DNA from: Rikenellaceae bacterium
GTDB taxonomy: Bacteria; Bacteroidota; Bacteroidia; Bacteroidales; Rikenellaceae
Assembly: GCA_015059905.1 (NCBI GenBank)
Contig: SUZN01000007.1
Coordinates: 103,141-167,140 of the forward strand
Length of the DNA: 64,000 nt
Reading direction: 5' to 3'
The notes under the pieces: model-generated
Seen by the model: the letters and a program-made list of their open reading frames with translations, nothing else
Told to the model about the DNA's origin: nothing
Database searches by the model: none
Part shown: piece by piece, positions 1-64,000 of the stretch
Layout of the letters: each line of letters opens with the position of its first letter
Position numbering within the stretch: position 1 is the stretch's first letter
Made by a program: the position numbers and the translations under genes

Positions 1-102
1 TCGTGGCAGGGCATAACAGCCGTGTCACACATCGAAAGCAAGCCATATATGTCGGTCATATCCGAGCGATTGGCATTAGAAATTGAAAGCAAAGAGAAAT
101 AA
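1..102 (+). CDS. C-terminal fragment of an unidentified protein truncated by the window start
   Basis: Frame 1 reads SWQGITAVSHIESKPYMSVISERLALEIESKEK* with stop at 100-102; not recognised. Confidence 0.6.
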   Translation, partial: SWQGITAVSHIESKPYMSVISERLALEIESKEK

Positions 103-109
103 CACTGAT

Positions 110-583
110 ATGAAAACAGCTATTTTCCCAGGGTCGTTTGACCCCTTTACGCGTGGTCACGAGGCGGTTGTGGAGCAGGCTTTGCAGCTCTTCGACCGAG
201 TGATGATTGCCATTGGCGACAACGTAAGCAAAAACTCGCTCCTGAGTCTTAAGAATAGGCTACGTCTGATACGCCGCCTTTATGAGAACAACCCCAAAGT
301 GGAGTGTGTAGCATACTCAACTTTGACAGGAGACCTTGCCCGCGAGATAGGCGCGCAGGCTATCATACGAGGTGTGCGTAACACTATCGACTTTGAGTAT
401 GAGCGCACGATGGCGCAGACCAACCGCCGTCTGTTCCCCGAGATTACTACCCTGCTGCTCTTCACGCCACCAGAGCTTGCCGATGTCTCATCCTCTACGG
501 TGAGAGAGTTGTTGCAATTTGGTCACGATGTATCGGAAATGATACCCAAGGGTATAGAGATAGAAAACTATATTGAGAAGTAG
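110..583 (+). CDS. coaD: Phosphopantetheine adenylyltransferase
   Basis: MKTAIFPGSFDPFTRGHEAVV nucleotidyltransferase motif; internal ATG at 110 preferred over 83 because the upstream ORF ends at 102. Confidence 0.95.
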   Translation: MKTAIFPGSFDPFTRGHEAVVEQALQLFDRVMIAIGDNVSKNSLLSLKNRLRLIRRLYENNPKVECVAYSTLTGDLAREIGAQAIIRGVRNTIDFEYERTMAQTNRRLFPEITTLLLFTPPELADVSSSTVRELLQFGHDVSEMIPKGIEIENYIEK

Positions 584-667
584 CTCACGCGCGGGGTTGC
601 AAAATCACGATATTATTACTACATTTGCCCACTGATTTATAGGATTTTAACATATAAAAGATAAGAA

Positions 668-1690
668 ATGGAATTTACAGCGGAAATGATTGCAGGTTTG
701 CTCGGCGGCGAGATCGTCGGCGACAAGAGTGCGGCAGTACACACCGTCTCATCAATCGAAGGCGGCAAGAAGGGTGCGCTCACCTATCTTTCAAACCCTA
801 AATATGAAGAGTTCATCTACACAACCGAAGCCTCTATCGTTTTGGTAGGCAACGATTTCACCCCCAAGCAGGAGGTTGCAGCAACGCTTATCAAACTGCC
901 CGACGTGGGTGCTGCGGTGCTGAAATTGCTGGAGATGTACAACGCTATGAAACCCCAGAAGAAGGGCATCAGCAAGATGGCATCTATCTCTGAAAAGGCA
1001 ACTGTTGCGGAGGATTGCTACGTTGGAGACTTTGCTGTTATCGAGGCGGGCGCAGTCATCGAGGCGGGTGCAAAGATATATCCACAGGTGTATGTTGGTG
1101 ATGGCGTAAAGATTGGCGCTGGCACAACGCTCTACCCTGGAGTAAAGATTTACGAGGGCTGCCGCGTAGGTGCGAACTGCATTATCCACGCAGGAGCTGT
1201 GATTGGCGCAGATGGTTTCGGCTTCCTGCCAAAGCCAGATGGCACATTTGACAAGATTCCACAGCTCGGCAACGTGATTATCGAAGATAACGTTGAGATT
1301 GGTGCAAACACTTGTATCGACCGTGCAAAGACCGACTCAACAATCATCCGTAAGGGTGTAAAGCTCGACAACCTTATCCAAGTGGGTCACAACGTGGAGA
1401 TTGGCGAGAATACCGTATCATCGGCACAGATGGGTATCGCTGGCACATCGAAGGTGGGTCGCAACTGCTTCCTGGCGGGTCAGGTAGGCATTGCCGACCA
1501 CGTCACTATCGGTAACTATGTGAAGATTGGTTCAAAGTCAGGTATCGACAAGAATGTGCCCGATGGCGAGATTCGCTTCGGTTACCCAGCCCTGCCAGGC
1601 GTAGGCTACCACCGCTCGTTTGCCGTATTCAAGAACCTGCCAGAGTTGCAGCGCAGAGTGGCGACATTGGAGAAAGAGATTAAGAAATAA
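668..1690 (+). CDS. lpxD: UDP-3-O-(3-hydroxyacyl)glucosamine N-acyltransferase
   Basis: Left-handed beta-helix hexapeptide repeats; [24 protein letters not shown]. Confidence 0.95.
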
Positions 1691-1707
1691 CAAAACCAAA
1701 TAAGAAA

Positions 1708-2748
1708 ATGAAGAAGATTTTTATTTTTGCATTGGCGGCTGCGGCTATGGTTAGCTGCGGCAGCGCAACAAAGTTTACAATCACAGGCTCATCGGAGGAG
1801 TTTGCTGATGGCAAGTGGGCATTTTTGGGAGAGCAGAAGGGTCGTGAGTTTGTAAAGAGCGACTCTGTGCAGATTGCTAGCAACAGCTTCACTTTGAAGG
1901 GCGAGGTTGAGACTCCTTATGCAGCATACGTTGCAATTGGCGATGTGGATGCACGTCCAGATGCGTATGTTGAGGTTATCGTTGAGCCAGGTCAGATTGA
2001 GGTTAAGAAGCTCGACCCAGAGCACCGTGCATTCAGCGCTGTGGGTACTCCAACAAACGACAAGCTTGCTGACCTGCACGTTAAGCAGTGGTCTCTCAAG
2101 CAGGATGAGGCTGGCGAGGATGAGTATATCGCCCTGCAGCTTGCAACAATCAAGGAGAACATCGACAACGTACTCGGTCTTAAGCTCTTCAAGGAGACTT
2201 ATTACTACTTCAAGCCACAGGATGTTATCGACCTTGTAAACGCTATGCCAGAGGCTACACAGGCTGACGAGGGTATCGCAAAGACAAAGCAGGCTGCCGA
2301 GCAGGCGCTGAAGGTACAGCCAGGGAACCCTTACATCGACATCGTGGAGAAGGATGCTGACGGCAAGGAGATTTCACTCAAGAGCGTTGTGGAGAACAAG
2401 AATAACAAGTATGTGCTTCTGGACTTCTGGGCTTCTTGGTGCGGTCCTTGTATGGCAGAGGTGCCACACCTAAAGGCAACTTACGAGGCATACCACAAGA
2501 AGGGCTTTGAGATTTACGGCGCATCATTCGACCGCGCTCGCGAGCCTTGGTTGAAGGCTGTGGAGGAGAAGGAGATGAACTGGGTACACGTCAGCGCGCT
2601 CAAGATGTGGGACAATCAGGCTCGTCACGACTACGCTGTGAACTCTATCCCAGCTAACTTCCTTATCGACTGCTCAACAGGCGAGATTATCGCTACACAG
2701 TTGCGCGGCGAGGAGCTTGAGAAGAAGATTGCAGAGCTTTTGAAGTAA
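1708..2748 (+). CDS. TlpA-like thioredoxin-domain lipoprotein (DUF4369-like N-terminus)
   Basis: Lipobox MVSCG; FWASWCGPCMAEVPHL. Confidence 0.85.
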   Translation: MKKIFIFALAAAAMVSCGSATKFTITGSSEEFADGKWAFLGEQKGREFVKSDSVQIASNSFTLKGEVETPYAAYVAIGDVDARPDAYVEVIVEPGQIEVKKLDPEHRAFSAVGTPTNDKLADLHVKQWSLKQDEAGEDEYIALQLATIKENIDNVLGLKLFKETYYYFKPQDVIDLVNAMPEATQADEGIAKTKQAAEQALKVQPGNPYIDIVEKDADGKEISLKSVVENKNNKYVLLDFWASWCGPCMAEVPHLKATYEAYHKKGFEIYGASFDRAREPWLKAVEEKEMNWVHVSALKMWDNQARHDYAVNSIPANFLIDCSTGEIIATQLRGEELEKKIAELLK

Positions 2749-2767
2749 TTTTTTGCTAAAAATATTT

Positions 2768-2803
2768 ATAGGCTATCAACAAATGTTGGTAGCCTATTTT
2801 TTT
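2768..2803 (+). terminator. Rho-independent terminator
   Basis: TAGGCTATCAAC-aaat-GTTGGTAGCCTA followed by T-run. Confidence 0.8.
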
Positions 2804-2844
2804 ATACGTAAAGAATGTTGTAAATTTGTAAAAACAAATTTACC

Positions 2845-3777
2845 ATGAAGAGAATTTCACTTTTTACGCTTTCGCTTTTGCTTGCTTTAACAACCTTTGC
2901 ACAAGAGCAACCAAACGAGATTGAGATTAGCAGTCGCGCGTTACGTCTCAAGCAAGACCTTACGCGAGGTGGCGCAATATGCTACATATCAAAGTCCAGT
3001 GATGAGCGCAATCTGGTAAACATCTGCGACGAGGGTCGTTACATTCAGCAATCGTACTACGCAGGCAATGTGGTCAATCGTCAAAACGAGGGGCAGTGCC
3101 CTACGTGGTCACCCTGGGCGTGGAATCCAATCCAGGTGGGCGACTATGCCCGCAACCGTGCCCAGATATTGAAGCACAGCACCAACGGCAAAAAATCGTA
3201 CGTCAAGTGCATACCGATGCAATGGGATATGAACAACCACCCCGCAGAGGCCATAATGGAGCAGTGGACAACGATAAAGGGAAATGTTATTCACGTCAAA
3301 AACCGTCTTACTTGCCAGCGAACAGACTCGCTCTATGGCGAGGGTGTGGAGAGCAACCAGGAGATACCAGCCGTATATCTTATCTCGGCGCTGAAAAATC
3401 TGCACTCCTTCTTCGGTACTAAACCCTTCACGGGGGAGCGCACAGAGCAGACTGAGGTTAAGCAGATAATTATTGGCGACCCCGAGCATTTCTGGGGCAG
3501 CTACCCCACCATCCCCGAGCATTGGATGGCTTTCACCGACGACAATGGCTGGGGCGTGGCGGTATATTCACCCTCGGCAACACATTTTCTGGCAGGTAGA
3601 TTTGGGGACAACCTCGAAGGAGATGCCCATAGCGCAGCTACCTCATACATCGCCCCACTACGACGCGAGAGATTGACCAAAAACTCTGTCGTGGAGTATG
3701 ATTACTACCTAATAGTGGGCAGCATTGAGCAGATAAGAGCCGAGATATACAAAATCAATAAAAATAAGAAGCACTAA
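2845..3777 (+). CDS. Secreted hypothetical protein
   Basis: Signal peptide MKRISLFTLSLLLALTTFAQ; TAAATTTG -7-like box at 2821. Confidence 0.7.
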   Translation: MKRISLFTLSLLLALTTFAQEQPNEIEISSRALRLKQDLTRGGAICYISKSSDERNLVNICDEGRYIQQSYYAGNVVNRQNEGQCPTWSPWAWNPIQVGDYARNRAQILKHSTNGKKSYVKCIPMQWDMNNHPAEAIMEQWTTIKGNVIHVKNRLTCQRTDSLYGEGVESNQEIPAVYLISALKNLHSFFGTKPFTGERTEQTEVKQIIIGDPEHFWGSYPTIPEHWMAFTDDNGWGVAVYSPSATHFLAGRFGDNLEGDAHSAATSYIAPLRRERLTKNSVVEYDYYLIVGSIEQIRAEIYKINKNKKH

Positions 3778-4392
3778 ATGAGTCAGGAGCAGACTACATA
3801 CCGCATTATGGGCATCGACCCTGGCACGAACTATATGGGTTACGGCATAATCGAGGTCGAGGGAAACAAACTGCGCTCGGTGGTGATGGGTGACATTGAC
3901 CTGCACACGATGAGCGACCCATATCGCAAGCTGCGTTACATTTTCGACCGTGTGAGCAAACTCATCGAGGATTATTCACCGCGCGAGGTGGCGCTGGAGT
4001 CGCCATTTTTCGGCACCAATGTGCAGAGTATGCTTAAATTGGGGCGCGCGCAGGGTGTGGCTATGGCGGCAGCACTGACCCACGACAAGGAGGTGTTCGA
4101 GTATGCCCCTTCGCGCGTGAAGCTCTCCATCGCTGGCTCTGGCTCGGCATCCAAAGAGCAGGTAGCAGCCATCGTAAAACGTATGCTCAAGCTCGACTAT
4201 ATGCCTCGCCGACTGGATGCCACTGATGGTATGGCTGTGGCAATGTGTCACTACTTCACCGCTCGCACCCCCATATCGCAAGCTATGGGCTCGGCACGCG
4301 TGAAAGGACTCGGCGGAGGCAAAAAAGCTGCCAAAGGGTCATCGTCGTGGGAGACATTTATAAAACAAAACCCCGACAGAGAGATAAAATAA
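3778..4392 (+). CDS. ruvC: Crossover junction endodeoxyribonuclease RuvC
   Basis: MGIDPGTNYMGYGII, ALESPFFGTNVQSMLKLGRAQG; ATG directly follows previous stop. Confidence 0.95.
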   Translation: MSQEQTTYRIMGIDPGTNYMGYGIIEVEGNKLRSVVMGDIDLHTMSDPYRKLRYIFDRVSKLIEDYSPREVALESPFFGTNVQSMLKLGRAQGVAMAAALTHDKEVFEYAPSRVKLSIAGSGSASKEQVAAIVKRMLKLDYMPRRLDATDGMAVAMCHYFTARTPISQAMGSARVKGLGGGKKAAKGSSSWETFIKQNPDREIK

Positions 4393-4447
4393 CAATATTT
4401 TTTGTATCTTTGAAAGTTAAAACAAAGCATATAAATCAACTTTAGAT

Positions 4448-5659
4448 ATGAGCAAGAGCAAATACACACTCCGCGAGGTGACTGACGTGGCACTTGAGAA
4501 GGAGTTTATCGAACTTCCAAAGCGTCTTTACAAGGGTAATCGTTATTGGGTATGCCCAATTGATGATGATATCAAGGCGGTATTCGACCCTGCCAAGAAC
4601 AAGCTCTACGCCGACGGCGAGGCTATCCGCTGGGTAGCATACAATGCCGAGGGCGAGGTTGTGGGTCGTATCGCAGCCTTTTACGATAATGAGCACGCAT
4701 ACTCTTACGAGCAGCCTACGGGAGGTTGCGGTTTCTTTGAGGCTATCAACGACCAGGAGCTTGCAAATCAGCTCTTCGATGCAGCGCGCCTGTGGCTGGT
4801 GAGTCGTGGTATGGAGGCTATGGATGGTCCTGTAAACTTCGGTCCTCGCGATTCGTGGTGGGGTCTGCTGGTTGAGGGTTATGAGTTCCAGCCATTGTAT
4901 GCCAACCCTTACAACCCACCTTATTACAAGGAGTTGTTTGAGAATTATGGTTTCAAGAACTACTTTAACCAGAATACCTATCTGTGGCGTGTGTATGATG
5001 ATGATATCAACTCATCTATCGCCGAGCGCGCGAAGCGTCTGATGAACACACCTGGATACAGCTTCTCTTGCATCAAAACCGACAATCTGGAGCAGGTAGC
5101 AGAGGATTTCCGCATCATCTATAACAAGGCGTGGAGTCTGTTCACTGGCGTGAAACCTATGGAGAAGGAGGAGGCGCAGAAGATTATGAAGACATTACGT
5201 CCTATCGTCGATCCAAACATCATCTTCTTCACATACTTTAACAACGAGCCTGTCGGCTTTTTCATTATGGTGCCCGATATCAACCGCATCATCGGCAAAT
5301 TCAACGGTAAGCTCAACCTCTGGAACAAGTTGCGCCTGATGTGGGAGCTGAAGGTGAAGAAGAGTTGCGACCGTATCTTCGGAATGATTTTCGCCGTGAC
5401 ACCAGAGTTTCAGGGCAAGGGCGTGGAGTCTGGTATGATTCAGTATATCTACGAGAACTATATCCGCACCGACCGCAACAGCTACAAGACTGTGGAGTTT
5501 GCGTGGATTGGCGACTTCAACCCCGTAATGAACCGTATGATTCAACAATATGTTTGTGCAACACGTCACAAGATGCACACCACATATCGCTACCTCTTTG
5601 ACCGCGAGAAGCCATTTACACGTTGCCCACGCCTGGGTATCAAACGTAGCGAGAAGTAA
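4448..5659 (+). CDS. GNAT-like N-acetyltransferase-fold protein
   Basis: 403-aa ORF with AVTPEFQGKGVESGMIQYIYENY acetyltransferase-like motif; TATCTTTG -7 box at 4405. Confidence 0.65.
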   Translation: MSKSKYTLREVTDVALEKEFIELPKRLYKGNRYWVCPIDDDIKAVFDPAKNKLYADGEAIRWVAYNAEGEVVGRIAAFYDNEHAYSYEQPTGGCGFFEAINDQELANQLFDAARLWLVSRGMEAMDGPVNFGPRDSWWGLLVEGYEFQPLYANPYNPPYYKELFENYGFKNYFNQNTYLWRVYDDDINSSIAERAKRLMNTPGYSFSCIKTDNLEQVAEDFRIIYNKAWSLFTGVKPMEKEEAQKIMKTLRPIVDPNIIFFTYFNNEPVGFFIMVPDINRIIGKFNGKLNLWNKLRLMWELKVKKSCDRIFGMIFAVTPEFQGKGVESGMIQYIYENYIRTDRNSYKTVEFAWIGDFNPVMNRMIQQYVCATRHKMHTTYRYLFDREKPFTRCPRLGIKRSEK

Positions 5660-5662
5660 GCA

Positions 5663-6145
5663 ATGCGAAGGGTTATTGTTGGATGGATATTGGCTTTAGT
5701 GGCGATAGTAGGTGTCGCTGCTTCTGCTTCAGCGCAGAGCGCTACGCAGACAAAGCCATCTAACCAGCAGACAAAACCAAAAGGGCGCCCCTCGCTCTAT
5801 ATCTTCTCGATTCAAGGTTGTCAGCCCTGCCAACGCCTCGCCAATGAAGGATTGACGGATGCCGAAGTAGTGGCAATGATTGAGAGGATGGAGTATAAAA
5901 AGGTGGATATGGCTCTCACGCCAAACGCACGTGAGCTGCACCGCACACACGCCCGCTCGGGCGGAGTACCCGAATTGGTGCTTTATGACGGTGAGGGCAG
6001 ACTCATCGGCAGGCAGGTGGGATATGAGACCATAGACACGTTGATTGAGTTCCTGCGTAAAGCCTTCAGCCAAGAGGAGATTGCCCGAATAAAGGCAGAG
6101 AGCAGAACCAGGAGCGCAAGAGAAGTAAATGATAACACAAACTAA
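5663..6145 (+). CDS. Secreted thioredoxin-like protein
   Basis: Signal peptide; FSIQGCQPCQRL CxxC motif. Confidence 0.65.
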   Translation: MRRVIVGWILALVAIVGVAASASAQSATQTKPSNQQTKPKGRPSLYIFSIQGCQPCQRLANEGLTDAEVVAMIERMEYKKVDMALTPNARELHRTHARSGGVPELVLYDGEGRLIGRQVGYETIDTLIEFLRKAFSQEEIARIKAESRTRSAREVNDNTN

Positions 6146-6157
6146 AACTATAAACAG

Positions 6158-7252
6158 ATGAAAACCACAGCGTTTACAAAGTATCACATCGCCGCAGGTG
6201 CCAAGATGGCAGAGTTTGCGGGGTATAATATGCCTATCGAGTTTTCAGGCATCAACGACGAGCATATGACCGTTAGAGAGAAGTGCGGCGTGTTTGACGT
6301 GAGCCATATGGGCGAGATTTGGATTAAGGGCGAGAAGGCTCTCGATTTGTTGCAGCACATTGCATCAAATGATGTTTCGAAGCTCTTTGATGGCAAGGTG
6401 CAGTATGCCACAATGCCTAACGGCAAGGGCGGTATCGTGGATGATATCCTTATCTACAAGTTCAGCGACACAAAGTATATGCTCTGTGTCAATGCAGCCA
6501 ACACCGACAAGGATTGGGCACACATCTGCGCCGAGGGCGAGAAGTTCGGTATGAAGCCAGGCGTTGAACTGGAGAACTCATCTGACAACATCGCACAGCT
6601 CGCTATTCAGGGTCCGCTCGCAATGAAGCTCGTACAGAAGATGTGCGAGGAGCCTGTCGAGGATATGGTTTACTACACATTCAAGCAGACAAAGTTGGCT
6701 GGTTGCGATGTTATCCTATCGGCTACAGGTTACACAGGCTCTGGCGGCTGCGAGATTTATATGTATAACTCTGACGCCGACACCATCTGGGAGGCTATGT
6801 GGAAAGCTGGCGAGGAGTTCGGTTTGAAGAACATCGGCTTGGGTGCACGTGACACATTGCGTTTGGAGAAGGGTTTTGCACTCTATGGCAATGATATTGA
6901 CGACACTACATCTCCTTTGGAGGCTGGCTTGGGCTGGGTGACAAAGTTCGTTGAGGGCAAGGACTTCATCGACCGCGACTATCTGGCAAAGCAGAAGGCA
7001 GAGGGCGTAGAGCGCAAGCTGGTTGGTCTAAAGATGATTGACCGAGGTATCCCACGTCACGGTTACAAGCTCGCTAACCTTGAGGGTGAGGAGATTGGTC
7101 ACGTTACATCGGGTACAATGTCGCCAATGTTGAAGGTGGGTATCGCCTTGGGCTATGTCAAGACCGAGTATGCAACATTAGGCACAACAATCGCCGTTGT
7201 TATCCGCGATAGATTGTTGAAGGCAGAGGTTGTTAAGTATCCTTTTGTATAA
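6158..7252 (+). CDS. gcvT: Aminomethyltransferase (glycine cleavage T protein)
   Basis: [51 protein letters not shown]. Confidence 0.97.
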
Positions 7253-7273
7253 CAAAATTCATCTATTGAATAA

Positions 7274-7307
7274 AATGCCTAACCTTTCGGGGTTAGGCAT
7301 TTTTCTT
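7274..7307 (+). terminator. Rho-independent terminator after gcvT
   Basis: AATGCCTAACC-tttcgg-GGTTAGGCATT + T-rich tail. Confidence 0.85.
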
Positions 7308-7333
7308 TATACGGTCACAGTAACATTATAAAA

Positions 7334-7451
7334 ACGTCATCCCCCGCCTTGCCGAGCAAGGCGATGGGGATCCTCCATACTTTTATCGTAATACATTCAT
7401 ACTGGAGGATTACCTTCGCCACTCACTACGTTTCGTGTCGGGTAATGACGT
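7334..7451. repeat. Short dispersed palindromic intergenic element
   Basis: Bounded by ACGTCAT/ATGACGT; internal ATCCTCCA/TGGAGGAT inverted repeat; right half recurs at ~49968-50016. Confidence 0.65.
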
Positions 7452-7516
7452 ATGTTTTTTATCTTGTTACAATAGCATATAAAAATCGGTTCGAACTTCA
7501 TCGAACCGATAATAAA

Positions 7517-7744
7517 TCACTTTTTCCTAAAATGATTTCCAAGTTTATTTAACGGCACATCTGCTCCCGTAGCTCTTTTTACACTTTCTTGCATAAGTTT
7601 TCGACCTGCGTTGCTTCCAAGATTTCCATTAACTGAAATTTTAGTTCCTTTCTCAATTCTACGACCTGCCTTGTCAACAATCGTAACTAATGTTTCAATA
7701 ATTGCCATAATTTCACTTTTAAGGTTAATAATTGTTTTAGGCAT
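7517..7744 (-). CDS. Small basic hypothetical protein (63-75 aa)
   Basis: MAIIETLVTIVDKAGRRIEKGTKISVNGNLGSNAGRKLMQESVKRATG...; probable start at internal MAII; lies downstream of structured RNA candidate and promoter. Confidence 0.55.
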   Translation of the reverse strand: MPKTIINLKSEIMAIIETLVTIVDKAGRRIEKGTKISVNGNLGSNAGRKLMQESVKRATGADVPLNKLGNHFRKK

Positions 7745-7771
7745 ATAAAAAGCGCAGACTATTCTTATTAG

Positions 7772-7885
7772 CTTGTCGAGGTTCTGGAATACCTAAGTCG
7801 CAAAATAGAGAATGAGCCCACGCCATAAACGTGAGCATCAAACCTTATTCCTCTGCGACTTTGAAATTTTCCAGATTTCGACAAG
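7772..7885 (-). ncRNA. Candidate structured RNA: ~114-nt multi-stem long hairpin
   Basis: Nested pairings CTTGTCGA/TCGACAAG, TCTGGAA/TTCCAGA, AGTCGCA/TGCGACT and a terminal GCTCACG/CGTGGGC stem that forms a G-U pair only on the minus strand. Confidence 0.65.
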
Positions 7886-8003
7886 CAGGTAATAAAGATG
7901 ACGCTTAATATATGTTGTGTAGAAATAAATTTCTACAAATTGCTAATAATCATACGAATCTTTTAATGTTTCATAGGCATCCATTATTTGGTATTTACTT
8001 TTA

Positions 8004-8034
8004 CAAATTTAACTAAAATATTCTATATATCAAA
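8004..8034 (-). promoter_or_regulatory. Bacteroidetes-type promoter (TTTG-N19-TAAATTTG)
   Basis: Minus strand TTTG (8034-8031), 19-nt spacer, TAAATTTG (8011-8004). Confidence 0.65.
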
Positions 8035-8043
8035 AATTCAATA

Positions 8044-8074
8044 AAAAAGTGCGCCACCGCAAGGGTGACGCACC
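8044..8074 (-). terminator. Rho-independent terminator after groL
   Basis: Minus strand GGTGCGTCACCCTTGCGGTGGCGCAC + TTTTTT. Confidence 0.8.
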
Positions 8075-8099
8075 TGAAATATCCGATAGGTGTTCTATT

Positions 8100-9746
<1,647 letters not shown>

Positions 9747-9760
9747 TTAGGTTAATCAAA

Positions 9761-10030
9761 TTAGCAGATTGCGAGGATGTCGCTCTGCTTCATAATAAGG
9801 TAATCTGTGCCATCAACATTGATTTCGGTACCAGCATACTTGCCGTAGAGGACTGTATCACCCTCCTTAACCTCCATCTTTACCTCTGCTGTGCCTGGAC
9901 CTACGGCTACAACCTTACCCATAAGTGGCTTCTCTTTTGCTGTGTCTGGAATAAAAAGACCGCCTGCGGTCTTCTCCTCCGCTGGATTGGGCAATACCAA
10001 TACGCGGTCTGAAAGTGGTTTAATTGTCAT
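9761..10030 (-). CDS. groS: Co-chaperonin GroES
   Basis: [35 protein letters not shown]. Confidence 0.99.
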
Positions 10031-10086
10031 AGTATTTTGTTTTAGTTTATGTTATTATTTCATTGTTTACACACGCCATTTATATA

Positions 10087-10103
10087 AGCAAGCAGTGTGC
10101 CAA
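10087..10103 (-). promoter_or_regulatory. Sigma54 (RpoN)-type -24/-12 promoter upstream of groESL
   Basis: Minus strand TTGGCACACTGCTTGCT; GG-N10-GC spacing; fits TGGCAC-N5-TTGCW. Confidence 0.75.
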
Positions 10104-10122
10104 ACCCTGGGTGGCACATATT

Positions 10123-10159
10123 TTTGTCAGTCCCCACACTTTATGCTGACAAAATGTCA
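10123..10159. promoter_or_regulatory. Inverted TGTCA/TGACA elements, candidate enhancer-binding-protein site
   Basis: TTTGTCAG-N15-CTGACAAA, overlapping palindrome TGACA-AAA-TGTCA (10147-10159). Confidence 0.6.
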
Positions 10160-10259
10160 CACCGAGAGATGTTTTTCTGCCTACATTGTATTTATATGTC
10201 ATCTAAAATGCGAAGTTTGCAAAATTATTTCTAATTTTACGAACTTTTTCGAGATTATT

Positions 10260-12089
10260 ATGAAAAAATTATTGACACTATTTACTTTTATATGCTCTTT
10301 GGCTCTTTTTTCAGCCTCTGCACAGAACCTTGACTATGATGCCATAGCACCCCACCCCCGTCTGCTACTCACCAAAGGTGACGTGAGCAAGATGCGTGAG
10401 TTGCCTACCAAATCGGCAAATGCTATGACCATCCACCAGATGATTATCTCCGAAGCTGATGGCTATCTCAATGCCGAGCCTATCAAGCGCGAGATTGTGG
10501 AGGGCGCAAAGTGGAACGCGCCACGCGAGGCCCTGAAGCGAGTGTTCTACCTCTCTTATGCCCACGCGATGACCGACGATATGCGTTATGTAGCAGCAGC
10601 CGAGCGCGAGATGCTGGCAGCAAGTGCTTTTGAGGATTGGAATCCGTCACACTTTCTGGATGTGGCAGAGATGACAATGGCGCTCTCGATTGGTTACGAC
10701 TGGCTCTACCGCCGTCTGTCGGTGCGCTCACGCAGTATCATCGGTACTGCCATCTACGAGAAGGGTCTGCGCGCATCGGAAGGCGAAGGCGTGAACTTCT
10801 GGGAGCGAGAAGATAATTGGAATCAGGTATGCAACGCGGGTATGATTTACGGTGCGCTGGCAACATTGGAGCGTTCGCCAGATTATTGCAAGGCGTTGAT
10901 TTCAAAGTGTATAGAGTCAAACAAGAAGGCGCAGAAGATATATGAGCCAGATGGGGCTTACCCCGAGGGTTACGCCTATTGGGAGTATGGTTCTGGCTTC
11001 GAGGCATTGCTGGTGGCAGCCTTGGAGTCATCGCTCTCAACACACGCAGGCATTGCCGACAACAAGAATTTCCTGCGTTCGGCAGAGTTTATGAATCACC
11101 TGGTAGCACCTTCAGGCAAGCTCTTCAACTATGGTGATTGCAGCTACGACACTGCCACTTGTATGCCTGTCAAGTATTGGTTTGCCCGCAAGATGGGCAA
11201 TTCATCAATTGTGGCTCTTGACGAGAAGTCAATCAAAGAGAAGAAAGTTACGAAGGATGCGCTGTTGCCACTATATATGATTTGCGCCATAAACATCGAC
11301 TTGAGTAATCCGCAACTTCCAACGCAGAAAAGCTGGCAGAGTCGTGGCGAGGTGCCAATATATATATACCGCAGTGGCTGGGATGCCGATGATGCCTATT
11401 TTGCCATCAAGGGCGGCAAGGCGCAGAACAACCACTCTCATATGGATGCGGGCTCGTTTGTATATGAGCTAAACGGTGTGCGCTGGGCAGTCGATTTGGG
11501 GGGCGAGGATTACAGCAAGCTGGAGTCAGCAGGTGTAGATGCAGAGAACACTACGCAGCAGAGCAATCGCTGGGATGTGTTCAGCATAGGTGCCGCCTCA
11601 CACAACACACTCACCTTCAACGGCACACATCACAATGTGGGTGGCAAGGCAGAGATTCTAAAGTTCCACGACACACCACGCGAAAAGGGCGCAGAGCTTG
11701 ACCTTACGCCCATATTTGCCGAACATGCACAGAGCGTCACTCGTACCGTTATACTCAACAAGAAGAATCACCTCACAGTGACCGATAACATCCAAAATGG
11801 CGTAAGCCCATCAACCGTAGAGTGGCATATGACAACTACTGCGGCGGCGGAGATTGTTTCACCCCAAACGATTATGCTCACGCAGGAGGGTAAGACACTC
11901 TACTTGCGCCTGAAGGCACGCTCAAGAGCCACCGCGAAGATATGGCCAGCCGACGAAAAGTCGAAGGGTGCTGCACGCGTAGGCTTTATCGTGGAGTTAA
12001 AGTCGGGCGAGGATGCTACGCTCGAGGTTACGATGTCGCCTACAAAACCAAATGTAATCTCACGCATCAAGCTGACCGTATTAAAATAA
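10260..12089 (+). CDS. Heparinase II/III-family / alginate-lyase-like secreted polysaccharide lyase
   Basis: Signal peptide MKKLLTLFTFICSLALFSASAQ; NNHSHMDAGSFVYELNGVRWAVDLGGEDY; start reassigned from 9891 because the upstream part overlaps groES and its promoter. Confidence 0.85.
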   Translation: MKKLLTLFTFICSLALFSASAQNLDYDAIAPHPRLLLTKGDVSKMRELPTKSANAMTIHQMIISEADGYLNAEPIKREIVEGAKWNAPREALKRVFYLSYAHAMTDDMRYVAAAEREMLAASAFEDWNPSHFLDVAEMTMALSIGYDWLYRRLSVRSRSIIGTAIYEKGLRASEGEGVNFWEREDNWNQVCNAGMIYGALATLERSPDYCKALISKCIESNKKAQKIYEPDGAYPEGYAYWEYGSGFEALLVAALESSLSTHAGIADNKNFLRSAEFMNHLVAPSGKLFNYGDCSYDTATCMPVKYWFARKMGNSSIVALDEKSIKEKKVTKDALLPLYMICAINIDLSNPQLPTQKSWQSRGEVPIYIYRSGWDADDAYFAIKGGKAQNNHSHMDAGSFVYELNGVRWAVDLGGEDYSKLESAGVDAENTTQQSNRWDVFSIGAASHNTLTFNGTHHNVGGKAEILKFHDTPREKGAELDLTPIFAEHAQSVTRTVILNKKNHLTVTDNIQNGVSPSTVEWHMTTTAAAEIVSPQTIMLTQEGKTLYLRLKARSRATAKIWPADEKSKGAARVGFIVELKSGEDATLEVTMSPTKPNVISRIKLTVLK

Positions 12090-12098
12090 TTTACAGCT

Positions 12099-12491
12099 AT
12101 GAAATCAAGAATAATATTTCTCGTTGTAGCCTCGTTGCTATGCCTCACAGCGTGTAGCAGCGTGCGCCGCAGTCGCGCAACATTTCATTCTCTCAATGTA
12201 GAGGCATTTGAACGTATCATTCAGAAAGAGAACGTATTGCTTGTCGATGTACGCACAGCAGAGGAGCATGCAAAGGGCGCAATAGAAGGCACCTACCTTA
12301 ACCTTGATGTACGTAGCTCAACATTTTTCAGCGACTACCGCACACTACCCAAGGATAAGACCATCGCTCTCTACTGCAAGGGCGGCGGACGCAGCAAGCA
12401 GGTGGCAGGCGTATTGGCAGGCAACGGATATAAGGTTGTGGAACTCGCAGTGGGTTATGATGGCTGGGTAAAGCACCACAATGAGCAGTAA
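12099..12491 (+). CDS. Rhodanese-like domain lipoprotein
   Basis: Lipobox LTAC; VLLVDVRTAEEHAKGAIEG; YCKGGGRSKQVAGVL. Confidence 0.85.
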   Translation: MKSRIIFLVVASLLCLTACSSVRRSRATFHSLNVEAFERIIQKENVLLVDVRTAEEHAKGAIEGTYLNLDVRSSTFFSDYRTLPKDKTIALYCKGGGRSKQVAGVLAGNGYKVVELAVGYDGWVKHHNEQ

Positions 12492-12547
12492 TGGATGGAC
12501 GTAGCAACCCTATTTATCGCTTTTTTTGAAAGATTTTTGTAAATAAA

Positions 12548-12579
12548 TTTGGAGGAAAACGATAAATAACATATATTTG
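12548..12579 (+). promoter_or_regulatory. Promoter of tRNA-His
   Basis: TTTG-N20-TATATTTG. Confidence 0.6.
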
Positions 12580-12607
12580 CACCCGATTTGAGAGGTCAAA
12601 TCTAAAT

Positions 12608-12685
12608 GGTGGATGTAGCTCAGTTGGTTAGAGTAGAGGATTGTGGTTCCTAAGGTCGTGGGTTCGAGCCCCATCTTCCACCCCA
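12608..12685 (+). tRNA. tRNA-His (GTG), encoded G-1 and CCA
   Basis: Cloverleaf GTGGATG/CTTCCAC acceptor (one mismatch), anticodon loop TTGTGGT, T-arm GTGGGTTCGAGCCCCAT. Confidence 0.93.
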
Positions 12686-12692
12686 AAAGCAG

Positions 12693-12722
12693 ACGCAAGG
12701 TTTATAAACCTTGCGTTTTTTT
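12693..12722 (+). terminator. Rho-independent terminator after tRNA-His
   Basis: ACGCAAGGTTTATAAACCTTGCGT + T-run. Confidence 0.85.
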
Positions 12723-12951
12723 GTTGTATGCGCTTTCTGTCTGCAAGCAGCCGAAAGCTCCTCCATCAAAAATTGCGCCTTCTGCGCTCTGCTTTTGTTT
12801 GTAAGAGGAGTGTTGTTTTGTGGGTTGCGAGGATAAAAAGATATTTATTTTCAAAGGTATCCTCGCTTCGGCTTCGCCGTTCGAGCCCCTGCGGCGAGCA
12901 GAAGGGGTAGGCGTTAAGCGGAGCGACCTATAAGGGAGCGCAGCAGCCAAT

Positions 12952-12965
12952 CCCATCTTCCACCC
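12952..12965 (+). repeat. Duplicate of the tRNA-His 3' end
   Basis: CCCATCTTCCACCC identical to 12670-12683, 282 bp downstream. Confidence 0.6.
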
Positions 12966-12976
12966 TTAATTTGCAG

Positions 12977-13007
12977 AAAACGCTTGGTGTCGCCAAGCGT
13001 TTTTTTG
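12977..13007 (+). terminator. Second terminator hairpin downstream of duplicated tRNA-His end
   Basis: AAACGCTTGGTGTCGCCAAGCGTTTTTTT. Confidence 0.8.
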
Positions 13008-13052
13008 TGTCTATACCTTTGCGCGCAAGCACAATCAATTTGATACAAAAAT

Positions 13053-13083
13053 TTTGATATAAAATCATTATTTACTAAATTTG
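13053..13083 (+). promoter_or_regulatory. Bacteroidetes-type promoter
   Basis: TTTG-N19-TAAATTTG. Confidence 0.65.
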
Positions 13084-13106
13084 TATTCAACTTAAAACTT
13101 CAAACT

Positions 13107-14033
13107 ATGAAAAACTTTCTCAAAACAATAGTCCTCGCAGCTATTATGCTCATTTCCGCCTCACTCACACCTACCGTAGCGCGAAACCCAAAGCTGAAGG
13201 CACTTATTATATCGGGTCAAAACAACCACAATTGGCAGGTAAGCCATCGTGTGCTGAAGCTTATTCTTGAGCAATCATCTATGTTTGAGGCCGACATACT
13301 GCTCACCCCATCCAAAGGTGGCGATATGAGAAAGTTTAACCCTCAATTTGAAGAATACGATGTAGTGGTACTGGATTACAACGGTGACCGCTGGTCGAAA
13401 GCGACCGATGAGGCATTCCTGCAATATGTAAAGCGTGGCGGAGGCGTAGTCGTATATCACGCCGCCGACAATGCCTTTGCCGATTGGGAAGAGTTCAACA
13501 AGATTATCGCCCTGGGCGGCTGGGAGGGTCGTAACGAGAAGTCAGGACCCTACTACTATCTTGTAGATGGCAAGCCTGTGCTTGACAACACAGCTGGTAC
13601 AGGCGGCTCACACGGAGCACAGCGCGAGTACCCTATGCACTGCCGCAACGCCAAACACCCCATAACAAAGGGTCTGCCAGATGGGTGGAAGCACGGTCGT
13701 GACGAGATGTATGACCGTATGCGCGGACCTGCCAACATCAAGGATTTGCTCTACTCGGGTTTTGCCGATGCAAAGAGAGGCGGCTCGGGACGCGAGGAGC
13801 CCCTCATCTTTACTGTTGATTACGGCAAAGCACGCATCTTCCATATTATGCTCGGTCACTGCGGTCCTACGCCCGAAAATAACCCCGCCATGCAGTGTGC
13901 TGGCTTCCAGACACTTCTGCTACGCGGTGCAGAGTGGGCAGCAACGGGCAAGGTCAAGCAGGCTGTACCTTCAGACTTCCCCACAGCCAACGAGTGCCGC
14001 TTCCGTATGGACTATATGCCACCTCGCAACTAA
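13107..14033 (+). CDS. Secreted ThuA-like domain protein
   Basis: LKALIISGQNNHNWQ, VVLDYNGDRW, GGGVVVYHAADNAFADW. Confidence 0.85.
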   Translation: MKNFLKTIVLAAIMLISASLTPTVARNPKLKALIISGQNNHNWQVSHRVLKLILEQSSMFEADILLTPSKGGDMRKFNPQFEEYDVVVLDYNGDRWSKATDEAFLQYVKRGGGVVVYHAADNAFADWEEFNKIIALGGWEGRNEKSGPYYYLVDGKPVLDNTAGTGGSHGAQREYPMHCRNAKHPITKGLPDGWKHGRDEMYDRMRGPANIKDLLYSGFADAKRGGSGREEPLIFTVDYGKARIFHIMLGHCGPTPENNPAMQCAGFQTLLLRGAEWAATGKVKQAVPSDFPTANECRFRMDYMPPRN

Positions 14034-14698
14034 CGTGGTCGCGCGATTTGCAGCCGCACGCCACACGAGAAGAATAGCATATCGGTTAGCTTAAGGCTTG
14101 AATTGGTAAATTTCGATACCAGATTCATATCGCACGCGCTCACCTCATAATATAGCGATGCACCCTGCAACCTACCACGCGAGAGCTGCGATAGATTTAT
14201 GCGCTGTCCAACAAAGACGTGCAGACGCACTCGCGACGCGAATTTATAATACTTGCCGCCGTACTTACCAGGCTCACGCGTCCAGAACTTATCGCCTGTG
14301 ATGGTGGTGAGATAGACCCCACACGACAAAGGCTCATAGCTTACATCACGCCACAGAGGCAGATTCCAGGGAGTATAGGTCTGTCGCAGGGATAGTGTGA
14401 GGTGTGCTGCATCACTGTAACGCTTGGGCAAGTAGCCCACCATCACATCGCTTTCCCACTGATTTCCCCTACCATAATCCCAGCCGACACCCACCGACCC
14501 TACGCCCATACCGCCTGCATATTGCAGTTTCAGGTGAGTAGGTATCACTCGCTGCCAACCCTCATAATCGGCGTGAGAGCGCAAGCCCAGCAGAGGCTGT
14601 TCAGCTCGAACGCTGGCTAGACCTACACTCGTGGATAACAGGAGCTCAAGCAACACCAAACATCTAAAAGTCAACCTTCTCACATTCATAACCATCAT
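14030..14698 (-). CDS. Secreted hypothetical protein, possibly outer-membrane beta-barrel
   Basis: Signal-like N-terminus; alternating aromatic strands; convergent 4-nt overlap with ThuA gene. Confidence 0.55.
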   Translation of the reverse strand: MMVMNVRRLTFRCLVLLELLLSTSVGLASVRAEQPLLGLRSHADYEGWQRVIPTHLKLQYAGGMGVGSVGVGWDYGRGNQWESDVMVGYLPKRYSDAAHLTLSLRQTYTPWNLPLWRDVSYEPLSCGVYLTTITGDKFWTREPGKYGGKYYKFASRVRLHVFVGQRINLSQLSRGRLQGASLYYEVSACDMNLVSKFTNSSLKLTDMLFFSCGVRLQIARPR

Positions 14699-15458
14699 TA
14701 TTCAAAGTGAAAATCAAGAAAGACCTATCGCCCACATTATCACACTCGTAGTAGGTCACGCCATCGTCGAAAATATCCTCTTCCTTATATTTGTGCCCGT
14801 GCCCATGCACGCAAAATTGCAAATCGGGCAAACACTTCAACTGCTGCTGAAGAATAAGCGCCACCTCGCGGCTATAAAACTGGTCGGAGAGGGGCTCGGC
14901 GTGCATCACAACAACGCTTCGCCGAACATCACGAGGCATCGTAAGCAGTTGCTGCTCGACAAAATCGAGATTTGGCACCGACCCATCATCATACTCCAGG
15001 GCATTGGTATTAAGGCATATAAACCTTACATCACCCGCCGTGAAAGCCATATCTGCCGCACCAAATATCTTCGCAAAGATATCTTTTCCCGTTGCTATAC
15101 AGTCGTGATTACCAATCAAGCAGACATATGGTACACGCAACCGATTGAGAATATCGCGCTGCACCTCAAACTCCGTACGCATCCCGAAATCAGAGAGGTC
15201 ACCAGCGTGAATTACAAAATCAATATCACTACGGAGGTTTATCTCCAGCACCGCCTGCTCAAGCTCATCATACCAGCGTTGTGAGTCACTCACCACCGCA
15301 AAACGCAACTCCTTCAGGTCCTTACACTCACGCTCAATACGAGCAATATTTTTCGCATTTATATCAGTTGCACCATCCACGCGTGTATCATAGGGATGAT
15401 ACTCAACACAACCACACAACAAACTGACAAACAAGCAAACAACAATCCTAATACTCAT
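14664..15458 (-). CDS. Metallophosphoesterase lipoprotein
   Basis: Lipobox LLCGC; VSDSQRW, VIHAGDLSDFG, IGNHD, VHGHGHKY calcineurin-like motifs. Confidence 0.88.
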   Translation of the reverse strand: MSIRIVVCLFVSLLCGCVEYHPYDTRVDGATDINAKNIARIERECKDLKELRFAVVSDSQRWYDELEQAVLEINLRSDIDFVIHAGDLSDFGMRTEFEVQRDILNRLRVPYVCLIGNHDCIATGKDIFAKIFGAADMAFTAGDVRFICLNTNALEYDDGSVPNLDFVEQQLLTMPRDVRRSVVVMHAEPLSDQFYSREVALILQQQLKCLPDLQFCVHGHGHKYKEEDIFDDGVTYYECDNVGDRSFLIFTLNNDGYECEKVDF

Positions 15459-16207
15459 CTTCGCAATCTACTCTTCATTTTCCGTCTAAACCCAAATCGC
15501 AACCCATACATAGCTCTTGAGAGCAGTCCTTTTGCTGCAAACCTATCCATATCAATACCTGTGAGGCGGGCATAACACTCCAACATATAGACAAACTGCG
15601 CCGTGTCACACGAGAAATGGCGCAAATCATTAAATCGCTCTCGCTCGGTCAAGGCCCTATCATAAAATCGAATACGATTATTGTCAATCAATTCAAACTC
15701 ATACTCCTCACCACTTCTGCGATACCTAACATTTGCCACATTCAAATCGTTGTGCTGAATACCCAACTGATGAATATGAGCTATAAAATGCGCCAACGCC
15801 TCAAGCAGTTCGCCATCTACCCTCTTGCCCTGCTCATTTACTATTGTCATCGGCTGAAAATCGGAGTACTCCGACACAAAGTAACATCCGCGCAACAAAC
15901 CTCGCTCATAACAATCAACCGCCGCCACAGGCTGTGGGGTGTTCACACCCAGAGTGAGCAATCGATGAGCATTTTGATAAGCTCGCATTGACTTACTCTG
16001 CCGCACACGTCCATACGCCACGCGATTAACCAAAGAGAGCGAAGAATAATACTTTATGACCAATCTTCGGTCGCCAACGCTCACACTTTTGACGATGTTT
16101 CGCGCCTCATGAAGCGTCGTTGCAGACGTAAGATTGGAGAAAGCAGCAGGTATAGAAGCGATAAAATCATTATATAACAAATAATTGGGGTTTATAACTA
16201 TTTTCAT
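15455..16207 (-). CDS. LPS/Kdo-kinase-like (WaaP/KdkA-type) protein
   Basis: Kinase-like fold with QHNDLNVANV and FELIDNNR motifs. Confidence 0.8.
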   Translation of the reverse strand: MKIVINPNYLLYNDFIASIPAAFSNLTSATTLHEARNIVKSVSVGDRRLVIKYYSSLSLVNRVAYGRVRQSKSMRAYQNAHRLLTLGVNTPQPVAAVDCYERGLLRGCYFVSEYSDFQPMTIVNEQGKRVDGELLEALAHFIAHIHQLGIQHNDLNVANVRYRRSGEEYEFELIDNNRIRFYDRALTERERFNDLRHFSCDTAQFVYMLECYARLTGIDMDRFAAKGLLSRAMYGLRFGFRRKMKSRLRR

Positions 16208-16427
16208 ATATCATCCTATAAACAAGCATTTTAGCAACATTATGATTATAACAATCGATACAAAAATAGATAATTACAACACACAAAACCACCCCTTGTT
16301 CGCTTTACGACCATCCACCGCAACCAAACGAACCGATAATAAACGCTTCTCACCATTTTGAGCACAAATAGACCAATTCGCAGCTATCTTTCAGCGAACA
16401 GGCGAAAAAAAAATAGAGTAGCACAAG

Positions 16428-16458
16428 TTGTTATTCTAAAGCGAAATATGTATCTTTG
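16428..16458 (+). promoter_or_regulatory. Promoter immediately upstream of ATG 16464
   Basis: TTG-N20-TATCTTTG; box ends 5 nt before the start codon. Confidence 0.55.
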
Positions 16459-16463
16459 CTTAT

Positions 16464-16985
16464 ATGAAATGGATTTTCAAAATATTAGCTCTCTGCGTAG
16501 CAGTCACAGCACTTGGTTGTATCAGCGACGGACACGAAGACTCCGACAAGACAACGCTGGTCAAGATTGGTCAAGTGGCTCCAGACTTCACTGCACAACT
16601 ATATCCCGAGGGGGAGGTTACACTCTCGTCTTTGCGAGGGAAGGTTGTTTTGCTGACTCTTTGGGACCCCGAGTGCCCCACCTGCCGCAATGAGATTGCT
16701 GTGGCGCAGGAGCGCATCATTGACCATTTCGAGGGCAAGGAGTTCTGCTACCTCCCCGTAGCGCGCGGGCAGGGATATGACTTGATAAAGGGATTTTGCG
16801 AGGTTAATGGTTACACCTTCCCGATTGGACTTGACCCTCGCCGCGAGATATATTCCTTGTACGCCACGCTGTATGTTCCGCGCAGCTTTATCATCGACCG
16901 CAAGGGCGTTATTCGTTCGATAGAGGTTGAATATGAGCTTGACCACCTCGACGAGATTATCTCCACGATTGAGAGTATGTTATAA
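16464..16985 (+). CDS. TlpA/ResA-like thioredoxin-fold lipoprotein
   Basis: Lipobox LGC; LTLWDPECPTCRNEI. Confidence 0.85.
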   Translation: MKWIFKILALCVAVTALGCISDGHEDSDKTTLVKIGQVAPDFTAQLYPEGEVTLSSLRGKVVLLTLWDPECPTCRNEIAVAQERIIDHFEGKEFCYLPVARGQGYDLIKGFCEVNGYTFPIGLDPRREIYSLYATLYVPRSFIIDRKGVIRSIEVEYELDHLDEIISTIESML

Positions 16986-16990
16986 CAAAA

Positions 16991-17026
16991 TGAGGGTTGT
17001 CCAACAATTATGAAGGACAACCCTAT
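16991..17026 (+). terminator. Rho-independent terminator
   Basis: AGGGTTGTCC-N-GGACAACCCT. Confidence 0.7.
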
Positions 17027-17152
17027 TTCGTTGAAGTTGTATAATAAGAGGGATTTTAAGGCATACGAAACCCCAAAAAGCGGAGTTTGCTTGGCGTAAA
17101 TGAGCATTTTGAGGGTGAGTAAAACGCAAAAATCACCTTGTTAGACAGCTTC

Positions 17153-18283
17153 TTACAACTCCAAATACTTTATAATTGCTTCTATCAGATAATAATCGCC
17201 CCAGATAAGCGCTGCATCTACCGCATCGCCTGTCATACGATTACCCACGCCGTGCTTGAGCAGCAAACCACCACACTCCTCCGCCGAAGCAAGATACTCT
17301 GCCGAACAGAGCGTCGAAAGCTGTCGCTCGGCAATCTGAAGATACTCCTCGTTTTTGGTCTCACGGTACAAATCAACAAATGCCGAAGCCATAATTGCAG
17401 CTGCCGAAGAGTCCTTCATCTCCTCCTGTGAATCGAAATCCCAATTTGGAATACCATCCTCGGCAAGGTTAGCCATAATATATTTTGCTGTGCGCTCTGC
17501 CTGCTTGAGATATGCCTCGTCGCCACTTACACGATATAGCATCGCGAAACCATACAACGCCCACGCCTGACCTCGTGACCACGCCGAACGTGCATCCTGT
17601 CCGTGCAACGAGAAAAGCTCCAGCGGCTTGGCGGCATACTTGTTATATATCTGACCCTCATACAATGCGCCATCCTCGCGCACCTGATTTGCCATTACAC
17701 TCTGGGCGTGAATATTGACATTGCCCTTCCAGCCCAGCTCATACAAGAACTCCAGCGTAGGCATATTCCACACTGCCGTACGATGAAAGTACTCGGGGTC
17801 GCTCTCCACATTCTGTATCGTGCAATAGACCATCGCATAGGCATTAGAGCTTGAACGTCCCACAGCGTCCATCGCCTCAAACAGGCGGTTTGTCTGACGC
17901 TGCTTGTATATCTTGTAGTGTGCCGCATTGACAATCATCGCATAGTCGTGCAAGTTGCCGCCCTGCAACTCATTGTTGAGCTTATAGGTCAGTACTTGCG
18001 CCGTCTCGCGCAACTCGTCATCGTCACACCACTCTGCCAGCATCCACAATGCACCAGGGAAATAACCCTTCGCCCACTGCTTATCGCCATCAGCCGACAA
18101 CTGTTCGCCGCCACTCACAGCATAGGGATAACCCTCCGCGCCACTCTCAACTAGCGCAGCTTTAGCCTTATACGTCTCTACTGCCTGCTCCAGGACACCC
18201 TTCAGTTCGCCCTTCAGACTATTTTGAGTGCAGCTGCTCAACATCACACACAGCATACACAGTGCAAATACTACTCTTTTCAT
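17153..18283 (-). CDS. Glycoside hydrolase family 88-like lipoprotein (unsaturated glucuronyl hydrolase)
   Basis: Lipobox LSSC; SAWSRGQAWALYGFAMLYR; DSSAAAIMASAFVDL. Confidence 0.85.
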   Translation of the reverse strand: MKRVVFALCMLCVMLSSCTQNSLKGELKGVLEQAVETYKAKAALVESGAEGYPYAVSGGEQLSADGDKQWAKGYFPGALWMLAEWCDDDELRETAQVLTYKLNNELQGGNLHDYAMIVNAAHYKIYKQRQTNRLFEAMDAVGRSSSNAYAMVYCTIQNVESDPEYFHRTAVWNMPTLEFLYELGWKGNVNIHAQSVMANQVREDGALYEGQIYNKYAAKPLELFSLHGQDARSAWSRGQAWALYGFAMLYRVSGDEAYLKQAERTAKYIMANLAEDGIPNWDFDSQEEMKDSSAAAIMASAFVDLYRETKNEEYLQIAERQLSTLCSAEYLASAEECGGLLLKHGVGNRMTGDAVDAALIWGDYYLIEAIIKYLEL

Positions 18284-18289
18284 AACAAT

Positions 18290-19933
18290 TTATTTCGCTA
18301 ACAACAACTTCGCCTGCGTCAATGCCGCCTCGGTAATCTCGCTACCCGACAACATCTTGGCAATCTCCCCTACACGCTCATTGGCATCAAGCGCAAGGAT
18401 GTTTGTTTTGCTATTCTCCTTATATACAACAAAATGGCCCTCGCCCTTTGAGGCTACCTGTGGCAAGTGTGTGATAGCCACGACCTGCATATTTTCACCC
18501 AGCGAACTGATAATCTCACCCATCGCATCGGCAATACGACCTGACACGCCTGTGTCTATCTCGTCAAAGATAATCGTTGGCAGACTCTTTTCGCGCGCAA
18601 TCATAGCTTTCAGAGCCAGCATAACACGCGACAGCTCTCCGCCCGACGCCACCTTCTCAACCGCCTGTGGAGCAACTCCACCATTTGCCGAGAAGAGGAA
18701 ACGCACGCGGTCAAAGCCCGTCGCAAGCAACTCCTCCTGCGCCACTACATCAACCTCAAAACGTGCCTCCGCCATACCAAGACGCTGAAGCATAGCTGCC
18801 ACCTCGCCCGACATCTGCTTCGCTGCCTTCTCGCGCATTGCGTGCAGACGCTCGGCAACCTTCATCGCATCAGCACGAAGCGCTGCTACTTGCTCACGCT
18901 GCTGGGCGATATTCTCGTCGCTATGAGTTATTGCTTTGAGCTGCTCGGCAAAACGCGCCCCCACAGTCATCAACTCCTCCAAATCCTTCACGCGGTGCTT
19001 CTGACACATCGAATAAATCATATTCACTCTCTCTGTCAGGCGCTGCAATCGTTCGGGGTCGGTATTTATGCGCTCGCTGTCGTCCGCCACCGTAGCACCT
19101 AGGTCCTTCAACTCCTGTACTACAGAGTGCAGTCGCGACACGACCTCCTCTCCACGAGGATAGCTTGAGCCAACCCTCGCCACCGTATTCTCCGCCACAG
19201 CCAGCTGCTCCAGCACACCTATCTGCTCGGCATCGAAAATGTTTCTCACCGTAATCAGAGCCTCACCAATCTGGTCAGCGTTCTCCAGCACGGCAAGCTC
19301 TGCCTCTGCCTCCTGAAGCTCACCCTCCTTAAGCGCCGCAGCATCAAACTCCGCCACCTGATAGCGCAACCACTCCTCGTCCTTGCGAAGTGACTCCGCC
19401 TCATCAAGCATCTGCTGCAACTTGCGCTCGGCAGTGTGCATCGACTCATACAGAGCCTTATACTCCGCCCTGCACTCCTTCGCTGCTGCCATCGTATCGA
19501 CCGCATCAATGCGGAAAGCCTCATCAGAGAGGAGCATATTACGATGCTGTGAGTGAATATCTATAAGTCTTGTTCCCAACTCCTTCAGCGTAGCGAGCTG
19601 CACGGGCATATCATTCACAAAAGCACGACTCTTACCAGCAGGTGATATCACACGACGCACAACTGTCTGCGGCTCATAATCGAGGTCGTTCTCCTCAAAA
19701 AACTCCCCCAGACCATACGCCCCAACATTGAAAACACCCTCGATAATGCAACTGCGCTCCATATCGCGGATTGTCGAGCTGTCGTTCTTATTACCGAGCA
19801 GCAAGCCCAACGCACCAAGCAAAATGGATTTACCAGCACCCGTCTCACCCGTGATGATGTTCAGGCGAGCATCGAGCTCCAAATCGAGCTTGTCGATGAG
19901 GGCATAGTTTTCAACTGTAAGTCGTTGCAACAT
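18290..19933 (-). CDS. recN: DNA repair protein RecN
   Basis: MLQRLTVENYALIDKLDLELDARLNIITGETGAGKSILL; FDEIDTGVSG. Confidence 0.97.
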   Translation of the reverse strand: MLQRLTVENYALIDKLDLELDARLNIITGETGAGKSILLGALGLLLGNKNDSSTIRDMERSCIIEGVFNVGAYGLGEFFEENDLDYEPQTVVRRVISPAGKSRAFVNDMPVQLATLKELGTRLIDIHSQHRNMLLSDEAFRIDAVDTMAAAKECRAEYKALYESMHTAERKLQQMLDEAESLRKDEEWLRYQVAEFDAAALKEGELQEAEAELAVLENADQIGEALITVRNIFDAEQIGVLEQLAVAENTVARVGSSYPRGEEVVSRLHSVVQELKDLGATVADDSERINTDPERLQRLTERVNMIYSMCQKHRVKDLEELMTVGARFAEQLKAITHSDENIAQQREQVAALRADAMKVAERLHAMREKAAKQMSGEVAAMLQRLGMAEARFEVDVVAQEELLATGFDRVRFLFSANGGVAPQAVEKVASGGELSRVMLALKAMIAREKSLPTIIFDEIDTGVSGRIADAMGEIISSLGENMQVVAITHLPQVASKGEGHFVVYKENSKTNILALDANERVGEIAKMLSGSEITEAALTQAKLLLAK

Positions 19934-19942
19934 ATATCTACA

Positions 19943-21133
19943 CTACAAAAAATTCTCAATCTTATCTACTATTCGCTCCGCCACCTCACGTTTCGACATC
20001 AGCGGCAGCTCCTCCTGACACTCTCGGTCGATGAGCGTAACAACATTTGTATCACCACGAAAACCTGCGCCCTCGGTACGCAACGAGTTAAGCACGATAA
20101 AGTCAAAATTCTTGCGTTCGAGCTTACCCTGCGCGTTCTGCTGCTCGTTCTCGGTCTCCATAGCAAAGCCCCCCAGCACGCGACCGCCCTTCTCGGCGCC
20201 CAGCGTAGCGGCAATATCCTTTGTGCGGCGCAACTCTATTCGCATATCGCTATCGCCTTTCTTGAGCTTCTGCTCCGCCACCGTTGCGGGGGTGTAATCC
20301 GCCACCGCAGCACACATCACTGCGCCATCGCTCGCGGCAAAACGCTCCACACACTCGCGCCACATATCCTCGGCACTCAACACATCCACACGTTCCACAC
20401 CCTGTGGCACATCGAGCGATGTGCGACCGCTAATAAGCGTAACTCTCGCGCCACGCGCCGCCAATGCCTCCGCCACAGCATAACCCATCTTACCCGATGA
20501 GTGATTTGAAATAAATCTCACGGGGTCAATAGGCTCGATGGTAGCACCCGCCGTCACAAGAAAGTGCTTACCCTCTAAACTCTTTTTTTTTTCAGCTAAA
20601 ATGGCTTTCACAGCCTCGAGAATCTGCTCTGGTTCTGCCATACGACCCTTGCCGACAAGTCCACTTGCAAGGAATCCAGAGCCTGGCTCCACGATATGCA
20701 CACCATCCTTGCGTAACTGCTCCATATTGCGTTGTGTAGCAACGTGAGCATACATATCCAGGTCCATAGCAGGAGCAACAGCCACAGGACAACGTGCCGA
20801 CAGATAACTTGTCAGCAGAAGATTATCAGCAACACCCGTTGCCATCTTCGCCATAGTGTTGGCTGTGGCGGGAGCGATAAGGTAGAGGTCGGCCCACTCA
20901 CCGAGCTTGACGTGTGAGTTCCACTCGCCATTTTCGGGGTTGAAGAAATCGACCAATATAGGGTGCTGCGACACAGTAGCCATCGTCAGCGGTGTGATGA
21001 ACTGTTTGGCGAGGGGCGTCATCACAACTCTGACCTCCGCACCAGCTGTCACCAATAAACGGCAAAGCACAGCCGACTTATAAGCGGCTATGCTACCCGT
21101 AATTCCAAGTAAGATATGTTTACCCTTCAACAT
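19943..21133 (-). CDS. coaBC: Bifunctional phosphopantothenoylcysteine decarboxylase / phosphopantothenate-cysteine ligase
   Basis: LLGITGSIAAYKSA; VTAGATIEPIDPVRFISNHSSGKMG. Confidence 0.97.
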   Translation of the reverse strand: MLKGKHILLGITGSIAAYKSAVLCRLLVTAGAEVRVVMTPLAKQFITPLTMATVSQHPILVDFFNPENGEWNSHVKLGEWADLYLIAPATANTMAKMATGVADNLLLTSYLSARCPVAVAPAMDLDMYAHVATQRNMEQLRKDGVHIVEPGSGFLASGLVGKGRMAEPEQILEAVKAILAEKKKSLEGKHFLVTAGATIEPIDPVRFISNHSSGKMGYAVAEALAARGARVTLISGRTSLDVPQGVERVDVLSAEDMWRECVERFAASDGAVMCAAVADYTPATVAEQKLKKGDSDMRIELRRTKDIAATLGAEKGGRVLGGFAMETENEQQNAQGKLERKNFDFIVLNSLRTEGAGFRGDTNVVTLIDRECQEELPLMSKREVAERIVDKIENFL

Positions 21134-21226
21134 ATAAGGAAAGTGTTAATTTTGGGGTATATATTCACTACATTACAAGGTTAGGTTATTGCCCAGCCTC
21201 ACAATGCACGCTCACCCCAGCGTTTA

Positions 21227-21535
21227 TTAACCCTTGCGATAATAGACCTCGTCATCGAGGAACTCCTCGGTAGCGATGATCACAGGCTTTGGAAGACGCT
21301 CATAGTAACGTGAAATCTCAATCTGCTCACGGTTCTCGAAAGTCTCCTCCATTGTATCGGTTGGTGATGAGAAATCTGCCAACTTACGATTAAGCTCGGT
21401 CTTAAGCTCGGTAGAGATCTGATTAGCACGGCGAGCAATGATGTTGATGCTCTCGTAGATGTTACCAGTCTCCTTGTCCAAATCGACCAATTTGCGTGTT
21501 ACAGTGTTGTTGGGAATGTTCTTCTTAATCTCCAT
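21227..21535 (-). CDS. rpoZ: RNA polymerase omega subunit (Bacteroidetes type)
   Basis: TGNIYESINIIARRANQIS; position between coaBC and bamD. Confidence 0.8.
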   Translation of the reverse strand: MEIKKNIPNNTVTRKLVDLDKETGNIYESINIIARRANQISTELKTELNRKLADFSSPTDTMEETFENREQIEISRYYERLPKPVIIATEEFLDDEVYYRKG

Positions 21536-21563
21536 CTCAAAATATATTTTGTCGTTGTTGTTC

Positions 21564-22451
21564 TTATTTATTTTCCTCTTGCTTCTGCTCTGCTACGCCT
21601 TGCTCTGCCTGCGCAGGCTCGTCATCAGCCTTGTTCTTCTCGATATAACGCTTTGCCACCTCGGCTGCCTGGTCGAGCTCCTGGCGATACTTCGACTCGG
21701 GATACTCCATTATAAACGAGTAGTAAGAGTCAAGCATTGTCATAAAACGGTCCGACTGCTTCGATGCCACAGAGTTGTCGGCAAACTTATACGCCGACAT
21801 TACGATGTAGTACATAATATCCTCACGGCGATGTGAATCGGGATACTTCTTCAACGCATTACGGAATGCAATGATAGCCGAGTCGTATCGAAGAATCTTG
21901 TAATATGTATAGGCGTTAAGGTATGTACGCTCCTCCATACGCCACGTCAAGTCGTGAGTCATCTCCAAGAAGTAATCGCGCTGCGCACTGTTAGGATGGT
22001 GCGACAGGAACTCCGAGATTGCGATGATGGCAGCCGCCGTCGTTGTCTGGTCACGCTCGGGACTTGGACACATATTGTAGAGACTGATGGCATACAACGC
22101 CTCGGCATTCTCGATAAAGACACTTCGACCATAGGTGCGGCGGAACTCGTCAAAGAGTGTCGCAGAGGTCTGGTAATCTACATTCTTGAAATAGCTATGT
22201 GCTCTGTAATATGCAACGGAGTCCTCCTGCGGAAAACCCTTCAGGTAAGGCTCGCAATGCTCAAACAGAAGAATTGCCTTTGTCCACTTCTCGCCCTTAT
22301 AATACTCCAAACCACGCTGGAAGATAAGGTCGGGGTCATCGGTGTTAATCACTCGCTGGAGGCTTGAGCAACTCGCCGCGAGAGCCCACACAACCACCAA
22401 GGGTATTATGTATGATAAAAATTTTCTCATATAGACTTCTTTACTGCACAT
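21564..22451 (-). CDS. bamD: Outer membrane assembly lipoprotein BamD
   Basis: SCSSLQRVINTDDPDLIFQRGLEYYKGEKWTKAILLFE; TPR-like. Confidence 0.9.
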   Translation of the reverse strand: MCSKEVYMRKFLSYIIPLVVVWALAASCSSLQRVINTDDPDLIFQRGLEYYKGEKWTKAILLFEHCEPYLKGFPQEDSVAYYRAHSYFKNVDYQTSATLFDEFRRTYGRSVFIENAEALYAISLYNMCPSPERDQTTTAAAIIAISEFLSHHPNSAQRDYFLEMTHDLTWRMEERTYLNAYTYYKILRYDSAIIAFRNALKKYPDSHRREDIMYYIVMSAYKFADNSVASKQSDRFMTMLDSYYSFIMEYPESKYRQELDQAAEVAKRYIEKNKADDEPAQAEQGVAEQKQEENK

Positions 22452-22623
22452 AGCAGGGTATTATCGTGCAAAATTACACATATTTTTTGTTATAACGACA
22501 TTTATGACAAATTATTTTCGCAGAAATAGAAAATCATCCGTTTTATCGCACATTTTGACCCCAAAAGAGACAAATCTTACCCCACCAATGCCCACATACA
22601 CAACAAATCGCCAACAACAAAAC

Positions 22624-22655
22624 AAGTGAGGCAGACCCAAAGCCTGCCCCACTCT
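22624..22655 (-). terminator. Rho-independent terminator after C10 peptidase
   Basis: Minus strand AGTGGGGCAGGC...GTCTGCCTCACTT + T-rich. Confidence 0.65.
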
Positions 22656-22675
22656 GCCTTCATATGGTTATCAGA

Positions 22676-24523
22676 TTACAACTGAACCTTCAAAACATAA
22701 GGATCGCTACCACAAGTGAATGAAACGGTATATTCACCTGGCTCAAACTTCGACATATCGACCTTTGGACCTCGCTCGTGGTAGATAGAGTACTCCGAAT
22801 CAAGTTCACGGTTGAAATATACTCCACCAGCTGTAGCACCACTTGTCTTCACATTGCCTTCAGAGTCCTTCACCTCATACTTAAGAGCAATGGTCGAGTA
22901 GAATGAGAGCACCTTATCAGCCTTATCGTAAGTCATCTTCAAATTCTCGGCAATCTCCTCTGGTGAAGCACATACCACAATCTCAAAGACCTCACTACCA
23001 TCACGCATCCACTCCCACTCGCCTGGGTTCTGACCCTTGTAGTAGTAACGCAGACGGTAACCTGGCTTCAACTCCGACTTGATGATTACATTCTTCTGAC
23101 CATCGGTAGCCTTCCACAACTCACCACCCTGTGGGATATTGTCAAAGTAGTTCTCATCCACAGTCTCGATAAATGTACCATCCCTGTCACACAACATCAA
23201 GTTTACATAACCAGTGAAAGGACCGATAGTATTATTTCGACCGATTGTCTGTCTCAATGGAATAGGTGTATTTGACTTAAACTCTGTCAGCTTTGACTCA
23301 AGTCCCCACCAAGTACAAGTCCAAACGTCCTCCTCTGGCTTTTCAGGATTTTTACGGCTTGTTCCCAAAGTCACATAGCTACATACGTCACGAGGCTGTG
23401 ATGTACCGTCACGGTCAGGCTCGAAGTAGAACGCAGCGCCCATCGAACGGCAGAAATCATTATCGGGCAGATAGTAATAACCATCGGCACTACCGCCCCA
23501 GCCGTAGTTCAGGTGGAAATAATCGCGCTTGTCATAACCATCAAGAACATATGCGTGACCACCACCAGCACCTACCATAGGACCATACTCAACAAGGTTC
23601 TTCTTCAGCAAATCGTACCACTCCTGCTCTGTATAGCTACCTGAGCCCAACCAACGTGAGCCCTTAGAGTACTTAAAGTACTTCGACATTCTTTCAGGCA
23701 TCCAGGCTGTCACAGCACCCGAGCCACCTGGAGCCCAGCCCATACTCATCGCTGTACCTACGTCATACATAAGCTGTGCAACAGCATCGCCCTCGTATGT
23801 AGTGTACTCGCCGCGATGGTACTCCATCAACATATTGTTCCACTTATACTCGCGACCAAGCTCATTGGCAGGAATAACCTTCTCCTCCTGACCCTCTGGA
23901 TGCAGGGTATAACTTGGAGTAGTGCCCACACCACAATCTGGCCAGCAGTGGTAGCGCATCACGATACAGATAGCCGTTGCCACACAACCCGATGGAGCCT
24001 TACCACCAGTATATTGAGGAGACAAACGGTTATATGGCTCACCCTGATTCCACTTCGCAGTCTCATACAGGAGCTCCTCGACGTTATCGTCTGTATCATC
24101 GAAGATAATGCCACCATTAAGTGGTGGGATGTTCGCCTCACGCGATGCCTCAATCTGGTCACACCATGCAGAGAGCATCCAACGTGTTGCATCGGCGATA
24201 TTATTAACCTCAAAATTACCCTCGTTAGAGTAAGCGATGATAGGGCGTGTGCTATTGTCACCCGAAACGATAACAAAGCCCTTCGCATCAGCACGATTAT
24301 AGATATACATCAACGCCTCATCAGCATCTGTCACCGCGCCACGCGTAACAGCAGCATTTATATCAGAACCAGCCCACTCCAAATCCAAATTTACACTCGC
24401 ACCACGAGTAACGGTCTGTGAAAAGAACTGCGTAGCAATCTCACGAGCCTTCTTCTCACCTATCGGAGCCGCCGACAGACAAAGCGATATAAAAAGTAGC
24501 GGTATAAATAATAACTTCTTCAT
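22676..24523 (-). CDS. C10-family (streptopain/SpeB-like) cysteine peptidase with propeptide
   Basis: APSGCVATAICIVMRYHCWP (Cys) and GGGHAYVLDGYDKRDYFHLNYGWGG (His). Confidence 0.92.
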   Translation of the reverse strand: MKKLLFIPLLFISLCLSAAPIGEKKAREIATQFFSQTVTRGASVNLDLEWAGSDINAAVTRGAVTDADEALMYIYNRADAKGFVIVSGDNSTRPIIAYSNEGNFEVNNIADATRWMLSAWCDQIEASREANIPPLNGGIIFDDTDDNVEELLYETAKWNQGEPYNRLSPQYTGGKAPSGCVATAICIVMRYHCWPDCGVGTTPSYTLHPEGQEEKVIPANELGREYKWNNMLMEYHRGEYTTYEGDAVAQLMYDVGTAMSMGWAPGGSGAVTAWMPERMSKYFKYSKGSRWLGSGSYTEQEWYDLLKKNLVEYGPMVGAGGGHAYVLDGYDKRDYFHLNYGWGGSADGYYYLPDNDFCRSMGAAFYFEPDRDGTSQPRDVCSYVTLGTSRKNPEKPEEDVWTCTWWGLESKLTEFKSNTPIPLRQTIGRNNTIGPFTGYVNLMLCDRDGTFIETVDENYFDNIPQGGELWKATDGQKNVIIKSELKPGYRLRYYYKGQNPGEWEWMRDGSEVFEIVVCASPEEIAENLKMTYDKADKVLSFYSTIALKYEVKDSEGNVKTSGATAGGVYFNRELDSEYSIYHERGPKVDMSKFEPGEYTVSFTCGSDPYVLKVQL

Positions 24524-24538
24524 AATTCCAAGCTACGA

Positions 24539-25660
24539 TTAAAAGTTAGATAAATCAATACGTGAAACACCTGTACAATGCTTAAGCTCCAACTTATGGG
24601 CACCTGCTGCCTGTACTGTAATGGTGTGCTGCTCCTCACCATCCTGGTAACGGTGATCGTTCTCCTCATTAAACATTGAGACTGTTCCATCACCCCACAT
24701 TACACAACCCGAAACTGCAGCCGAGCCATATACCTGTGGCAAAGCGGCACGCTCGCCACGATGTGTGATGTATGCACACTGCCAAGCAACCTCCTCATCA
24801 ACCGAGAAGACAGCCATAGGATGGATGTAGTTTGGACGGAAGTTGATACTCTTCGTCGTGCTACGCATATAGGTAGAGCCATCGGTGAAATTCACACACA
24901 CTGTAATACCCTTATAGCAAGGCAGTGCTGGAACAACAAAGTAGAAGTCGGTAGGAGTCTCCGAAAGCAGAATACCTGACTTACCGCAATCTACTGTAAT
25001 CACATCCGAGGTTGTAACATCGTCAGCACGGAATGATGCTGTACCATCATTACTGTTGATATACATTCTACCCGCCAAAATCTCGCCGTTATTACCCAGC
25101 ACATCAATGCTCTTCACCGTCTTTGGGTCCTCGCTGCTGCCTGCAATACTCAAGCGCAGGTAAGAGACAACATTCTTAAATAGGTATGATGAGCCATCGT
25201 CGCTTGAGCCAAACATCACGTTCGACTTTGGACAATAAGTACCCTTCACATAATCCTGCTTAGAGCGAAGCTCAGTGATAAGCTCGGCATTTGTAGCAGT
25301 AGTCTGTGAATAATCAATATTACCCATACCTGGATAGATGGCATAATACTTTGACACCTTATCCAACATTGGGTCAAAAGTATCCTTACGGTTAAAAACA
25401 CCCACACGGTCACCTGTCTTACCGCCAAATGTCCACTGTGAATACTCTTTAGGACCAATGATAGTAATCTCATCGCCTGAATTCCAAACAGACTTGAGCT
25501 CCTCATTCAACTGCACACGAGTCTTATCCTCCTCGCCGCCTATTGTCGCATATATCTTATCTTTAGAGATGGCAATTGGCTGCTCATCAACGGCTGTATT
25601 ATCTTTTGTACAAGAGGTAATAACCGCCGCAAGTACTAATAATAAATAACACTTCTTCAT
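24539..25660 (-). CDS. Fimbrillin-like lipoprotein
   Basis: Lipobox ITSC; TRVQLNEELKSVWNSGDEITI typical fimbrillin-family strand; start set at internal MKKCYLL. Confidence 0.75.
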   Translation of the reverse strand: MKKCYLLLVLAAVITSCTKDNTAVDEQPIAISKDKIYATIGGEEDKTRVQLNEELKSVWNSGDEITIIGPKEYSQWTFGGKTGDRVGVFNRKDTFDPMLDKVSKYYAIYPGMGNIDYSQTTATNAELITELRSKQDYVKGTYCPKSNVMFGSSDDGSSYLFKNVVSYLRLSIAGSSEDPKTVKSIDVLGNNGEILAGRMYINSNDGTASFRADDVTTSDVITVDCGKSGILLSETPTDFYFVVPALPCYKGITVCVNFTDGSTYMRSTTKSINFRPNYIHPMAVFSVDEEVAWQCAYITHRGERAALPQVYGSAAVSGCVMWGDGTVSMFNEENDHRYQDGEEQHTITVQAAGAHKLELKHCTGVSRIDLSNF

Positions 25661-25662
25661 AA

Positions 25663-26367
25663 TTACCACTCGATTTTAGGTGCTTCAATAGGATCCTGAA
25701 TGCGGTGTGTAGCCTCCTGTATTACAGTGAGGGCATAAGTACACTTCGCACCCTCATATTCGCTGACAACAGTCAGCAACGCGCGGCGCTCTTCAACAGT
25801 TTTATTGGCCTCGACCTCAAATGTGAAATAACCCGAGCCCTTCTGATCTGCGCCATATTTGGTTGATACGAAGTCGCCTTCGGTAATCTCCACACGCCAA
25901 GGATACTTAGGGTCGGTGAGCTTAATCATAATAATATAGCTACCCTCGGTTGCTTTCACATTCACCTCGCCACGATTTGTTGGGTAGAGGTCGGGGAATG
26001 TAAGGCTCGATAGCTCAAAGCCATCAAATGTACCTGAGCCCGCCTTTTGTGAGATAGCAACCACCTGTGACTGCGAACCCGATGTAAGAGTGAGTTCTGC
26101 TGTACGTGCCTTGCCTGCATAATTCTTCTTGGCAGTAACCGAAACTGTCTGCTTCTCGATATCTACCTTCGCTGTGCACCACGATTTCGATGGAGTTGCC
26201 ACCAAGTCTGCGCCCGAAGTCACAGTGACACTTTTCGTACCACCGCTTGCAGGAAACTCGATAGAAGGAGCCGATACCGTCAAGGCAACCTCTCCATCTC
26301 CACCCGAACATCCACAAACAACAGCGGCAAACAGAGCTACTGCAAGTGTTGATAAAAGATGTTTCAT
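25663..26367 (-). CDS. BACON-domain lipoprotein
   Basis: Lipobox VCGC; SIEFPASGGTKSVTVTSGADLVATPSKSWCTAKVD. Confidence 0.85.
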   Translation of the reverse strand: MKHLLSTLAVALFAAVVCGCSGGDGEVALTVSAPSIEFPASGGTKSVTVTSGADLVATPSKSWCTAKVDIEKQTVSVTAKKNYAGKARTAELTLTSGSQSQVVAISQKAGSGTFDGFELSSLTFPDLYPTNRGEVNVKATEGSYIIMIKLTDPKYPWRVEITEGDFVSTKYGADQKGSGYFTFEVEANKTVEERRALLTVVSEYEGAKCTYALTVIQEATHRIQDPIEAPKIEW

Positions 26368-26518
26368 TGTAAATAAGTAGTTTTGTAGGTTTATAATTTC
26401 GTTTATCTATTTTCTGACTATAAATATACGAATTATTTTTTACACTAAAGCTATCACCCTTAACAAAAATGCATATTTATGGTTAAAGAGCAGAAATTTC
26501 CAGCATACTGCAATAAAA

Positions 26519-26555
26519 AATGGGACTGCCGAATACCATAATCAGCAGTCCCTAT
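26519..26555 (-). terminator. Rho-independent terminator
   Basis: Minus strand GGGACTGCTGATTATGGTATTCGGCAGTCCC + T-run. Confidence 0.8.
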
Positions 26556-26575
26556 ATAGATTTTTATCCTTTTAC

Positions 26576-28009
26576 CTACTTCGCGTCGTTCCAGTTATCT
26601 GTGCGGAATGGAGGCACAGGAATACCGATAATATTAGTCAAATCGCAAGGAATATAGTTGCGGAATGCATAACGTACCGCCACAGGCTCCTGCACCTTGT
26701 CGCTCCATACGCGCAACTCGCGATGACCACTTACGTGAGCATTTGCTGGGTGGAACACCTTGTCGGCACCTGCCACCTCGAAGCCCTTAACCCACTTGCC
26801 ATAACCTGGCTGGATACCAACACCCACATTCTTCAGTGTAACGATTGCTGTGTTCTTATCCACGCGCATTGACTCATAGGTTGGTGCAACAATATCAACA
26901 CCGCCCTGACCATACAAATCACGCATTGCGAAGGCTGCCATACGCTCGCCCACCTCATTCTTCTTTGCTGGATGGATGCAAACCTCCTCGCCAGTGTCGG
27001 TTGTTGCCGCCATAGCGCAGTTAGGGATATTTGCCAATGCACGCTGCTGACACTCCACAAACAAAGGATATGCTATTGCGCGTGAGTTACCATAGCTGTG
27101 AGGAGCAATCATCGTAAAGTAGAAAGGCATTTTGTTCTCCTTATCGCCCCAGTCCTCACGCCACTGCTGCACCATACGAGCCTGCATAATGTCGTAGTGG
27201 TCGATATCGCCCAGATTAGAGCAACCCTGATACCACAAGAAACCACGGGCATTGTACTTACGGATAGGTGCAATCATAGCGCAGTAAAGCTCCGAAGGCT
27301 TGATTGAGTGAATCTTATGCTTGTGCTCAAGCTGCTCCTTCGAGAGCACATCCTCCAGAGCCTTAATTGGCATCCACGACTCGATGCGAGTACCGCCCCA
27401 ATTTGAGGTGATGATACCGATAGGGAAATCAACCTTACCCACCAGATTATAGGCAAAAGTATATGCTACGGCTGACATATTGGCTACGCTGCTTGGTGTA
27501 GGGCACAACCACTCGCCACCCACGCAGTCCTCCTTATCCTCGTTGTAGGAACGGGCACGAGGCACGGTGAACATACGAATCTGGTCAGCATACTTCGTAG
27601 CCGAGAAGATAAACTCCTTCGCATTCTCCACAGGCTGACGATCCCAGCCCCTTACAGGCATCTCCATATTACTCTGACCCGATGTAATCCACACATCACC
27701 AATCATTACATTCTCCAGCACGATCTCCTCTCCATCAGAGATTGAGATGGTGTACTTGTCAAATGAGCCAGCAGGCGTAGCCACCTTCACAGCCCAGTTA
27801 CCATTCTCATCCGCCTGGGTCTTAATCTTTGCCTTGTCCCACGACACCTTAACGGTAACCTTGGCATCGGCATCAGCCTTACCCCACAGATTTACATCTG
27901 TATTCTGCTGCAAGACCATATTACTACCCAGCACCTTGGGCAACACCACCTTTGCCGAAGCACCAAAAGCCAGGGCAGTAGCGGCAACCAACAATAATAA
28001 CTTTTTCAT
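26576..28009 (-). CDS. Sialate O-acetylesterase-like SGNH esterase
   Basis: VWITSGQSNMEMPVRGW; GFLWYQGCSN. Confidence 0.9.
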   Translation of the reverse strand: MKKLLLLVAATALAFGASAKVVLPKVLGSNMVLQQNTDVNLWGKADADAKVTVKVSWDKAKIKTQADENGNWAVKVATPAGSFDKYTISISDGEEIVLENVMIGDVWITSGQSNMEMPVRGWDRQPVENAKEFIFSATKYADQIRMFTVPRARSYNEDKEDCVGGEWLCPTPSSVANMSAVAYTFAYNLVGKVDFPIGIITSNWGGTRIESWMPIKALEDVLSKEQLEHKHKIHSIKPSELYCAMIAPIRKYNARGFLWYQGCSNLGDIDHYDIMQARMVQQWREDWGDKENKMPFYFTMIAPHSYGNSRAIAYPLFVECQQRALANIPNCAMAATTDTGEEVCIHPAKKNEVGERMAAFAMRDLYGQGGVDIVAPTYESMRVDKNTAIVTLKNVGVGIQPGYGKWVKGFEVAGADKVFHPANAHVSGHRELRVWSDKVQEPVAVRYAFRNYIPCDLTNIIGIPVPPFRTDNWNDAK

Positions 28010-28036
28010 ATTCATTTAGTTTTAGGTTATTTAAGA

Positions 28037-29497
28037 TTATCTCACATCATTCCAGTCGTCAGTACGGAACGGAATAGCTGGCACACCATAGAGGTTTTTC
28101 AGATTGACCTCGCCTACCACATTATGGAATGCATAGCGCACAGCAACAGGCTTCTTCACCTCATCACACCACACTGTGACTATACTACCCCACACGCGTG
28201 CCTGGGCAGGATAAAATTTTCTATCCTCACCCGCAAGCTCAAAGCCTTTGACGGGGACATTGCTCCAAGGAGCCAAACCTTGAGGTGCATTCTTCATCTT
28301 TACCTTCACCTTGCCATCCTCCAGCACCTCGTGTGACTCATACTGCGGAGCCTTTGCCTCAAAACCCTTTGCGCCGTAGGTCTGCGCCATTGCCAATGCC
28401 GCCAGACGCTCTCCAATCTCGAACTTTTTGGGTGGGTGCAGGCAGGTAGCATCGCCCAAATCGGTCGTTGCCGCCATACCGCTGTTTGGGATTATATTCA
28501 TCGCACGCTCCTGACACTCCACAAAGAGAGGTAATGTGGTGTCGGTGTAGGAGTTACAATAGAAGTAAGGTGGTATCTGCACATAGTAGAAAGGCATCTT
28601 CGCCTCCTTGTCGCCCCAATCCTCACGCCACTGCTTTGCCATACGCGCCAGCATAACGTCATAGTGGTCAATATCGCCCAGATATTCCAGGCTCTGATAA
28701 CCGAGGTTGGCCTCGCCCTGATACCACAGAAAACCCTTCGCAGCATAGTCACGCACAGGCGCAATCATACCGCAATAGAGCTCGGAAGGGGTAAGCGGAT
28801 GCAACGTATGCTTATGCTTTATCTGCTCCTCTGTCGCAATCTCACGCAGAGCCGCCAGCGGCATCCAACACTCTACGCGCGAGCCACCCCAGCCTGCTGT
28901 AATAACACCAACGGGATAATCCAGATGATGTACCAGCTCGTGTGCAAAGAAGTACGCCACAGCCGAGGTCTCCGCCACACTCTCGGGCGCAGCCTCGCGC
29001 CACTCGCCCACACAATCATCGAGGTCCTTGTCGTATGAACGAGCCTTCTGCACCGTAAACATACGAATCTTATCCCTCATCGCGCCCGCACGACGTATGA
29101 ACTGCATCGAGTTCTCCACAGGCTGATGCATATATCCCTTCACAGGCATCTCCATATTACTCTGACCCACGCAGACCCACACATCGCCGAACATAATATT
29201 CTCAAGCGTAAGTGGCTCTCCGTCCGAGATGGTAATTGTATGCTTGTCGTAAGAGCCCGCAGGTGTTGCCACCATGACCGACCAATTACCCTTGTCGTCC
29301 GCCTTCGTCTTGATCTTTCCCTTCGCCCACGACACCACAACGGTAACACCCTTATCAGCCTCACTCTTACCCCAGAGCTTAACCTCCGAGTTCTGCTGCA
29401 TAACCATATTACTACCCAATATCTTGGGTAAAACAACGGTAGCCGATGCGCCCCAGGCGAGGCACACGGCTACCATTGACATTATAAGTCTTTTCAT
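28037..29497 (-). CDS. Sialate O-acetylesterase-like SGNH esterase, paralogue
   Basis: VWVCVGQSNMEMPVKGY; GFLWYQGEANLG; start moved to internal MKRLIMS, avoiding overlap with galK. Confidence 0.9.
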   Translation of the reverse strand: MKRLIMSMVAVCLAWGASATVVLPKILGSNMVMQQNSEVKLWGKSEADKGVTVVVSWAKGKIKTKADDKGNWSVMVATPAGSYDKHTITISDGEPLTLENIMFGDVWVCVGQSNMEMPVKGYMHQPVENSMQFIRRAGAMRDKIRMFTVQKARSYDKDLDDCVGEWREAAPESVAETSAVAYFFAHELVHHLDYPVGVITAGWGGSRVECWMPLAALREIATEEQIKHKHTLHPLTPSELYCGMIAPVRDYAAKGFLWYQGEANLGYQSLEYLGDIDHYDVMLARMAKQWREDWGDKEAKMPFYYVQIPPYFYCNSYTDTTLPLFVECQERAMNIIPNSGMAATTDLGDATCLHPPKKFEIGERLAALAMAQTYGAKGFEAKAPQYESHEVLEDGKVKVKMKNAPQGLAPWSNVPVKGFELAGEDRKFYPAQARVWGSIVTVWCDEVKKPVAVRYAFHNVVGEVNLKNLYGVPAIPFRTDDWNDVR

Positions 29498-29507
29498 AAG
29501 AATACTC

Positions 29508-30650
29508 TTACTCCAACTTACGAGCACCGTCAGAGATTACTACATCGTAAACCTTTGGCTCGTGACCATAAGCTGCATTGAACTTTGACTTCGCAGTTGC
29601 GATGAAGTTATCGTAGAGGTCAGCCTTAACGAGGTTGATTGTACAACCGCCGAAACCACCGCCCATAATACGAGAACCTGTTACACCGCACTCCTTTGCG
29701 ATAGTTGCCAAGAGGTCGAGCTCCTCGCAGCTAACCTCATAATCCTTTGACATACCCCAGTGAGTCTCGTACATACGCTCACCAACAGTCTCCAAATCGC
29801 CCTTCTCCAAAGCATCACATACGTCAAGCACACGCTTCTCCTCGCCGATAACGTAACGAGCACGCATATAATCCTCAGCTGTAATCTGACCCTTAATCGC
29901 ATCCAACTGCTCCATTGTAGCACCACGCAAAGTCTCCTGACCCAAGGTCTTCGCTACACGCTCGCAAGACTCACGACGCTTGTTGTAAGGCGAACCTACC
30001 AACTCGTGCTTAACAACAGAATCGAGCAATACCAAACGATAGCCATAAGCCTCTGGGTCGAATGGGAAATACTCAAACTCTGAAGAGAGGCAGTCCAAAC
30101 GCATCAAGTTACCCTTCTTACCGTGTACTGAAGCGAACTGATCCATGATACCGCACTTAACACCGCAGTAGTTGTGCTCTGTTGACTGACCGATGCGAGC
30201 CAACTCGAACTTTCCGAACTTATCCTCGTTGTAGATGTGGTTCAACGCAAAAGCGAATGTTGACTCCAAAGCAGCTGATGATGAAAGACCAGCACCGAGA
30301 GGTACATCACCACCAAAAGCTGTATCAAAACCCTCTACCTTACCGCCACGCTTCAAAATCTCACGTGCAACACCGAAGATGTAGCAAGCCCAAGACTGCT
30401 CTGGCTTATCCTCCTCGTTCAAACCGAAGATAGCATACTCCTTCAAATCTACTGAGTAAGCACGAATCTTATCAGTTCCGTTAGGCTTAATCTCTGCTAC
30501 CATACCCTTATCGATAGCACCTGGGAATACGAAACCACCGTTGTAGTCAGTATGCTCACCGATAAGGTTGATACGACCTGGAGATGTGTAAAGCTCACCT
30601 GTTGTGCCGAACTTCTCGGCAAATTTCTCTCTAATTAACTGAATGTCCAT
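29508..30650 (-). CDS. galK: Galactokinase
   Basis: SPGRINLIGEHTDYNGGFVFP; GDVPLGAGLSSSAALE; GSRIMGGGFGGCTINLV. Confidence 0.97.
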   Translation of the reverse strand: MDIQLIREKFAEKFGTTGELYTSPGRINLIGEHTDYNGGFVFPGAIDKGMVAEIKPNGTDKIRAYSVDLKEYAIFGLNEEDKPEQSWACYIFGVAREILKRGGKVEGFDTAFGGDVPLGAGLSSSAALESTFAFALNHIYNEDKFGKFELARIGQSTEHNYCGVKCGIMDQFASVHGKKGNLMRLDCLSSEFEYFPFDPEAYGYRLVLLDSVVKHELVGSPYNKRRESCERVAKTLGQETLRGATMEQLDAIKGQITAEDYMRARYVIGEEKRVLDVCDALEKGDLETVGERMYETHWGMSKDYEVSCEELDLLATIAKECGVTGSRIMGGGFGGCTINLVKADLYDNFIATAKSKFNAAYGHEPKVYDVVISDGARKLE

Positions 30651-30680
30651 AGTTTTAAGTTTTAATGTTTATTGTTTATG

Positions 30681-32684
30681 TTAAAGTTTCACGTTGATAG
30701 TCTTGCCTTGCTTAACTGTGAAGATCTGCTTCTTGCCACCCTTCTCGGCAACCTCTACTCGCAATTTATCGCCTGCTGCACGCTTAACCACTACGTCGAA
30801 GTCGCCACCAAAAGCTCGAATATTCTTGAGCGAAGCAAACTCCCAATCCGTAGGTATCTCTGGCTTAAGCTCAAAGCTACGCATACCCGTAGGACGGATG
30901 CCGAACATACCCTCGGTGATGATACGGCAATAGAGTCCACTCTCTGCCGAGAGGTGTCGCTGGCTGCCCTCGGGCCACGCCTCGATAGGATATGGCACGT
31001 GGTCGCCCAACAGACGACGGTTCGAGTAGTATGAGAGCTGCTCTGTGATGAAGTCAGCATAACCCGCTGCATAAGCACCTCGGAAAGCATAGAGCGTAGA
31101 ACGATCCCAGAAAGTCTTGCTACCCTGTGCTGTCAAAAGACCATCCTTGGTATAGAGGTCTGACTTGAACATCGCATCCATTGTAGCCGCTGCTCTGTCG
31201 TAGATACCCACGCACAATGGCATACATATCCACGAACGAAGGATGTCATTACCCTCATAATAGCGGTATGTCTCATAACCCTGCACCGTAGCGCCGAAGT
31301 GCGACTCAATAGCTGCTCGCATAGCCTTCGCACGCTTCTGATAGTCAGCAACGAGCTTCGGGCTCTTCTTAAGCTCACGACCCAGATGTGCCGCAGAGAT
31401 CAAAGCATCGTAGTAGAGTGTTGATGTGCAGAGGTTAGCATCACCCGCAGGGAAACGACCCTCCAGCTCGTCACGGTCAGACTTCACAACACCCTTATCG
31501 TTAATCTGACGACGGCAATACTCCAGACACCACTCGATAAGCGTCCACAACTCCTCCGCCTCTGCCTTGTCGGCACGTGTCAAGGCGTAACGTGCTGCAC
31601 CATAGGCAATCATGGCACCGTCACCACGGTCACCAGCACCATTCCAAATATCATCACCCTCGGCAATGATTGAGCTTGGGATAGGCTTCCACTCGTCGTT
31701 CATGAAACGAGCGAAGTGACGATATGAGTTCAGCGCAGATGCGTTACCCACCTCATATCCCGTAAATGGGAAGAATGGGTTTACATACTCCGCCTGGTCG
31801 TTTGCCCAGATTGCAGCGTAGTAACTCTCGCCACCTGGTGCGTGCATATAGCCGCCCTTGGTTTTGCATATGCTCTCGCTGGCACGAATCTTCGCAAAGC
31901 GGAACTCGGTGTCGATAACATCATCGGGCGTATCCAACACGAGGTTGTTATCCATAACCTCAAGGAATGCCTGACGCTCGGCAAAGAGATTCTTCACATC
32001 AAGATTTGCCTGACTTGGCTGTCCCATCTCAAGACCCTCGATAACCAAGTCGAACTCAACGCTCTCGCCTGGCTTCAAGAAAAAGACACCACCGCCCTTC
32101 ACAGTCGAAAGGATGCGATATGAGCCCTTCACACCACGCTTTGGGTCGGTCAAGACCTCCTGCTGAAGCGAAGGTATCTGCAACACATAATCCACCGTAC
32201 CTGTATTGCGAAGCACATAGTGCTCACACATCATCGCCTGCTCCATAGTTGGGAATATCCAACGATCAACCTCCAAACCATAGGCTCCGCCGCGATGATC
32301 CTCCACCACTCGCATTCCGCCGTTAATCTCAACGAAACGAGTTGTGAACTTCAAGTGGTTATTGTTGTTGATGCGTAGTTGCGCCACAACATCCAACGCC
32401 TGACGTATCATCAAGCTGGCGTGAGTGTTGTTTGGTATGCGGCGAAGCATTGGGAATACAAGAGAACGGTCAAGCGTAAACTTCTGCTCCTTGTCAATAC
32501 CCCAATAGAGTACCGTCGCCATCATCTTACCACTCATCTCAACGTGGTCAGAGTGAGGATACTTTCCTTCAGCGACCTCCATACGGATGGTCTTGCCATC
32601 AGGCTGGATTGTCCAACGGTTTTGGGCAGCTGCCGAGCAGCACAAAAGTGCTGCTACGGCAATCGCCAGCAATCTCTTTGTCAT
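30681..32684 (-). CDS. Secreted (alpha/alpha)6-barrel glycosidase-like protein
   Basis: Signal peptide; ESYYAAIWANDQAEYVNPFFPF, AGDRGDGAMIAYGAARYAL; exact GH family not assigned. Confidence 0.65.
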   Translation of the reverse strand: MTKRLLAIAVAALLCCSAAAQNRWTIQPDGKTIRMEVAEGKYPHSDHVEMSGKMMATVLYWGIDKEQKFTLDRSLVFPMLRRIPNNTHASLMIRQALDVVAQLRINNNNHLKFTTRFVEINGGMRVVEDHRGGAYGLEVDRWIFPTMEQAMMCEHYVLRNTGTVDYVLQIPSLQQEVLTDPKRGVKGSYRILSTVKGGGVFFLKPGESVEFDLVIEGLEMGQPSQANLDVKNLFAERQAFLEVMDNNLVLDTPDDVIDTEFRFAKIRASESICKTKGGYMHAPGGESYYAAIWANDQAEYVNPFFPFTGYEVGNASALNSYRHFARFMNDEWKPIPSSIIAEGDDIWNGAGDRGDGAMIAYGAARYALTRADKAEAEELWTLIEWCLEYCRRQINDKGVVKSDRDELEGRFPAGDANLCTSTLYYDALISAAHLGRELKKSPKLVADYQKRAKAMRAAIESHFGATVQGYETYRYYEGNDILRSWICMPLCVGIYDRAAATMDAMFKSDLYTKDGLLTAQGSKTFWDRSTLYAFRGAYAAGYADFITEQLSYYSNRRLLGDHVPYPIEAWPEGSQRHLSAESGLYCRIITEGMFGIRPTGMRSFELKPEIPTDWEFASLKNIRAFGGDFDVVVKRAAGDKLRVEVAEKGGKKQIFTVKQGKTINVKL

Positions 32685-32689
32685 ATTTT

Positions 32690-33832
32690 CTACTTGGTAT
32701 AGAACTTATAGATACAAGTCTGTGTGTACTCCTCACCTGGGTTCAAAACTACAGATGGGAAGTTGTCGTGGTTAGGAGCATCTGGATACTTCTGAGTCTC
32801 CAAAGCTACTGACTCACGGAATGCCAATGGCTTGCCGTACTTACCGTTGTAAGTGCCATCGAAGAAGTTACCGCTGTAGAACTGGATAGCAACCTGATCA
32901 GTTGCAACGTCCATACAACGACCTGAAGTTGGATCGTAGAGTGTAGCAACAGTCTCAACCTGACCGTTATCCTCACGCTCCAATACCCAGTTCATATCGT
33001 AACCCTTACCGTTGATAAGCTGCTCGTTCTGTGCCTCGATACGGTCGCCGATAGCTGTTGGCTGACGGAAATCGAATGGAGTGCCCTCAACTGGCAGAAT
33101 CTCACCTGTTGGAATCAACGCAGCATCGGTTGGAGTGATGCGGTCAGCCTTCAAAGTGAGAACGTGGTCGAGGATAGTACCGCCAGCCTCGCCCTTGAGG
33201 TTGAAGAATGAGTGGTGAGAGAGGTTACATACTGTAGGAGCATCTGTCTTTGCAGAGTAAGTCACAACAAACTCGTTCTCCGCTGTCAAAGCATACTTCA
33301 TTGTGATGTCGAGGTTGCCTGGGAAACCATCCAGACCATCGGGCACTACAAGGTGCAGAGTGATAGACTCTGGCTTAACCTCCACAACGTCCCAAACGAG
33401 CATATCAATACCCTTCAGACCACCATGCAAGGTGTGACCGTTGTTGTTGAGTGGAGTGTTGTACTCCTTACCCTCCAAAGTGAACTTACCATAGCCGATA
33501 CGGTTAGCCACACGACCAACAGGAGCACCCAGGAAACGCTCGCCAGTGTTGTTAACGTAACGATCCAGAGTCTCGTAACCCAATACGATATCAGCCTTCT
33601 TGCCATCGCGGTCTGGTGCCCACAAAGATACCACGCGACCACCGAAGTTAGTCACCTGCATTGTAAGATCACCATTGCACAATGTGTAAAGATCAACCTG
33701 CTTGCCATCAACCTCCTGCTGGAAGTTCTCAGCCTTGATCAACTCAACACCGCAGCAACCGTCGCAGTGCTTCTTCTCGCCGCAGCTTGCCAACACAGCA
33801 ACAGCTGCCAACGCACACAAAATTTTCTTCAT
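32690..33832 (-). CDS. galM: Aldose 1-epimerase (galactose mutarotase), lipoprotein
   Basis: Lipobox LASC; NLSHHSFFNLKG; lipobox followed by HCDGCCG. Confidence 0.93.
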   Translation of the reverse strand: MKKILCALAAVAVLASCGEKKHCDGCCGVELIKAENFQQEVDGKQVDLYTLCNGDLTMQVTNFGGRVVSLWAPDRDGKKADIVLGYETLDRYVNNTGERFLGAPVGRVANRIGYGKFTLEGKEYNTPLNNNGHTLHGGLKGIDMLVWDVVEVKPESITLHLVVPDGLDGFPGNLDITMKYALTAENEFVVTYSAKTDAPTVCNLSHHSFFNLKGEAGGTILDHVLTLKADRITPTDAALIPTGEILPVEGTPFDFRQPTAIGDRIEAQNEQLINGKGYDMNWVLEREDNGQVETVATLYDPTSGRCMDVATDQVAIQFYSGNFFDGTYNGKYGKPLAFRESVALETQKYPDAPNHDNFPSVVLNPGEEYTQTCIYKFYTK

Positions 33833-33859
33833 AGTTTTATTATTTTATTTTAATTATTT

Positions 33860-35710
33860 CTACTCCTCTGCAGGAATCTCCATCTGGAAAATCTTACGGA
33901 TACGCTCCATATCGTACTTAACCGTACGGTCGTAGTAGTAGATACCGTTCTGCTCCTGCTCTACGTCGGTGAGCTGTGTATAACACCAGCCCCACATATT
34001 CTTGTTCAGTGACATCAAACCACGAACCTGACCCTCAAGACGCTGGTAGAACTCCTCCTTTGTCTGTGGTGCGCTACCATAACCCCATGCGCCATCCTTC
34101 GCTGGATTTGCCTCCATACACTTGATACCTCCAAATTCATCCAAGATATATGGGATAGAGCCGTCGTAACGTGGGAATACATAAGGATCGTTCAACACAG
34201 GACGGTTGAAACCTACATTACCACGATGACGTGCCTGTACCGATGGACCACGAACGAACATCTTGCCACCATCATAAACGATATCCTTCAGACGCTGTGG
34301 GTCCTGCTCGTAGTGGTGCTCTGTCCAGATGTCTGTCAAGATCTGGATACCACCCGATACTGTATTCACTGGACGTGATGGGTCGAGCTGCTTTGTCAAG
34401 GTGTAAACATCGTTCACAAAACGTGGGAACTGTGTCTCATCTGGCCAGAACTCCTCGTTGAATGGAGTCCAGGTAACGATTGCTGGGTGGTTCATATCAC
34501 GTACCACCAAGTTGCGCCACTCTGTGATGAAGTTACGCGCTGCCTCCACAGCATTTGCATCCAGACCCCAGCTTGGAGCCTCACCCCAAGTCAGGTATCC
34601 GAGCTTATCAGCCCAATAGTAGAAACGCTCCTCAAATACCTTCTGGTGCAGACGCGCGCCGTTGAAACCTGCCGCCTGTGCAAGCTCGATATCCTTCTTC
34701 AGAGCAGCATCCGATGGAGCTGTCCAGATACCATCTGGATAGAAGCCCTGATCCAATACCAAACGCTGGAAATAAGGCTCGTTGTTGAGATATATCTTAT
34801 TGCCCTCGGTGTGAATCTTACGCATACCAAAGTATGAAGCAACCTTATCCACTACGTTGCCCTCTGCATCCTTCAGTATGAGCTCCACGTCGTAGAGGAA
34901 TGGAGACTCTGGGCTCCAAAGCTTCGCCTTCTTGATAGGAAGAGTGAAGATTGAACCAGACGCCACCTTGCCACTCTGCGTAGCAACCACCTTTGAGCCG
35001 TCTTTAACATTGATTGTAAGCGTGTTAGCCGCAGCGTTACGACGCATAGTGAACTCCATGCTTACCTGGCTGCGATCGATATCGGTAATATACTTCACGC
35101 GTGAGATAGCCGCTGGTGCAACAGCCTCCATCCATACGGTCTGCCAGATACCTGTTGTACGTGTGTACATACACTCGAATGGACCGTGACGAAGTGACTG
35201 CTTACCTGCTGACTGCATACGCGAACGAAGATCACTCTTGGCATTAACAACAAGTGAATGTGTGCTACCTGCCTTTACGAACTTGGTAATATCGACGGTG
35301 AATGAGTCCGATCCTCCGAAATGACGATCGACGAATTTACCGTCCACATAAATCTCCGACTCGTAATAAACGGCTCCAAACTGAAGCAACACATCCTTAC
35401 CCTCCCACTCTGCTGGAATTGTAATATTGCGCTGATACCAGATGCAAGGGATAAACTCCTTGTGCTCTACACCTGAAAGTTTACTCTCGGGAGCAAAAGG
35501 AACGATAATCTTATCAGCAAAACCCTTGCTGTTACGCAAGCCTCGCTCCCAACCTGTCTTTACAGGGTCAAGCGTATATGTCCACTCTCCATTCAAATTC
35601 TGCCACGCCTCACGCTCAAACTGTGGACGAGGATACTCTGCGCGTGGGATCTGCGCCAATGCTGTGAAGCTCACACAAAGAGCCACCAAAGCTAACACCA
35701 ATCTCTTCAT
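33860..35710 (-). CDS. Glycoside hydrolase family 2
   Basis: RAEYPRPQFEREAWQNLNGEW; NHPAIVTWTPFNEE; LDEFGGI. Confidence 0.92.
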   Translation of the reverse strand: MKRLVLALVALCVSFTALAQIPRAEYPRPQFEREAWQNLNGEWTYTLDPVKTGWERGLRNSKGFADKIIVPFAPESKLSGVEHKEFIPCIWYQRNITIPAEWEGKDVLLQFGAVYYESEIYVDGKFVDRHFGGSDSFTVDITKFVKAGSTHSLVVNAKSDLRSRMQSAGKQSLRHGPFECMYTRTTGIWQTVWMEAVAPAAISRVKYITDIDRSQVSMEFTMRRNAAANTLTINVKDGSKVVATQSGKVASGSIFTLPIKKAKLWSPESPFLYDVELILKDAEGNVVDKVASYFGMRKIHTEGNKIYLNNEPYFQRLVLDQGFYPDGIWTAPSDAALKKDIELAQAAGFNGARLHQKVFEERFYYWADKLGYLTWGEAPSWGLDANAVEAARNFITEWRNLVVRDMNHPAIVTWTPFNEEFWPDETQFPRFVNDVYTLTKQLDPSRPVNTVSGGIQILTDIWTEHHYEQDPQRLKDIVYDGGKMFVRGPSVQARHRGNVGFNRPVLNDPYVFPRYDGSIPYILDEFGGIKCMEANPAKDGAWGYGSAPQTKEEFYQRLEGQVRGLMSLNKNMWGWCYTQLTDVEQEQNGIYYYDRTVKYDMERIRKIFQMEIPAEE

Positions 35711-35736
35711 AGTATATATACCTTAAATATAATAAA

Positions 35737-35768
35737 GGTCTGTGCGGCACGAATGCCGACACAGACCC
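35737..35768 (-). terminator. Hairpin between the two GH2 genes
   Basis: Minus strand GGTCTGTGTCGGCATTCGTGCCGCACAGACC + TTTAT. Confidence 0.6.
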
Positions 35769-35785
35769 AATATTGAATTAAAATT

Positions 35786-37600
35786 TTACTGCTCGTAGCC
35801 CTCTGCCTTCATCTGGAAGATCTCAAACAGACGCTTAGCATCGAACTTCTCCTTACGGTCGTAGTAGTAAACACCGTTCTGCTCCTGCTCTACGTCGGTA
35901 AGCTGAGTGTAGCAGAAACCGCAAATCTTATCTGCGTGGTCGATGATACCCTTCACCTGACCCTCCAAACGCTTGTAGAAGTCCTCGCGTGTAGGAGCTG
36001 CGCCACCATAACCCCAAGAGTCGCCACCAGGAGTTGTCTCGGCACACTTGATACCACCAAACTCATCGAGCAAGTAAGGAACCTTACCGTCGTAAACCTC
36101 GAGGTTGATTGAACGACCACAACGCTCCTGTGATGGACCCTGTGGCTGATACCAGCGACCGTCCTTGTAAAGGATGTCGTGCAGACGCTGACCATCCTGC
36201 TCGTAGCAGTGTGCTGTACAGAAGTCAGAAACTACATACAAACCACCTGATACTGTATTCACTGGACGTGATGGGTCAAGCTGACGTGTGATGTTGTAAA
36301 GGTCTGTATAGAAGCGACCTGCCTCGTATGATGGAGCACCCCAAGCCTCGTTGAGTGGAGTCCAAGCCACCAATGCTGGGTGGTTGCGGTCACGAACGAT
36401 GATGTTCTGCCACTCAGAGATGAAGTTACGACCACCGCTTACTGAACCTGTGTTCAAACACCATGATGGCATCTCACCCCAAACAAGGTAACCAAGCTTA
36501 TCAGCCCAATAGTAGAAACGCTCCTCAAATACCTTCTGGTGCAGACGCGCGCCATTGAAACCAACTGCCTTTGACATCTCGATATCGTGCTTCAAAGCCT
36601 CGTCAGATGGAGCTGTCCATACGCCATCAGGATAGAAGCCCTGGTCGAGTACCAAACGCTGGTAGTAAGGCTTGTTGTTGAGATAAATCTTGTTGCCAGA
36701 GATATGAATCTTACGCATACCTACATAAGCATCAACCTTATCAACTACCTGACCCTCTGCGTTCAACACCTCGTAAACCACGTCATAGAGGAATGGGGCC
36801 TCTGGGCTCCAAAGCTTTGCCTTCTTGATAGGCACTACAACTGGAAGACCCTGTGAAGCAACGAAATCCTTCTTTGCTACAACCTTCTCACCATCCTTAA
36901 CTGTGACAGCGAAACGGTTGCCGTTAGGAGTAGTGTAGAATGTAGGAGTTACAACGAGCTGTGAGTTGTCGATGTCAGTAAATACCTGAACGCGCTCCAA
37001 ACCTGCAGGAGCAACTGCCTCCATCCAAACTGTCTGCCAGATACCTGTAGTACGAGTGTAAGAGCAGCCCTGTGAATAGTAGTTCATACACTGCTTACCA
37101 CCTGGCTGGTTACCATTGCGAAGATCGCTCTCTGCGTGTACTACCAAGCTGTGCTCCTTACCGTCAGCAACCCACTTTGTGATGTCAAATGAGAATGAGT
37201 CAGAACCGCCATAGTGACGACCTACAAACTGACCATCGATGTAAACCTCTGAAGTGTAGTAAACTGCACCAAAGTTAAGCTTGATGTTCTTACCAGCCCA
37301 CTCTGCTGGAACCTGAATGTTACGCTGATACCAAACGCTGTTGATGAAGTCGATGTGACCGATACCAGAGAGCTTAGACTCTGCTGCGAAAGGCACTGTA
37401 ATCTTACCATCAAAGCCCTTGCTTGCGTAGAAGTTACGATGAGTACCTGACTTAGTGAGGTCCAAAGTGAAAGACCACTCACCATTCAAGTTCTTCCAAT
37501 CCGCACGCTCAAACTGTGGGCGTGGGTACTCTGCACGAGGCTGAGCAAATGACGCTACTGCGAAAAGTACCGCCAAAACTGTCAAAATTCTTGATTTCAT
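35786..37600 (-). CDS. Glycoside hydrolase family 2, paralogue
   Basis: RAEYPRPQFERADWKNLNGEW; NHPALVAWTPLNEAW; LDEFGGI. Confidence 0.92.
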   Translation of the reverse strand: MKSRILTVLAVLFAVASFAQPRAEYPRPQFERADWKNLNGEWSFTLDLTKSGTHRNFYASKGFDGKITVPFAAESKLSGIGHIDFINSVWYQRNIQVPAEWAGKNIKLNFGAVYYTSEVYIDGQFVGRHYGGSDSFSFDITKWVADGKEHSLVVHAESDLRNGNQPGGKQCMNYYSQGCSYTRTTGIWQTVWMEAVAPAGLERVQVFTDIDNSQLVVTPTFYTTPNGNRFAVTVKDGEKVVAKKDFVASQGLPVVVPIKKAKLWSPEAPFLYDVVYEVLNAEGQVVDKVDAYVGMRKIHISGNKIYLNNKPYYQRLVLDQGFYPDGVWTAPSDEALKHDIEMSKAVGFNGARLHQKVFEERFYYWADKLGYLVWGEMPSWCLNTGSVSGGRNFISEWQNIIVRDRNHPALVAWTPLNEAWGAPSYEAGRFYTDLYNITRQLDPSRPVNTVSGGLYVVSDFCTAHCYEQDGQRLHDILYKDGRWYQPQGPSQERCGRSINLEVYDGKVPYLLDEFGGIKCAETTPGGDSWGYGGAAPTREDFYKRLEGQVKGIIDHADKICGFCYTQLTDVEQEQNGVYYYDRKEKFDAKRLFEIFQMKAEGYEQ

Positions 37601-37742
37601 AAATTGTTTTTTATAATGTTTAAGGTTAATATTCGTACAAATATAACTTATTTTTGTGAAAGAGCAAAACCCTCGGCAAGAATTATATAATAATTCACGA
37701 AAATTTAACTCACTTTACTTAAAACTTTACTTTTCGCCAAGT

Positions 37743-39035
37743 TTAGATGAAAATATACTTCAAAACAAACAAAATGGCGAGGACATACATCGTAGGTGTA
37801 ATGCGCTTAAAATTGCCGCACAACACATTCAGCACCACATAGGAAATCATACCCAAGAGGATACCGTCAGAGATTGAGTATGCGAGCGGCATCATCACAA
37901 TGCAGATAAATGCTGGGATAGCCTCGGCATAGTCTGTGAGAGGGATATTCTTCACAGGCTCCAACATAAACAGACCCACGATAATCAACACCGCAGCCGT
38001 AGCAGCCGATGGGATTGAGAGGAACAGAGGCGAGAAGAACAACGCCACAGCGAAGCAGCAAGCCACCACAAAAGCAGTCAAACCTGTGCGACCACCCTGC
38101 GCTACACCCGAAGCACTCTCAACGTAAGTTGTTGTTGTCGATGTTCCCAAGCAAGCACCCACAGTAGTAGCCACAGCATCAGCCATAAAAGCCTCCTTCA
38201 CGCGTGGAATCTTACCATCTGGAGTAATCATATTTGCCTTTGTGCAGACACCCACCAACGTGCCGATAGTATCAAACATATCAATGAAGAGGAATGTAAA
38301 GACAACGACCAGCATATCGAGCGACCACACATTCTCCCACTCAAACTTGCAGAAGATATCCGAGATAGAGTGAGGAGCCGACACCACACCGCCAAAGTTT
38401 GTGATACCCATAGGAATACCGATGAGAGTCGTGAGCAGGATACCGATAAGCAACGCACCGCGCACATTCTTCACTACCAACACACCCGTAATTACCAGAC
38501 CGATAAGAGCCAGCAAAGCACTACCCGAAGTGATATCACCCAGCGACACCAGCGTAGCGTCGTTGTTGGCAATCACGCCAGCATTCTGCAAACCGATGAA
38601 GGCGATAAAAAGACCGATACCCGCACCGATAGCATTCTTCAGCGATGTAGGGATAGCATTCACGATGGCTTCACGCAAGTTGGTGAGTGTTAGCACGATA
38701 AATATCAGGCCCTCAATCAACACCGCTGTCAGCGCGAACTGCCAAGAATAACCCATACCCATACAAACGGTATAGACGAAGAATGCGTTAAGACCCATAC
38801 CTGGAGCCAAACCAAATGGCAACTTCGCCCAGAAAGCCATTACCAAACAGCCAACAATAGCCGCCAGCGCAGTGGATGTAAAGACTGCGCCCGCACTCAT
38901 ACCGTCGAGCAGCGAAAACATACCTGGATTGACCGCCAGGATGTATGACATTGTTAAGAACGTAGTGACACCAGCCAATATCTCTGTACGGATGGTCGTC
39001 TTTGCGGGATCAAACCCAAAAAGTTTTTTAAGCAT
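37743..39035 (-). CDS. NCS2/AzgA-type purine permease
   Basis: AGVTTFLTMSYILAVNPGMF; FGLAPGMGLNAFFVYTVC; multi-TM. Confidence 0.9.
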   Translation of the reverse strand: MLKKLFGFDPAKTTIRTEILAGVTTFLTMSYILAVNPGMFSLLDGMSAGAVFTSTALAAIVGCLVMAFWAKLPFGLAPGMGLNAFFVYTVCMGMGYSWQFALTAVLIEGLIFIVLTLTNLREAIVNAIPTSLKNAIGAGIGLFIAFIGLQNAGVIANNDATLVSLGDITSGSALLALIGLVITGVLVVKNVRGALLIGILLTTLIGIPMGITNFGGVVSAPHSISDIFCKFEWENVWSLDMLVVVFTFLFIDMFDTIGTLVGVCTKANMITPDGKIPRVKEAFMADAVATTVGACLGTSTTTTYVESASGVAQGGRTGLTAFVVACCFAVALFFSPLFLSIPSAATAAVLIIVGLFMLEPVKNIPLTDYAEAIPAFICIVMMPLAYSISDGILLGMISYVVLNVLCGNFKRITPTMYVLAILFVLKYIFI

Positions 39036-39086
39036 ATTTTTCTATTTTAGATTTTCACGACTATATTCTTCAAGCAAATCTCGGCA

Positions 39087-39827
39087 TTAGAAAGTCCACT
39101 TTGCGGAAACGGTAGGAACTAAATAGAAACCTTTAGCAACAAAATTATTAGATATCTCAACCTCTGTTCCTATACTCATATTCACCTTATCCCAGCCGCG
39201 AATCTTGTTCAGGTTTACCCAAAACTGTGGCTCCGAGAGCAAGATGCACGATGTACCCTGCCAAGGACGATGCTCGCGCCAGAAATCGATAAAGCCAGAG
39301 AATGTACACCAGCCAGCAGCGAAGTTAATGCCCCACACACCTGTAAGCTGGAAGTTATGTGTAGCCAACTCGCCCGCGCCATTACGCGTATGAGGAATGT
39401 ATTTATACATTGCCGAGATAGACCACGTCTTACTGAAATCCTTCGAGTGACCCGAGTAGGTCAAACCACCCAACCAACTATTGTTAAATGTACCAACAGC
39501 CTGGCTACCTCCACCGTTATACTCGGCGTGAACGGACAACCAATTCATCTTGCTCTCCTGCCAGAAGCACAGCTCACGAGCAATCTCCCAATATGCGCCC
39601 TTTGCGCCCGATGAGTAGTCGAAGTCGATAAAGAAGAAGGTGCTACCGAATGAGTCGGGGCGGAACATCTCCACCGTAGTAGTCACTGCTGGACGACCAT
39701 ACGAGCCATCTGTTTTGTCCAACTCGTCATAGATGCTATGACCAAAATCGTAGTGCAACTGTACATTTTGCGCAACAGCAACGCCACCCAACAAAACGAA
39801 AATAACAATAGTTAGAAATCTTTTCAT
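39087..39827 (-). CDS. DUF5020/Tsx-like outer membrane protein
   Basis: VQLHYDFGHSIYDELDKTDGSYGRPAVTTTVEMFRPDSFGSTFFFIDFDY; next to purine permease. Confidence 0.75.
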   Translation of the reverse strand: MKRFLTIVIFVLLGGVAVAQNVQLHYDFGHSIYDELDKTDGSYGRPAVTTTVEMFRPDSFGSTFFFIDFDYSSGAKGAYWEIARELCFWQESKMNWLSVHAEYNGGGSQAVGTFNNSWLGGLTYSGHSKDFSKTWSISAMYKYIPHTRNGAGELATHNFQLTGVWGINFAAGWCTFSGFIDFWREHRPWQGTSCILLSEPQFWVNLNKIRGWDKVNMSIGTEVEISNNFVAKGFYLVPTVSAKWTF

Positions 39828-39956
39828 AACAATTAGTATTTAGGGTTAATAATCTTTCAAAGCACGATATTCCCATTAACAAAGATAGTCAATAAAGATG
39901 AAACAATAGCACGTTTTGATAGAATTATTCAACAATCAACCAACAATTTAAGCACA

Positions 39957-39990
39957 AAAAAAACCGACCCCACTTTCGTAAGGTCGGTAT
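39957..39990 (-). terminator. Rho-independent terminator
   Basis: Minus strand ACCGACCTTACGAAAGTGGGGTCGGT + TTTTTTTT. Confidence 0.75.
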
Positions 39991-40031
39991 CTTATCGCCA
40001 AGCGTGGGGCGATATCCCCACAAACGCTCAA

Positions 40032-41120
40032 CTATTTGTTAGCGCAACCACCGCAAGCCTTGTCGCCGCAAGCTGGCTTCGCTACCTTCTGTGCCTGAGA
40101 CTCGCAATCGCCACCGCAAGATGACTTCTCGTGTGAGCAACCATCGCCACAATCACCGCAGCTCTCACCATCACACTCATCCTCACAACCTGAGCAAGCA
40201 CCCTCTGCCTTAATCTTCTTGATATACTCCATACTCATTGCAACGCACTCAAGTGGAGTCTTATCCAAGCTTGGCTGATCCTGCTCAACGATGAGCCACT
40301 TGCTCTCTGCCTTCACAGCAGCCTTGATGATAGCTGGGATATCCTGCACACCGCAACCGAGAGGACGGAACTCAAACGCAGCAGACTTCTTCTCCTCACC
40401 CTCGTTCAAGCCGATAAGCGCGTATGGATCACCCTCCATCTCGCCCTCCTTGTAGTAGTCCTTGAGGTGAACCACTGGAGCACGACCTGAATACTTAAGA
40501 AGATACTCAACAGGATCTACGCCAGAGTACTTCACCCAGCACTCATCCAACTCTGTCTGCAACAAATCGGCAGGCACATTAGCGTAGAGGTAATCCAAAC
40601 CATACTCGCCACTATCGAGCTTCTTGAACTCGAAGTCGTGGTTGTGATAGAGCAATGTAAGACCAGCAGCCTTGCACTTCTCACCAATTGAGCGAATCTC
40701 CTCTACCATCTGAAGGAACAACTCGCCACCTGGACGACGCTCCTCGGTAACGTAAGGAACAACGATATACTCGCAACCAACAGCCTTATAATCAGCGATA
40801 ACCTTGTCGATATCAGCCAACATATCAGCCAATGGAACGTGAGCCGAGATAGGGTTCAAGCCAATCTCCTCGCACCAAGCCTTAACCTGCTCGGGAGCAT
40901 TACCAAACAGCCCAGCGAACTCAACGCCGTCGTAGCCCATATCCTTAACCTTCTGAAGTGTACCCTTGAAATCCTGCTCCATATCACCACGAACAGAGTA
41001 GAGCTGCAAGCCAATAGGGAACTCCTTGCAACGACCACAGCAATCATCCTGCGCCTGCTTGCCACCACACGCTACCATCAAGAGGGCTGTGGCAGCCATC
41101 AAAATCTTTGAAATCTTCAT
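40032..41120 (-). CDS. Sugar phosphate isomerase/epimerase-like (xylose isomerase TIM barrel) lipoprotein with Cys-rich C-terminal tail
   Basis: Lipobox MVACG; LQLYSVRGDMEQDFKGTLQKVKDMGYDGVEFAG; tail CSGCEDECDGESCGDCGDGCSHEKSSCGGDC...CGDKACGGC. Confidence 0.85.
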   Translation of the reverse strand: MKISKILMAATALLMVACGGKQAQDDCCGRCKEFPIGLQLYSVRGDMEQDFKGTLQKVKDMGYDGVEFAGLFGNAPEQVKAWCEEIGLNPISAHVPLADMLADIDKVIADYKAVGCEYIVVPYVTEERRPGGELFLQMVEEIRSIGEKCKAAGLTLLYHNHDFEFKKLDSGEYGLDYLYANVPADLLQTELDECWVKYSGVDPVEYLLKYSGRAPVVHLKDYYKEGEMEGDPYALIGLNEGEEKKSAAFEFRPLGCGVQDIPAIIKAAVKAESKWLIVEQDQPSLDKTPLECVAMSMEYIKKIKAEGACSGCEDECDGESCGDCGDGCSHEKSSCGGDCESQAQKVAKPACGDKACGGCANK

Positions 41121-41215
41121 AATAATTATTGTTTAAGTTAATATTTCAGTCTTTCAACACTTTATCAATGCAAAATTAAGAAAATAATTCTCTTTTCCAA
41201 ATACCCACAAAGATT

Positions 41216-42505
41216 TTATTTTCTATCATAGCGTGGAAATTGCAGAATTATCGCCAATAGAGCGCAACCTCCCATAATGAATGGGTAGTAAAGATGCGGA
41301 ATAATCTCCACAGGTGACACCGACGCAAGCCCTGCCGCCATCAGCAGCTGCGCGCCATATGGCAAAAAGCCCTGCGCAAAGCAAGAGAAGGTATCCAACA
41401 GACTCGCAGCACGACGTGCCGAGATACCAAACTTTTCAGCAATCTCCCTGACAATAGAGCCAACCGAGATGATGGCAACCGTATTATTTGCAGTGCAGAC
41501 ATCAGCCACCACGACCAGAAAACCAATCGCACCCTCTGCCGTGCAACGTGAGTTTATATGGCGACTCAACGACCTTATCAGGAAGTCAATACCTCCACCC
41601 AGACGAATCAGTTCAAGCATACCGCCTGCCATCATTGTGATAATAATCAGCTCACCCATACCTGATATTCCCTCGCCCATAGAGCCTATCCAGCTAATGG
41701 TGTCAATTCTGCCTGATGCAATACCCACTATACCTGACGACACGATACCCAACACCAATACAATCAGCACATTAACACCCGCAATGGCAGTCGCCAGCAC
41801 AAGCAGATAAGGCAACATCAAGTACCAGGGCGCAGCACTCTCGGCAGCAACTGCCGACTCCACATAGGGACTCGTAGAGCAGTATATAAGCAGCGTCACC
41901 ACTGCGGCAGGTATCACTATCACTGCATTTGTGCGGAACTTATCTCTCATTGAGCAACCTTGAGTGCGTGTAGCGGCGATAGTTGTATCCGAGATAAACG
42001 AGAGATTATCGCCAAACAACGCACCACCAACCACAATGGCGACCATCCACGCCACATCACACCCTGCCGAGGAGGCAAGAGCCGAGGCTATGGGCGTGAG
42101 CGCAACGATAGTACCCACCGACGTGCCCACCGACAACGATGTGAAACACGCCGCAAGGAACACCCCCGCAGGCAAGAACTCCACAGGTACAACACGCATC
42201 GTCAGCGCCACAGTAGCATCCACAGCCCCCATCTGCTTGGTGGAGGCAGCAAAGGCACCCGCCAAGACAAAAATCCATATCATCAGCATAATGTTGGGCT
42301 CGGTAGCACCTCTTGAGTAGGCATCAACACGCTCGGTGAGAGTCATACCCTTGAGCATCATAACAGCCACCACCGAGGCAATCATTCCCGCCACAGTGAT
42401 AGGTATCTTGTAGAAATCGCCTGCCACAACCGACCCAATGAGGTATATCCCCAGAAAGACCACCAGCGGCAACAACGCAGCTATTCCCTTATTTGATTTT
42501 TTCAT
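41216..42505 (-). CDS. NhaC-family Na+/H+ antiporter
   Basis: LSVGTSVGTIVALTPIASALA; GDNLSFISDTTIAATRTQGCSMRDKFR. Confidence 0.88.
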   Translation of the reverse strand: MKKSNKGIAALLPLVVFLGIYLIGSVVAGDFYKIPITVAGMIASVVAVMMLKGMTLTERVDAYSRGATEPNIMLMIWIFVLAGAFAASTKQMGAVDATVALTMRVVPVEFLPAGVFLAACFTSLSVGTSVGTIVALTPIASALASSAGCDVAWMVAIVVGGALFGDNLSFISDTTIAATRTQGCSMRDKFRTNAVIVIPAAVVTLLIYCSTSPYVESAVAAESAAPWYLMLPYLLVLATAIAGVNVLIVLVLGIVSSGIVGIASGRIDTISWIGSMGEGISGMGELIIITMMAGGMLELIRLGGGIDFLIRSLSRHINSRCTAEGAIGFLVVVADVCTANNTVAIISVGSIVREIAEKFGISARRAASLLDTFSCFAQGFLPYGAQLLMAAGLASVSPVEIIPHLYYPFIMGGCALLAIILQFPRYDRK

Positions 42506-42576
42506 TATATTTACTAACTTTAGACCGCAAATTTACTACTTTTAGCGCAATATGCCACGATTTTTGCAGTGAATAG

Positions 42577-43863
<1,287 letters not shown>

Positions 43864-43871
43864 AGAGGGGA

Positions 43872-43895
43872 ATTCAAAATTCAAAATTCAAAATT
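43872..43895. repeat. ATTCAAA heptamer tandem repeat (3 units)
   Basis: ATTCAAA x3 + ATT, just after the eno stop. Confidence 0.85.
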
Positions 43896-43920
43896 GAGTT
43901 TTGAACAATACCTCTCTCTT

Positions 43921-44060
43921 ACGGTGGCATATCCCCTGGAGCGTAGCGACCAAAGTCCCCTGCCTGAGGCGGGGGATTAGGGGGTGGGTCAGATTTGCAA
44001 TAATGGCGAATGCCATAGGCTGTGACTACGCTGTTAAAATCCGTAACGACAACACACTTA
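43921..44060 (-). repeat. Inverted dispersed copy of the repeat at 50109-50257
   Basis: Reverse complement reads TTACGGATTTTAACAGCGTAGTCACAGCCTATGGC...GGACTTTGGTCGCTACGCTCCAGGGG. Confidence 0.7.
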
Positions 44061-44203
44061 CGACCTCAAACCATCCACAATACAGAAAAATCGAGCATTT
44101 TGCACACAAGCCAGACGAAGAAAGAGCACCATTAAATTACATTATAAAAAAACAGGGGCAACCCGTGCCCCCGTCCTCTCAACTATTACAATTATCTCTA
44201 TCG

Positions 44204-45145
44204 CTAAAGATTCTTTTTTCTAATCGCCTCCAGCATATCGTCTGTCATTGAAGACAAATCCCACTGTGGCTTCCAACCCCACTCCTCGCGTGCGCAAGTG
44301 TCATCAAGGCTGTTAGGCCAGCTCTCGGCGATACCCTGCTTTACGGGGTCGATACGATACGTCATCTGGAAATCGGGAATACGCTTGCGTATCTCGTTGT
44401 AGATGATATCGGGTGTAAAACTCATTGACGCAATGTTGAAACTGTTGCGGTGGCGGAGCTTGTTAGGGTCAGCCTCCATCAACTCAACCATAGCACGCAG
44501 TGCGTCAGGCATATACATCATATCCATATAAACGTCGCGAACAGGACAAACAAACTTCTCGCCCTTCACGGCAGCGTAGTAAATCTCAACAGCGTAGTCG
44601 GTAGTACCACCGCCAGGCAACGTCACGTTAGAGATGATACCTGGGAAACGCACCGAACGAGTATCCACACCATAGCGTGTGTAGTAGTAGTTAGACAGGA
44701 GCTCGCCTGTAACCTTACATACACCATAGATTGTGTCGGGCTGCATCACAACATCCTGTGGAGTGTTGTCGCGTGGGAAGTCACCACCAAAAGCACCGAT
44801 TGACGAAGGGGTAAAGACCGCGCAGTTGTACTCGCGAGCAATCTCCAACGAGTTATTCAGCGCACCCATATTGATGTTCCACGCAAGCTGTGGGTTCTTC
44901 TCGCCCGTAGCTGAAAGCAGTGCCACAAGGTTGAAGATGGTATCCACGCCATTCTTGTGCACCAAGTAAGCGAACTTGTCCTTATTCAACACGTCGAGCT
45001 GTGCGAAAGGACCATCGGCACCCAGCATCTCGTTCTCGCGCAAATCTGCCGCGATGACATTCGAGCCACCATAAATTCCACGCAGATAAGTCACCAACTC
45101 CGAGCCAATCTGACCGCCTGCACCAACAATAAGTATCTTCTTCAT
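44204..45145 (-). CDS. NAD-dependent epimerase/dehydratase-family (L-threonine dehydrogenase-like SDR)
   Basis: MKKILIVGAGGQIGSELVTYL; TIYGVCKVTGELLSNYYYTRYGVDTRSVRFPGIIS. Confidence 0.85.
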   Translation of the reverse strand: MKKILIVGAGGQIGSELVTYLRGIYGGSNVIAADLRENEMLGADGPFAQLDVLNKDKFAYLVHKNGVDTIFNLVALLSATGEKNPQLAWNINMGALNNSLEIAREYNCAVFTPSSIGAFGGDFPRDNTPQDVVMQPDTIYGVCKVTGELLSNYYYTRYGVDTRSVRFPGIISNVTLPGGGTTDYAVEIYYAAVKGEKFVCPVRDVYMDMMYMPDALRAMVELMEADPNKLRHRNSFNIASMSFTPDIIYNEIRKRIPDFQMTYRIDPVKQGIAESWPNSLDDTCAREEWGWKPQWDLSSMTDDMLEAIRKKNL

Positions 45146-45370
45146 ATCGGTTGTTTACAATTCCAATGCAAAGATAGTAATTTTTCTTTTATTTCAACAC
45201 CCAAAAACTATTTTCTCTCATATTTATGCAAGAAAAAGTCCTTCACAACTGAAAAACTATCACTTTTGCACGGCTTCTACAAAATTATAAAATTTTATTC
45301 ATAAAAACAATTTTTTGGTTAACTTTGTAGAAATTTATAAAAAATAGTTAGCTATATAATAAAAAGGGAT

Positions 45371-45811
45371 ATGAAAACTTACGCTATTATTTCAACCGAG
45401 AAGGGCGATATGAAGGCGGAGCTCTACACCAAGGAGACCCCTATCGCCGCAGAGAACTTCATTAAGTTGGCACAGAGCCATTTCTACGATGGTTTGACCT
45501 TCCACCGCGTCATTCCCGACTTTGTGATTCAGGGTGGCTGTCCCATCGGCAACGGCGCGGGAGGTCCTGGCTACACCATCAAGTGCGAGACCTCGGCAGA
45601 GCGTCAGTACCACGACCGAGGTGTGATGTCGATGGCTCATCGCGGCAAGGATACAGGCGGCTCGCAGTTCTTCATCTGCCACAACCGTCAAAACACACAG
45701 CACCTCGATGGCGTTCACACCTGCTTCGGAAAGGTTGTGGAGGGTCTGGACGTAATTGAAGACATCCGTCCAGGCGATTTGATTTTGTCGGTAGAGATTG
45801 TAGAGGAGTAG
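45371..45811 (+). CDS. Cyclophilin-type peptidyl-prolyl isomerase
   Basis: [40 protein letters not shown]; promoter box TAACTTTG at 45320. Confidence 0.95.
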
Positions 45812-45819
45812 GCAAGAGA

Positions 45820-45868
45820 ATTCAAAATTCAAAATTCAAAATTCAAAATTCAAAATTCAAAATTCAAC
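45820..45868. repeat. ATTCAAA heptamer tandem repeat (6+ units)
   Basis: ATTCAAA x6 then ATTCAAC, starting 9 nt after the PPIase stop. Confidence 0.9.
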
Positions 45869-46056
45869 CGATGCTGCGGAGCGAGAGCAGAGGGTGCTTG
45901 CACACTATGCCGAGCCGAGGCAGTGAAAAGCCACCCTTGCGGTGGATTAAAATTCTACGCTGCAAGTAAGCGAGGGCAGAGTCAAACTTGTTTGAGCTAT
46001 GTTCTCGCTCCGCTACGTCAGTTCCTCTTTCATCTTTACTCTTTTATCTTTTCCCC

Positions 46057-46899
46057 ATGAAATACCTAATCACCACCCTACTACTTATCCTTGCCACAAC
46101 ACTCTGTCAGGCACAGAGCGCACAGGACTCCATACTTATCGCCAACGCCAAGTGGCATAGCGAGACTAACATCGCCAATGGCATCACCCATCGCTCGGCG
46201 CAGATTGTGGGTCTATATGGCAGCGTGCAGTCAATCAACGTGGTCGAGATACCTCGTTCACATAGAGGATATTACGGCATTGCTGGCGGTAAGGGTATGC
46301 TCACAACCTCCACCCAGGCTACCGACAACAACGCCCAGGCAGCCATCAACGGCACCTATTATAATATGCGCGCAGGGAACTCGGTCTGCTTCTACAAGGT
46401 AGGTGGCGAGGTCATCGACTCCACCTCGGTGAGTGAGTTTCGCAGTCGTGTAAATGGGGCTGTAAAAACACACAAACGCAAGTTGCAGATACTCAAGTGG
46501 AACAAGAGCATCGAGCAGGGCTATCGCGGCAAGCGCGGCACGGTGCTTGCATCGGGACCACTGCTGCTCGAAGGGGGTAAGACGAGCGACTGGAGCGCTT
46601 GCGATGAGGGTTTTATCCTTTCGCGTCATCCCCGTAGTGCGGTGCTTTTGACACGTCGAGGCGATGTATTGTTTCTAACGGTGGATGGTCGCTCGAAGGG
46701 CAATGCTGACGGTATGAGCATCCCCGAATTGGCATTCCTGGCACGACAGCTGGGGGCTGTGGAGGGCATCAACCTCGATGGCGGCGGCTCCACAACGCTA
46801 TGGATGCGAGGTGTGGGCGTGGTAAACTACCCCTCGGATAACCGCCGCTATGACCACGCGGGCGAGCGCAAGGTCTCTAATATAATATATGTAAGGTAA
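46057..46899 (+). CDS. Secreted phosphodiester glycosidase (NAGPA-domain) protein
   Basis: Signal peptide MKYLITTLLLILATTLCQAQ; INLDGGGSTTLWMRGVGVVNYPSD. Confidence 0.85.
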   Translation: MKYLITTLLLILATTLCQAQSAQDSILIANAKWHSETNIANGITHRSAQIVGLYGSVQSINVVEIPRSHRGYYGIAGGKGMLTTSTQATDNNAQAAINGTYYNMRAGNSVCFYKVGGEVIDSTSVSEFRSRVNGAVKTHKRKLQILKWNKSIEQGYRGKRGTVLASGPLLLEGGKTSDWSACDEGFILSRHPRSAVLLTRRGDVLFLTVDGRSKGNADGMSIPELAFLARQLGAVEGINLDGGGSTTLWMRGVGVVNYPSDNRRYDHAGERKVSNIIYVR

Positions 46900-46937
46900 G
46901 CCATATCACCCGCGACAAATAAAAAGTATCGAAAATA

Positions 46938-46969
46938 TTTGGTCAAATGGATTTTGTTTTCTACTTTTG
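46938..46969 (+). promoter_or_regulatory. Promoter of tRNA-Thr
   Basis: TTTG-N20-TACTTTTG. Confidence 0.6.
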
Positions 46970-46990
46970 CACCACTCTTCAAGAGCAGTT

Positions 46991-47328
<338 letters not shown>

Positions 47329-47333
47329 CCGCA

Positions 47334-47373
47334 GAAAAAAGGGTTGCCCCTCCACAATAAAGAGACAACCCAT
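47334..47373 (-). terminator. Terminator of GH43-like gene
   Basis: Minus strand GGGTTG...CAACCC + TTTTTT. Confidence 0.55.
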
Positions 47374-47393
47374 ATCCGACAAATACTCTACAT

Positions 47394-48419
47394 CTACTTC
47401 TTGAGCGTAGGCAGGAAGAACTCAAAGTCGGTGCGCACGCACTTGAGCTCACCATTCTCCAGCTTTAGCTCGGCACACTGCAACGACGAGCGTCGTGAGT
47501 CATAGCTCTGGTTATTGCTATACTGCAGTGTCGGCATACCCGACCTGCGGGCATTATCCTCGCCTGGGTGTGTCGCATAAAAGATATATGCCCTGTCGTC
47601 AAAAACCACCACATCGTTGTGGCACGCACTCGGATAATCATCCATACGGTTACTGCCATCGGTGAGGATACGTCCCTGCTCCTGCCAATTCTCCATATCG
47701 GTCGAGCGATATACGCACAGACCTGTCCCTCGTGCAGGGTCGGTCATCATCCAATAATAGTCACCCATACGGAACACCTTGGGAGCCTCGCAAGGGGGAT
47801 TTACACCCTTCACCTGCACACCCTCGCTCCAATGCTTCAGGTCGCGGCTCGTAGAGGTATAGATTGCCGAGTTGGCACAATTCTTATACCATATATGCCA
47901 CACGCCCTGCTCGTCACGATAGAGTGCGGGGTCGATAATGCTCGGATGTCCCACGTCGATAATCTCCCTATACTTCCAATCCCAACCATTCTTGCTGGTG
48001 TAGTGGGCTATCAGACCATCACCACCCCAATAGGTCGCAGCACCGCGCACATAGGTTGAGAAGAGGTGGTAGGTACCCTTCCAATATACGATGCCTGGAG
48101 CCCAAAAGGTGTTCACACCACGCTCAAACTCCAAGTCGAGCGTACCACGATACCTCCACGATGCACCATTGGTGCGGCTCTCGGCAATGCCAATCTTTGT
48201 AGCATAGCAGAAGCTCGGACCTGGAGCCTCGCTATTGGCGCGACGCTGGGTGTAGAGTATCCACCACGCCTGCTCGTCGTAGTTGTAAAAGATGCAGGGG
48301 TCGGCAGGACCATCCGTCACAGGGTCACGAAATAGAGGTGCTGGAGCACGGTGAGTCTGTGCCGTGAGTGAGCCAGCAGCAGCCACCACCGCCACCAATA
48401 ATAATATAAATCTTCTCAT
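47394..48419 (-). CDS. GH43/32-like beta-propeller secreted glycosidase
   Basis: DPVTDGPADPCIFYNYDEQAWWILYT; repeated propeller motifs; start set at internal MRRFILLL. Confidence 0.75.
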   Translation of the reverse strand: MRRFILLLVAVVAAAGSLTAQTHRAPAPLFRDPVTDGPADPCIFYNYDEQAWWILYTQRRANSEAPGPSFCYATKIGIAESRTNGASWRYRGTLDLEFERGVNTFWAPGIVYWKGTYHLFSTYVRGAATYWGGDGLIAHYTSKNGWDWKYREIIDVGHPSIIDPALYRDEQGVWHIWYKNCANSAIYTSTSRDLKHWSEGVQVKGVNPPCEAPKVFRMGDYYWMMTDPARGTGLCVYRSTDMENWQEQGRILTDGSNRMDDYPSACHNDVVVFDDRAYIFYATHPGEDNARRSGMPTLQYSNNQSYDSRRSSLQCAELKLENGELKCVRTDFEFFLPTLKK

Positions 48420-48530
48420 ATCGCAAAAAACACTATCATCGCACAAGAAATTAACTAAAACGCAAGCGTTACAGTATCACACCAAAATGCAACACTGTAA
48501 CGCCATATCGCTATTATACTTAACTAACGC

Positions 48531-49841
48531 TTACTCAAGCACAAATGGCTTGCGGTACTCGTAGTGGAGCATCTTGTTTGCCTCGTCGTCACCGATGAAC
48601 TTCTCAACGATAGGATTCCACTTGAGTGGTCGGTTGAGCTCGTAGGCGATGTTACCGATGTTACACATTGTGCAAGATGAGTGACCAATCTCCACTGGCA
48701 CATTAGGATCACGACGGCTCTTGATAGCGTTGATAAACGCCTGATAGTGACCTGGGTTGGTCTCATACATAGCCTGCTGATCCACCTTCGTAGGCATAAG
48801 GTCTGGTGACGATGCCTTGAACTTGCCACGACCCACGATGATCCAGCCGTTCTCGCCCTGTACCTTCACTGCCTGACCCTCACCGAAGTTCTTCTGGATA
48901 ACCTCGATGCCGTTGTCATACTTGTATGTCAGGCAACGATGCCAAGAGGCTGCTGGTGGTAAAATCTCGCAAGGTCCTGTACGGTCCTTACCGATGCACC
49001 ACTGTGCGATATCGAACATATGTGCGCCCCAGTCTGTTGTGAAGCCGCCACCCATACCTTTATACCAACGCCAAGCGCCCCAGCACTCGTCGCCACCGCG
49101 CTCGGTGATGAGGGGCACCACCTCGTGGTTGTAGTAGAAATCCTCTGACAAAGGACCGAGCCACAAGTTCCAATCAAGACCTGCTGGCACATCCTGCTTT
49201 GGCAGGTCGTAAGGACGTGGACCGTCACCCACATAGGCGTGGATTAACGACACCTTACCCAAGCGACCCTCGCGCACGATATTTGCGGCGTGGATGAACT
49301 CTGCCGATGAGCGCTGCATACTACCCACCTGCAAGATGCGGTTGTTGGCGCGTACAGCCTCGATAAGACGCTGACCCTCATATACGGTGAATGTCAAAGG
49401 CTTCTCCAGATATACATCCTTCTTTGCCTTACAAGCCGCAATGGCGATGCGTGCGTGCTGGTGGTCAGGCGTAGCGATAACCACAGCGTCGATATCCTCG
49501 CGTGCCAAGAGCTCCTCGAAGTGGATGTACATATCCACCTTGAGCTTGATACCATTGTCGGCGTAGTACTTGTTCACCTGCTGCTCGAAGCGGTTACGCT
49601 TGATGTCATAGACATCACAACCAGCCACGATGCGCACGTCAGGATTTGTGATAAAGCCATTCTTCAGATAGATAGCCTGCTGACCCAAGCCGATGAAACC
49701 GATGTTAATCTTGTCATTTGCATCACCCTTCTTTGCCTTTTTAGGTGCGGCAGCAGCCATAGCAGTCGAAGGCAGGATAAGCGACGATGCTCCCAGCGCC
49801 GAGTAGCGCAAGAAGTCTAAACGAGAAAGTTTTGAGCTCAT
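48531..49841 (-). CDS. Gfo/Idh/MocA-family oxidoreductase with Tat-like leader
   Basis: INIGFIGLGQQAIYL; VVIATPDHQHARIAIAACKAKKDVYLEKPLT. Confidence 0.92.
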   Translation of the reverse strand: MSSKLSRLDFLRYSALGASSLILPSTAMAAAAPKKAKKGDANDKINIGFIGLGQQAIYLKNGFITNPDVRIVAGCDVYDIKRNRFEQQVNKYYADNGIKLKVDMYIHFEELLAREDIDAVVIATPDHQHARIAIAACKAKKDVYLEKPLTFTVYEGQRLIEAVRANNRILQVGSMQRSSAEFIHAANIVREGRLGKVSLIHAYVGDGPRPYDLPKQDVPAGLDWNLWLGPLSEDFYYNHEVVPLITERGGDECWGAWRWYKGMGGGFTTDWGAHMFDIAQWCIGKDRTGPCEILPPAASWHRCLTYKYDNGIEVIQKNFGEGQAVKVQGENGWIIVGRGKFKASSPDLMPTKVDQQAMYETNPGHYQAFINAIKSRRDPNVPVEIGHSSCTMCNIGNIAYELNRPLKWNPIVEKFIGDDEANKMLHYEYRKPFVLE

Positions 49842-50050
49842 ATTATTAAAGTTTTAAGGTTTTGTTTTCTATTTTGTAAAATTACAAAAAATATTTTATT
49901 TGCAACAAGAATAAAAGAAAAAAGTTCAAAGAGGAAAGATTGCCCTTTGCTCTTGCGTTTGATTTTTACTGGAGGATTACCTTCGCCACTCGCTCTGCTC
50001 GTGTCGGGTAATGACGTGATTATATATATTCTCTTTCATCTATGCTCTCG

Positions 50051-50110
50051 CGTTACATCCGTTACATCCGTTACACCCCTGTAACGCTGTAACGTTTGTA
50101 ACGCTTAATA
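50051..50110. repeat. Iteron-like array L1
   Basis: GTTACATCC x2, GTTACACCCC then TGTAACGC, TGTAACGTT, TGTAACGCT. Confidence 0.9.
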
Positions 50111-50264
50111 CGGTTGAAGGTGTGTGACTGTTACGGATTTTATTGGCGTAGTCACAACCTATGGCTTGCGCCATTCAAGCAAATGTTACCTATCCCCCTA
50201 AATCCCCCTTTCTGTAAAGGGGGACTTTGGTCGCTACGCTCCAGGGGTTATGCAACCGCAGTAG

Positions 50265-50306
50265 CGTCATTGCGAGGAGGGCACAGCCCGACGTGGCAAT
50301 CTCTCT
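50265..50306 (+). repeat. CGTCATTGCGAGGAG...CGACGTGGCAATCTC dispersed palindrome, copy 1
   Basis: Motif read directly; second copy at 50575. Confidence 0.85.
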
Positions 50307-50330
50307 TTCCTCTTTCATCTTTCCTTTCAC

Positions 50331-50400
50331 GTTACATCCGTTACACCCGTTACACCCCTGTAACGCTGTAACGTTTGTAACGCTTGTAACGTTTAATACG
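50331..50400. repeat. Iteron-like array L2
   Basis: GTTACATCC GTTACACCC GTTACACCCC TGTAACGC TGTAACGTT TGTAACGCT TGTAACGTT. Confidence 0.9.
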
Positions 50401-50574
50401 GTTGAAGGTGTGTGACTGTTACGGATTTTATTGGCGTAGTCACAACCTATGGCTTGCGCCATTCAAGCAAATGTTACCTATCCCCCTAAATCCCCCTTTC
50501 TGTAAAGGGGGACTTTGGTCGCTTTGCTCCAGGGGTTATGCAACCGTAGGTGGGTTAAAATTCAATAACCCAAA

Positions 50575-50610
50575 CGTCATTGCGAGGAGCGTTAGCGACG
50601 TGGCAATCTC
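50575..50610 (+). repeat. CGTCATTGCGAGGAG...CGACGTGGCAATCTC dispersed palindrome, copy 2
   Basis: CGTCATTGCGAGGAGCGTTAGCGACGTGGCAATCTC. Confidence 0.85.
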
Positions 50611-50640
50611 TTTCCTCTTTCATCTTTGCTCTTTGCTCTC

Positions 50641-50717
50641 GCGTTACATCAGTTACACCCGTTACACCCCTGTAACGCTGTAACGTTTGTAACGTTTGTA
50701 ACGTTTGTAACGGTGTA
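50641..50717. repeat. Iteron-like array L3 (proximal to the ATPase gene)
   Basis: GTTACATCA GTTACACCC GTTACACCCC TGTAACGC TGTAACGTT x3 TGTAACGG TGTAATAG. Confidence 0.9.
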
Positions 50718-50787
50718 ATAGCCAGCGCAAAGTAAAATAATTTAACAAAAAGTTACTAAATCGAGTATCGAAGTTCAATTTCTGTAT

Positions 50788-50795
50788 TATATTTG
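50788..50795 (+). promoter_or_regulatory. -7 box of the ATPase gene
   Basis: TATATTTG; no strong -33 asserted. Confidence 0.45.
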
Positions 50796-50850
50796 TGCCA
50801 TAATTCAAACCATAACAACATTACTTTTTAACCTATAAACAGTTTTAATT

Positions 50851-52062
50851 ATGCTACAAAATGATTTAGAGCTTTCACAGAACTACGGCAATGAGAGCGA
50901 CTATGCTACTGCCGCAACTGACTACTACGCAGAGGTAAACCACACTACACAAGAGGGTTACAACTGTGGTTTAACGCCTGCCGAGGAGGCTGCGCTGGAG
51001 GCTATGGAACGCGAGTACCAAGCCGAGCGCGAGAAGGAGCAGCAGATAATCAAGGCGGAGTTAGACCGTAAGTACAACGAGTCGCTACGTCAAAAATTTG
51101 AACATTACATACTCACTGCCAAGGACCCTATCCCCGCACTGACGCCTATCGTCAAGCGCTTTGACAAAATCATCGGCTCGGAGGGTAACATCTCGGCAGT
51201 GGTGGGCGAGGCAAAGAGCAAAAAGACCTTTCTTTGCACTGCCATAGTAGCCGCGATGCCCGACCATAACGGTCGCCAACTATTTGGCATTGAGCACAAT
51301 AACTGCAAGGTGCTATGGATTGATACCGAGCAATCACGAGCCCACATACAGCGCGTGTTGTGGCGTATCAACAACATATGTGAGCTACCCCACGACCTTC
51401 AGCACCCAAAGGTAAACCTGCTTGCGCTGCGCGAGGAGGCACCAGCCGCACGACTCGATATAATGCACTGTGCATTAGAGTATTACAAACCAAAATTGGT
51501 GATTGTTGATGGCATAAGTGACCTTATGTGCAACACCAATAATTTGGAGGAGAGTGAGGCGTTGGTATCTAACCTGCTGACACTATCATCTGATTATAAG
51601 TGTCACATTATGTGTGTCTTACACGCCAATCCCAACTCCGACAAGGCGCGTGGGCACCTCGGCTCAACGCTTATGCGCAAGGTGGAGAGTATTATGTATG
51701 TGCATAAGGTTGGCAAGGATGTGAGTTTTGTCGAGCCGCACAACTGCCGCAACGAGGACTTTGAGCGATTCGCCTTTAGGATTGAGGAGGCGAATGATGC
51801 TGACGTGCTACCCGAGGAGTGCAAGGGTATGGGCATCCCCGTAGAGTGCAACCCCGAGGAGTATGAGGGCGCAAAGAAGGAGAATGATTGTGTGCGTATT
51901 CTGCGTGAAGTGTTTGGAGGTGTGGCTGATAAACGACTGCTGAACAATAAGTTACAGGAGTTGGGGAATACTCAGGGTAATGCACGACAAAAAATCTTCC
52001 GAGCCCTGCAATGCGGTCTTTTGCGCGAGAAAGATGGCTTGGTGTCAATAGTGGAGGTGTAG
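50851..52062 (+). CDS. RecA/RepA-like (AAA_25-type) ATPase, possible replicative helicase
   Basis: ISAVVGEAKSKKTFLC (Walker A-like), KVLWIDTEQSRAHIQRVLWRI, PKLVIVDGISDLM (Walker B), HIMCVLHANPNSDKARGHLGS. Confidence 0.75.
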   Translation: MLQNDLELSQNYGNESDYATAATDYYAEVNHTTQEGYNCGLTPAEEAALEAMEREYQAEREKEQQIIKAELDRKYNESLRQKFEHYILTAKDPIPALTPIVKRFDKIIGSEGNISAVVGEAKSKKTFLCTAIVAAMPDHNGRQLFGIEHNNCKVLWIDTEQSRAHIQRVLWRINNICELPHDLQHPKVNLLALREEAPAARLDIMHCALEYYKPKLVIVDGISDLMCNTNNLEESEALVSNLLTLSSDYKCHIMCVLHANPNSDKARGHLGSTLMRKVESIMYVHKVGKDVSFVEPHNCRNEDFERFAFRIEEANDADVLPEECKGMGIPVECNPEEYEGAKKENDCVRILREVFGGVADKRLLNNKLQELGNTQGNARQKIFRALQCGLLREKDGLVSIVEV

Positions 52063-52170
52063 CGTTACAAGCGTTACGCGCGTTACGGGTGTTACAAACG
52101 TTACAGGTGTTACAAGCGTTACAAACGTTACAGCGTTACAGGGGTGTAACGGGTGTAACGGTGTAACGCG
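52063..52170. repeat. Iteron-like array R, inverted relative to L arrays
   Basis: CGTTACAAG CGTTACGCG CGTTACGGG TGTTACAAA CGTTACAGG TGTTACAAG CGTTACAAA CGTTACAG CGTTACAGGGG TGTAACGGG TGTAACGG TGTAACGCG. Confidence 0.92.
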
Positions 52171-52209
52171 AGAGCAAAGAGGAAAGAGGAAAGAAAAATC
52201 TTTGAACTT

Positions 52210-54819
52210 TTATCTTTTCTCTCTGTTTCGCTCGCGCCACTCTATTAGCTCGGGTGTGAGCTGGTCCTCGCGGTCGCTCCACTCGCCACTCATCAGCAGG
52301 CGTTCCTTCTGTCTATCCATATACTCCACAATAGAGAATGTGGGTCGCTTGCGTGCTTGACGCGCCTCTCGCTCCGAGGGGCGCACCACCCTATCAAAGA
52401 CCATCTCCTTGGTCGGGCGTAGCTCGGGCACCCACTTGAAGTTCTTGAGTTTGGTAGGTTGCGAGGCGGGTATCAATGCGAGCGGATACATCGTGAAGGG
52501 CACCTCATTGCGGTAGGTGATGCCCACCAGCTGCTGCTGCTCGATAAAGAACGATGCCGAAGCACTCTCCAGATAGGTCATCTCGACCACCAGCGGTGAG
52601 TCGTTGCTCTCGGTGCGGAAGTATATCGTCTGCACGTTACCATCCACGTCGTTGCGATATATCTCGTTATCCTTAAACAGGGCTGTCATCGTCTTGCCCG
52701 CCACCTGATTATAATATACGGTATCTACCTCGGCTATCATTATCGGCTCGCCCGTAAACTCCGCCCTCACGAGCTGGCTATTCTGCGTATGCACATCGAC
52801 CTGCTCGGCGGCAAGCTGATTTGCCTGGTTCCACATCACGGGATGAACGTAGAGGTGTATTATCGAATCCACCGAGTTGCTCACCAGCGAGTCACACACC
52901 ATCTGTGCATCGGCACGGAACATCTTCACATTGCGATACGCCTTCACCAGACGATATGCGCTGTCGCTCTTGATGGTTGTCGTCTGTGGCTCATCGGGCT
53001 TCGTGGTCTGCTCCTGCTTCACCTGTGCCGAGCTGTCCTGCGCCACCGTATCACGCAACAGCTCGCCCTTGATACGAGCATTACGCAGTGCCGCGATGCT
53101 ATCCTCACGGTCCAGCGCCGAGACATCCTTACCACGCGCTATGAGCTTCGCACGGCGCTCTGCGCGGCGGATAGAGTCATCAACGATACGCTGCAACTCC
53201 TTCGCCTTGGCTGCCTCCAGCTGCTTGTTTATCTTCGCCTGACGTACCATAGCGATAGAGTCGAGCTTCGCCTTGCGGAGTATAGCCTCCTCCTTCTTCT
53301 GCTTGGCTTTTATCTGCTTGAGGAGGAGTTTGCGCTGCTGCTTGTCATACGCCTTACGCTGCTTGGGACTGAGTTTCGACAACGAATCCACCAATCGCAG
53401 ACTATCCTCATTTATCGCCTTACCCTCAACGATATCCTTTACCACAGCCGAAGTATCTCTCTCCGCTGTCTGGCGTGCCTTCATATCTGTGCCCAGAGAA
53501 TTGTTCTGCGCCCCTGCGAGGTTACCGCCCTGACCGCCATTTCTATTACCGCCCTGACCGCCATTTCTATTGCCGCCCTGGCTGCCATTTTTATTGCCTC
53601 CCTGACTGCCGTAGAGCTCCTCCATACGACGAGCCATCTCCTCCATCGAGAGACCCTGCTCGCTCATATTGTTGAGCTCACGCTGCATCTGCTCCTGCTG
53701 CCTGCTCTGCTCGCCAAAGAGGGCATTTTGCGCCATCTGCGCACGTTTAAGACTATCCTCACGCTCCTTCTGCGGGTCGATTGTAAGCATCCACAACGAA
53801 TCGGCACACATATACACCGTATCGCTCTGCGTAGTGTCATAGCCCATTGCCGAGGCTCGGCGCGTAAGCAGGGCATTACCCTCCGCCTGCCAATACTCGG
53901 CAAAGTCTCCGAACGCCATCACCTTGTTCTTCACATCATCCATCTGGATGTTTCCTCGCGCCACAAGATGCTCTGCCGAACGATGATACTCCATCGTATC
54001 GCTCCACATCTCCTGCTCGGCGGTGAGCATATAACCCTTGCGTGTCACCATATAGAGGTCACGCTGACGGTCATAATAACCCTCCTCGGCGGCAAGATAC
54101 TCGCCATCGGCATTCCATATCTCGCTCGAAGAGAAGAAACGAGCCGACTCGGTCTGTGTGTTATAGATTATCGAGTCGCTCTTCATATCATAATCGGCAC
54201 CGTGCAGCTCCACCTGGTCAACGCATATCACATTATGCTCGTTGGCATCATAGTAACCACGCAACGACTCCAGGATGTTGTTATCGTGCACCAGCACGCC
54301 ACCGCCCGTATATTGACCTATGCGGGTTTCGGTGTTGAAGCTGAAGTTATAGGTATAGAGCAACGCATCGCCATCCACCACCTTGACTATCGGGGCATAA
54401 ATCTCTGCGTGAGCCGCCTCACCGTCATAGATGGCACTGTCGCCATAGATATATATAGAGTCCTGATTTATCACTACACGCGAGTAGAATCCCCAACGTG
54501 TATCGCTGTATCTTACTGCCGAGTCACACCAGATGACTGCTCCGTTGTGGTGTGCCGCAAAGTCGCCCACAAGATAGATTACGCTGTCGCCACCCTGATT
54601 GTAAGGCTTCACAAGGTCAGCCATATAGTCCACCTTGCGCTTGACTGTCTTTTGTGCTGCCCCCTGCTCTGCGCCCTTGTTCGCTCCGTTGCCTATGGTG
54701 TCCGCCGCCTGGCGTTGCTCCAGACGCCACTCTGCGCCACGACGCACCGACATCCCCTGTGCAAAGAGGATGCCCACAGCCGCCACGACGACGAGTAATG
54801 TTGCAACTATACGACGCAC
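52210..54819 (-). CDS. OstA-like (LptA/LptD N-terminal domain) LPS-transport-related protein
   Basis: GDFAAHHNGAVIWCDSAVRYSDTRWGFYSRVVINQDSIYIYGDSAIYDGEAAHAEIY; large periplasmic protein. Confidence 0.8.
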   Translation of the reverse strand: MRRIVATLLVVVAAVGILFAQGMSVRRGAEWRLEQRQAADTIGNGANKGAEQGAAQKTVKRKVDYMADLVKPYNQGGDSVIYLVGDFAAHHNGAVIWCDSAVRYSDTRWGFYSRVVINQDSIYIYGDSAIYDGEAAHAEIYAPIVKVVDGDALLYTYNFSFNTETRIGQYTGGGVLVHDNNILESLRGYYDANEHNVICVDQVELHGADYDMKSDSIIYNTQTESARFFSSSEIWNADGEYLAAEEGYYDRQRDLYMVTRKGYMLTAEQEMWSDTMEYHRSAEHLVARGNIQMDDVKNKVMAFGDFAEYWQAEGNALLTRRASAMGYDTTQSDTVYMCADSLWMLTIDPQKEREDSLKRAQMAQNALFGEQSRQQEQMQRELNNMSEQGLSMEEMARRMEELYGSQGGNKNGSQGGNRNGGQGGNRNGGQGGNLAGAQNNSLGTDMKARQTAERDTSAVVKDIVEGKAINEDSLRLVDSLSKLSPKQRKAYDKQQRKLLLKQIKAKQKKEEAILRKAKLDSIAMVRQAKINKQLEAAKAKELQRIVDDSIRRAERRAKLIARGKDVSALDREDSIAALRNARIKGELLRDTVAQDSSAQVKQEQTTKPDEPQTTTIKSDSAYRLVKAYRNVKMFRADAQMVCDSLVSNSVDSIIHLYVHPVMWNQANQLAAEQVDVHTQNSQLVRAEFTGEPIMIAEVDTVYYNQVAGKTMTALFKDNEIYRNDVDGNVQTIYFRTESNDSPLVVEMTYLESASASFFIEQQQLVGITYRNEVPFTMYPLALIPASQPTKLKNFKWVPELRPTKEMVFDRVVRPSEREARQARKRPTFSIVEYMDRQKERLLMSGEWSDREDQLTPELIEWRERNREKR
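53519..53612 (-). repeat. 24-bp in-frame tandem repeat inside the OstA-like gene
   Basis: Encodes GSQGGNKNGSQGGNRNGGQGGNRNGGQGGN. Confidence 0.9.
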
Positions 54820-54835
54820 TACGACCCTTGTTAAA

Positions 54836-56257
54836 TTACTTTACCCAATTAGGATACTCCCATTCGCCCTCGCGGAACTCTGGGTCGATATAGACATACA
54901 AGCCGTCAATCTTCTCCTTGAGCCACTTGTCAAAGACTTTGGTCTTTTTGTCCGACAACGCCATCTCCTCGATTGAGACGTAGTCCTCCTCGAGCGTAGC
55001 GGAGTGAGTAGGTATAACCTCCAGCAACTTGACAATCTTGCTGATTACATTACCGTTGATGTCGAGTGCCACAAACGCCTGCGACACATCGCCCTTCTTC
55101 ATCGTGATGAGGTTCATATAATCCTGCTGACGTGCGCTGAAATCCTCACGGCGGAACTTCGTAGCGGTATATTTCACATTGTTGGCATTGTAGCGCATCA
55201 AAAGGTCGTGGTTGGTCACCAGACCACCATTCATCTTCGTCAGGTTATCCTGCGAGTGCTTCAGCGCCGCCTCCTCGAAAGAGATTGAGTCAGCCTTAAT
55301 CAGCGTCGAGAGGCTATCGAGATAGTTCAGTGGCTCGGTCTCCTCCTCGATGGTATAGACAGGCTTCAACAGGATGTGACGATAGCGATACATTCCATTC
55401 TTTGGCTCCTCAAGCAACTCGATGATGTGGAAACCGAACTCCGACTCCACCACCTCCGAAATCTGTCCTGGCTTGAGCTTTGCCAACGCCTCTGCAAAAG
55501 GAGCTGTCAGCGTGCTCAATGGACCTGGAGGATACTCACCACCCTTCATCGCCGAGCCTGGGTCTTGAGAGTATGTACGCGCCAGAACTGCCATATTCGA
55601 CTTGCCCGAGATGATACGCTCACGCATATCCAGCAGTCGCTCCTTGGTACGACGCTTCGCCTCCTCCTGCGATGCTGGGAAACGCACGATGTGGGCATAC
55701 ACAAACTGCTCTGGCACCAGAGGCTTGTCCTCCTCCTTGAGCTCCTTGTAGAAGTGCTCTACCTCGCCTGGAGTGACAACCACGTTCTGCACAACATTCA
55801 TACGCATCTCCTCGGCATAGAGCTGCTCCGTTATCTTATGACGCAGAATGTCGCGATAGTTAAACAGCGGCATATGCTCCTTCGCCTCAAGCTCCTTCAC
55901 CGAGCCCGCCTCGGCAATCATCTTCTGCAAGATATCCTCTACCTGCGCCTCGATACGACCTTCGGCACCCACCACAACAGAGTCAATCAGAGCCTGACTA
56001 TAAAGCAATTTCTGCTTCATCAGCTCCTCCAAGCCCTCATTCATTGGGTCACGGTCAGAGGTGTAACCCTCCGAGCGACGCTGCTCAACAAGTTGCTTCG
56101 CCATCATCTGCACCTCCGACTGCAGGATTGAAGAGCCTCCAACCACCGCAACCACACGGTCGAGCACCACCTGACGCTTATCGGCAAATGCCACCGCAGT
56201 AGCCGCTATGGCTACCACAAACATCGCCAAAATACTCTTTTTCAACATATTTTTCAA
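54836..56257 (-). CDS. SurA-like peptidyl-prolyl isomerase
   Basis: VVLDRVVAVVGGSSILQSEV; ARTYSQDPGSAMKGGEYPPGPLSTLTAPFAEALAKLKPGQISEVVESEFGFHIIEL. Confidence 0.9.
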   Translation of the reverse strand: MKNMLKKSILAMFVVAIAATAVAFADKRQVVLDRVVAVVGGSSILQSEVQMMAKQLVEQRRSEGYTSDRDPMNEGLEELMKQKLLYSQALIDSVVVGAEGRIEAQVEDILQKMIAEAGSVKELEAKEHMPLFNYRDILRHKITEQLYAEEMRMNVVQNVVVTPGEVEHFYKELKEEDKPLVPEQFVYAHIVRFPASQEEAKRRTKERLLDMRERIISGKSNMAVLARTYSQDPGSAMKGGEYPPGPLSTLTAPFAEALAKLKPGQISEVVESEFGFHIIELLEEPKNGMYRYRHILLKPVYTIEEETEPLNYLDSLSTLIKADSISFEEAALKHSQDNLTKMNGGLVTNHDLLMRYNANNVKYTATKFRREDFSARQQDYMNLITMKKGDVSQAFVALDINGNVISKIVKLLEVIPTHSATLEEDYVSIEEMALSDKKTKVFDKWLKEKIDGLYVYIDPEFREGEWEYPNWVK

Positions 56258-56293
56258 TTTTCTATTATTTTCTTTCCAATTATATTCTTCAAA

Positions 56294-57202
56294 TTACTCT
56301 GCTGCCTGTTCCGTCTGGTTTGCGCCCTCCTGCTCGAAGCCAAATCTACGCAGGCGACCCTCCGCCTCGGCGCTACGGAATATCTCCTCCTCGTGCGTGC
56401 GGATAACCTCGGCACGACGACGTGTGAGCAATATACGGCGTATATTATCCGACACAACCTCCAGCGGTGCAACATTACCCTTGCGGCAAACCGATGTGAA
56501 ATCGAAGTAGTAACAATCCTTACCCATCTTCATCTCCTGCACACCCAGCTTATCGAGCAAAGGCTCATTATCCTCTGCCGCCAACACAGGCAGGTGAGCC
56601 AGGAAATCAGAGAAATTAACCCACTCGGCACGGCTGTCGATAAGTTCAAAGCCCTGTTTCTCGCACACATCCGAAAAACTCTTCTCCGCCTCGGCTGATG
56701 CCAGCGCCTTCTTCATCTGCTCCTTGAGCTTCTTGCTCTGACGGAACGCAGCGTCAAAACGCAACACACGACCCTTGACAAGTGTACGGTCAAGTGTAAA
56801 GTCACTCTTGTGAGCGTTGTAATACTCGGCTATCTGCTCGTCGGTAACCTCCTTCTCCATCCTTTGGTCGATGTAGTGCTGGTCCACACGCGAGGTGAGC
56901 AACGACTGGCGATAGTCCTCCACCAATTTCTCAATATCCTGCTCCGACGACTCAAAGAGTGCTGCCGCCTCCTCAATCTTCAGCTGGCGCACAAACCACT
57001 TATCGACATACGCCTTCACATACGCCACCGAATCCTCGCCCGTCAATGCCGCAGGCAACGTAGCCGCTATATCCTCACGCGTAAGGTCCTCACGACCAAC
57101 ACGCGCAATGACGTTGTCACCCACCAGATAGTCGGGCAACTCACGACACGACACCACCCACAAAGTGGCTACCATAAGCGATATTTTCAACAAACTGCGC
57201 AT
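56294..57202 (-). CDS. SurA/PpiC-related lipoprotein
   Basis: Lipobox VVSC; VIARVGREDLTREDI; TSRVDQHYIDQRMEKEVTDEQIAEYYNAHKSDF; start at internal MRSLLK. Confidence 0.75.
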   Translation of the reverse strand: MRSLLKISLMVATLWVVSCRELPDYLVGDNVIARVGREDLTREDIAATLPAALTGEDSVAYVKAYVDKWFVRQLKIEEAAALFESSEQDIEKLVEDYRQSLLTSRVDQHYIDQRMEKEVTDEQIAEYYNAHKSDFTLDRTLVKGRVLRFDAAFRQSKKLKEQMKKALASAEAEKSFSDVCEKQGFELIDSRAEWVNFSDFLAHLPVLAAEDNEPLLDKLGVQEMKMGKDCYYFDFTSVCRKGNVAPLEVVSDNIRRILLTRRRAEVIRTHEEEIFRSAEAEGRLRRFGFEQEGANQTEQAAE

Positions 57203-57268
57203 AATAATTGGCAAAGATAGTTTTTTTACGCGAATTTAACGATGAAATGGGCGAGATTATTACTTTTT

Positions 57269-58162
57269 CTACGAAATATTCTCTCTTTTTATGCGACTAA
57301 CCACCACAACCATACGCACCAGCGAGGCTAAAGCCACCACCGAACAGGCTCCATACACACTCCAATAGAGTATGCCATCGCCCAGCACATCGCGTAGAGT
57401 CAAAGACTCCAAATCAACCGTCAAAAGGAAGCACGCCGTAAGGTTATTCATCGCGTGAAGCAAAATCACAAGCACCAGCGAACGGTAACGCAAATAGTAA
57501 AAACCAAGCACCAGACCCGAAGCCGTAGCTGTGAGTGCAACCGATGCAGAGCCGTGCACCACTCCAAACAGTAGCGACGAAAGCAGCCACGCAACCAAAC
57601 CTCCGTAGGCTGACTTGAGCAGACCCGCCACATAGCCGCGAAAAACCACCTCCTCAAACAGCGGAGCAAGCAGTACAGCCGACACCAGCAGCCAACCGCC
57701 GCCACCCATCGCCGCTTGGTCGCCAGGCAACATCTCCGCCAATGGCTCCAAAGCGATACTCACACACCACAAAAGCAGGTAACCACACAGCAGACGGAAG
57801 GGCATCGCCCAGCCTGGATATTTGAAACGAATAGAGGCTTTCCAACCCCTCCAGCGACCATACGCAGCAAGCATCACAAGGCACACCACCATAGCCACAA
57901 AGTAGCTCACCGCCACCATTCGTGACTGCAGAAAACGCACCCACTCAACAACCTCGGAATCAACACTTTCGCGCATTATCTCGTTGGGCAGTTCCATACC
58001 AATCAGCGGTGCGACAAAACCACACACCACACCGCCCACAACCTGCGAAAGACAGAACAGAATCATCACCACCAGCGCATCCCACCAACGAGCCTGGGTC
58101 CTTACCACAGCGCCCTGCTCATTGCCATCCATTTGGCACATTTCTATATCAGTTTGCGACAT
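57269..58162 (-). CDS. CPBP-family intramembrane metalloprotease
   Basis: LLAPLFEEVVFRGYVAGLL; HAMNNLTACFL; multi-TM. Confidence 0.88.
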   Translation of the reverse strand: MSQTDIEMCQMDGNEQGAVVRTQARWWDALVVMILFCLSQVVGGVVCGFVAPLIGMELPNEIMRESVDSEVVEWVRFLQSRMVAVSYFVAMVVCLVMLAAYGRWRGWKASIRFKYPGWAMPFRLLCGYLLLWCVSIALEPLAEMLPGDQAAMGGGGWLLVSAVLLAPLFEEVVFRGYVAGLLKSAYGGLVAWLLSSLLFGVVHGSASVALTATASGLVLGFYYLRYRSLVLVILLHAMNNLTACFLLTVDLESLTLRDVLGDGILYWSVYGACSVVALASLVRMVVVVSRIKRENIS

Positions 58163-58277
58163 ACCAAAACTATAAAATTAGCGTTTTACACTCGACAAAG
58201 TTAATCATTTTTCCCAAACCATTGTTTTATTTAATTTAATTTCACTAATTTTGTCCGATTATATGGGTTATTCAACG

Positions 58278-58331
58278 GTCGTACCAAATACCCCTGTCAC
58301 CCTTTGGGTGTGAGAGCAAAGGGGTTACGAC
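58278..58331 (+). other. Nested hairpin in predicted parA 5' leader
   Basis: GTCGTA/TACGAC, CCCCT/AGGGG, CACCC/GGGTG nested; -7-like TAATTTTG at 58246. Confidence 0.5.
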
Positions 58332-58378
58332 AATGAAACCAAATTTTTGAATTATAAATATTTATACCACAAATACCG

Positions 58379-59164
58379 ATGGCGAAAGTAATCGCATTAG
58401 CAAACCAAAAGGGTGGCGTAGGCAAGACCACCACCGCAATCAACCTCGCAGCATCACTCGCCCTGCTGGGCAAGAAGGTGCTTCTGCTCGATGCCGACCC
58501 ACAGGCAAATGCCACATCGGGTCTGGGCTTTGACACCGACCTGGAGGGTATCTTCGAGTGTATCATAGGCGAAAAACGTGCCGAGGAGGTCATCCTGCAG
58601 AGCCCCGACATCAAGAAGCTCTGGCTGCTGCCCTCAAGCATTCAGCTGGTGGCTGCCGACAAGGAGCTGCCAAATATGGAGAATGCACACTTTGTGATGA
58701 AGAATATCATCGAGCCGATAAAGGATAAATACGACTACATCTTCATCGACTGCTCGCCATCGCTCGGCTACACCACAGTGAACATCCTCACCGCAGCCGA
58801 CACGGTGCTTATCCCCGTGCAGTGCGAGTATCTGGCGCTGGAGGGTTTGAGCAAGCTCCTGAACACCATCAAGATTGTCAAGAGCGGACTCAACCCCGAA
58901 CTCGACATCGAGGGCTTTGTGCTGACGATGTATATGCGTAACCGCCTGAACAACCAGGTGGCAACCGAGGTGCGCGAGCATTTCGGACCTCTCGCATTCG
59001 ACACCGTCATCCAGCGTAACATCCGCCTGGGCGAGGCTCCTTCACACGGCAAGCCCGTGATGTTATACGACGCTACTGCCACAGGTGCAGTAAACTACCT
59101 CAACCTTGCAAAGGAGTTCCTGAAGCGTAACCGCAAGGCTAAACAAGCACAAAAACAACAATAG
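58379..59164 (+). CDS. parA: Chromosome partitioning ATPase ParA/Soj
   Basis: MAKVIALANQKGGVGKTTTAINLAASLALLGKKVLLLDADPQANATSGLG. Confidence 0.97.
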   Translation: MAKVIALANQKGGVGKTTTAINLAASLALLGKKVLLLDADPQANATSGLGFDTDLEGIFECIIGEKRAEEVILQSPDIKKLWLLPSSIQLVAADKELPNMENAHFVMKNIIEPIKDKYDYIFIDCSPSLGYTTVNILTAADTVLIPVQCEYLALEGLSKLLNTIKIVKSGLNPELDIEGFVLTMYMRNRLNNQVATEVREHFGPLAFDTVIQRNIRLGEAPSHGKPVMLYDATATGAVNYLNLAKEFLKRNRKAKQAQKQQ

Positions 59165-59166
59165 AT

Positions 59167-60021
59167 ATGAAACAGAAAGGTTTAGGTCGAGGCTTGGATG
59201 CCATATTCGGCACCGAGAAGATAGCCGTAAAGGCTACCCCAATGGCACAGATTGAGGAGATTGCAATCAAGCAAATCACCCCTAATCCATTGCAGCCACG
59301 CACGCAGTTCGACGACGAGGCACTCGCCGAGCTCTCGGCTTCAATCAAGCAGCTGGGTATCATCCAGCCCATCACCGTCAAGCGACAGGACGAGGGTTAT
59401 ATCATCATCAGCGGTGAGCGTCGCTGGCGCGCGGCACAGATGGCTGGTCTGGAGACCCTACCCGCCTACATCCGCGAGGTGGACGATGAGAATCTGCACG
59501 CAATGGCATTGGTTGAGAATATCCAGCGTCAGGACCTCAACGCGATAGAGATTGCGCTGGGTATGCAGCGCCTTATCGAGGAGTGCAACCTCACACAGGA
59601 GGCTATGGCAGAGAAGGTGGGCAAGAAGCGCTCAACGGTATCGAATTATATGCGTCTGCTGACTCTCCCATCGGAGGTGCAGCTCGCGCTGAAGGAGGGT
59701 ATCATCACAATGGGTCACGCCAAGGCTTTGGCAGGCATCAGCGAGGACCGTCAGCTGTGGGCACTGAAGCGTTGCATCAAGAAGGCTATGTCGGTACGTC
59801 AGGCAGAGGAGATGGCACGCAAGCTCGCACTCCCTATCAATGTCGATATTGAGGAGGAGGATTACCCCGAGTCATACTCACGCCTAGTGGAGCAGATGGA
59901 GCATTACTTCTCTGACAAAATCAGCATCAAGCGCGGCAAGAACGGTGGAGGCAAGATTGTCATCGACTTCGCAAGCGATGCCGACATCGAATCATTCATC
60001 GAGCGTTTGCGTAACAGATAA
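59167..60021 (+). CDS. parB: ParB/RepB/Spo0J-family partition protein
   Basis: KQKGLGRGLDAIFG; NPLQPRTQFDDEALAELSASIKQLGIIQPITV; GERRWRAAQMAGL. Confidence 0.97.
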   Translation: MKQKGLGRGLDAIFGTEKIAVKATPMAQIEEIAIKQITPNPLQPRTQFDDEALAELSASIKQLGIIQPITVKRQDEGYIIISGERRWRAAQMAGLETLPAYIREVDDENLHAMALVENIQRQDLNAIEIALGMQRLIEECNLTQEAMAEKVGKKRSTVSNYMRLLTLPSEVQLALKEGIITMGHAKALAGISEDRQLWALKRCIKKAMSVRQAEEMARKLALPINVDIEEEDYPESYSRLVEQMEHYFSDKISIKRGKNGGGKIVIDFASDADIESFIERLRNR

Positions 60022-60033
60022 AGCCTGCTCACG

Positions 60034-61194
60034 ATGATTTTTGGCTTAAATAGTTCACTCCGCGCGGCTATCAGCACCGCCTCACTCCGCCTCTTGTTGG
60101 TGGCGGTGGTGTTGTGCTTTGCCCTGAAGCAGGAGGCTACGGCACAAAATTTCAAACGTGGCGACAAGCAGTTGGTCACAGGCGGAATATTGGTGCGTGA
60201 CACCACAAAGATTGACTCTGCGAAGATTGAGACCAAGGAGGAGCTGAAACGACGCGAGAAGCTGCATCGCCGCAAGATGGACTCACTGGCTCGTTACGAG
60301 CAACGTCTGCAACGCGCCATCGAGCAGGACCGTGTGGACGAGGAGGGAAACATCATCCCCCGAGAACCACTCTTCAGCGATTCATCTTCGCTCTCGAAGG
60401 TCTGCCTGACGGCAGCAGTACTGCCTGGATATGGTCAGATTTACAACAAGCAGTATTGGAAGTTGCCCATACTCTACGGTACGGTAGGCGCCTCGATTGG
60501 TATGTGGGCATATTTCGGCAGCGAGTACCGTCCCCTGAAACGTCAGTATGACGAACTGCTGTTGCAAGGTATGAGCCGCACAGAGGAGCTCAACGCTGTG
60601 CAGCGTGATATGATACGCGCCAACACCAAAAAGCAGATATTTATGTTCACCACAGCAGCCTCCTATATCTATTTCCTGGGCGATGCTGCGCTGAACTACT
60701 CCACCAACGAGGTGTCGAGCGTGAAGAAGGCGACAACACTCTCGCTCATCTGCCCTGGTGCGGGACAGATTTACAACAAGAGTTATTGGCGCGCCCCAAT
60801 CGTTGTGGGCGGACTGGCGTCGATGATATATGTCATTGATTGGAACAATCGTGGTTTCCAGCGCTTTAAGAAGGCATACTCACTACGTGCCGACTATGAG
60901 CAGAACCCCGATAAATATCCCAACGGCTCGGCAGACGAGTTCGGAGGCCGCTACTCGACGACGTTCCTGAAGAACCTGCGTGACTCCAATCGCCGTAACC
61001 GCGACTTGAGTATCCTGCTCACGGCAGGTATATATGTCTTTCAGGCTATTGACGCTCACGTCGATGCCCACCTGAAGGACTTCGATGTGTCGGACAACCT
61101 CACGGTCGATTTGAAACCGATGTTCGACTGCCAATACACCTATCACAACGGTGCAACACCGATTTTTGGATTTGACTTAAACGTAACATTTTAA
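60034..61194 (+). CDS. DUF5683-like membrane protein
   Basis: AVLPGYGQIYNKQYWKLPILYGTVGASIGMWAYFG; duplicated PGxGQIYNKxYW motif. Confidence 0.85.
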   Translation: MIFGLNSSLRAAISTASLRLLLVAVVLCFALKQEATAQNFKRGDKQLVTGGILVRDTTKIDSAKIETKEELKRREKLHRRKMDSLARYEQRLQRAIEQDRVDEEGNIIPREPLFSDSSSLSKVCLTAAVLPGYGQIYNKQYWKLPILYGTVGASIGMWAYFGSEYRPLKRQYDELLLQGMSRTEELNAVQRDMIRANTKKQIFMFTTAASYIYFLGDAALNYSTNEVSSVKKATTLSLICPGAGQIYNKSYWRAPIVVGGLASMIYVIDWNNRGFQRFKKAYSLRADYEQNPDKYPNGSADEFGGRYSTTFLKNLRDSNRRNRDLSILLTAGIYVFQAIDAHVDAHLKDFDVSDNLTVDLKPMFDCQYTYHNGATPIFGFDLNVTF

Positions 61195-62612
61195 TGAAAA
61201 ACATAGCTACAAAGACTCTACTGCTGCTCGCAGCAGCACTTACTATTGCCTCTACGGCTGATGCACAAATCATAAAAAGAAACAAGCCCAAGAAGCTCTC
61301 TGTCAAGGCACAGCTCGCCATCGAACGTCAGCGCACCGATTCACTCTCTTCGCTTGTTGAGGAGTACCGCCAGCGCGAGAGCGACTGGCAGCGTGCGTGG
61401 CACGACGAGAATGAGGCACGCAAGGCAAAGCCTGTGAGTGAGCGCCTAACTGTGGAGTACTCCCCCTCGCAGCTCGACTCATTGTCGGCTCTGCTCAAGC
61501 AGCAGCAGGTGGATGAGACATTCCAGAAGTTCTTTGAGGAGTATGTTTGCGAGCCACAGACATTTGTCACCGACACCTCGCTCGACTCACTCTATAAGAG
61601 TCGTCTGGATGCGCTGGTGTCGCCCATACATCTGCCCTACAACGAATTGGTGCGTACAAGCATCAAGCGCTACACCGATGGTTCGGGACTTATGAGTCGT
61701 GTGCTCTCACGCGCACAGTACTACTTCCCCATCATCGAGGAGGAGCTATTGAAAGCGGGTCTGCCCGTTGAGCTCCGCGCAATGGCTATCATCGAGTCAG
61801 CCCTGCAGGCGAAGGCATACTCACGCGCTGGCGCAGCAGGTTTGTGGCAGTTTATGCCCGCAACGGCGAAGTCTTACGGTCTGGAGGTGAACTCTATGGT
61901 CGATGAGCGTTACGACCCCTACAAGGCTACAAAGGCGGCTTGTAAATATATGAAGGCGCTATATAATATGTACGACGACTGGAGTCTGGCTATCGCCGCT
62001 TATAACTGCGGTCCTGGCAATGTGAACAAAGCTCTGGCAAGAGCTGGCGGCAAGCCCGAGTCGTTCTGGGATGTATATTGGTACCTGCCTTCGGAGACTC
62101 GTGGTTATGTGCCAGCTTTCATCGCGGCAAACTATGCTTACGCCTACCACAAGGCACACAACATAACCTATGACGAGCCAGCACTGCCTATCGCGGTGGA
62201 TACAATCCATATCGACCGCCTGATGCACACAAAGCAGATTACATCGACAATCGACGTTGATAGCGCTACGATTGCGATGCTCAACCCACAATACAAGCTC
62301 AACGTAATCCCCGCAACGACAAAGACCTACACACTGGTATTGCCTGCAAACCGCATCACGGAGTTTATCTCAAAGCAGGACTCAATCTTTGCCAAGGACT
62401 CAACCTACCTTAAGGAGTACCTCAACCCTGCCGCCGTGCAGAAGAAGATGCAGGAGATGTCGGTTATCTACCACCGCGTGAAGAGTGGAGAGACATTGGG
62501 CGCCATTGCACGCAAATATCGCGTTACGACCAAGCAGATTATGACGTGGAACAGATTGAAGAATGCCAACCGCATCAGCATCGGTCAGCGCCTGAGAATT
62601 GAAAAACGATAA
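61194..62612 (+). CDS. mltD: Lytic transglycosylase with LysM domain (MltD-like)
   Basis: AIIESALQAKAYSRAGAAGLWQFMPATAKSYGLEVN; C-terminal YHRVKSGETLGAIARKY. Confidence 0.92.
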   Translation: MKNIATKTLLLLAAALTIASTADAQIIKRNKPKKLSVKAQLAIERQRTDSLSSLVEEYRQRESDWQRAWHDENEARKAKPVSERLTVEYSPSQLDSLSALLKQQQVDETFQKFFEEYVCEPQTFVTDTSLDSLYKSRLDALVSPIHLPYNELVRTSIKRYTDGSGLMSRVLSRAQYYFPIIEEELLKAGLPVELRAMAIIESALQAKAYSRAGAAGLWQFMPATAKSYGLEVNSMVDERYDPYKATKAACKYMKALYNMYDDWSLAIAAYNCGPGNVNKALARAGGKPESFWDVYWYLPSETRGYVPAFIAANYAYAYHKAHNITYDEPALPIAVDTIHIDRLMHTKQITSTIDVDSATIAMLNPQYKLNVIPATTKTYTLVLPANRITEFISKQDSIFAKDSTYLKEYLNPAAVQKKMQEMSVIYHRVKSGETLGAIARKYRVTTKQIMTWNRLKNANRISIGQRLRIEKR

Positions 62613-62615
62613 AGA

Positions 62616-64000
62616 ATGATTTATCACGACACAGATACCATCGTAGCCCCCGCGACAGCTGTGGGTGGAGCGTTGTGCGTTATACGCTTAAGCGGTGAGG
62701 ATGCTATCACTATATGCGATAAGATTTTTCGCGGTCGCAAGCCCCTCGCAGAAGCCAAGACAGCCACGTTGCACTACGGCACCATAGTGGATGGCGACGA
62801 GTTGGTGGATGATGTTGTGGTGAGCCTGTTCCGAGTACCCCACTCCTACACAACGGAGAATACGGTTGAGATATCGGCTCACGGCTCGCGATATGTGATA
62901 AACAAGATTATATCTCTTCTGACCGCTCGTGGAGCACGCCTTGCAGAGGCGGGCGAGTTCACACGCCGCGCCTTTCTGGCAGGCAAGTTAGACCTATCGC
63001 AGGCGGAGGCTGTCGCCGACATCATCGCCTCATCGTCACACGCCTCACACGCCATCGCCTCAACGCAGATGCGCGGGGCATACTCCGACGAGTTGCGCGA
63101 GTTGCGCGACAAGCTGCTGCACATAGGCTCACTACTGGAGCTGGAGCTGGACTTCTCGGAGGAGGATGTGGAGTTTGCTGACCGAGGAGAGCTACGCGCC
63201 CTGCTCAATACCATTCTCAATAAGGTCACATCGCTGGCTGATTCTTTCGCGCTGGGAAATGCGCTGAAGGAGGGTGTTATGGTTGCCATCGCTGGTCGCC
63301 CGAATGTAGGCAAGAGCACCCTGCTGAATCGTCTTGCGGGCGAGGACAGGGCTATGGTCTCTGACATCGCAGGCACTACGCGCGACACAATAGAGGTGAC
63401 AACCAACATCGACGGTGTGCTCTACCGCTTCATCGACACCGCAGGTCTGCACACAACAGATGATAGGCTGGAGCAGATGGGCATTGAGCGTACGGAGCAA
63501 GCTCTGCGCAAGGCTCGCATAATACTCTGGATGCAGGAGTGCGAGGATAATAGTTGCGAAGATGGCTACGATTTGGGGTGCGATTTTGGGAACTTCACCC
63601 CTACGAAGGAGCAGACCGTAATCCGCATAGTGAATAAGATAGATTTGCTGAATGGCACCGCAAGGAACGCTGTTACCGCAGATTGCGACACCCCAACGAT
63701 TTATATCTCGGCAAAGAGTGGCGAGGGCGTGGAGCAGCTCATCGACGCTTTCAAGCAGACGACCAACGCCTCGGCAGCATACCAGGGCGAGGTCATCGTG
63801 TCATCCCAACGTCACTACGACGCACTGATGCAGTCACGCTCAGCACTTGAATCGGCCCTCTCGGCGCTTGACAACGGCATCAGCAGCGACCTTTTGAGCG
63901 AAGATATCCGCCAGGTTATGCACCACATCGGCACCATCACTGGCGAAATCACCACCACCGAAATTTTACAATCGATTTTTTCACGGTTTTGCATCGGAAA
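62616..64000 (+). CDS. mnmE: tRNA modification GTPase MnmE (truncated by window end)
   Basis: MIYHDTDTIVAPATAVGGALCVIRLSGEDA; VAIAGRPNVGKSTLLNRL; SDIAGTTRDTIEV; no stop before 64000. Confidence 0.96.
   Translation, partial: MIYHDTDTIVAPATAVGGALCVIRLSGEDAITICDKIFRGRKPLAEAKTATLHYGTIVDGDELVDDVVVSLFRVPHSYTTENTVEISAHGSRYVINKIISLLTARGARLAEAGEFTRRAFLAGKLDLSQAEAVADIIASSSHASHAIASTQMRGAYSDELRELRDKLLHIGSLLELELDFSEEDVEFADRGELRALLNTILNKVTSLADSFALGNALKEGVMVAIAGRPNVGKSTLLNRLAGEDRAMVSDIAGTTRDTIEVTTNIDGVLYRFIDTAGLHTTDDRLEQMGIERTEQALRKARIILWMQECEDNSCEDGYDLGCDFGNFTPTKEQTVIRIVNKIDLLNGTARNAVTADCDTPTIYISAKSGEGVEQLIDAFKQTTNASAAYQGEVIVSSQRHYDALMQSRSALESALSALDNGISSDLLSEDIRQVMHHIGTITGEITTTEILQSIFSRFCIG

What the first reader, a model, noticed from the sequence alone, without database searches (positions are those of the whole stretch)
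10087..10103. Consensus sigma54 promoter driving groESL
The minus strand carries TTGGCACACTGCTTGCT, matching TGGCAC-N5-TTGCW with exact GG-N10-GC spacing, about 57 bp upstream of the groES ATG. No CIRCE element or obvious TTTG/TAnnTTTG promoter was seen. This implies activator- and ATP-dependent control of the major chaperonin.
Basis: partly seen in the sequence, partly recalled or inferred. Interest (0 to 1): 0.75.

Follow-up and report, generated by a model that had tools for sequence, protein, structure and literature searches.

The report
Sigma54 chaperone promoter with phased enhancer
The groESL chaperonin genes here carry an ancient sigma54-type promoter with a conserved upstream activator site; the same two-part switch sits in front of other heat-shock genes across the Bacteroidales, and the promoter with its phased boxes recurs before groES across the phylum Bacteroidota, which points to how these bacteria may control protein-folding stress.

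Summary
Confirmed and extended. The -24/-12 element TTGGCACACTGCTTGCT (minus strand 10103-10087) is real, 56 bp before the groES ATG, and the genome has an intact rpoN. By sequence alone it is weak evidence, but 56 of 57 Bacteroidales groES genes (25 families) and 77 of 80 Bacteroidota groES loci carry it. A blind search for dyad + sigma54 element in 394 Bacteroidales genomes gave 33 hits (0 for the reversed pattern); 27 lie directly upstream of hsp20, dnaK, groES, htpG, clp, lon or grpE. In this genome the pair occurs at groES and htpG. Best candidate activator: a 403-aa AAA+/Fis-HTH protein without receiver domain, the sole such activator found in three genomes that keep the sigma54 groES element, often encoded as miaB-bEBP-lptE-secG-groESL. 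A conserved vegetative-type -7 box (10227-10220) may supply basal expression. Sigma54 at Bacteroidota chaperone genes was predicted in 2025 (PMC12316311); I found no earlier description of enhancer, phasing or activator in the open library searched. No expression data were available.

The parts
10087..10103 (-). sigma54 -24/-12 promoter element TTGGCACACTGCTTGCT
   Evidence: the motif TTTGGCACA is invariant in the 7 closest relatives
10076..10076 (-). predicted transcription start (+1), 12 nt downstream of the -12 C; gives a 5' UTR of about 46 nt
   Evidence: inference from standard sigma54 geometry; not measured
10147..10159 (-). enhancer dyad TGACATTTTGTCA (TGNCA-N3-TGNCA), 56 bp upstream of the -24 box (about -83 to -71)
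10125..10129 (-). single TGNCA box (TGACA), offset -26 from the -24 box
10112..10116 (-). single TGNCA box (TGCCA), offset -13; 17 of 35 same-genus promoters have a box here
10197..10201 (-). single TGNCA box (TGACA), offset -98; present in the 7 closest relatives
10220..10227 (-). possible vegetative (Bacteroidota sigma-ABfr type) -7 box TAATTTTG, exactly 124 bp upstream of the -24 box in 7 close relatives; no good -33 box
9761..10030 (-). groES (89 aa, PF00166)
8100..9731 (-). groEL (543 aa, GroEL equivalog TIGR02348)

Best explanation
groESL is transcribed from a sigma54 promoter that belongs to a proteostasis (heat-shock) regulon ancestral to the Bacteroidota. RNA polymerase with sigma54 (RpoN) would sit as a closed complex at TTGGCAC-N5-TTGC. 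A hexameric AAA+ enhancer-binding protein, most likely the 403-aa receiver-less protein encoded by miaB/lptE-linked genes (own copy G000:C1:135433-136641), would bind tandem TGNCA boxes on the same DNA face 25 to 88 bp upstream through its Fis-type HTH, and use ATP to open the complex when protein folding is stressed. SHOWN by sequence: the element, its conservation, the phased boxes, their co-occurrence at hsp20/dnaK/groES/htpG/clp/lon/grpE, the universal bEBP and its linkage to groESL. INFERRED: that this bEBP binds these boxes, that the signal is unfolded protein or heat, and that the upstream -7 box gives basal transcription.
For: Element in 56/57 Bacteroidales and 77/80 Bacteroidota groES loci. 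TGNCA-N3-TGNCA dyads: 34 in 35 same-genus promoters against 0.05 in shuffles; gap 3 is preferred over every other gap; offsets fall at -25/-45/-56/-66/-77, vector strength 0.90 at 10.5 bp, repeated phylum-wide (43 dyads, 0.86). Blind composite search in 394 genomes: 33 hits, 0 reversed; 27 are 7-113 bp upstream of proteostasis genes (12 hsp20, 7 dnaK, 2 groES, 2 lon, 2 Clp_N, 1 grpE, 1 htpG). In the own genome 41 dyads exist and only two have a well-spelled sigma54 element in front of a recognised gene: groES and htpG. bEBP ortholog in 30/30 genomes, clearly separated from paralogs; sole bEBP in G037, G038 and G055, all of which keep the sigma54 groES element. Linkage within 5 kb of groES in 7 of the order-level genomes and 32 of 80 phylum loci, as miaB-bEBP-lptE-TPR-secG-groES-groEL. 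The HTH helix SERTLYRKIK is nearly invariant. No HrcA, no CIRCE.
Against: No transcription data. No binding test; the bEBP-box link rests on elimination in three genomes, linkage and HTH conservation. Linkage to groES could reflect an old gene order rather than regulation. bEBPs below the E 1e-30 cut or in unassembled parts would weaken the elimination. The composite pattern was specific (TGACA first half, TTG at -12), so most promoters in most genomes are missed; dnaK, clpB and hsp20 of the own genome were not located. One relative (G005) lacks the element, and a same-genus subclade has it weakened to TTGGTAC-N5-TTGTT with a TATCTTTG box added. Sequences are related, so the phasing statistic overstates independence.
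Confidence: 0.82

Rival explanations
1. The sigma54 promoter is real, but the TGNCA boxes bind another regulator (for example RprY, an OmpR-type regulator reported to bind P. gingivalis groES, dnaK and clpB promoters as a repressor) and the sigma54 activator is a different bEBP, possibly one acting from solution.
For: RprY EMSA and expression data in P. gingivalis (PMC3646045). The own genome also has a universal bEBP without HTH (375 aa, C4), a type noted for Bacteroidetes as enhancer-independent (PMC3372290).
Against: RprY did not bind htpG, which carries the same dyad + sigma54 pair here. The boxes keep helical phase with the -24 element, as expected of an activator that touches the sigma54 complex. 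Three genomes lack any bEBP except the HTH-bearing ortholog. No RprY motif is given in the two papers looked at.
Confidence: 0.12
2. groESL is mainly driven by the vegetative sigma factor from TAATTTTG at 10227-10220 (or by read-through), and the sigma54 element adds little.
For: The box is at exactly the same place in 7 close relatives; TAnnTTTG occurs in 21/35 same-genus promoters against 2.4 expected; GroEL is needed in all conditions, and sigma54 promoters have no activity without activator (established knowledge).
Against: The -7 box has no good -33 partner and its position differs between clades (-124, -54, +19) while the sigma54 element stays; outside the genus it is no commoner than chance (1/21). 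Conservation of the sigma54 element over the phylum needs selection.
Confidence: 0.1
3. The sigma54-like match is a chance hit.
For: Pattern counts in the window and genome are near chance.
Against: 56/57 and 77/80 conservation at the same gene; the blind regulon search.
Confidence: 0.01

Closest known systems
Predicted Bacteroidota sigma54 chaperone cluster (PSSM study, PLoS One 2025, PMC12316311)
   Same: Reports sigma54 promoters enriched at GroEL/ES, DnaK/J, GrpE, IbpA, Hsp90 and ATP-dependent proteases in Bacteroidota, naming B. thetaiotaomicron GroES and GrpE.
   Different: No upstream site or activator was assigned there. Here the enhancer motif, its helical phasing and a candidate activator are given.
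NifA/sigma54-controlled groESL of rhizobia (Bradyrhizobium groESL3)
   Same: A chaperonin operon under sigma54 and a bEBP (from memory; a lead, not tested here).
   Different: There it is one extra copy tied to nitrogen fixation; here it is the single main groESL copy in a general chaperone regulon with another enhancer.
PspF-type receiver-less bEBPs (phage shock response)
   Same: AAA+ domain at the N terminus without receiver, Fis-type HTH at the C terminus, stress response.
   Different: Not a PspF: NCBIfam pspF scores 265.8 against a cut-off of 443.6; long linker, other gene neighbourhood, cytoplasmic chaperone targets.
sigma32 (RpoH) and HrcA/CIRCE heat-shock control
   Same: Coordinate control of the same gene set (groESL, dnaK, grpE, htpG, clpB, lon, hsp20).
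   Different: sigma54 plus enhancer in place of sigma32 or a CIRCE repressor; no HrcA and no CIRCE. RpoH was not searched.

Membership tests
sigma54 (-24/-12) promoter | GG at -25/-24 and GC at -13/-12, 10 bp apart, close to consensus TGGCACG-N4-TTGCW | tested here: met
sigma54 (-24/-12) promoter | rpoN present and intact in the genome | tested here: met
sigma54 (-24/-12) promoter | conserved upstream of the same gene in relatives | tested here: met
sigma54 (-24/-12) promoter | upstream activator site and an enhancer-binding protein | tested here: met
   site and bEBP found by sequence; binding itself not shown
sigma54 (-24/-12) promoter | TSS about 12 nt after the -12 element, loss of transcript without rpoN | not testable with these tools
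   no expression data
bacterial enhancer-binding protein (candidate activator) | Sigma54_activat AAA+ domain with GAFTGA loop and Walker motifs, Fis-type HTH | tested here: met
PspF equivalog | score above curated cut-off | tested here: not met
NtrC/AtoC-type response regulator | receiver domain | tested here: not met
   the candidate has none
HrcA/CIRCE regulation | CIRCE upstream of groES and an hrcA gene | tested here: not met

The most novel reading that the evidence does not exclude
The Bacteroidota run their main heat-shock response with sigma54: one receiver-less enhancer-binding protein, encoded beside groESL in many lineages, reads folding stress and switches on chaperones and proteases through helically phased TGNCA enhancers, replacing RpoH and HrcA.
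Probability: 0.65. Interest if true: 0.85.

Novelty: new variant of a known kind. Interest (0 to 1): 0.72.

Why it matters
How Bacteroidota, a dominant gut and marine phylum, control heat-shock genes is unclear: the P. gingivalis literature notes that CIRCE is absent and that other mechanisms must operate (PMC3646045). A phased enhancer and a single candidate activator make the question directly testable, put an essential chaperonin under ATP-dependent activator control, and could explain why rpoN and this activator are kept in genomes with almost no other sigma54 activators.

Tried and rejected
Idea that the subclade with TTGGTAC...TATCTTTG had lost rpoN or the bEBP: rejected, both are present. 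Idea that the receiver-type bEBP (C6) is the activator: disfavoured, the number of bEBPs varies and three genomes lack it. Idea that the HTH-less bEBP (C4) is the activator: disfavoured for the same reason. Other own-genome sigma54-like hits: three of the six strict hits lie inside genes or antisense to them or in no promoter position (L037, L038, L040); C11:354068 (201-aa lipoprotein, no Pfam hit) and C11:194176 (porin-like) look promoter-like but lack the dyad. Six of 33 composite hits are not at proteostasis genes (L099, L105, L107, L108, L120, L125) and may be chance or other targets. Literature searches found no description of the enhancer or activator; subscription journals and preprints are largely not covered. 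The reference cited for sigma54-dependence of B. thetaiotaomicron groES in PMC12316311 (ref. 80, a Blattabacterium genome paper) is not held, so I could not check whether experimental proof stands behind it.

Full report
What was claimed and what is there. The minus strand at 10103-10087 reads TTGGCACACTGCTTGCT, 56 bp before the groES ATG. GroES and GroEL are confirmed by Pfam and NCBIfam. The genome (2.25 Mb, 92% complete, order-level relatives in more than 100 families; Bacteroidales by the named relatives) has one rpoN, intact. By pattern counts alone the match is unremarkable. Its weight comes from conservation.

Conservation of the promoter. I took the 250 bp upstream of groES from this genome, 36 same-genus genomes and families across the order. 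56 of 57 distinct regions hold a GG-N10-G element, usually TTGGCAY-N5-TTG, 30 to 113 bp before the ATG; the mean score is 21.4 against 16.4 (sd 1.5) in dinucleotide shuffles. A phylum-wide set of 80 named groES loci (Flavobacterium, Maribacter, Zobellia, Chryseobacterium, Echinicola, Dyadobacter, Chitinophaga, Alistipes, Muribaculaceae and others) has TGGYAY-N7-G in 77, where shuffles give 1.2 (maximum 5).

The missed half: a phased enhancer. Upstream of the element lie TGNCA boxes, 143 in 35 same-genus promoters where shuffles give 14. The commonest arrangement is the dyad TGNCA-N3-TGNCA; in the window it is TGACATTTTGTCA at 10159-10147, with further boxes at 10201-10197, 10129-10125 and 10116-10112. 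Its distance from the -24 box differs between species but in steps of one helical turn (-25, -45, -56, -66, -77): vector strength 0.90 for period 10.5 bp in the genus, and 0.86 for 43 dyads over the phylum. Shared ancestry inflates such a statistic, but the phylum-wide repeat and the strong preference for a 3-bp gap are hard to explain without a protein that must face the sigma54 complex.

A regulon, found blind. The pattern TGACANNNTGNCA, 20-50 bp, TGGCAYNNNNNTTG was searched in 394 Bacteroidales genomes with no reference to genes: 33 hits, none for the reversed pattern. Reading the DNA downstream and Pfam shows 27 of 33 just upstream of a chaperone or protease gene: hsp20 (12), dnaK (7), groES (2), lon (2), Clp_N proteins (2), grpE (1), htpG (1). 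A same-genus search found a further htpG (L089). In this genome 41 dyads exist; only groES (offset -56) and htpG (offset -24, G000:C11:173050) have a well-spelled sigma54 element downstream and a recognised gene. The search pattern was strict, so it shows what the element is attached to, not how many genomes use it.

The likely activator. This genome has three bEBPs: 375 aa with a degenerate receiver and no HTH (C4), 403 aa with AAA+ and Fis HTH but no receiver (C1), and 448 aa with receiver, AAA+ and HTH beside a histidine kinase (C6). The 403-aa type has a clear ortholog in all 30 genomes checked (48-78% identity; paralogs lie far below) and is the only bEBP found in G037, G038 and G055, which keep the sigma54 groES element. 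It lies a few kb upstream of groES on the same strand in seven order-level genomes (G039, G040, G041, G042, G043, G050, G058) and in 32 of 80 phylum loci; the order in the Flavobacteriia and others inspected is miaB-bEBP-lptE-TPR-secG-groES-groEL. Its recognition helix is close to invariant. In the window's genome it sits beside lptE but not beside groES. I infer, and have not shown, that it binds the TGNCA boxes. Having no receiver domain it is unlikely to be switched by phosphorylation; direct titration by a chaperone or an unknown partner is one possibility, which is speculation.

A second promoter. TAATTTTG at 10227-10220 matches the Bacteroidota vegetative -7 box and stays exactly 124 bp from the -24 box in seven close relatives; other same-genus clades have such a box at -54 or +19. 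It lacks a good -33 partner. It may supply basal GroEL, which a sigma54 promoter cannot do without its activator. In one same-genus subclade the sigma54 element is weakened (TTGGTAC-N5-TTGTT) next to TATCTTTG, which may be a promoter hand-over in progress.

What is known. PMC12316311 (2025) reported by position matrices that sigma54 promoters are enriched at chaperone genes in Bacteroidota and states that B. thetaiotaomicron groES and grpE are sigma54-dependent; the reference it cites is not held, so experimental support could not be checked. It does not assign an enhancer or activator. PMC3646045 showed RprY binding to P. gingivalis groES, dnaK and clpB promoters, with data suggesting repression, and that CIRCE is absent. 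Hence the sigma54 promoter at groESL is already predicted for the phylum; the phased enhancer, the blind regulon evidence and the activator candidate are what this work adds.

Verdict. The finding is best described as one promoter of a sigma54-dependent heat-shock regulon. The promoter itself I hold at about 0.95, the regulon and enhancer at about 0.88, the named activator at about 0.75.

Noticed in passing
G000:C4, locus L063:4679-5806: Second universal bEBP of the order, 375 aa, degenerate receiver plus AAA+ and no DNA-binding domain; targets unknown.
   Followed up: partly
window 10220-10227 (minus): Vegetative-type -7 box TAATTTTG conserved at exactly -124 from the sigma54 element in seven close relatives; may be a basal groESL promoter.
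   Followed up: partly
L027, L030, L032, L033, L034: Same-genus subclade with TATCTTTG directly downstream of the sigma54 element, which is weakened to TTGGTAC-N5-TTGTT in four of the five (L027 keeps TTGGCAT); rpoN and bEBP are still present. Possible promoter hand-over.
   Followed up: partly
L044 (G005): The only Bacteroidales groES examined without a sigma54-like element upstream; this genome also shows two rpoN copies and 5% contamination.
   Followed up: no
G000:C11:354068 (L042) and C11:194176 (L041): Two more promoter-like sigma54 matches without TGNCA dyads, before a 201-aa lipoprotein without Pfam hit and a 447-aa porin-like protein; may be targets of another bEBP.
   Followed up: partly
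window 10260-12089 (plus): Divergent gene sharing the intergenic region with groES; secreted protein starting MKKLLTLFTFICSL, heparinase/alginate-lyase-like by eye only. The gene pair is kept in close relatives.
   Followed up: no
L107 (G142:C429): Composite enhancer + sigma54 element before a 124-aa protein with no Pfam match; possible new member of the regulon.
   Followed up: no
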